Shown here in pieces: positions 1-33,975 of a DNA stretch of 33,975 nucleotides. The translations under genes and the position numbers were made by a program. The stretch spans positions 1-33,975 of the forward strand of contig JAJRVD010000012.1 in NCBI GenBank assembly GCA_024277375.1, in the 5' to 3' direction. The notes under the pieces are model-generated. The model had not been told where the DNA came from. It made no database searches and worked only from the letters and a program-made list of their open reading frames with translations. This DNA is from Candidatus Omnitrophota bacterium. GTDB taxonomy: Bacteria > Omnitrophota > Gorgyraeia > Tantalellales > Tantalellaceae. The first letter of the stretch is position 1. Each line of letters starts with the position of its first letter.

Positions 1-66
1 AAGCGGATAACAATCCGCAGTTATCGTGAATCTTGCGAAGCGATTGATGATATTATTCGATATTAT

Positions 67-95
67 GAGATTGCTGCGTCGCTCCTCGTAATGAC
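67..95. repeat. Arm of GTCAT-type intergenic repeat
   Basis: Read on the minus strand this begins GTCATTACGAGGAGCG and ends GCAATCTC. The copy at 24375-24415 has the same start (GTCATTGCGAG) and the same end with a different middle. It looks like a single arm of a dispersed palindromic intergenic repeat. The 324 bases before the first gene otherwise hold only short hairpins and a fragment of the 129-bp repeat end. Confidence 0.6.
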
Positions 96-120
96 GTCGG
101 GGGGAGCGTGACTGAGATTA

Positions 121-136
121 ATTGCGACACAGTCTG
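121..136. repeat. Solo end of the 129-bp repeat family
   Basis: ATTGCGACACAGTCTG matches the right-hand terminal inverted repeat of the 129-bp element at 11188-11203 (ATTGCGACACAGCCTG) with one difference. No core or partner end is present nearby, so this is a remnant or solo end. Confidence 0.5.
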
Positions 137-164
137 CACGCCGCCCCTCTTTATCTGGGAGGTA

Positions 165-220
165 AGGGCTACATCACACAATGTAGCCCTAACAAGAGAT
201 CAGTGTTTTGACGTGATCTC
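165..220 (-). terminator. Two tandem hairpins downstream of the orphan gene
   Basis: Positions 165-190 form a perfect 9-bp stem (AGGGCTACA with TGTAGCCCT, 8-nt loop). Positions 196-220 form a 7-bp stem (GAGATCA with TGATCTC, 11-nt loop). They lie about 105-160 bases past the stop of the minus-strand gene at 325-687 and could end its transcript. Neither is followed by a clear T run on the minus strand, so intrinsic termination is uncertain. Confidence 0.3.
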
Positions 221-324
221 AAGAAGAAGAACCTGGCATTTTAGAACATTCAGCTTCATCAAAGCCAAGATTATCATCATACAATGCGCTAATTTGTGCA
301 CCATAACATCCATCGCGTGCCCCT

Positions 325-687
325 TTATTTTTCGTTCCTTCCTTTTACGTGTATGCGGATTTCATTAAAATAAACTATTTTGTACGCGCACGCCCCGGCG
401 ATCACATACATATCACCCAACACTTTACAAATTATCGTACTACTACCGGTATTTGTATCACTATTTCTCAAGACATGACAATTTCGTAATATACCTTCTC
501 GTTTTTTGAGAGCTACCCAGGCCTTTAAATTGGCTTTGCTTCCCGCCTGATATACATCCCGAACAAAATATTTACAGATCCATTTTTTGGTAACCCCATG
601 CATAGCCTTGTCGTTGACTTCCTCAATGGAAATTTCCTTCTTTCTGGGATTATTACCTAAAATATTCTTGTGAACCAGTTCTTTCAT
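325..687 (-). CDS. Hypothetical protein, 120 aa
   Basis: I do not recognise this 120-residue protein. It is basic and probably soluble. The N-terminal half is rich in Lys, Arg and Glu, with a motif-like stretch NDKAMHGVTKKWICKYF near residues 25-41. The C-terminal third (IICKVLGDMYVIAGACAYKIVYF) is hydrophobic and beta-like, with several cysteines, and the end is basic (HVKGRNEK). Two things support a real gene: the start codon at 687 follows an AAAGGAATAACGAG ribosome-binding region, and a TATAAT promoter lies about 90 bases upstream (777-804). It stands alone after plsY, with a 143-bp gap and its own promoter, so it is probably not part of the long operon. It could still be a spurious reading frame; a homology search would settle that. 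Confidence 0.55.
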   Translation of the reverse strand: MKELVHKNILGNNPRKKEISIEEVNDKAMHGVTKKWICKYFVRDVYQAGSKANLKAWVALKKREGILRNCHVLRNSDTNTGSSTIICKVLGDMYVIAGACAYKIVYFNEIRIHVKGRNEK

Positions 688-776
688 CTCGTTATTCCTT
701 TTAATTCAGGACTTTTTTAAAGTATTTAAAAAGTCACCTAAAATAAGGCCGTCCACCTCAATGACGACCACAATCT

Positions 777-804
777 ATTATAACGTAAATTCAGCAAAAA
801 GCAA
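777..804 (-). promoter_or_regulatory. Predicted sigma-70 promoter for the orphan gene
   Basis: On the minus strand there is TATAAT (777-782, perfect -10) and TTGCTT (799-804, weak -35) separated by 16 bp. The predicted transcript has a 5' leader of about 80 nt before the ATG at 687. That leader includes an A/T-rich hairpin around 706-732 (GACTTTTT pairing with AAAAAAGTC). Confidence 0.5.
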
Positions 805-830
805 GCATCTTTTACTGTCTTTTTTGAATC

Positions 831-1439
831 TTAACGAATCTTATTCTCCACACCCTGGATAAGTCTCCTAATATTGGCCCTGTGCTTATATACGCCTACC
901 AGACACAAGATCGAACAGAATATCACAAATCCCACATCCGCGCCCGATATAAGAGCGAATACAGGCAACGCGACCGATGCTATAATTGATGCCAGCGACA
1001 CATATTTCCATACAGAAAATATTACCACCCATACCGCGAGACCGGCCAAAAACACCCAAGGGGAAAGCGCCACCATTACGCCGGCTGTTGTGGCTACGCC
1101 CTTTCCACCTTTGAATTTCAAAAACACCGTCCAGATATGACCGGTGATAGCTGCTGCCGCTAATAACAAAAGCACGGAACCGTTTAAAGTGAGATCCACT
1201 GAAAAAATTTCATTGAAAAGCACAGGTATATACTTAACCGCCACAAAACCTTTTAAAAAATCCAACAACAGAACTATTATTCCGGGAACTTTACCTACGA
1301 TTCGAAATACATTGGTAGCTCCTACATTTCCAGAACCAAACTCACGAATATCAATCCCCTTCAGCACCTTTCCAAAAATGTACGCGGTAGGGATCGCGCC
1401 CAAAAAATACGCTAATATTATCGCTAAAAAAACATGCAT
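831..1439 (-). CDS. plsY: Glycerol-3-phosphate acyltransferase PlsY
   Basis: This 202-residue integral membrane protein transfers the acyl group of acyl-phosphate to position 1 of glycerol-3-phosphate, the first step of phospholipid synthesis in most bacteria. The family motifs are all visible: FGSGNVGATN at residues 34-43, FKGGKGVAT at 109-117 and a C-terminal HRANIRRLI. Hydrophobic segments cover roughly residues 3-23, 52-72, 85-105, 118-145 and 150-183, as expected for the multi-pass family, and the length is typical. The ATG at 1439 follows GGAG at a good distance. It is the last gene of the der side of the cluster, 210 bp after der across a repeat-filled gap. With pgsA nearby it makes a small phospholipid group. 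The assignment is secure. Confidence 0.96.
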   Translation of the reverse strand: MHVFLAIILAYFLGAIPTAYIFGKVLKGIDIREFGSGNVGATNVFRIVGKVPGIIVLLLDFLKGFVAVKYIPVLFNEIFSVDLTLNGSVLLLLAAAAITGHIWTVFLKFKGGKGVATTAGVMVALSPWVFLAGLAVWVVIFSVWKYVSLASIIASVALPVFALISGADVGFVIFCSILCLVGVYKHRANIRRLIQGVENKIR

Positions 1440-1497
1440 TTTTTATCTCCTGCTCATTTCGTTAAATACGCCTGTCCTTCTGAGACCCCGCCACCAC

Positions 1498-1635
1498 CTG
1501 TCATAATGTAGGGGCTTGATTCATCAAGCCCGTTATATCGGGTTCGATAAATCGAACCCCTACAATATGCGGGGAGCCAGCCCCACACCATTCACTATTC
1601 ACCATTTATTGTTCGCGGCCGAAGGCCGCCCCTAC
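1498..1635. repeat. 129-bp family, copy 1 (core only) plus extra hairpin arms
   Basis: The 56-nt core at 1508-1563 is complete: GTAGGGG, CTTGATTCATCAAG, CCCGTTATATCGGG, TTCGATAAATCGAA, CCCCTAC. On the left only CTGTCATAAT of the terminal repeat remains, and the right end is missing. In its place come two other short hairpins: GGGGAGCCAGCCCC (1571-1584) and GCGGCCGAAGGCCGC followed by CCCTAC (about 1616-1635). The locus is a mosaic that fills the gap between plsY and der. Confidence 0.85.
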
Positions 1636-1649
1636 GACTATGGACTGAT

Positions 1650-3017
1650 CTATGATCCGGGCTTTGGGCTGAATTTTCTTGCCTTTCTTGAGGCTTTTAG
1701 ATTTATCTTTATCGGTATCCCCGCGAATGGAAAATTTTCCCTTAACTTGTTCTCGATAAAACTCAAATGTATCGGTAAAACCATAGACGGACTATTTACA
1801 AAATATGTGAACTCTACGGGACGTCTGCCGCTTTGAGTTATGTATAGAAAATTGGGACGTTTTTTTCGCCTGGGAATAGATATCGTAGAGGGATCATTCT
1901 CTTCAAAGACCTTATTCAAACGCACAGTCGATGCTTTAAAATCAAGATTTGAGTCTATGGCCTTTACCGCTGAGATGACCCCGACTACGCCTTTTCCCGT
2001 CTTTGCCGAAATAAACTTAAGAGGGAATTTGCTAAGTTCATTAGAGGCATCGATTATCTGTTCCTCATAGTCTTCTATCGTCAGACCCTCAACCTCTCCG
2101 GCAAGATCCCATTTATTCACAAGTATGAGACATCCCTTACCTTCTTCCGCTATAAAATTCAGTATGCCCAGATCATCTTTTGTTATCCCGTCGGCAGCGT
2201 CTAACAACAAGACAACAACATCCGCCCTTTTAATAGATTGTTTCGAACGCATAATGCTAAATACATCTACTACTTTTTTGATCTTTCGTTTATGACGAAT
2301 GCCCGCGGTGTCTATCAAGATGTAATCTTCGTCTTCCCAATTGAAAAACGTATCTATAGAATCTCTGGTAGTACCGGGAATATCGCTTACAATGACCCGG
2401 TTATCCTTTAAGAGGCTGTTAATGAACGAAGATTTTCCAACATTGGGCCTGCCGACTACAGCGATCTTAAGACATCGCGGTTGTTCTTCTCCGACAGCGG
2501 CTCCGGCGGCTTCGACGGATTCGGCCACTATGGTTTTCAATGTCCTCACTCCTCTTCTGTGAAGACACGAAATTGGCAGGGGTTCGCCGAACCCCAATTG
2601 AAAAAATTCTAAAGCGTCATTCTTAAGCCTGTCATTATCCGTTTTGTTCACTACCATAATGATCGGTTTATCGGATTTTCTTAAGATCGCGGCAACCTCT
2701 TCATCCGCCGGCGAAATACCGGAGATCGCGTCCGTCACAAAAAGAACAACAGAAGCTTCCGTGATCGCGCTTGCAATCTGACTCTTTACCTGCAAAGAAA
2801 GCTCATCCTTATCTTCAAGAAGATATCCTCCTGTGTCTACTAATTTTACATGATTTCTCCCCGCCTTAATGACAGCTTCGTGTCTGTCTCTGGTAGTACC
2901 TGACTGCTCAACTACAACAGCACGCCGCTGCCCCAGGAGAACATTAAAAAGGGAAGATTTTCCGACATTTGGTCGGCCTACAATGCATATTGTGGTATTG
3001 CTCTTAGCGTTTTTCAT
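1650..3017 (-). CDS. der: GTPase Der (EngA), ribosome assembly
   Basis: Der is a tandem-GTPase protein needed for assembly of the 50S ribosomal subunit. Both G domains are intact. The first has GRPNVGKSS at residues 14-22, DTGGY at 61-65 and NKTD at 124-127. The second has GRPNVGKSS at 189-197, DTAGI at 236-240 and NKWD at 301-304. A KH-like domain follows from about residue 350, ending in a basic tail, and 455 residues is typical. The start at 3017 overlaps the end of pgsA by 14 bp, which indicates co-transcription with lepA-lepB-pgsA. EngA is normally essential, and nothing here looks degraded. Confidence 0.97.
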   Translation of the reverse strand: MKNAKSNTTICIVGRPNVGKSSLFNVLLGQRRAVVVEQSGTTRDRHEAVIKAGRNHVKLVDTGGYLLEDKDELSLQVKSQIASAITEASVVLFVTDAISGISPADEEVAAILRKSDKPIIMVVNKTDNDRLKNDALEFFQLGFGEPLPISCLHRRGVRTLKTIVAESVEAAGAAVGEEQPRCLKIAVVGRPNVGKSSFINSLLKDNRVIVSDIPGTTRDSIDTFFNWEDEDYILIDTAGIRHKRKIKKVVDVFSIMRSKQSIKRADVVVLLLDAADGITKDDLGILNFIAEEGKGCLILVNKWDLAGEVEGLTIEDYEEQIIDASNELSKFPLKFISAKTGKGVVGVISAVKAIDSNLDFKASTVRLNKVFEENDPSTISIPRRKKRPNFLYITQSGRRPVEFTYFVNSPSMVLPIHLSFIENKLRENFPFAGIPIKINLKASRKARKFSPKPGS

Positions 3018-3537
3018 TTATTTTCGACGACCCTATTCTTACGTAGTCCAGACCCGAAACAATTGTAAGGACTACCGTAATATTCCACATCCAACCGGAA
3101 TATACAAATTTCAAAAGTAAAGCGACTATCGTGAACATCTGGAAGAATGTCGTTATTTTCCCGATGATCGAGGGTTTAATATCAACCTTTCCGTTATGAA
3201 GATACATGATCACAACGCCCATGAGGATTATAACGTCCCTGCTGATTATTGCGATAGGCACATAAATCGGCATCTTCAGATATTCGGGAAGCCCGGAAAC
3301 CAGACTAAAGGTGACATAGGCACTGCCCAAAAGCATCTTATCCGCGATAGGGTCCATTATAGCGCCCAGGCGGGTCTTTTCATTACGGCTTCTGGCGATA
3401 TATCCATCCAAACCATCAGTCAAAGCCGCGACACAAAAAACCAGCAGAGCCACGTCAAGACGGTGATACAGTATGACCATGATAAAAACCGGTACAAGTA
3501 TTATTCTTAAGATCGTCAGCCTATTCGCCCAATTCAT
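3004..3537 (-). CDS. pgsA: CDP-diacylglycerol--glycerol-3-phosphate 3-phosphatidyltransferase
   Basis: This membrane enzyme joins CDP-diacylglycerol and glycerol-3-phosphate to give phosphatidylglycerol phosphate, the committed step to phosphatidylglycerol and cardiolipin. The CDP-alcohol phosphatidyltransferase signature is complete: D41-G-L-D44-G, A48-R49, G58, D62 and D66. Hydrophobic segments flank it (about residues 10-24, 28-40, 85-110, 120-150), and 177 residues is normal. The C-terminal region is less typical than the signature, so a related CDP-alcohol transferase is possible, but the N-terminal NWANRLTILRIILVPVF is the usual PgsA opening. It sits 9 bp after lepB and overlaps der by 14 bp. 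Confidence 0.9.
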   Translation of the reverse strand: MNWANRLTILRIILVPVFIMVILYHRLDVALLVFCVAALTDGLDGYIARSRNEKTRLGAIMDPIADKMLLGSAYVTFSLVSGLPEYLKMPIYVPIAIISRDVIILMGVVIMYLHNGKVDIKPSIIGKITTFFQMFTIVALLLKFVYSGWMWNITVVLTIVSGLDYVRIGSSKINEKR

Positions 3538-3546
3538 GTTCTTCTC

Positions 3547-4140
3547 CTAATCGCCTTCCTTAAAAAGCCTCATCCTTTTTACCGGCCAGTGTATCACAAA
3601 CGCCCGCCCGACAAGATTCTTCTCGGGGGCCATCCCCCAATACCTGGAATCCAGAGAATTAGCGCTGTTGTCGCCCAACACAAAGAAGTATCCTTCCGGA
3701 ACGTGTATGACCCTGTCTTCAGTGCCATATTCACCTCGGTTATAATAGAAAAACTTCTTAAAAGGCGCGGCCGTTATCCTTTTACCGTTCACGACCAGTT
3801 CACCGCCTGAGATCTTAACGGTATCCCCCGGACCCGCTATGAACCGTTTAACAAGAAATTTTTTCTTCTCCACGGGAGAAAGAAAAACCACTATATCGCC
3901 AAGCTTTGGATCCCGCACTTTTGGGAGCCTGAAATCAGTAAGCGGAATTTTCGCTCCGTAAATAAATTTACTTACAAATATCCTGTCACCTGGTTTTAAT
4001 GTCGGAAACATGGAACTCGACGGTATTTTGAACGGTTGCGCGATAAATGTCCTTATAAAAAACGCGAGTATCGCCGCGACCAATATCGGTTTTATCCATT
4101 CTTCCCACCAGTATTTCCATGTCCTTCTGTTTACCATCAT
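3547..4140 (-). CDS. lepB: Signal peptidase I
   Basis: Type I signal peptidase removes signal peptides from exported proteins at the outer face of the inner membrane. A single N-terminal membrane anchor spans about residues 14-32. The catalytic serine is S43 in [10 protein letters not shown], and the general-base lysine is K98 in [10 protein letters not shown]. The conserved [14 protein letters not shown] box is at residues 156-169. The 197-residue length is on the short, Gram-positive-like side but complete. The ATG overlaps the lepA stop by 4 bp (ATGA). A lepA-lepB pair is a common arrangement. The giant secreted protein at 26996-33619 would be one expected substrate. Confidence 0.96.
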
Positions 4141-5936
4141 GATATCCTCATTGCTTTTAAAAACGCTTCTTTCGGCACATCGACCGAACCTATCTTTCTC
4201 ATTTTCTTTTTCCCTTCTTTTTGTTTCTCCCAGAGCTTTCTTTTCCGGGTGATATCACCGCCATAGCACTTGCTTGTAACATTTTTTTTGAAAGCGGCGA
4301 TGTTTTCCCTGGCCAGCACTTCACCACCGACAGCGGCTTGTAGCGCTATCTTGAACATATGTTTAGGAATAGTTTCTTTTAGCTGCTGTACCAGCTCCAG
4401 GCCCCTTCTACGCGCCTTATCTTTATGCACAATGGCGGAAAGAGCGTCACATGACACACCGTTAATAAGAATATCCATTTTAACAATATCGGATCTTCTA
4501 TAGCCAATGACCTCATAATCCAGAGACCCGTACCCCTGCGTGCAAGATTTTATCTTGTCGTAAAAATCAATAATGATCTCTGCCAGAGGAATATTATACG
4601 TCAACTGAACCTTTGTAGGGTCCAGATATTTAGTGCTTATAAATTCCCCTCTTTTATTCTCGCAGATCTTCATCAGGGTACCGATAAATTCCGACGGTGA
4701 AAATATATAGCACTTGACGAAAGGCTCTTCCACATACTCGATCTGATCTCTTTCGGGATATTTTGTAGGATTATCCACTTCGATCAACTCACCCTTTATA
4801 ATTTTCATTTTGTAGTTAACGCTTGGTGAAGAAGCAATAAGATCCAAATTAAACTCCCTCTCCAATCTTTCCTGGATTATTTCCATATGCAAAAGTCCGA
4901 GAAACCCGCATCTGAACCCAAACCCCAGCGCCGCGGAGGTTTCGGCTTCATAGACAAAAGAAGAATCCGATAAACGAAGTTTTTCCATGGCGTTTTTAAG
5001 ATCTTCATACTCTTCGTTGCTTACAGGATAAAAGCCGCTATAAACCATGGGTTTTACAGTCTGGTATCCCGGCAATGGTTCTTGCGCGGGATGCGCGACA
5101 TCGGTTATGGTATCCCCCACGACCACTTCTCTCGCTTCCTTGATATTGCAGACAATGTATCCCACTTCACCGCAACTAAGCTCCTTAACTGTTTGTTCGG
5201 ACGGCGTAAAAATGCCTACCTCTTTAACCTCGTATTTAGCCCCCTTATTCATCATCACTATCTGCATGCCCGCTTTTAATCGGCCATTCATAACCCTCAC
5301 ATATGTAATAACACCACGGTAAGAGTCGTACGACGAATCAAAGATAAGAGCTTGTAACGGTTCTTTCTGCGTCCCCGATGGCGGCGGAACCCGGCCTATA
5401 ACCGCTTCAAGAACATCCTCGGTGCCTATACCTTCCTTGGCGCTTATCAAAAGTATCTCATCATCTTCGCAACCTAACAGATCATGCATCTGGTGTTTAA
5501 CCTCTTCTATTCTCGCGCTTTTCAGATCTACTTTATTTATCACGGGAATTATTTCAAGATCATGTTCCATCGCCAGATACAGATTAGCGATAGTCTGGGC
5601 CTCGACACCCTGAACAGCATCTACGACCAAAAGCGCGCCCTCACAGGCGGCTATACTTTTTGATACTTCGTACGAAAAGTCAACATGTCCGGGCGTATCT
5701 ATAAGATTCAGCGAATATGTGGTTTTGTCGAGTGCTTTATAGAGCACTCTTACCGCGCTGGATTTTATAGTTATACCTCTCTCTCTTTCCAAGTCCATAT
5801 TATCCAGGAACTGATCTCTGAATTCTCTGCCATCTACGGTATGGGTGGTCTGTATTATCCTGTCCGCAAGCGTAGACTTCCCATGATCGATATGAGCTAT
5901 AATGCAAAAGTTCCGGATCTTTTTTAATTTATCCAT
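4137..5936 (-). CDS. lepA: Elongation factor 4 (LepA)
   Basis: EF4 is a ribosome-bound GTPase of the EF-G family linked to back-translocation and subunit biogenesis. At 599 residues it has the standard length. AHIDHGKST (residues 14-22) is G1, and [16 protein letters not shown] and NKVDL are the following G motifs. The LepA-specific C-terminal domain is present, ending in [10 protein letters not shown] near the terminus (canonical IPQEAF box). The start follows no clear Shine-Dalgarno sequence; instead a perfect 22-bp palindrome lies 15 bases upstream (5952-5973). It overlaps lepB by 4 bp and follows the phosphohexomutase gene by 44 bp. Confidence 0.97.
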
Positions 5937-5951
5937 AATGTTATACTTTGT

Positions 5952-5973
5952 GGGGCACGGCGCGCCGTGCCCC
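5952..5973. repeat. Perfect 22-bp GC palindrome between pgm-like gene and lepA
   Basis: The half-site GGGGCACGGCG (5952-5962) is followed directly by its exact complement CGCCGTGCCCC (5963-5973). In RNA it would form a 9-bp stem with a CGCG loop. It sits within the 44-bp pgm-lepA gap, close to the lepA start. The GGGGC...GCCCC ends recall the arms of the 129-bp repeat family, but the sequence differs. Confidence 0.8.
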
Positions 5974-5980
5974 TGCCTTC

Positions 5981-7420
5981 CTAATCTTTAGACGTTAATA
6001 ACGAGAACGCGTACTTCTTAGCGAACTCCAGGTATCTTAATGATTCTTTTTTGGAACGTGTCTCAGAATAAAATCTCAATTTTGGCTCTGTTCCTGAAAG
6101 TCTCACCAAGAGCCAGCTTCCGTCCTCACATATGAATTTCATCCCGTCATAGTCTTTTATTTCGACAACTTTTTTGCCCAGAACTTTCTTAAGGGGATTT
6201 TTTGCTATACCCTTCACAAGGTTTCTTCTTTTCGTTTCCGGGAAAACCAGATCTTCTCTCTCATAGACATAGTTACCGTATTTTTCGTTCATATCTTCAA
6301 CTATTCGCGACAGTTTTTTCTCCTCGGCGATCAGAAGTTCCATAATAAGAAGCGCCGAAAGGAATCCGTCACGTTCAGGAACATACCCTTTAAACCCTAT
6401 ACCGCCGGTCTCTTCTCCGCCGATAAGTATATCCTTTTTCGTCATCATATCGCAAATATATTTAAACCCGACAGAAGTCTCATACACCTTAAGACCGTAT
6501 TCATCACATATCTTATTGATCAGCCCTGTCCCGCATATCGTCTGAATAACCCCTCCTTTCATTTCGCGGTTATTCAATAGATGGAGAAGCAAAAGCGCCA
6601 TAGCTTTGTGCCCGGAAAGTATCTTCCCTTCGTCATCCACAACAGCAAACCTGTCAGCATCGCCATCGGTAGCTATACCCAGATCATAATTACCATTTTT
6701 CATTCTCTCCATAAGTTCCTGAAGATGATTTTCGTTCGGTTCAGGCGCACGGCCATGGAATCCGGGATTATTATCAGCATACATGAAATCGAGTTTTATA
6801 TCGCTTCCCTTAAGGATATCCTTAAGATACGTACCTCCGGTCCCATTCATCGAATCCACCAGAACCCTGAGTTTAGCTTTTTTTAGAAGCTTCATATCAG
6901 CGTATTTCTTTATCCAATCAAGCAGTGGAGTTATGATATCCTCCACTGCAATTTCCTTATTTTTTATTCCTTCTTCCAGAGACACCTCTTTGACATGCGT
7001 TTTATATAGCCTCTTTTCGATAGCGTCGATAATGTCACTCCCGGCGGAACCCGCAAAAAACCCTTTGTATTTTATACCGTTGTAGCATGCGGGGTTATGG
7101 CTTGCCGTTATCATCACGCCCCCTGACAATTTTTTGTTCTTTATATGCACACATACCGCGGGTGTCGGACAAGATTTGTCGGAAAGTATCACTTTTATCC
7201 CATTGGCGGCTAGAACCCCTGCTATTATCTCCGCGTATTTATCTGACAAAAACCGCGTATCATATCCGATAACGATCTTTCTTTTCTTATAAATGGGCTG
7301 TTTACGCGACTTAACAAAATCAGCTATAGCCTGACCGACTATTTTTACATTCTCGAAAGTAAAATCCTCACTTATGATAGCTCTCCATCCATCGGTACCA
7401 AATTTGATGTTTCTAGCCAT
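5981..7420 (-). CDS. Phosphohexomutase (phosphoglucomutase/phosphomannomutase family)
   Basis: This 479-residue alpha-D-phosphohexomutase moves the phosphate between C6 and C1 of a hexose, feeding nucleotide-sugar or glycogen synthesis. The four family signatures are present: the phosphoserine loop TASHNP with S107, the metal-binding DGDADRF at residues 252-258, the sugar-binding GEETGG at 335-340, and the phosphate-binding RLSGTEP at 440-446. The N-terminal [10 protein letters not shown] is also typical. Whether it prefers glucose, mannose or both cannot be told from motifs. It has a strong ribosome-binding site (GGAGGAG) before the ATG at 7420. A 129-bp repeat separates it from rpe upstream, and 44 bp with a palindrome separate it from lepA. 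Confidence 0.92.
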
Positions 7421-7448
7421 TTATTCTCCTCCGTTGTTTATCCTCTTA

Positions 7449-7619
7449 TTAGACTCATTCAAAACGCTGTTTTTTTATCAGACTGCGTCATAATGTAGGG
7501 GCTTGATTCATCAAGCCCGTTATATCGGGTTCGATGAATCGAACCCCTACAATATGTTGTATGCGGCCATCCGCGAAACAAATTACGGTACAGCCTGAAT
7601 GACGAGAATTCCATTTTGC
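7449..7619. repeat. 129-bp repeat, copy 2 (full length) with conserved flanks
   Basis: The element proper is 7475-7603, exactly 129 bp. It has a left end (TTATCAGACTGCGTCATAAT), the core at 7495-7550, a 31-nt segment with a GCGGCCATCCGC hairpin, and a right end (ATTACGGTACAGCCTGAATGAC). Conserved flanks extend the similarity. On the left, TTAGACTCAT and AAAACGCTGTTTTTTT are shared with the copy at 17402. On the right, TTCCATTTTGC is also shared with that copy. It fills the gap between the rpe stop (7628) and the pgm-like start (7420). Confidence 0.9.
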
Positions 7620-7627
7620 ACAAGTCT

Positions 7628-8269
7628 TTATCCTCTGAGACCCTTGATCGCCTCAGCATAACTTTCCTTACCAAAAACCGCGGTACCCGCCACCAGGACA
7701 TCCGCGCCGGCGGTTATCGCTTCTTTAGCGGTATCTTTTGTTATTCCGCCGTCTACCTGCACGTATCCGTTGAATTCCTTCTTAAGCTGTTCTATCTTTG
7801 GCATCATATCACGCATAAAACTCTGACCGGCAAACCCCGGCTCTACCGTCATCACGAGCACCATATCGACCTTATCCAGAAGGCCGTCGAGGGAGGACAA
7901 GTCTGTTCCGGGTTTTATGGACACCCCCGCCTTTTTCCCTTTAGATCGTATTTTAGCGATGGTTCCAGCCGGATCTTTACAGGCTTCAACGTGAAACGTA
8001 ATAAAATCGCTGCCCGCGTCGGCAAACTCCTCAACATACTGCCCCGGATCATCGATCATTAAATGCACATCAAAGATCAACTTGGTCGTCTGTCGTACCG
8101 CCCTGACGACAAGCGGTCCTATTGTAATATTAGGAACAAATTTTCCGTCCATAACATCTATATGAACCCAATCAGCTCCCGCGCTATCGATGGCCTTCAC
8201 TTCTTCGGCTAACCTGCCAAAATCCGCCGATAATATGCTCGGCGCTATCAATATCTTCTTATCAGACAT
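7628..8269 (-). CDS. rpe: Ribulose-phosphate 3-epimerase
   Basis: This TIM-barrel enzyme interconverts ribulose-5-phosphate and xylulose-5-phosphate in the pentose phosphate pathway. It supplies precursors for the PRPP used by the his and trp genes upstream. Metal and catalytic residues are visible: H37 and D39 in HIDVMDG, H69 in FDVHLM and D173 in VDGGI. IAPSILSADF at residues 8-17 and EPGFAGQSF at 143-151 are also diagnostic. At 213 residues it is complete. The ATG at 8269 follows AAAGGAG at about 9 nt. Repeat-filled gaps lie on both sides: 214 bp to the M16 peptidase and 207 bp to the phosphohexomutase. Confidence 0.96.
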   Translation of the reverse strand: MSDKKILIAPSILSADFGRLAEEVKAIDSAGADWVHIDVMDGKFVPNITIGPLVVRAVRQTTKLIFDVHLMIDDPGQYVEEFADAGSDFITFHVEACKDPAGTIAKIRSKGKKAGVSIKPGTDLSSLDGLLDKVDMVLVMTVEPGFAGQSFMRDMMPKIEQLKKEFNGYVQVDGGITKDTAKEAITAGADVLVAGTAVFGKESYAEAIKGLRG

Positions 8270-8306
8270 GTTTAACCACTCCTTTAGCCCGCTGTTTGTT
8301 GCGTTA

Positions 8307-8319
8307 GGGGACTGTCCCC
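8307..8319. repeat. Short GGGGAC palindrome
   Basis: GGGGAC, a single T, then GTCCCC form a perfect 6-bp inverted repeat just upstream of rpe. The ends resemble the GGGG...CCCC arms seen in the other gaps. Confidence 0.5.
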
Positions 8320-8328
8320 GATCTATTC

Positions 8329-8428
8329 TTTGTCATCTCGAGCGAGCGCAGCGAGCCGAGAGATCTTTATACTGTTTTGTAGATCCCTCCGCTTCGCTCA
8401 CTTCGTTCGCTTCGGTCGGGATGACAAA
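8329..8428. repeat. 100-bp palindromic GTCAT repeat
   Basis: The ends TTTGTCAT (8329-8336) and ATGACAAA (8421-8428) are exact inverted copies. Each arm continues with GAGCGAGCGCAGCG-like sequence (left) or CGAAGCGAACGAAGTG-like sequence (right, complement) and closes on GATCT around 8363 and AGATCC around 8391. The overall fold is a long imperfect hairpin. The fragments at 33771-33817, 24375-24415 and 67-95 share the GTCAT start and the AATCT or GATCT end. It lies in the gap between the M16 peptidase gene and rpe. Confidence 0.75.
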
Positions 8429-8483
8429 CGTTCTTTGTGTTTATTGTGTTCCCGGATCAACCCTACAAACTCCATAAACCCTA

Positions 8484-9755
8484 TCATATTCTGCACAATT
8501 CTTTTCTGATCTTATTTTTAACCCCGCTCTTAAGATCACCGATAATCGCCAAGTTTATCACTTCCGGAACAAAAACTTTTTCACAAACCTTCTTGATATC
8601 GTTCACAGTCACGTCATCTATGTTTTTCAGAACCACTTTTACCTCGGGAATATGCTTCATAGTCATGAGCCTGTCACCAAGCCACATCATTCTGGAGGAC
8701 GTCCCTTCCATAGCCAAAAGAAATTGCCCCTTAGCGTATTCCTTCGCGCGATTAAGTTCATCCCTTGTTACCCCAAGGTCTTTTAATTTCTTAAGTTCAT
8801 CCAGAATAGCTATAATGGCCTTCTGAGCGTTTCTATTGTCTACCCCTGAGTGTATCACCAGGTCCCCCACATCACTGTGTCTTTTGTAAAGCGAAGATAT
8901 GTCGTAGCATAGACCATATTTCTCCCGTAGTTCCTCAAAGAGCCGGGATGACATATTCCCGCCCAGGATAACATTCATGATCTTCAGCGCGAACCTCTCG
9001 CGGATATTATGATCTACCGCGTGAAATCCCATCGCTATATGCGTTTGTTTTGTATCTCCCCTCACAAATGTAGACGCGGGTTTCTTTTGACTTACAACAG
9101 GTTTCTTAAACTCTTTCTTCTTTTTTCTTTTTTGTCCCGCGAACTTTTTAGAGACGTTCCTGAAAAGCTTAACAGGATCAACTTTACCGGAAGCCACAAT
9201 AGCTATATTCGCCGGATGATAGTGATCCTCTTTGAATTTTATTATCTCAGGATTTTTGAAACCTTTCACATTACCGATGGTCCCCGTCAAGGGTCTTCCC
9301 AGCGCGTTGTCGGGCCACATTATCTTTCCAAGCATTTCCAATACATGATCGGCCGGCTGATCCCGATACATTTTTATCTCTTCACAAATAACAAATCTTT
9401 CACGCACCAGGTCTTCGGCGTCAAACTTGGCGTTCAGGACCATATCCGAAAGGATATCCATCCCCAACTCCATATATTTTGACGGCACTTTTACCATATA
9501 GCAGGTAACCTCATCCGAAGTAAAACCGTTGAACGACCCTCCAATTCCTTCTATGGATTCTTTCAGATCCTTCGTACTACGCTGGTGGGTCCCCTTGAAC
9601 AACATATGCTCCACAACGTGACTTATCCCGCTTTGCGAGGATTTTTCATAACGACCGCCTACCCCTATCCATATACCGAGTGAAACCGAAGCCATTTGCG
9701 GCATCGGAGACACCACTACAGAAAGTCCGTTCTTTGATCGTTTTTTCTTGTACAT
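8484..9755 (-). CDS. M16 family zinc metallopeptidase (pitrilysin-like)
   Basis: This 423-residue member of the M16B group is related to mitochondrial processing peptidase and to bacterial YmxG/PqqL-type proteases. The inverted zinc site is intact: H46-x-x-E49-H50 (HVVEHMLFKGT), with the third ligand E126 in the CEEIKMYRDQ helix, 76 residues after H50. The second half carries LREKYGLCYDISS, the usual substrate-handling segment of the C-terminal M16 domain. No signal peptide is evident, so it is probably cytoplasmic. It starts 6 bp after ruvX and is the last gene of the trp-side run. The physiological substrate is unknown. Confidence 0.93.
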   Translation of the reverse strand: MYKKKRSKNGLSVVVSPMPQMASVSLGIWIGVGGRYEKSSQSGISHVVEHMLFKGTHQRSTKDLKESIEGIGGSFNGFTSDEVTCYMVKVPSKYMELGMDILSDMVLNAKFDAEDLVRERFVICEEIKMYRDQPADHVLEMLGKIMWPDNALGRPLTGTIGNVKGFKNPEIIKFKEDHYHPANIAIVASGKVDPVKLFRNVSKKFAGQKRKKKKEFKKPVVSQKKPASTFVRGDTKQTHIAMGFHAVDHNIRERFALKIMNVILGGNMSSRLFEELREKYGLCYDISSLYKRHSDVGDLVIHSGVDNRNAQKAIIAILDELKKLKDLGVTRDELNRAKEYAKGQFLLAMEGTSSRMMWLGDRLMTMKHIPEVKVVLKNIDDVTVNDIKKVCEKVFVPEVINLAIIGDLKSGVKNKIRKELCRI

Positions 9756-9761
9756 AGTCTA

Positions 9762-10178
9762 TTATCCCCTCTCGCGGCTATCCAGATAACTCTGAAGTAT
9801 TATCTGTGCGGCCATTTTGTCTATAACTTGTTTACGTTTTTTCCTTCTTACCGACGCCTTGATCATAACGGCTTCGGCTTCTTTCGTACTGAAACGTTCA
9901 TCCCATAGTTCGATCGGAAGCGCTGTTGTTAGCTTAAGGTTTTCAGAGAACTTAATACTGTCTTTGGCACGCACACCTTCTGTGCCATCCAAATTGATCG
10001 GTAATCCCACAACAATTTCTTTAACCTTATATTCCTCGACGAGATCTTTGATCCTTTCCAACGCGAGTTTTTCGTTAACTCTCAGTATGGTCTCTCTTCC
10101 CTGCGCCAATATACCGGTCTCATCGCTTATCGCGACACCGATATATTTTGTTCCAATATCAAGCCCCATTATTCGCAT
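9762..10178 (-). CDS. ruvX: Putative pre-16S rRNA nuclease (YqgF/RuvX)
   Basis: This RNase H-fold nuclease family takes part in 16S rRNA 5'-end processing and was earlier described as a Holliday junction resolvase homologue. From the ATG at 10178 the protein is 138 residues, the family norm, and opens MRIMGLDIGTKYIGVAI with the catalytic aspartate D7. VVGLPINLDG, WDERFST and the C-terminal VIDKMAAQIILQSYLD are the other family blocks. An in-frame upstream start at 10250 would add 24 residues lying inside trpA that resemble nothing in the family, so I prefer 10178, which is 7 nt after the trpA stop. It is followed by the M16 gene after 6 bp. Confidence 0.93.
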   Translation of the reverse strand: MRIMGLDIGTKYIGVAISDETGILAQGRETILRVNEKLALERIKDLVEEYKVKEIVVGLPINLDGTEGVRAKDSIKFSENLKLTTALPIELWDERFSTKEAEAVMIKASVRRKKRKQVIDKMAAQIILQSYLDSRERG

Positions 10179-10185
10179 AATTAAA

Positions 10186-10989
10186 CTACACTTTATGAAC
10201 CGCATTGGCGATAGGCCGGATAAAAGCTTCAACCTTTCCCGCCAAGACATTCTTTTGGTTCAATCCTCTTTCTATGACCTTGATAAGCGCGCTTCCTACT
10301 ATCGCGCCATCGGATAACGAAGCGATTTTCCCGGCCTGCGCTGAGTTTGAGATACCGAACCCTACACAAACAGGTTTCCGAGTCATCTTTTTTAGTTTTT
10401 TAATTTCACCCGGCAACTTCGTCCCAAGATCTTTTCGCATGCCCGTAACACCTGTTAGCGAAACATAATAGATAAACCCGCGTGAAGCCTTCGCGATCTT
10501 TTTAAATCTGTCGGGAGGCGTCGTGGGCGCCGAGAGCTGAATAACACAAAAATCTTCTCTATCGGCGATGCCTATAAGCTCTCCGGCTTCTTCCATGGGA
10601 AGATCGGGAACTATAATACCATCGGCACCGGCGGAGACAGTGTCTCTGACAAAACGTTTAAGGCCATAATTAAAAACTATGTTGTAATACGTCATGAACA
10701 CAAAAGGCACGTGTGTCATCTTCCTGAGCTGTTTCACCATATCCAGAACTTTTTTTACAGTACAGCCGGCTTTAAGCGACCGTTCTATAGCTTTTTGTAT
10801 AGTGGGACCATCCGCTAACGGATCCGAAAATGGGATACCCAGCTCGATGATATCGGCTCCCGCTTTTTCAAGAGCACAGACAATTTTTTTGGTTGTGGCG
10901 ATGTCGGGATCCCCCGCCGTAATATACGGGATAAACGCCTTTTTGCCGGCTTTCCTTAATTTCTTGAATGTACTTTCTATTCTGTTCAT
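10186..10989 (-). CDS. trpA: Tryptophan synthase alpha chain
   Basis: TrpA cleaves indole-3-glycerol phosphate to indole and glyceraldehyde-3-phosphate, and passes the indole to TrpB through the alpha-beta tunnel. Both catalytic acids are in place at the canonical numbers: E49 in IIELGIPFSDP and D60 in PLADGPT. FIYYVSLTGVTG and VCVGFGIS form the phosphate-binding part of the barrel. At 267 residues it is complete. The ATG at 10989 follows AAAAGGAA. Unusually for a trp operon, trpB and trpA are split by 284 bp holding a repeat and a hairpin, so coupling of the two chains is looser than usual. Confidence 0.97.
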   Translation of the reverse strand: MNRIESTFKKLRKAGKKAFIPYITAGDPDIATTKKIVCALEKAGADIIELGIPFSDPLADGPTIQKAIERSLKAGCTVKKVLDMVKQLRKMTHVPFVFMTYYNIVFNYGLKRFVRDTVSAGADGIIVPDLPMEEAGELIGIADREDFCVIQLSAPTTPPDRFKKIAKASRGFIYYVSLTGVTGMRKDLGTKLPGEIKKLKKMTRKPVCVGFGISNSAQAGKIASLSDGAIVGSALIKVIERGLNQKNVLAGKVEAFIRPIANAVHKV

Positions 10990-11012
10990 TTCATTCCTTT
11001 TCTAGATCTTTC

Positions 11013-11034
11013 CCCGAGACCCTCTGGTCTCGGG
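11013..11034. repeat. 9-bp perfect hairpin upstream of trpA
   Basis: CCCGAGACC (11013-11021) pairs with GGTCTCGGG (11026-11034) across a CTCT loop. It lies 24 bases before the trpA start. No T run follows on the minus strand, so this does not look like a terminator or a standard attenuator. It may be another member of the intergenic hairpin set. Confidence 0.6.
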
Positions 11035-11080
11035 ATAACCTCGGGAACGGTGTCCCTCGGCCGCGCCGCTTTGCTCCTCG

Positions 11081-11209
11081 CAATCAGACTGTGTCATAAT
11101 GTAAGGGCTTGATTCATCAAGCCCGTTATATCGGGTTCGATGAATCGAACCCCTACAATATATTGCATGCGGCCTTCCGCAAAACGAATTGCGACACAGC
11201 CTGAATGAC
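11081..11209. repeat. 129-bp repeat, copy 3 (full length)
   Basis: This copy is exactly 129 bp. The left end is CAATCAGACTGTGTCATAAT, the core is 11101-11156, and the right end is ATTGCGACACAGCCTGAATGAC. The outer stem carries one change (GTAAGGG instead of GTAGGGG) that breaks one pair, while the three arms are intact. The left side is fused to a GCTTTGCTCCTCGCAAT piece resembling the GTCAT-type repeat instead of the AAAACGCTG flank. It lies between trpB and trpA. Confidence 0.9.
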
Positions 11210-11273
11210 AGGAAGAGAGCCCTCTGCCTCAACTTATCACCTGCCACCTATCACCTAAAACCTAACACTCGCG

Positions 11274-12464
11274 TCACATATTTTCGCTGATTATGTCTAT
11301 ATCCTTATCTCCCCGGCCCGAAAGGCACATGATAATTATGTCTTTCTTTTTAGTCTTTTTCGCCAATTTTTTGAGATAATATACCGCATGCGCGGATTCC
11401 AATGCCGGGATGATCCCTTCCGTTTCAGATAACAGCTTCACGCCCGCCAAAGCTTCGGCATCCGTCACTGACACATATTCAGCCCGTCCGGTTTCTTTGT
11501 AATACGAATGTTCCGGCCCTACACCCGGATAATCGAGTCCGGCCGAAATAGAATGCGCTAATTTTATCTGACCGTCAGCGTCTTCTAAAATAAAACTTTT
11601 GCTGCCATGCAATATGCCTACTTTACCTTTCCCCAAAGCTATCGCGTGATGATCGGTTTTTGCTCCCTCGCCCGCTGCCTCAACACCGATAAAGGAGACT
11701 TTTTTATCATTGTAAAACGGATAAAAAAGCCCCATTGCGTTACTCCCCCCTCCTACACACGCTACAAGATACGTTGGAAGCCTCTTTTCCTTTTTCGCTA
11801 TCTGCCTCTTCGCCTCAATCCCGATCACTGCTTGAAAATCCCGCACCATAAGGGGATACGGATGAGGACCCGCGACCGAACCTATCACATAAAAAGTATC
11901 TCTAACATTGGTCACCCAATCTCTTATCGCCTCGTTCATAGCGTCTTTAAGCGTACACGATCCGGATGAAACGGGAATAACCTTCGTTCCCAAAAGCTTC
12001 ATCCGAAATACATTAAGACGCTGGCGCTTCATGTCTTCCGTCCCCATGTAAACTTCGCATTTTAAACCGAAAAGCGCCGCGACCGTAGCTGTCGCCACAC
12101 CATGCTGACCGGCACCCGTTTCAGCTATAAGTCGTTTCTTGCCCATTTCAACCGCCAAAAGCGCCTGCCCCAAAGTATTATTTATCTTGTGCGCGCCCGT
12201 ATGGAGAAGATCTTCCCGTTTCATATAGATCTTCCCTCCGCCTAATTTAGCTGTGAGTTTTTCGGCAAAATATAGCGGAGTTACCCGGCCGGCATACTCC
12301 GTCAGGTAATGCTTAAGGGTTTTCTTGAATGAACTCTTTTTGCATACACTCTTGTATGCCGCGATCAACTCCCGCACCGCAGGCATAAGCGTCTCGGGAA
12401 TGTACTTTCCTCCGAATATTCCAAAATAACCTTTTTCATCGGGTACTCTAGGCATTTTTCGCAT
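11274..12464 (-). CDS. trpB: Tryptophan synthase beta chain
   Basis: TrpB is the PLP enzyme that condenses indole with serine to give tryptophan. The PLP lysine is K93 in [14 protein letters not shown] (numbered from the start chosen here), and the phosphate-binding loop GGGSNAMG is intact. [15 protein letters not shown] near the N-terminus is the TrpB (not TrpB2) signature. I chose the ATG at 12464, giving 396 residues, because AAGGAG (12475-12480) lies 10 nt upstream. A TTG at 12473 is too close to that site, and the ATG at 12455 is too far. The start lies inside the last codons of trpF, a tight translational coupling. Confidence 0.96.
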
Positions 12465-13113
12465 TATCCACAAACTCCTTTATCATATCCTCACTTTTTA
12501 TCCCCGGAGAACTTTCGACCCCGCTGGAAGTGTCAACACCGTAAGGTCGTACAACCCGTACGGCCTCCGAAACACTTTCAGGCGTCAATCCGCCGGCTAT
12601 AAAAAACGGTTTATTAATATTCTCTCTCCTAAGTATCTCCCAATTAAATTTCGCTCCGGTCCCGCCTGATATTTTTGGATGAAAGGTGTCAAAAACAAAA
12701 AAATCAACCTCGGTATAATCGTCCAGAAAAAAATCGCCAATGGGCAGGATCTCTTCCTTTACCTTGAAAGCCTTAATGATCTTGATCGAACGGCCATATT
12801 TTTCCAGCATGATCTTTTTCAGAATACCGCAATAACCGGGATCTTCGGCGCCGTGAAGCTGTACGTAATTCAAATTACAATGCCCGGCGATTTCCGCTAC
12901 ACCCTGGGGAGCCTTATTACTAAAAAGGCCCGTAATCGCGACTGTGCCCCTTAATTCCTCCGGCATATCAGAAATGATCTTACTGACTTCATCCGGCGAT
13001 ACGGCACGAGGTGTATCTTCTATAAAAATAAAACCTATGAGATCAGAGCCGCTTTCACAAGCCGCTACAGCATCTTCACTATTAGTTATCCCGCAGATCT
13101 TTACTTTAACCAC
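12448..13113 (-). CDS. trpF: Phosphoribosylanthranilate isomerase
   Basis: TrpF performs the Amadori rearrangement of phosphoribosylanthranilate to CdRP, the fourth step of tryptophan synthesis. The catalytic cysteine C7 is in VKICGIT, and the catalytic aspartate D142 is in FVFDTFHP, followed by the phosphate-binding [19 protein letters not shown] and [10 protein letters not shown] complete the barrel. The length is 221 residues. It starts 2 nt after the trpC stop, and its last 17 bases overlap the trpB start. TrpC and TrpF are separate here, not fused as in enterics. Confidence 0.96.
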
Positions 13114-13115
13114 AC

Positions 13116-13892
13116 TTATTCCTTCATCATTTCCCGAACTTTATCGCTGATGTTTTTCACTCGCATAAAGGTTTCGCCTATAAGCACGGCATTAACCCCA
13201 AGGCTTTTAAGAAACATCACTTGTTCATATGTTTCGATCCCGCTTTCAGAAACGATTATCTTGTTTTCAGGTATCATATGAATGAGCCTTTGTGTTACCG
13301 ATATATCAACATTAAAATTCGTAAGATCCCTGTTGTTTATCCCTATTATTTGAGCTCCGCTCGCGAGCGCCTTCTCTACATCTTCTTCGTTGTGCGTTTC
13401 CACCAGAACATCCATCCCCAAACTTCTGGCAAGACCCACATAATGGTTCAATTCTTCCCGCGTAAGGATCTGCGCTATCAGGAGCATCGCGTCCGCGCCG
13501 GCTACAGCTGATTCATAGATCTGGTACTCATCTATAATGAAATCCTTCCGGAGCACCGGAAGCGTTACCTTCTCCTTCACTTTCTCTATGTAGCCAAGCC
13601 TGCCATCAAAGAATCTTTCATCGGTCAGAACACTTATAGCGCCTGCGCCGGACAAAAAATACGCGAAAGCTATCCGTACCGGATCAAAATCCTGTCGGAT
13701 AATACCTTTTGAAGGAGAACTCTTTTTTATCTCAGCGATCAGGTTAATATGACCCCTTCGGGAAATATTTTTCTTGAAAATACTTCTTATGCACATAGTG
13801 TCGGCTTTTTGTTTAAGCTCGCTCAGGGGAATATTATCTTTGGCTCGATCAACTTCCCGCCGTTTTTGCTCGATTATCTTCGGTAAGATCAT
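13116..13892 (-). CDS. trpC: Indole-3-glycerol phosphate synthase
   Basis: TrpC closes the indole ring, converting CdRP to indole-3-glycerol phosphate with loss of CO2 and water. The catalytic residues can be read: E54 and K56 in [14 protein letters not shown]116 in [11 protein letters not shown]165 in VLVETHNE, N187 in GINNRDL and the VSESGI segment. At 258 residues it is the standard monofunctional length. The ATG overlaps trpD by 4 bp, and trpF follows after 2 nt. Confidence 0.97.
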
Positions 13893-14917
13893 GTTACGCC
13901 TTCTTCATTCGTCATCTTTATCAGCTCATCCAGTTTGGCCTTTGCCTTACCGGAATCTATGGATTCGGCCGCGAGAGAAGCTCCTTCTTTGAAATCTTTA
14001 GCGCGACCGGAGGCCATAAAGGCCATGCTGGAATTCATTAGCACTACGTCACGTTTCGCGCCTTCCGTCCCGGACAATACATCCTCGACTATTTTAGCGT
14101 TTTCCTCGACTGACCCGCCTTTTATATCATCTAGTGCCGCCTTCTTAACCCCAAAGGTTTCCGGGGTCACGGAAAAAGAATGTACTTCTCCTCCGACAAG
14201 TTCGCTTACCCGAGTTTTTCCCGTTATTGTAACCTCGTCCACCCCATCTTCGCCATGTATGACATATGCCTTTTTCGTGCCCAGGTTTCCAAGCACCCTT
14301 GCCATAATGTCTGTTAACGCCGCGTCATACACACCCAAAACCTGACATGTTGCCGAAGCGGGATTGGATAAAGGCCCCAGAATGTTAAATATGGTACGTA
14401 TGCCTATTTCCTTGCGAACGGAACCGGCATATTTCATGGCCCCGTGATAAAGCGGAGCAAATAGAAAACCTATGCCGATAGTATTTACACACTTCTCGGT
14501 AACCTCGAGCGGTACATCCAGTTTAACACCCAATTTCTCCAGGACGTCGGCGCTGCCGCACCGGCTTGAAGCAGCGCGGTTTCCATGCTTAGCTACTTTA
14601 ACCCCACCTCCGGCAAGAACAAAAGCTACGGTTGTGGAAATATTGAACGTACCGGTACCTGATCCACCCGTACCACAGGTATCCAATATTTCCGAACCGC
14701 CTGAAACGTTAACCTTCAGCGCTTTTTCTCGCATAACGATCGCGGCGCCGGTTATCTCCGGGACTGTTTCACCCTTCATACGCAAAGCCGTAACAAACGC
14801 GCCCATCTGCCCGGGAGTCGCCTCACCGCTCATGATCTGGTTAAAGACTGAACGTGTCTCTTCTTGCGTCAGATCCTCACGCTCTATAATTTTACCGACC
14901 GCTTTCTTTATATTCAT
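13889..14917 (-). CDS. trpD: Anthranilate phosphoribosyltransferase
   Basis: TrpD joins PRPP and anthranilate. The PRPP loop [14 protein letters not shown] is at about residues 83-96. The anthranilate and phosphate segment [22 protein letters not shown] follows at about 111-132, and HGEDGVDE lies near the C-terminal domain. The N-terminal helices (ITGAAIVMR and neighbours) match the family. The length of 342 residues is typical. It overlaps both trpG and trpC by 4 bp and is not fused to the glutaminase, unlike in enterics. Confidence 0.97.
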
Positions 14918-15492
14918 ATCGCCTCTTTCGCCATTTCAATAAAATTCTTTAATATCTTCATCCCTTCCGTCGTCAAAATAGATTCCGGATGAAATTGAAC
15001 TCCCCATACAGGTTTCTCTTTATGCCTGACACCCATGATCTCTTTTTCCGAGGTCCACGCGGTAGTCTCCAGTATCTCCGGCAAACTCACCGGATCAATG
15101 ATAAGAGAATGATACCTCGTCGCGTCAAAAGGCGAGAGAATATCTTTAAATATCTCTCTGCCGTCATGATGGATAGGGCTTGTCTTTCCGTGCATTATGC
15201 GTTCTGCCCTTATGATCTTTCCGCCATACACCTCTCCTATGCACTGATGCCCTAAACATACCCCGAGTATCGGGATCTTACCTTCGAACTTACGTATAGT
15301 ATCTTTCGATACGCCAGCGTCATCAGGTCTTCCCGGGCCGGGAGAGATCACTATGCTGTCGGGTTTAAAGCCCTCTATCTCTTTCAGAGTTATTTTATCG
15401 TTACGGTACACCTCGATATCCTCCCCGAGTTCCCCCAGGTACTGGACAAGATTGTAGGTAAACGAGTCGTAATTATCAATAACAAGTATCAT
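14914..15492 (-). CDS. trpG: Anthranilate synthase glutamine amidotransferase subunit
   Basis: TrpG releases ammonia from glutamine for TrpE. The class I amidotransferase triad is present: C79 in GVCLGHQ, then H168 and E170 in [25 protein letters not shown] at the N-terminus and [12 protein letters not shown] are the TrpG/PabA hallmarks. At 192 residues it is a stand-alone subunit. It may also serve aminodeoxychorismate synthase, since TrpG and PabA are often shared; the trp context favours anthranilate. It overlaps trpE and trpD by 4 bp each. Confidence 0.96.
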
Positions 15493-16967
15493 TCAAAACC
15501 TTTCTCGACAAATTCGATGGCTTTTATCATGGCCATCGCTTTATTCATAGTTTCCTTATATTCCAATGCCGGGTCCGAATCCAAAACTATCCCGGCTCCC
15601 GCTTGTATGTAAGCTATGCCTTCACGCATTACGATCGTCCTGATCGTAATACACAGATCTATGTTACCGGAGAAACTGAGATATCCCACACTTCCGGCAT
15701 ACGGGCCGCGACGGGTCTTCTCCAGTTCATCAATGATCTCCATCGCCCTTACCTTCGGAGCTCCGGTCACGGTACCCGCGGGAAAAGTAGCGCGTATGAC
15801 ATCATAAACATCTTTATCTTCACGAAGTTTTCCCGTCACATCGCTCACTATATGCATAACATGAGAATATTTTTCTATCTCCATGGTAGAGCGCGGCTCT
15901 ACCGTAGAATATTCACATACCCTGCCTATATCGTTACGTCCAAGGTCAACCAGCATTATATGTTCCGCCCGTTCCTTCGGATCGGACAACAGTTCCTCTT
16001 CCATCCGGCGGTCCTCTTCTTCGGTCGTGCCGCGCTTACGTGTACCGGCTATGGGCCTGACTTCGACTACATCATCCTCACATCTTACAAGTATTTCAGG
16101 TGATGACCCCACTATCCGATTTCCCCCGAACTTGAGATAATACATATACGGTGACGGATTGATCGACCTGAGCGCGCGGTATACCATAAAAGCGTCCGCT
16201 TCCGTTTTTCTCTGAAACCTCTGTGACAACACGACCTGTATAATATCTCCGGATCTGATATATTCTTTAGCGGTTTCTACGCATTTAGAGAATTCTTCTT
16301 TGGTAAAATTAGATCCCACTTCTTCGGAATTCATTACCTTACCGTTTATTTCATCCTGTTTTATCTCAATATTTTTCAGTCTATTCAATAAATAATCAAC
16401 TTTTTTGCATCCTCTGTCATATGCTTCAGCCGGATCATCCATCACAATGACGTTAGAGACAACTTTTATCTTGTGATCCACATGATCTAATATCAAAATA
16501 GCGTCCGTGAGAACAAGCTGTGTATCCGGAAAATTAAATTCATCCGGGTTGCTATCCGGAAGGTCCTCAAAAAAACGGACCATATCATACCCGATATAGC
16601 CGAGGAGCCCCCCACAAAACCTGGGCAGACCCTTAACAGCTACAAAAGTGAATTTTTCCAGGATCTTTTTGATCTCACTGATCGGATCTTCTTCTGTCGT
16701 AAAAGTCTCCACATCATCGCCGCGCGTGATCTTTATCTCTTTACCTTTGCTCTCAAAGACAAGGGCCGGGTCAGTGCCCAAAAAGGAATACCTGCCTATA
16801 TGCTCTCCTTTTTCGACCGACTCGAGAAGATAAGAAAACTTGCCTTCGTCGATCTTTCTAAAAGCAGAGAGAGGCGTATCAAAATCCGCCACCATTTCTT
16901 TATAGACCGGGATAACATTCCCCTCTCTAGCTATTTTTAAAAATTCTTCCTTCGCCGGATAATACAT
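15489..16967 (-). CDS. trpE: Anthranilate synthase component I
   Basis: TrpE converts chorismate and ammonia to anthranilate, the committed step. The start chosen is the ATG at 16967, giving 492 residues, 4 nt after the hisI stop and with AAGGAAG upstream. A GTG at 17000 would add 11 unsupported residues. The tryptophan feedback-site motif LLES is at residues 47-50, so end-product inhibition is likely. The chorismate-binding domain shows [17 protein letters not shown] and the final [13 protein letters not shown]. The length suits TrpE rather than PabB, and the adjoining trpGDCFB confirms it. It joins the his and trp halves of the cluster. Confidence 0.97.
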
Positions 16968-16971
16968 ACGT

Positions 16972-17349
16972 TTAATATACTTCCTTCGGGTCAAAAACAC
17001 GTTCGCTTTCGACTACTTCCTCGCCTTTGTCGTTTATCTTCTTAAAATAACAGCTAAAATATCCTTCATGGCAAGCGGCTCTTTCCTGTTCCACCTTAAA
17101 AAGCACAGAATTATCTGCGCAATCGATAGATACTTCTTTTACCGTTTGCACGCAACCTGAAGTTTCGCCCTTTATCATAACGCGGCCTTTGGATCTGCGA
17201 AACACATATATCTTTTTCTCTTCGAGCGTTTTCTTCAGAGCTTCGGCGTTCATATAACACAACGTAAGAACTTCACCTGACTTCACGTCCTGTATTATCG
17301 CCGGGATAAGCCCCTTCTCGTCAAAATTCAATTTATCGACAAAACTCAT
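16972..17349 (-). CDS. hisI: Phosphoribosyl-AMP cyclohydrolase
   Basis: HisI opens the purine ring of phosphoribosyl-AMP, the third step of histidine synthesis. At 125 residues it is stand-alone, without the HisE pyrophosphohydrolase domain found in HisIE fusions. IKGETSGCVQTV (59-70) and the zinc cysteines C93 and C100 in ACHEGYFSC are clear. Odd point: the usual metal motif DCDxD reads DCADN here (residues 76-80), so only the first aspartate is kept in register. The tryptophan usual at the start of the WxxSRSR block is phenylalanine (FRRSKGR). I still call it functional because of context and the other motifs. A strong AAAGGAG site precedes the ATG. Confidence 0.9.
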   Translation of the reverse strand: MSFVDKLNFDEKGLIPAIIQDVKSGEVLTLCYMNAEALKKTLEEKKIYVFRRSKGRVMIKGETSGCVQTVKEVSIDCADNSVLFKVEQERAACHEGYFSCYFKKINDKGEEVVESERVFDPKEVY

Positions 17350-17373
17350 ATTGTCTCCTTTGTTTCTAGGTCC

Positions 17374-17546
17374 TTAGACTCATACAAAACGCTGTTTTTT
17401 TCAATCAGACCGTGTCATAATGCAGGGGCTTGACCCATCAAGCCCGTTATATCGGGTTCGATAAATCGAACCCCTACAATATATTGTATGCGGCCATCCG
17501 CAAAACGAATTATGACACAGCCCGAATGACAAAAGTTCCATTTTGC
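17374..17546. repeat. 129-bp repeat, copy 4 (full length) with conserved flanks
   Basis: The element proper is 17402-17530, exactly 129 bp. The left end is CAATCAGACCGTGTCATAAT, the core is 17422-17477, and the right end is ATTATGACACAGCCCGAATGAC. Arm 1 has changed only in the loop (CTTGACCCATCAAG), keeping five pairs. The outer stem has one change (GCAGGGG). The flanks TTAGACTCAT with AAAACGCTGTTTTTTT and TTCCATTTTGC match copy 2. It fills the gap between the hisF stop and the hisI start. Confidence 0.9.
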
Positions 17547-17556
17547 GGGATCCTAT

Positions 17557-18315
17557 CTAGATCCTGACCGCTACCCCCTCGCGAACCAAATATTCTTTTA
17601 CTTCTCGCACAGTGAATTCTTTGAAATGGAAAACAGAAGCGGCTAATGCCGCGTCCGCCATGCCCTCCGTAAGAGCTTCTTTAAAATGCCGGAGAGTTCC
17701 GCATCCCCCTGAAGCTATTATCGGTATATTCACCGCCTTACTTATCGCGCTTGTAAGCTCTATATCGTATCCGTTTTTTGTTCCGTCACAGTCCATGCTC
17801 GTAAGCAGTATCTCACCGGCGCCAAGACTTTCAACCTGACGGACCCACTCGACGGCATCGATACCCGTTGCCTCTCGGCCGCCTCTTATATACACTTCCC
17901 ATGAGCCCGTATCTCGTCTTTTAGCGTCGACGGCGACAACGGTACACTGCGCTCCGAACTTCCGACTCGCTTCACGAACCAACTCAGGCCGCTTGACCGC
18001 GGACGTATTCATCGAAACTTTATCGCATCCGGCATTTAACAGTTCTCTTATATCGTCATTGGACGATATCCCGCCGCCGACCGTAAACGGCATAAAAACC
18101 TGTTCGGCCACACGGCTCACGACATCAACCATAGTTTTACGATTTTCGTGGCTGGCGGTAATGTCCAGAAACACCAACTCATCCGCGCCGGCTTCATCGT
18201 AAACTTTCGCGTTCTCTACCGGGTCCCCCGCGTCACGCAGGTTAAGAAAATTCACTCCCTTTACAACGCGCCCTTCTTTAACATCAAGACACGGAATTAT
18301 CCGTTTTGCCAGCAT
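17557..18315 (-). CDS. hisF: Imidazole glycerol phosphate synthase subunit HisF
   Basis: HisF is the cyclase half of IGP synthase. It uses ammonia from HisH to turn PRFAR into imidazole glycerol phosphate and AICAR. Both catalytic aspartates stand at the canonical positions: D11 in [15 protein letters not shown] and D130 in [15 protein letters not shown] (77-83) and IIASGGCG are the phosphate-binding loops of the half-barrels. At 252 residues it is normal. The ATG lies inside the 3' end of hisA (32-bp overlap), and the product ends just before repeat copy 4. Confidence 0.97.
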
Positions 18316-19024
18316 CTATAGCCTCTTTCAGATCTATTGTACCTTCGTAAAGCGCGCGGCCGACAATGGCGCCGCTTAATCCCAGATGTTCCAGTTTCTT
18401 AAGTCCTTTTATATGATCTACCGTCTTAACCCCTCCGGCGGAAATAACTTTAACATCAACCTCTTTGAGGACAGATTCAAGTGCTTCTATATTCGGGCCG
18501 CTCAGTGTGCCATCGCTTTTTATATCGGTATAGATTACCTCCCTCGCCCCGAAAGAGTAGAACCAGGAGAGAACCGTGGGAACATCTATATCAACTTCCT
18601 TCTTCCAGCCCCGGACACTCGGACGGAAATCTTTTACGTCTATGCTGAATATCACCTTATCATTAAAATTTTTCATGCATTCTTTCGCGAAACTGATATC
18701 TTCAAAAGCGCGAGATCCGACAATAACTCTGTACACACCTTTGTCCAGCGCCCTTTGGATCGCCTCTTTATTTCGATAACCTCCGCCAACCTCAACAGGA
18801 ACCTTTACGTTTTTCACGATCTCCTCGACTATCGCAAGATTAACGGGCGCGCCATCTTTCGCGCCATCCAGATCTACCACATGGAGCAATTCCGCCCCCA
18901 TAGATTCCCATTTTATCGCGGCTTCAACAGGTAAAATATCATAACTTAATTTGCGATGATACTGCCCCTGTTCCAATCGCACGGTCTTACCACCTATCAG
19001 ATCAATTGCGGGTAGGATTTTCAT
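18284..19024 (-). CDS. hisA: ProFAR isomerase
   Basis: HisA isomerises ProFAR to PRFAR, the substrate of HisF. The catalytic aspartates are D8 in [10 protein letters not shown] and D129 in [17 protein letters not shown] and VISAGGVKT are the phosphate loops. The length of 246 residues is standard. No sign of the dual HisA/TrpF enzyme (PriA) is needed, because a separate trpF is present at 12448-13113. It overlaps hisH by 4 bp and hisF by 32 bp. Confidence 0.97.
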
Positions 19025-19629
19025 AATTTTAAAAAGTTCTCCAATACTTTTAAACCGTTTTTCTGTGACCTCTCAGGATGGAACTGAACGGCATAAACAT
19101 TATCTTTCCATAGAGCCGACGTATACGTAACGCTATACTCCGTCTCACCGGCCGTAAGTTCTTCTTCAGGGGTATCACAATAGTATGAATGCACAAAATA
19201 AAAATAGCTCTCGTCGTCGAGCCCCGCGAATATCGGACACTCTTTTTTCTTCACATTTACGGTGTTCCACCCTATCTGCGGAACTTTCATCCCATCAGCG
19301 GCGGGAAATAATTTTACGTCTCCCGAAACAAGCCCCAGGCAATCACAGCCTCCCGCCTCTTCGCTTCGCTCAAAAAGAAGCTGAAGCCCCAGGCATATGC
19401 CCAAAAAGGGTTTACCGCTTTTTATCCCGTCTTTCAGCGGCTCCATTAAACCTCTTTCGGCCAAGCCCGCCATCGCGTCTTTAGAAGACCCGACACCCGG
19501 AAAAACTATTTTCGCGGCTGACTTCAGGCTCGAGGCGTCTTCACATACTTTTACTTCCTCGCCCAAATGCACAAAAGCGTTATAAACACTCTTTAGATTT
19601 CCCGAACCATAGTCTATGATCGCGATCAT
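19021..19629 (-). CDS. hisH: Imidazole glycerol phosphate synthase glutaminase HisH
   Basis: HisH supplies ammonia to HisF. The glutaminase triad is complete: C79 in GICLGLQ, then H184 and E186 in VQFHPERSQ. The N-terminal IIDYGSGNLKSVYNA is the family opening, VFPGVGSSKDAM builds the oxyanion region, and VPQIGWN is the HisF-interface segment. The length is 202 residues. It overlaps hisB and hisA by 4 bp each, giving an unbroken hisB-H-A-F block. Confidence 0.97.
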   Translation of the reverse strand: MIAIIDYGSGNLKSVYNAFVHLGEEVKVCEDASSLKSAAKIVFPGVGSSKDAMAGLAERGLMEPLKDGIKSGKPFLGICLGLQLLFERSEEAGGCDCLGLVSGDVKLFPAADGMKVPQIGWNTVNVKKKECPIFAGLDDESYFYFVHSYYCDTPEEELTAGETEYSVTYTSALWKDNVYAVQFHPERSQKNGLKVLENFLKL

Positions 19630-20276
19630 AAAATGCCTTTACTCGAAGGTACTTCTCCCACTCTACGCGCGTCTATACGCGTCGCGAGATCAAGCGCTAT
19701 ACCCAGGGCCTTAAAAACCGCCTCAAGATAATGATGCATATCGCCTTCTCCGGATATCTCGATGTGCAGGTTTATGCCCAGCTTTTTCGAGAAGCTATCC
19801 AGAAGATCCTTGGCAAAATGCATAGAGTAACCTTCATCATCGCTTATCGCCCCGGCATGCTCCCCGCGTCTTTCCTCAAAACTGAACGCGGCGCGATTCG
19901 ACAGGTCTACCGCGACTCTGGCCTTTGCCATGTCCATCGGAACGTCCGCTGAAGCTGTCCTCACAATGCCCCTGCAGTCGCCAAGAGCTTTTTTAAAAGC
20001 CTCGCCCAAAGCGATCCCTATATCTTCATTAAGGTGATGATTGTCTACCTCAGTGTCACCTGCCGCTGTAAGCTTTATATCGAAATATCCGTGATAAGAG
20101 AACAGCGTAAGCATATGATTCAGGAAACCTATTGGCGTATCAATTTTGCTCGCGCCGGTACCGTCTACGTCTAAAAGCGGTATTTCTATTTGCGTCTCTT
20201 TAGATTTTCGTTCATAAGAAGTTTTTCTAGCGCCTGTGTTCTCAGCTTTTTGCTTTTTCTTTCTGAATAATCCCAT
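19626..20276 (-). CDS. hisB: Imidazoleglycerol-phosphate dehydratase
   Basis: HisB dehydrates imidazole glycerol phosphate to imidazole acetol phosphate, using two manganese ions. The metal motifs are there: HHLNED (first HHxxE), the YSMHFAKDLLDSF segment and MHHYLEAVFKALG (second HHxxE). It lacks the N-terminal histidinol-phosphatase domain of the enteric fusion. Two oddities: a basic N-terminal extension of about 20 residues (GLFRKKKQK...) before the domain proper, and an asparagine in GFLNHML where the family usually has aspartate (FLDHM or FFDHM). The ATG at 20276 follows AAGGAGG, so the extension is probably translated. The length is 216 residues against about 195 for single-domain homologues. 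Confidence 0.94.
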   Translation of the reverse strand: MGLFRKKKQKAENTGARKTSYERKSKETQIEIPLLDVDGTGASKIDTPIGFLNHMLTLFSYHGYFDIKLTAAGDTEVDNHHLNEDIGIALGEAFKKALGDCRGIVRTASADVPMDMAKARVAVDLSNRAAFSFEERRGEHAGAISDDEGYSMHFAKDLLDSFSKKLGINLHIEISGEGDMHHYLEAVFKALGIALDLATRIDARRVGEVPSSKGIL

Positions 20277-20309
20277 TGTTTCCTCCTTAGTAACTAACCA
20301 CTGGACTCA

Positions 20310-20404
20310 GGTAAAACGCTGTTTTTTTTAGCCAGACTGTGTCATAATGTAGGGGCTTGACTCATCAAGCCCGTTATATCGGGTTCGATAAATCGAACCC
20401 CTAC
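20310..20404. repeat. 129-bp repeat, copy 5 (truncated on the right)
   Basis: The left flank (GGACTCAG, AAAACGCTGTTTTTTTT), the left end (CCAGACTGTGTCATAAT) and the whole core (20349-20404) are present. The copy stops at the last base of the outer stem, 4 bp before the hisD stop codon, so the 31-nt segment and right end are missing. Arm 1 is CTTGACTCATCAAG, again a loop-only change. It lies between hisD and hisB. Confidence 0.9.
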
Positions 20405-20408
20405 TGGT

Positions 20409-21632
20409 TTATTCACATCTCACTTTTATAGATTCCCAGTGTTGTTGCAATTGCTCAAGTTCCGTAAGTTCTTTTACCCAGCCAGCTGACGCGCAAAGCG
20501 CTTTTTTAGAATACGATATCGTATGGGAACTTTTAATAAAACTCCTGAGATTAAGCCCCGAATAAAAACTGGCCGTGCCGCCGGTCGGAAGTACGTGGCT
20601 CGGTCCTGCGATATAATCGCCAACGGCGACCGGTGTATACTGTCCCAAAAATACGGCTCCCGCGTTAGTTATGTTCTTCAAGAGTCTGTTAGGTGACTTT
20701 ACCATAAGCTGCAGATGTTCCGGCGCTATCATATTGGATATTTTAGCGGCCTCATCAAGATTCTTGACCTTTATCAAATACCCCCTGACATTCGTATCTT
20801 CTCGAAGAACATCATATACTTTCTTCGATGGCGTAACCAGAATAGAAAGCCCCTTATGATGTTCCGCCTGAGCCATAAGATCTTTCTTCAGATAATCAAT
20901 ATTAGCGTGATGATTTGCTATTATCAATACTTCGCTTGGCCCCGCCAGCATATCTATATCACAGTACCCAAAGACCTGACGCTTAGCTTCGGTTACGTAT
21001 TCATTCCCCGGCCCGACGATCTTCTTGACCTTGGGTATTGTTTTTGTGCCAAAAGCCAACGCGGCGATAGCCTGGGCTCCCCCGACTTTATAGATCTCAT
21101 CAACCTTTAAAAGATTTGCCACTACCAGTATGTGCGGATCGATACTGCCGTATTTGTTTGGTGGAGACACCATCACAACTTTATTTACCCCCGCGAGCTT
21201 AGCCGGCAAAACCGTCATATACACACTGGAAACAAGAGGAACCGTGCCGGAAGGAACATATACGCCCACATTCTCTATCGGAGTGAACTTCTCGCCCAGC
21301 TCTATCCCGGGCTCATGCTTTATCCTCCATGATTTAGGAGCCTGTTTTGTATAGAACTTGTTTATGTTCTTTATGACCGCCTTGAGCGTATTCACTATCT
21401 CGGGTTTAATATCCTGATAAGCCCCGCTGATCTCGGCCTCGCTTACACGCAGATCTTTTTTCTTAAGTTCTATTTTATCGAACTTTTTTGTGAATTTGAT
21501 CAAAGCGTTATCGCCTTCAGTACGCACTTTGTCTATGATACCTGAGACCGTTTTCTGAAGACGTACCCTGCCATGATCGTCTCTGTCTATCAGGCGATCA
21601 AATGTTTTGCTTCCAACTTTAATACATCTCAT
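20409..21632 (-). CDS. hisD: Histidinol dehydrogenase
   Basis: HisD oxidises histidinol to histidine in two NAD-dependent steps with a bound zinc. GPGNEYVTEAKRQVFG and IDMLAGPSEV form the family signature. Zinc and catalytic residues are seen in the AQAEH segment, APEHLQL and GDYIAGPSHVLPTGG. The C-terminal zinc histidine survives in LEQLQQHWES, although the usual AEGLxAHA wording is lost. At 407 residues it is about 20 shorter than common homologues, mainly at the N-terminus. It overlaps alaS by 4 bp (ATGA) and is followed by repeat copy 5. Confidence 0.96.
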   Translation of the reverse strand: MRCIKVGSKTFDRLIDRDDHGRVRLQKTVSGIIDKVRTEGDNALIKFTKKFDKIELKKKDLRVSEAEISGAYQDIKPEIVNTLKAVIKNINKFYTKQAPKSWRIKHEPGIELGEKFTPIENVGVYVPSGTVPLVSSVYMTVLPAKLAGVNKVVMVSPPNKYGSIDPHILVVANLLKVDEIYKVGGAQAIAALAFGTKTIPKVKKIVGPGNEYVTEAKRQVFGYCDIDMLAGPSEVLIIANHHANIDYLKKDLMAQAEHHKGLSILVTPSKKVYDVLREDTNVRGYLIKVKNLDEAAKISNMIAPEHLQLMVKSPNRLLKNITNAGAVFLGQYTPVAVGDYIAGPSHVLPTGGTASFYSGLNLRSFIKSSHTISYSKKALCASAGWVKELTELEQLQQHWESIKVRCE

Positions 21633-24331
21633 TTTATCCCCTTTGCCTCAATAATATTTCTGGCTTCTTCCATCGCCTTCTCGAGACCTTCCGGTTTTTT
21701 CCCGCCGGCCTGCGCGAACGAAGGTTTACCGCCGCCGCCGCCGCCGATCATTCCGGCTATACCGTTGATCACTTCCCGCGCGTCAATACCTTTGTCGATA
21801 AGATCCGGTGTAACAACACATATAACGAACGTCTTGTCTTTATCTCCTCCGCCGAGCAATATGACACCGGAAGTGATTTTCTTCTCAAGATATCCTGACG
21901 CTTTTTTCAGCACACCCGCGCCCACACCTTCCAAAACTTCCGAAATAAAATTAACCCCGCCTAACACCACAGGAGACGCGGCGGCTTTATCCAGCTTTAT
22001 AGTCGTCCGGGTAAAAACATCAGTTTCCTTTTGCTTCCGCTGTTTCTTGTTTGTTTTTTCCAATCTCTCGCGTTCTTTCAAAAGCGCCGGTTTGATCTTT
22101 TCCTCAAAATAAGACATAACATTCTTGTCTATCTCGATCTTCCCGGAAATGATCTTATCGATATATTGCTCGACCTTCGCGTCTAAGACAAGGTTTTCTT
22201 TCCCGCTCAAGGCTTTACACTCATTCAAAAGAACGAGGATAGTTTCTTTAACCCATTCTTTCGCGCGCGCGGATGTAAGCGCTTCTATTCTTCTTATGCC
22301 GCTGGCGACTGAACTTTCGCTCACTATTTTCACTATTTCTATATCCCCGGTATTGTTCACATGCGTTCCGCCGCAAAATTCTTTCGATCGATCCCGTATT
22401 TTTACAACTCGAACAGTATCACCGTATTTTTCGCCAAAAAATGAAAGAGCTCCTTCTTCTTGCGCCTCTTTAATGGTCTTGGTCTCGCATACAACATCAA
22501 TACCCTCTATTATCCAATCGTTAACCAGACTTTCGATCTTTACAAGCTCTCGATCGGAAAGTTTTTTCATATGGGTAAAGTCAAACCTGAGCCGCTTATC
22601 ATCAACAAAAGAACCCGATTGCTTTACATGTTCGCCCAGCACTCCCCTGAGAGCGGCCTGCAACAAATGAGTAGCTGTATGGTTCTTCTTTGTTCTATTC
22701 TTTTTCTCAATATCCACCTCAAGTGTCACAGCCTCCCGGAGTTTAAAACTTCCCCTTTTCACCTCGACATAAAACACTTTTCTACCGTCAACTGCGAACG
22801 TATTTATTATCTCAAGTATCCCCCCGTCTTTGATCAGGCTTCCGGTATCTCCTACCTGTCCTCCGGACTCAGCATAAAATTCACTACTCTGAGGTGAAGT
22901 TATTATCTCCGCGTGCTCTCCTTCTGTGATCTCGCTTGAGACTTTATCTCCCTTCAATATGAATTCCAGCTTGACCTCAAGCGGCAGATCTTCCGAATAA
23001 TCGGGCCTGGGGGCATCATCGAACCGGCTCGGCCGAAAAATAAAATCATTAGCTATATCGCTACCCTTGCGCGACTGCTCTTTCCTCCCGGCCATAAGCT
23101 CTTTAAATTTATCCAGTTCCAGAGAAATGCCCCTTTTTTCCGCTTCTTCAGTTATAACATCCAACGGCAAACCATAAGTATCGACTAGTTTAAATATCTG
23201 ATCCCCTTTTAGGAGCTTTGACGAGGATATCATATCTTCCATAACAGGCATCGCGGCGTTTAGCGTATCAGCGAACCTTTTTTCTTCTTCTTTCACTATC
23301 GCGCTTACATGTTCCCGTTTTTCCTCCAGCTCCGGATAAACGCTCATCATCAGTTCCACAACTTTCGGAACGAGATTACATAAGAACGGTTCTTCCGCGC
23401 GGCTTCGGGAATAAGCTCTTCTGATAAGTTTTCTGACCACATACCCCTGTTTCTCGTTTGATGGAGAAACCCCATCGGTTATAGTGAAAACCGCCGAACG
23501 TATGTGATCTGCTATAAGACATATGTCGGAGAACCCCAGGTCGCGGGTCAACTCTTTTTTTATGGCTTCTCGTATCGGCAAAAAAAGATCCGTATCAAAA
23601 TTCGTCCTCACATCCTGCATTACCGAGACCATACGTTCAAGCCCCATTCCGGTATCAATATTTTTATTGGGCAAGGGCTCCAAATTACCGTCCGGTTTTC
23701 TCTCAAATTCGGTAAACACCAGATTCCATACTTCAACGAATCTCCCGCAATCACATTCGGGCCCGCACCCTTCGTTGCCACAGCCCACGTCTTTACCCCA
23801 ATCATAAAATATTTCCGAACACGGCCCACATGGCCCGTTAGGTCCTTTTGCCGGAGCGTCCCCCGGCCAGAAATTATCTTTCGGCCCAAGTTTTACTATT
23901 CTGTCGGTATGGACCTTAATATCGTTAAGCCAAATGTCATACGATTCCTCATCATCTTTATAAACAGATATCCACAGCCGCTCGGGAGCAACAGACATAG
24001 CTTTCGTCATAAATTCCCAAGCCCAGGCTATAGCTTCTTTCTTAAAATAGTCGCCAAACGAAAAATTGCCCAACATCTCGAAAAAAGTATGATGCCGCGG
24101 CGTCTTACCCACATTCTCAAGATCCCCCGTACGTAAACATTTCTGACTTGAAACCGCGCGCTTGTAAGTAATGTTCTTGCCCATAAACTGTTCTTTAAAC
24201 TGGTTCATACCGGCACCGGTGAACAATAGCGTCGGATCATCGCGGGGCACCAATAGATCGCTCTCGACGATCGTATGGCCTTTATCCTTAAAAAACGCAA
24301 GAAACTTTTCTCTTATCTCGTTTGAATCCAT
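21629..24331 (-). CDS. alaS: Alanyl-tRNA synthetase
   Basis: AlaRS charges tRNA-Ala and edits mischarged Ser and Gly. From the ATG at 24331 it is 900 residues, opening MDSNEIREKFLAFFKDKGH as in the family. Catalytic-core motifs such as LLFTGAGMNQFK and GPCGPCSE are intact. Near residue 185 a cysteine cluster (CGNEGCGPECDCGR) replaces the short linker of the E. coli enzyme. The editing domain has HTATHLL (about 552) and CGGTHV (about 656). The C-terminal oligomerisation domain ends with a glycine-rich loop (GGGGGGKPSFAQAGG). A longer start at 24379 lies inside a GTCAT repeat and adds 16 unsupported residues. The gene overlaps hisD by 4 bp. Confidence 0.95.
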   Translation of the reverse strand: MDSNEIREKFLAFFKDKGHTIVESDLLVPRDDPTLLFTGAGMNQFKEQFMGKNITYKRAVSSQKCLRTGDLENVGKTPRHHTFFEMLGNFSFGDYFKKEAIAWAWEFMTKAMSVAPERLWISVYKDDEESYDIWLNDIKVHTDRIVKLGPKDNFWPGDAPAKGPNGPCGPCSEIFYDWGKDVGCGNEGCGPECDCGRFVEVWNLVFTEFERKPDGNLEPLPNKNIDTGMGLERMVSVMQDVRTNFDTDLFLPIREAIKKELTRDLGFSDICLIADHIRSAVFTITDGVSPSNEKQGYVVRKLIRRAYSRSRAEEPFLCNLVPKVVELMMSVYPELEEKREHVSAIVKEEEKRFADTLNAAMPVMEDMISSSKLLKGDQIFKLVDTYGLPLDVITEEAEKRGISLELDKFKELMAGRKEQSRKGSDIANDFIFRPSRFDDAPRPDYSEDLPLEVKLEFILKGDKVSSEITEGEHAEIITSPQSSEFYAESGGQVGDTGSLIKDGGILEIINTFAVDGRKVFYVEVKRGSFKLREAVTLEVDIEKKNRTKKNHTATHLLQAALRGVLGEHVKQSGSFVDDKRLRFDFTHMKKLSDRELVKIESLVNDWIIEGIDVVCETKTIKEAQEEGALSFFGEKYGDTVRVVKIRDRSKEFCGGTHVNNTGDIEIVKIVSESSVASGIRRIEALTSARAKEWVKETILVLLNECKALSGKENLVLDAKVEQYIDKIISGKIEIDKNVMSYFEEKIKPALLKERERLEKTNKKQRKQKETDVFTRTTIKLDKAAASPVVLGGVNFISEVLEGVGAGVLKKASGYLEKKITSGVILLGGGDKDKTFVICVVTPDLIDKGIDAREVINGIAGMIGGGGGGKPSFAQAGGKKPEGLEKAMEEARNIIEAKGIK

Positions 24332-24374
24332 AGTTAGTTTTGAGTTATGAGTATACTGCCGATCCTCTGACTCT

Positions 24375-24415
24375 GTCATTGCGAGTACGCCGAAGGCGGA
24401 CGAAGCAATCTCTTT
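24375..24415. repeat. GTCAT-type repeat arm upstream of alaS
   Basis: GTCATTGCGAG begins the element and GCAATCTC ends it, with CGCCGAAGGCGGACG between. The fragment at 67-95 (reverse orientation) has the same ends. The inner CCGAAGG is itself a small hairpin. It supplies a spurious upstream ATG for alaS. Confidence 0.65.
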
Positions 24416-24426
24416 CTAGTTTATAG

Positions 24427-24464
24427 TTAGTAGTAGGCGGAGCCTGAACCCCGCCTACTACTAA
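24427..24464. repeat. 14-bp perfect hairpin between recA and alaS
   Basis: TTAGTAGTAGGCGG (24427-24440) pairs perfectly with CCGCCTACTACTAA (24451-24464) across a 10-nt loop. It lies 28 bases past the recA stop. No T run follows on the minus strand, so it is a weak terminator candidate at best. It may stabilise or separate the recA message from alaS. Confidence 0.6.
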
Positions 24465-24491
24465 AAATCATCGTCTCCACAAGAGGACTAA

Positions 24492-25529
24492 TTATGTGGT
24501 ACTTAACGCTTTTTTAACTTCACTCTCTATTTTGTTCAATATCTTGGGGTTTTCCCTGAGAAACATACGGGCATTCTCTTTGCCCTGCCCGATCTTCTCT
24601 TCACCATAAGAAAGCCATGTGCCGCTTTTCTTTATTACCCCGACTTCTTCGCCCATATCTATAACGGATGAGGCTCTGGAGATCCCCTCATCAAACATAA
24701 TATCGAACTCCGCCTGCCTGAACGGAGGGGCAAGTTTGTTCTTCACTACCTTGGACCTGACACGGTTCCCTACCGCTTTATCACCTTTTTTTAGTGTAGC
24801 TATACGCCTTAAGTCAATCCGTACAGATGAATAGAATTTAAGCGCGTTACCGCCGGTAGTGGTTTCGGGGTTGCCAAACATAACACCGATCTTCATCCTG
24901 ATCTGGTTGATAAAAATAACACATGTTTTTGATCTGCTTATCACAGCGGTAAGTTTCCTGAGAGCCTGACTCATAAGACGCGCCTGAAGACCTACGTGAG
25001 AAGCTCCCATTTCACCTTCTATTTCCTTTCTGGGAGTAAGCGCCGCGACTGAGTCTATTACAACAACATCCACCGCGTTACTCCTTACCAGGGTCTCAGC
25101 TATCTCCAGTGCCTGTTCCCCGCTATCAGGTTGAGATATCAGAAGTTTATCCAAATTGACGCCTATCAATTTCGCGTAACTCGGATCAAACGCGTGCTCA
25201 GCGTCTATAAAAGCTGTTTCACCGCCGGTTTTCTGAGCATTGGCCAGAATGCTTAGAGTAAGTGTGGTTTTCCCGCTGGATTCAGGACCATATATCTCAA
25301 CAACCCTGCCTCGGGGAACCCCACCGACCCCCAGTGCAAAATCCAGGCCGAGAGATCCGGTAGAAATTGTCTCAACCTGCACTCTATAGTCTTTACCCAT
25401 CTTCATTATGGCTCCATCACCAAAATCTTTTTGTATTTTGCTAAGAGCCAATTCAAGGGCTTTTTGTTTCCCCGTCGACTCTGTGCCGGCTTTTTTCTCC
25501 GGACTCTCAAGTATGCTCTTCTTTGTCAT
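24492..25529 (-). CDS. recA: RecA recombinase
   Basis: RecA forms filaments on single-stranded DNA, promotes strand exchange and triggers self-cleavage of LexA-type repressors. The Walker A motif GPESSGKT is at residues 81-88. [12 protein letters not shown] is the Walker B region, [21 protein letters not shown] covers loops L1 and L2, and [16 protein letters not shown] matches the core. The length is 345 residues; the C-terminus lacks the long acidic tail of E. coli RecA. GGAGGG precedes the ATG, and a strong promoter lies 44-72 bases upstream. I see no recognisable LexA operator. alaS follows after 160 bp. Confidence 0.98.
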
Positions 25530-25572
25530 AATACCCTCCGCTTATGTTATATATCGTATTTATTTACGCTCT

Positions 25573-25601
25573 ATTATACAAACAAGGTCTCTTTTTTGCA
25601 A
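25573..25601 (-). promoter_or_regulatory. Predicted sigma-70 promoter of recA
   Basis: On the minus strand TATAAT (25573-25578) is a perfect -10, and TTGCAA (25596-25601) is a -35 with four of six consensus bases. They are separated by the ideal 17 bp. The transcript would have a leader of about 35-40 nt with GGAGGG (25534-25539) before the ATG. It is the best promoter in the window and probably drives recA-alaS and part of the his-trp run. Confidence 0.75.
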
Positions 25602-25695
25602 AGGTTAATTGTCAGGCGCGTAAAAAACCTGCCCCCTCACTAGTATAAGACACTTTTTTGGACCAAATACATTCAAAAATCGTAAAAATACCACA

Positions 25696-25758
25696 AAATG
25701 AGGGTTAGTGTGTTTCTACCAGGGTCCAGCCCTGTGCGAAACACCCCAACCCTCATTT
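25696..25758 (-). terminator. Large hairpin, probable terminator after thpR
   Basis: In minus-strand RNA the stem is 11 bp (AAATGAGGGTT with AACCCTCATTT), a G-U pair, one mismatch, 7 bp (GTGTTTC with GAAACAC), a 3x3 internal loop, then 5 bp (CAGGG with CCCTG) closing on CTGGA. U-rich sequence follows (TTTTGTGGTATTTTT). It is unusually long for a terminator and could also be a mobile palindrome. The rest of the 405-bp gap holds the recA promoter, a tandem repeat at 25758-25781 and nothing else I can identify. Confidence 0.5.
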
Positions 25759-25781
25759 CAACTTACCTCTCAACTTACCTC
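25758..25781. repeat. 12-bp tandem duplication
   Basis: TCAACTTACCTC is repeated twice head to tail without change, directly abutting the right arm of the hairpin at 25696-25758. Confidence 0.85.
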
Positions 25782-25934
25782 GGTATATGCTATTGAAATT
25801 ATTTGACCAGGTAGATACAAACAAAGGAAGTTGTATTCCGCACCTTTGTGCGTGTAGGGACTTAGAAATATTTGCCGGGTCCGAAAACAAGGAAAAAAGG
25901 CGTTAAGAATTTTAGTGGGAAAAGGAATTTCAGT

Positions 25935-26498
25935 TCACCTGAACGAAAAAGTACGAAGTGAGGTGTATTCAGCGCCCTCTTTGGTAATGGTGGATTTGTA
26001 GAGAACTATGTTTGAGATATGGCTGGGAATGGGTTTAACCTCGAGCGAACCTGCTAATTCTTTCAGTTTATTCTTATTCTTCGCGTTCTTTACCCTCCCG
26101 ATCGTAAGATGAGGGCGAAATTCGCGTGTTTCTTTTTCGAACCCTTCGAGAACAAGAGCATCTTCCACTTTGCGGGCTATATCTTTTATCGCACGAGACC
26201 CCTCTCCGATACCTACCCAGACTACACTGGGACGGCTCCATGAGGGAAACACTCCTATGTTTTCAAGCACGATGTCAAAAGGTGAAAATGTAGACGCTAT
26301 TTCTTCTAACTTCTTCGCGATAGGATCAATTTTGTCTTCTGTAATATTTCCAGGAAATTTAAGCGTAAGATGGATCGACGCAGGACGAACCCATTTCACG
26401 TTCGCTTCGGAAGGCTTTAATTCATCAACAATCCTGGCAAGCTCTTGTTGTGTCTCTTTTGAAAGGTCAAGCGCTATGAAAGTTCGTATTGTATTCAT
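25935..26498 (-). CDS. thpR: RNA 2',3'-cyclic phosphodiesterase (2'-5' RNA ligase family)
   Basis: This 2H phosphoesterase opens 2',3'-cyclic phosphates at RNA ends and was first described as a 2'-5' tRNA ligase. The two HxTx motifs are HLTL at residues 43-46 and HLTI at 130-133, each in the usual strand context (SIHLTLKF and FRPHLTIGRV). TFIALDLS is the family opening. The length of 187 residues is typical. It starts 6 bp after pncC and ends before the large hairpin. A pncC/cinA-thpR-recA order is common in many bacteria, which supports both calls. Confidence 0.95.
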   Translation of the reverse strand: MNTIRTFIALDLSKETQQELARIVDELKPSEANVKWVRPASIHLTLKFPGNITEDKIDPIAKKLEEIASTFSPFDIVLENIGVFPSWSRPSVVWVGIGEGSRAIKDIARKVEDALVLEGFEKETREFRPHLTIGRVKNAKNKNKLKELAGSLEVKPIPSHISNIVLYKSTITKEGAEYTSLRTFSFR

Positions 26499-26504
26499 GT
26501 ATTG

Positions 26505-26978
26505 TTATATATTCTCCGTAACAAATTTCAGAGCCGCTTCGGTGAATTTTGATTTTACGGTTTTACGGTCGCCCTTATAAAGCACTTTTTTTGACTTCTG
26601 TTTACCTTTGACCGAAAAACCTATATACGCTAAACCTACCGGTTTCAGCTCACTTCCACCGGTGGGCCCGGCGATACCTGTGATCGATACGGCAAAGTCC
26701 GTATTTAAAAGATTCCTTGCGCCTTTAGCCATCGCTTCGGCGACCAGGCGACTTACAGCACCATGTTTTTTTATTAAGTGGGTAGATACGCCCAAAATAG
26801 ATACCTTGATCTCATTGGAATAAGCTATAACTCCACCGGTGAAATAATCAGAGCTACCTGAGACGTCGGTTATCCGACTGGAAATAAGTCCGCCTGTACA
26901 TGATTCGGCGGCAGCTAAAGTTTTCTTTTTCCTTTTTAGAATTTTGGTAAGTTTTTCTTCGAATGGAATGCTTTTCAT
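26505..26978 (-). CDS. pncC: Nicotinamide-nucleotide amidohydrolase (CinA C-terminal domain)
   Basis: PncC deamidates NMN to nicotinate mononucleotide in pyridine nucleotide recycling. The protein is the C-terminal (amidase) domain of CinA alone, without the N-terminal molybdopterin-binding-like domain. LAAAESCTGG holds the catalytic serine S26, and GGVIAYSNEIK and SITGIAGPTGG are the other conserved blocks. The length is 157 residues. It starts 17 bp after the giant-protein stop, in a gap containing a TATAAT sequence, and may have its own promoter as well as read-through. Confidence 0.95.
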   Translation of the reverse strand: MKSIPFEEKLTKILKRKKKTLAAAESCTGGLISSRITDVSGSSDYFTGGVIAYSNEIKVSILGVSTHLIKKHGAVSRLVAEAMAKGARNLLNTDFAVSITGIAGPTGGSELKPVGLAYIGFSVKGKQKSKKVLYKGDRKTVKSKFTEAALKFVTENI

Positions 26979-26995
26979 GTAGAGTATTATACTAC

Positions 26996-29900
26996 TTATG
27001 CCTGCTTGAGAAAAGCCCTTAGTCTTCCCAACATCTCTACGTGTTTATCTACATCTAATCTTTCAGCGTCAGGGATTAGCTTTATGACCATCTCCTTTAC
27101 ATCCCGGCTAAAGAGATCTTTCCAATAACGCTCATTTAGATCCGCACCATCAAGACTATCCGCATAGACAACATTTGGTATATACCGATAATATTCACGA
27201 AGTGTCGCCTCATCCCAATCTTTGAACCTGGTGGCCATATATTTGCCGATCGCGAAACATGTAACCTCTAACACCGGCAAATACGCCGTTTCCGGGAATT
27301 TACCGTTCGCGTCATCGAGAGCCACAACAACAGATCTTCCTTCTAACGCGCTATAATGACGCAAATTCCCTTTTGTCGTCACGACAATGAAATTCTCATC
27401 TTTCACTTTACCTTTTTTAGCCAAATACTCCGAGGGCTTCCCCTGTCTTATTTCAACTTCCTCAGAAAATCGCTTGATCTCTTTATTGTTCATTTTCACA
27501 CCCGTGAACTGATCAATGATCCCTCCCATCGCTTTCTTAAGCTTTTTACCTGTTAGGCTGGCTAAGTCTTCATCTAAATATATAATCACTTTTTCCTTAT
27601 CTTCTTCTTTTGCCTTAGCTTTGTTGGCTCTCTCAATATCTCCTGAGGCCTTCATCATATCCTGAGCTATCCTGGGAATAACTTTTTCCGCGTTTTTCTC
27701 AATTTTTTTGATAGCCTCATCCAAATCTACTTCATCATACTTCATCACCTTATACGACCTTACCTTAAGGGAATCATCCCAGTGTCTATATATCCATTCA
27801 CGTAAAATCCATAGAGCCTTCTTTGTGTTCTCCGTATTCGGATCCTGCATGAGTAAATTGCCGTAGATACTGGCAAAACTTACGGCATTAGTGCCAACTG
27901 CGCCATGATTGATCGATACTATTCTTCTTAGATCTTTACGTCCTACATCCCCAGTCTTCAAGATATCAAAACATTCCAGAAACTTATCCGCGAGAACATC
28001 CACAGTTAATGACGAAATTCTGTCTACAAATTCTTCCTCCCAAGACTCTTTAATTAATCTCGTCCATTTTTCAGGATGAGAAGCTTCGTTGAGTATAGCC
28101 TTGAATAACCTGTCATGCATTGCCTGCTCTTCGTCATAAGCCTTCATACGCCTTCGCTTCTCTCCCACCGGATCTTTAGAAGGTTTTGTACCTTGCTTTA
28201 CGCTTCCGTCTATAATTTCTTTCTGTATTTTTCTGGCTGGAGCCTTATCTTCACTTAAATAATCTTTCCACATTTTTTTCCAATACACGTCAAGCTTAGC
28301 AATACGCATATTCTTCCTGCCCATAAAGTTCTTGCTGTAATATGTCCCTTCTAATTCCGTGCCGTTGAGATCGGTCACCCTGACAACTTCACCATATTTG
28401 ACGTATACAATACATTCTTCTCCGCCATTATCAGGGAATGTCGCTCGCGGCATATTCCCGGTTCTCCCTACCCTGCCACCAATCTCAAGGTCTCCGTCAC
28501 GAGCAAGCTTAACTTTTTTTATTACATGATCTCTTAATTCACCGAAATCCGGAGCTCCATATGCTTCCCAGAAACTATCGACAAGCTTTTCTTTATTGCC
28601 TCTTTTGACTTCGTATACAAGTGAGAGTATAAATGGTTTTTCGATCTTTGTTCCCGCTTTATCAAATATCCGTACCTCCGTTACAACGCCATCCACAACA
28701 TCGAATTCAACCTTACGATTCTTGTATTGCGTAAAACCAGCCCAATATTTTCCCCCGAATTTCAAGTATCCGTTCTCAGTAAGATTGAATTCTTTTACCG
28801 TGGCTTTTTTCAGAGCCTTTCTTTTTTCCACCGAATAGCTTCCGAGAAAAGAGTCCGCAAGCTTTCCATTGCCGTCATAAATAAGGGAAAATTTTATAGG
28901 TTTGCCGACCACTTTCCTCGTCTTAATATTCTTAACAAAATTAGCCCTTATCGGAATGTCACGTTCGATCTCTACTTCTATCGGTCTATTTTTGTTCTCC
29001 CGGCCGAATCTACCCAAAGAAACAGTGCCCGCTTTGACGTTACCGCTTTCCTTCGTTTTAAGCCGGGTAATTGTTCCTGTAAGTTTTTTGAAATCCTTTT
29101 CAAATATCTGATCATTAAAAGAACAGATAAGAACGCCCTTATTGTCATAGACTAATTTGAAAATAACCTCGTCTACGACTTGGCCTTGATCATCTAGGAT
29201 CCTTACCCTGTCTATGTGCCAATGATCCGCATCCGAGCTGCGGATCAGATCAACTTCGACTTCCGCCGACGGCAAACTATGAAAATATGGCGTTGGATCT
29301 TTTAGGAGCTGTAGATACAACCCTCCGGATAAGTTCAATCGGAACTTTTTTAAAGTAATTTTAGTTAAACCCGCGTTGGTTAACTTTCGCAATCTCGGTT
29401 TACTCATATTATGATAAAAAGAATCTACCAGCTTATTACCGGAGCCATGGATCATAACAAAATCAGCACGTTTAATTAAATGCCCATATTCGTCGAGTAT
29501 TTTCACAAACTCTATCTTCCCGGACTTGACCTTTATCTCCGTTTTGCACATGGCGTAATATCCGCCAAATTTTGCCGTTCTGCCGCCAAGCCCCAGGACA
29601 CCATCTGAATTGAGTCTATGCCCCTTTATAACGCAATCACCTAATTCGCTGAATTCTTTACTTGGGATCTTAAAATTAAACTTTCTTCGTAATGTTTTAC
29701 CGTCAGCTTCATATATTTGTCCCATCTGCCTAAAATCTATTACTTTGTCCTCTTTGTCTAGTATCCATATGCGATACAAATCTCCATTTTTAAAGCTACA
29801 AGCCACTTCCTTGTCGGGGTGCGCGGTTATCCGTATAAGCGGAGTTTTTTTGCCCTTACATCGCAACTCTACTGACGAATTAAGTTTATTCCCCGGAAAC

Positions 29901-32900
29901 ACGGTATTCTCATCATAGTTCTTCAATTCATCAAAATCAAAATTCGACAATACGGCCGTAACTTTTTCAGCCTTTTCGAGATCAAGAAGATACAATCTTT
30001 CATCGCGTATTTTTTCATACACTTCCTTCTGACCGACAGTTAATATTATCTCCGGATGCCTGTCCAATATTTTGTATACCCGGAGTGAATATTCAGCCAA
30101 CACATTATGTTCTCGCTCTATATCTGCCTTCTTAAGCCACTCTAAAAGAAGCAGATAGCTGAAAAAGGTTTTTTCGTATCTAGTTATCGCAGCTATCTCA
30201 TTTTTTGTCCGGGGATCCTCGCCGATACCCTTTCTTTCCAGTATTAAAGATCTTGCCAACTCATAGTTATTCTCGTTTATCATCCGGTTGATATAAAAAT
30301 GGTGGAACGGGCTTAAAAAGCCGCCTTCGGGAACAAATTTGTGAGATCGCGATGCCGCTACGCGGTGGGAAAGGCCCAGAACATTTTCGGTGAATTCGTG
30401 GTCTATGATCTCAGCCAGGGCAAGTTTATTGTTTTTTAGATGCTCTTCAAAATACTTCTTCGTTACGTATATCTTCAGCATCCCTTCGGTCTTATCGTAT
30501 TCCACATGCGCATAGATAAGATCAGATGCTTTTTCAGCGCCTCTGAATCGGGGGATACCTAACTGATCACCCGGGCTATCTACTGTATACAGGCTTATTT
30601 TAGCAGGATCGATCTTCGCGCCTTTGAGCGGCGGCGCGTGCTTCATGACGTACCCGGCCGCTTCAGAGATATTGGCGTCTTTTCTTTCTTTCGCTTTGGT
30701 GATCAGACTCTCGATATGTTCATGATCTACACGGTCATCCTCGTCCAACGACAGCGTCCCGGGACCTTTCATGGTTTTATTTATATTTTTCTTCGTAAGC
30801 CTCCGTTTATTTGTGTATCGATTTTCCGGTTTATACTTTTTGAGGCTTATTTTTATGCTCTCTATTGTTTCGTTATCAGTTCTCACGATCTTTTTTATGG
30901 TTTCAGGATTATCTCTTATGAAAGACTCCTGAAATGACTGCGCCGCTATTGTATCTCGCATCGCGACAGAACGACTTGCGTCACCTATCACGACCGTCTC
31001 AATTCCTTCCTGTTTTAGATAATCAAAGAAAACATCCCTTAAAACACCTCCTCCTCCTTTTATCCTGCTATGAACATCTACGTAAGTAGTTCCATCCCAT
31101 GATGTTTTTTCTTTCGGAGATAAAATAAACCTTTGGATCGCTATAGGCATGGCTCCGTCAAACGCGATCATTGCGTCGCTATATTCGCCTTTACGCGTTT
31201 TTTTCCACTGCGCATCACATCTTTTTCTTAAATCACTTAGCCCCCTTGGAGTTTCGATGGAGAATTCAAGATGCATATTTCTTACCAATTCATATAGATC
31301 GTTGGTTTTATACTTCACAGGAAGTTCACTATATAAACAAAACTTCAGGCGTTGCGGCAAAGATCTTTCTTTAAGCCTTAGAGCTATGGCAACTAATAGC
31401 TCTCGGATCGGCCTGAGTTTTTCCTTGCTCCAGAAACGCTTATCAAATTTTCGAGCCATCCAATCATCTATATGCTTGTCTTTGCTCATTTTAATGTCGC
31501 GCTTATATGAACGCGGTTCGACTAAAGCGCAAAATTCATCAACACTTGAAAAAATATCTATCTTTTTCCACAAGGCGGGGTTTACAGCTTTAAGCAACTC
31601 TTTCTGGTCCTGCCTGTGGTTTATAATAATAGCCAGCACAACTTCTGGCGATAATTTTATACCCGCCTCTTTTAAAACAATAAATCCATCCAAGCTATGA
31701 TCATGAATTCGAACTTTATCATCTTCTGACATCGCATCTTTTATATGCTTACTATAGTGAAGTTCAAGTTTCCCTTGCTCAAGAGCCTTGCCTACATCAT
31801 GAGCAATAGCCAAAATACGAAAAAGAGCAACTTCTTCGTTGGAATATCCACCTATTCGAGCGATCTTTTCCGCAAGATCAGCGGTCCTTAATGTGTGATC
31901 TTTAAGAAACTCTATATACTCAATATCACCTTTTAAACGTGAACTTAAAAACAAGGAAAAAATGTTTTCCTCTAATTGTCGCAGCTTCGCGATATCCGGT
32001 TCGTCTTCTGATGTCACATCGGCTATAAGCTTCCAATCATGAAGATCATTTTTCCCGTTGCCATTATTCAGGTCGGAAAACTCTTCCATTTTCCCAAAAA
32101 GCAGCTTGATATTATCTATGTCAACGAACTTTTTATGACCCTTGAGAAAAAGATCGATAAATTGCGATTTTGCCGGATTTCCGATCACTGACAATCTCAG
32201 ATCCAACTCCCTCTTCGCAAACTCTATTTGCTTTTTTATTCCATTCTTCGCCAGTTGACCTGCTACTTTTACGACAAAAGAAGAAATAATGTCGTTGAAT
32301 TTTGATCCGGCGGAACTTTCATATTTAAACTTATATTCCGCTTTTCCGGTGTTCTTATTTTCCCGTTTTTCGACAATGCCAAGCGCGACCAATATATCCG
32401 CCATTTTCCCTGTAGAATCCGCCGATAGCCCTGCCTCTAATACTCTACCTTTGGTTTTTTCTTGAAGATCTTCTCGTGTAACAAAAGTATTTCGGCGTCG
32501 CCGCTCGGATTTAAGAAGCGTAAATATGTCATAAAGCGCGCTTTTAACTGCTTCGTTAAAATAAACGGTGCAACTTACACGCATGCCCTTTTTAACAGGA
32601 CTGTTTTTTGTGAATTCAAAAACAGGTTTTTTGGTGCCCTTCTCACGCTGCCAGGTTTTGCCTAACGCTTCAATAGTAACTTCATCCCCGTTAACCAAAA
32701 AAGTCTTTGGCCTCATACGTTCGGCATTAATAAAACGGCCGGTTATTTCTCTATTAAAATCCTTATTACTCTTTACTTCTGAAAAATCGCGGCATGCGAT
32801 CTTAACAATAATTTCCGCCATTGATCTTTTTATCACCTTCACACCTAATGCGCCTTTTCCCCCTTTGTACAATATGTTTTTGGTTAGATTCGAGATAAGC

Positions 32901-33619
32901 GCATTAACCGCGAAAAGCTTATCTACATCACTCGTTTCGCTCAACCCATCTTTCGCAAGTATACCCCCCACAAAATTAACAACATCGGTTACTTGATCGG
33001 CAAAATCTTGTTCCTTTCTCTCAGCGGCATCTATAAGAACCGTATGATATCCTTGTTTTTCCAGTTCCGAACAAAGCGCAATATTTTCAGGCACAGGAAG
33101 AGACTCAGGTTTTTTCCTTATAAGTATTTGACGCGTAAGATATTTCCCGATCCTTGTGTCAATCACGTTATGCGTGAGTCGTAAACCTTCCATTCCTGAA
33201 AGATCTCCTCCAAAGATTCTATGATTAAAATACCTGAGCTTATACTCTCCCATATCTATAATCGCTGAATATTGTGATACATTTAATTTTATCTCCGCGG
33301 GAAGAGCTTCCTTAACTTTTGAAGATATGTTTTTGGAGTTTTTTATTCTGGTGATTCTCGTGTTAAGCTCTTCCGTTATTCTTGAAATTTCCCTCAACTC
33401 AGGTATGTCTTCAATTTTTTGAAGAAGGAAACCAAGATAGCCGGTAACTAAGAATAAAACAGAATCTTCCCTGTCTGGTCTAGTAAATAGTGTTTCGATC
33501 TGCAGTGTATTTGAGGTAATAATGTCCGGATTAGCCCAACAGACGGACTGACCGAGCATGGAGGTGCTCAGCAGCAAAGAAATAATTGTAGTTACAATAC
33601 GGCTGAATATGTTTCTCAT
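26996..33619 (-). CDS. Giant secreted multidomain protein with HD domain and internal repeats (2207 aa)
   Basis: No overall family is recognised. A Sec signal peptide covers residues 1-29 (R2 and R7, hydrophobic core about 8-23, likely cleavage after CWA). Residues 370-440 look like a winged helix (TREDLQEKTKG...LVALGIVEKRE). An HD-type phosphohydrolase site spans about 570-670: H575, H607-D608 in AHDVGK, H641 and H668, with no GYP motif. Residues 820-900 resemble a GNAT fold (HSRIKGGGGVLRDVF then RDTIAAQSF). DHEFTENVLGLSH near 1073 could bind metal. From about 1230 to 1780 lie six units of roughly 90 residues ending in patterns such as FxLVYDxxGKLVDSF. The last 400 residues are helical, closing with a VVTTKGNLRHYSA and SVVVALDD region of unknown role. 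The start has no Shine-Dalgarno sequence. Confidence 0.85.
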   Translation of the reverse strand: MRNIFSRIVTTIISLLLSTSMLGQSVCWANPDIITSNTLQIETLFTRPDREDSVLFLVTGYLGFLLQKIEDIPELREISRITEELNTRITRIKNSKNISSKVKEALPAEIKLNVSQYSAIIDMGEYKLRYFNHRIFGGDLSGMEGLRLTHNVIDTRIGKYLTRQILIRKKPESLPVPENIALCSELEKQGYHTVLIDAAERKEQDFADQVTDVVNFVGGILAKDGLSETSDVDKLFAVNALISNLTKNILYKGGKGALGVKVIKRSMAEIIVKIACRDFSEVKSNKDFNREITGRFINAERMRPKTFLVNGDEVTIEALGKTWQREKGTKKPVFEFTKNSPVKKGMRVSCTVYFNEAVKSALYDIFTLLKSERRRRNTFVTREDLQEKTKGRVLEAGLSADSTGKMADILVALGIVEKRENKNTGKAEYKFKYESSAGSKFNDIISSFVVKVAGQLAKNGIKKQIEFAKRELDLRLSVIGNPAKSQFIDLFLKGHKKFVDIDNIKLLFGKMEEFSDLNNGNGKNDLHDWKLIADVTSEDEPDIAKLRQLEENIFSLFLSSRLKGDIEYIEFLKDHTLRTADLAEKIARIGGYSNEEVALFRILAIAHDVGKALEQGKLELHYSKHIKDAMSEDDKVRIHDHSLDGFIVLKEAGIKLSPEVVLAIIINHRQDQKELLKAVNPALWKKIDIFSSVDEFCALVEPRSYKRDIKMSKDKHIDDWMARKFDKRFWSKEKLRPIRELLVAIALRLKERSLPQRLKFCLYSELPVKYKTNDLYELVRNMHLEFSIETPRGLSDLRKRCDAQWKKTRKGEYSDAMIAFDGAMPIAIQRFILSPKEKTSWDGTTYVDVHSRIKGGGGVLRDVFFDYLKQEGIETVVIGDASRSVAMRDTIAAQSFQESFIRDNPETIKKIVRTDNETIESIKISLKKYKPENRYTNKRRLTKKNINKTMKGPGTLSLDEDDRVDHEHIESLITKAKERKDANISEAAGYVMKHAPPLKGAKIDPAKISLYTVDSPGDQLGIPRFRGAEKASDLIYAHVEYDKTEGMLKIYVTKKYFEEHLKNNKLALAEIIDHEFTENVLGLSHRVAASRSHKFVPEGGFLSPFHHFYINRMINENNYELARSLILERKGIGEDPRTKNEIAAITRYEKTFFSYLLLLEWLKKADIEREHNVLAEYSLRVYKILDRHPEIILTVGQKEVYEKIRDERLYLLDLEKAEKVTAVLSNFDFDELKNYDENTVFPGNKLNSSVELRCKGKKTPLIRITAHPDKEVACSFKNGDLYRIWILDKEDKVIDFRQMGQIYEADGKTLRRKFNFKIPSKEFSELGDCVIKGHRLNSDGVLGLGGRTAKFGGYYAMCKTEIKVKSGKIEFVKILDEYGHLIKRADFVMIHGSGNKLVDSFYHNMSKPRLRKLTNAGLTKITLKKFRLNLSGGLYLQLLKDPTPYFHSLPSAEVEVDLIRSSDADHWHIDRVRILDDQGQVVDEVIFKLVYDNKGVLICSFNDQIFEKDFKKLTGTITRLKTKESGNVKAGTVSLGRFGRENKNRPIEVEIERDIPIRANFVKNIKTRKVVGKPIKFSLIYDGNGKLADSFLGSYSVEKRKALKKATVKEFNLTENGYLKFGGKYWAGFTQYKNRKVEFDVVDGVVTEVRIFDKAGTKIEKPFILSLVYEVKRGNKEKLVDSFWEAYGAPDFGELRDHVIKKVKLARDGDLEIGGRVGRTGNMPRATFPDNGGEECIVYVKYGEVVRVTDLNGTELEGTYYSKNFMGRKNMRIAKLDVYWKKMWKDYLSEDKAPARKIQKEIIDGSVKQGTKPSKDPVGEKRRRMKAYDEEQAMHDRLFKAILNEASHPEKWTRLIKESWEEEFVDRISSLTVDVLADKFLECFDILKTGDVGRKDLRRIVSINHGAVGTNAVSFASIYGNLLMQDPNTENTKKALWILREWIYRHWDDSLKVRSYKVMKYDEVDLDEAIKKIEKNAEKVIPRIAQDMMKASGDIERANKAKAKEEDKEKVIIYLDEDLASLTGKKLKKAMGGIIDQFTGVKMNNKEIKRFSEEVEIRQGKPSEYLAKKGKVKDENFIVVTTKGNLRHYSALEGRSVVVALDDANGKFPETAYLPVLEVTCFAIGKYMATRFKDWDEATLREYYRYIPNVVYADSLDGADLNERYWKDLFSRDVKEMVIKLIPDAERLDVDKHVEMLGRLRAFLKQA

Positions 33620-33655
33620 GGTAAACTTTTTTTTAAATTAACAATAAGTATCAAT

Positions 33656-33683
33656 ATTATAGCATGTTTTCACCTTGGGTCTA
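33656..33683 (-). promoter_or_regulatory. Predicted promoter of the giant gene
   Basis: On the minus strand TATAAT (33656-33661) and a weak TAGACC (33678-33683) are separated by 16 bp. This leaves a leader of about 30 nt that is A-rich and has no ribosome-binding site. The -10 is convincing and the -35 is poor. Confidence 0.45.
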
Positions 33684-33770
33684 TTATTTTCTTTCTAACT
33701 TTTTATTGCCTAACACCTCTTGGGTAATTAGTAATAGTTCAGTTCTCCGCAGAGAATTATCCCAACATAT

Positions 33771-33817
33771 GTCATTCTGAGCGAGGGAACGAAGTGACTG
33801 AGTCGAAGAATCTGCTG
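33771..33817. repeat. GTCAT-type repeat, single arm
   Basis: GTCATTCTGAGCGAGG opens the arm and GAAGAATCTGCTG closes it, the same layout as the left arm at 8329-8370. The rest of 33684-33833 is A/T-rich and shows nothing further I can name. Confidence 0.55.
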
Positions 33818-33833
33818 TACCATCGGATTATTT

Positions 33834-33975
33834 TTAAGGAGGAGCAGCTAAAATTTCAGCAAATGGGTTTTTCCCGGCAGGCAGCAATAGATCTTTAATT
33901 GTCTCGATGGGGTCCTTTCTATTTAATTTCGCTGTTTGCAGAATGCTCGTCACAACATCATGGACTTTAGCGCCT
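33834..33975 (-). CDS. Transposase C-terminal fragment, probably IS66 family (partial)
   Basis: The last 46 codons of a gene enter from the right edge and end at TAA (33834-33836). The visible part contains VHDVVTSILQTAKLNRKDPI followed by IKDLLLPAGKN. The pattern SILQTAKLNxxDPxxxIKDLL matches my recollection of the C-terminal helix of IS66-type transposases (SIIxTAKxNxxNPxxYLxxLL). The catalytic domain is outside the window, so intactness cannot be judged and another transposase family is possible. It may mark the boundary of a mobile insertion next to the giant gene. Confidence 0.5.
   Translation of the reverse strand, partial: GAKVHDVVTSILQTAKLNRKDPIETIKDLLLPAGKNPFAEILAAPP

Follow-up and report, generated by a model that had tools for sequence, protein, structure and literature searches.

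A REPIN and its probable MITE carrier in a Candidatus Omnitrophota genome

REP-associated tyrosine transposases (RAYTs, HUH/Y1) recognise GTAG-tagged REP hairpins as single-stranded DNA. What defines a REP is a hairpin whose GTAG foot stays unpaired, and two REPs facing outward make up a REPIN (PMC3116915; PMC3733652). The closest described relatives of the repeat analysed here are the HH-type REPINs or GTAG dimers (Bertels & Rainey 2011, PMC3116915; Di Nocera et al. 2013, PMC3733652), with which it shares inverted GTAG palindromes, outward tags and a short spacer. It also resembles them in its high copy number, intergenic location, presence of RAYT genes both here and in related genomes, and heterodimeric build with complementary stem changes. 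Unlike in those systems, the unit that has moved most is a surrounding MITE, and of the cognate RAYT no more than a remnant was found.

Three other systems are comparable in part. Long palindromes with an inserted REP dimer have been recorded for Anabaena variabilis (GTAG-15) and H. neapolitanus (CGTC-1; PMC3733652), so the nested arrangement described here has precedent. As in those cases, the REP dimer occupies the middle of a larger inverted repeat, of which no convincing empty version was found; the difference is that the outer repeat here has been identified as a MITE that makes a target duplication of 3 bp and that occurs in relatives with other cargo. The combination of GTAG with a perfect palindrome is similar to the REP type termed ‘group 3’ in work on REPtrons and TnpA_REP (Corneloup et al. 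2021, PMC8266576), and one RAYT of this genome (locus L014) is bracketed by its own GTAG REPs, but no intact REPtron of the present REP type was found in the assembly. Finally, some MITE right arms carry ~25-bp tandem expansions in the manner of BrickBuilt of Porphyromonas gingivalis, a minisatellite in a MITE (PMC4596501). The MITE here differs in also holding a REPIN.

Anatomy of the repeat

The window, i.e. the whole stretch of 33,975 nucleotides that was analysed, holds five copies of a 56-nt core, beginning at 1508, 7495, 11101, 17422 and 20349. REPINs are a known kind of bacterial selfish repeat, though the nested setting of this one is uncommon. Taken as a whole, the explanation we hold to be very likely is that the 56-mer is a REPIN, the probable cargo of a MITE, whose kept structure is two hairpins rather than a junction. 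The features are as follows.

7495 to 7550, plus strand: REPIN core (GTAG-H1, 8-nt linker GTTATATC, H2-CTAC), from sequence, with 187 exact cores genome-wide
7495 to 7518, plus strand: REP H1, a GTAG foot and 8-bp hairpin GGGCTTGA-TTCA-TCAAGCCC; DNA fold with GTAG unpaired, -8.3 kcal/mol
7527 to 7550, minus strand: REP H2, GTAGGGGTTCGATTCATCGAACCC, GTAG-first on this strand, with two compensated pairs relative to H1, from sequence and fold
7479 to 7597, unstranded: layer 2, a 119-bp MITE with TIRs at 7479-7494 (CAGACTGCGTCATAAT) and 7582-7597 (ATTACGGTACAGCCTG)
7447 to 7626, unstranded: layer 3, an outer element of ~180 bp
7437 to 7446, plus strand: layer 3 target duplication TTTATCCTCT, 10 bp, left copy
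7627 to 7636, plus strand: layer 3 target duplication TTTATCCTCT, 10 bp, right copy
1508 to 1563, plus strand: REPIN core copy 1, whose left TIR is degenerate and whose right arm has been lost
11101 to 11156, plus strand: REPIN core copy 3 (GTAA foot) in MITE 11085-11203, with AAT on either side; neighbouring genes 10186-10989 and 11274-12473
17422 to 17477, plus strand: REPIN core copy 4 (GCAG foot) in MITE 17406-17524; neighbouring genes 16972-17349 and 17557-18315
20349 to 20404, plus strand: REPIN core copy 5, which has a left TIR (20333-20348) and has lost the right arm; neighbouring genes 19626-20276 and 20409-21632

The first-pass annotation had quoted the 56-mer exactly, and its division into 7+14+14+14+7 nucleotides is borne out on the letters. 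The arm-1 loops it listed (TTCA, CCCA and CTCA) and the outer-stem changes it placed in copies 3 and 4 are likewise correct: the loops of the five window copies are TTCA, TTCA, TTCA, CCCA and CTCA in order, and the changes are G4A in copy 3 and T2C in copy 4. In each half of the core, a palindrome of 20-40 nt stands on an unpaired GTAG tetranucleotide, and the halves form an inverted doublet with outward tags and a short spacer. The unit is both numerous and extragenic, all of which are hallmarks of the GTAG superfamily. The exact H1 hairpin GGGCTTGAT-N2-4-ATCAAGCCC occurs at 227 sites genome-wide, while the 187 exact cores correspond to GTAGGGG...CCCCTAC units of 52-62 nt; the number of genomic sites that the REPIN has reached is about 190 to 230 or more. 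Only 6 of 129 sampled copies lie inside ORFs predicted with a crude caller. The genome sample comprised 762 kb in stretches partly picked around matches, from which densities would be biased upward and were not used. A search for solitary halves (up to 5 mismatches) was contaminated by overlapping false matches, of which only cases checked by eye were kept. No further carrier emerged from an exact scan of GTDB contigs, which may omit near relatives of the window, and the literature yielded nothing useful on the letters GTAGGGGC.

Layer 2 qualifies as a MITE, being a short non-coding element with TIRs and a target duplication of fixed length. The 16-bp TIR CAGRCTGTGTCRTAAT is present on both sides of 98 of 130 sampled cores. 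Identical 3-bp flanks were found for 27 of 50 layer-2-only copies, compared with 7.75 after shuffling, whereas flanks identical at 2 and 4 bp numbered 2 and 0. Together, the TIRs and the excess of 3-bp flanks identify layer 2 as a mobile element with a 3-bp target duplication. The copy at 7479-7597, which lies within layer 3, has the flanks TAT and AAT, with no exact match. Some MITE copies split another repeat in two, as in ...CCCGCGAA-element-GAAAGCGGG... Tandem expansions of ~25 bp (CAACATATTGTACGCGGCCATCCGC type) form a minisatellite in the right arm of some MITEs (L042:5508-5650, 8360, 11600 and 18480; L029:89). No transposase with a CAGRCTGTGTC TIR was detected in the 762 kb of the home genome or in 20 TIR loci of relatives. 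The sole ~1.4-kb TIR pair (L133:629-2039, genome G002) was rejected as the autonomous partner of the MITE, as it encloses a Fic-like ORF (HPFSDGNGR motif) rather than a transposase; it possibly represents gene capture by the TIR element.

Layer 3 surrounds about half of the MITE-borne copies. Direct repeats of at least 8 bp flank 26 of 49 such elements, compared with 2.3% of shuffled pairs. A Shine-Dalgarno-like motif within 45 nt, directed away from the element, accompanies 40 of the 49; the corresponding figures are 11 of 55 for layer-2-only copies and 7% for random places. This suggests that layer 3 picks targets near ribosome-binding sites. Many copies would have spread further inside this larger outer element, as its anatomy and its duplications of ~8-15 bp indicate.

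Transposase association and capture

The H1/H2 REP type can be tied to RAYTs by a coding remnant that lies between H1 and H2 and by GTAG-type hairpins near RAYT-like genes of relatives. The home genome contains six Y1_Tnp matches, and the four of these proteins that were scanned resemble RAYTs along most of the NF047646 profile, with scores below its cut-off. No intact RAYT-like gene directly flanked by H1/H2 occurs among these matches. The remnant, ...YYEHVIRSEKALTRIREYIENNLPAEQIDFEQFYDG* (44 codons, L030:7263-7394), is enclosed by H1 and H2 (L030:7238-7431) and matches positions 102-130 of NCBIfam NF047646 REP_Tyr_transpos with E=3e-5 (24 bits, cut-off 80). Shorter relatives of it lie between H1 and H2 on contigs C81 and C72. 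Among relatives’ RAYT-like loci found through the remnant, 21 of 29 hold GTAG-type hairpins in the fetched locus, a figure without a matched background. The cognate H1/H2 RAYT appears to survive only as a remnant, as far as the assembly shows, and the ancestral REPIN was probably mobile through this predicted enzyme. The RAYT of L014 is bracketed by a different GTAG REP type, GTAGGAGCGGCCTCCGGCCGC. A second REP type, GCGGCC...GGCCGCCCCTAC, occurs at 1616-1633 of the window and at L014:1409-1970, where a close form of it brackets a RAYT gene.

The REPIN was probably captured by the MITE and spread as its cargo. The direction of capture rests on relatives, since 762 kb of the home genome contained no clear REPIN-free MITE and one candidate (L045). 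The MITE TIR is also present in G002, G003 and G020, where the short elements that can be delimited hold other cargo and no REPIN; several have 3-bp duplications. In G020, the H1 REP occurs at ~20 places outside the MITE TIR, partnered by a different second REP. Within the home genome, the linker GTTATATC is found in 73 of 98 cores with two TIRs and in none of six cores without either TIR, all of which have other linkers. With MITE and REP apart in relatives and the linkers split in this way, the simplest reading is one capture followed by spread of the cargo. A single REPIN with the linker GTTATATC came to sit at the centre of the MITE, whose anatomy and 3-bp duplication are shown, and a predicted DDE-type transposase would then have moved the MITE, copying the REPIN through intergenic space.

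Two further arrangements were observed. On visual inspection, at least six of the G020 H1 REPs lie within an inverted repeat unrelated to this MITE, TTAGTTAACACTGAAAAACC... (L103, L109, L110, L119, L120 and L122), which suggests independent nesting of a REPIN in another lineage. Naked REPIN tandem arrays with the linkers GAGACAAAC or GAAACAAATATACC, spaced at ~114-120 bp and with repeated GTAGGGGC-GAACAAAATAAT units ahead of them, are present at L038:1-260 and L067:1-350 (C108).

Conservation of the hairpin stems

Divergence from consensus was measured in 102 copies picked by the MITE right arm, not by the core. Stems diverge by 1.0-1.35%, the linker by 2.7% and the loops by 8.6-14.5%, while the MITE arms and TIRs diverge by 10-12%. 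The GTAG/CTAC feet diverge by 2.7-4.2%, their columns being 96-97% conserved. Stems are therefore not decaying as fast as loops, and the proposal of selection on arm structure holds insofar as the hairpin stems are conserved relative to their surroundings, but the junction is not what is kept. This is a real sign that the stems are under constraint or homogenisation. Capture by itself does not account for a core at ~1% next to MITE arms at ~11%; if core and arms spread together, the stems must have been held or homogenised.

One alternative is that the hairpin is selected as RNA, in mRNA 3'-end protection or processing within operons, its mobility being only historical. We regard this as somewhat unlikely. 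In addition to the contrast of 1% with 11%, it would be in keeping with the genomic context: of 123 intergenic copies, 107 have neighbouring genes that run in the same direction, divergent spacers are avoided (5 copies against 12-15 expected, both counts from a crude ORF caller), and all five window copies lie between adjacent same-strand genes. However, compensation within the genome is nearly absent and most stem changes are not retained as G-U. The repeat also lacks the T run of an intrinsic terminator, both orientations are found among copies, and the core has no family match in Rfam 15 at the gathering score.

A less likely alternative is repeated insertion of REPINs at one preferred site in older MITEs, the core simply being younger than the arms. 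Such a history would fit stems that are ten times less diverged than the arms and the REP dimers recorded within long palindromes (PMC3733652). It would also fit the absence of linkage between variants in the core loops and those in the arms (none of 54 pairs at p<0.01, compared with 7.4% of right-arm pairs, a comparison of low power). The lack of a convincing REPIN-free MITE copy in 762 kb speaks against it, as do borders and a linker that are identical in most copies.

The unlinked loop and arm variants are also compatible, at the same low power, with exchange between cores. Several copies show hairpin-type changes, namely an inverted linker GATATAAC or replacement of CCCCTAC by CCCGATATA, the latter of which lengthens the H2 palindrome. 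These are consistent with template switching on an extruded hairpin and may also be subfamilies. It is a distinctly improbable extension that the element is doubly mobile, by two unrelated transposases (a DDE enzyme through its TIRs and an HUH RAYT through its REPs), with the core of hundreds of copies homogenised almost to identity in a RAYT-linked or hairpin-templated manner while the MITE drifts.

Fold of the core

Each half of the core combines a GTAG foot with a perfect 8-9-bp stem and folds with GTAG unpaired. Read each from its own GTAG, H1 GTAGGGGCTTGATTCATCAAGCCC and H2 GTAGGGGTTCGATTCATCGAACCC differ at four positions, which make up two compensated pairs (C8-G21 to T-A, T10-A19 to C-G). 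REPINs of relatives (G002, G008, G014, G020) retain the layout GTAG-GGG..CCC-linker-GGG..CCC-CTAC with wholly different stems, which are self-complementary, a few with one or two mismatches. Their linkers of 10-14 nt are mostly unpaired, with 0-3 pairs at the ends. This covariation, between H1 and H2 and across genomes, supports two separate hairpins. Copies within the genome show almost no covariation, presumably owing to their recent origin; double changes that restore pairing occur as isolated instances (7-22, 38-47, 25-32).

The core folds far beyond chance (z = -6.35 as DNA, -8.9 as RNA; 0 of 200 dinucleotide shuffles equally stable), and its predicted minimum-energy fold is a single long imperfect hairpin. 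Calculated without coaxial stacking, the long hairpin, two hairpins and four-way junction have energies of -36.5, -26.1 and -23.0 kcal/mol in RNA and -16.0, -16.3 and -13.4 kcal/mol in DNA. The junction is the least stable of the three in both, but energies of this kind are not decisive alone and the decision rests on variation among copies. In 63 distinct 56-nt cores from the home genome, one-sided changes number 12 at the junction-only pair 25-32 (4 still pairing), 7 at the junction-only pair 7-50 (1 still pairing) and 26 at the outer GTAG/CTAC pairs (3 still pairing). All three self-complementary 14-mers of the first-pass annotation can form, arm 2 only over 4 bp (CCCG/CGGG); its view that arms change only in their loops holds for the five window copies but not for many copies, in which pairs 38-47 and 25-32 are often broken. 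These arms correspond to the tips of the two REP stems and the linker.

A selected four-way DNA or RNA junction that switches with the two-hairpin form and is read by a junction-binding or RNA-processing protein is highly improbable: its arms can form, the GGG/CCC blocks common to both folds are nearly invariant and folding energy is very low, but it is the least stable fold, its pairs 25-32, 7-50, 1-56, 2-55 and 4-53 are broken one-sidedly, and relatives’ linkers mostly lack arm 2 beyond the GGG/CCC blocks. On energies and uncompensated changes together, the junction is rejected as the maintained structure, and the proposed two-state switch is not supported either. Judging from sequence comparison, the conserved structure is two separate hairpins with unpaired GTAG feet.

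The nested REPIN bears on the spread of REPs and REPINs and on their retention by hosts. The measurably diverged MITE arms provide a built-in yardstick, against which conservation of the REP stems is about tenfold higher, so that constraint and homogenisation can be directly tested against one another. With relatives that hold MITE and REP apart, the capture itself is traceable.
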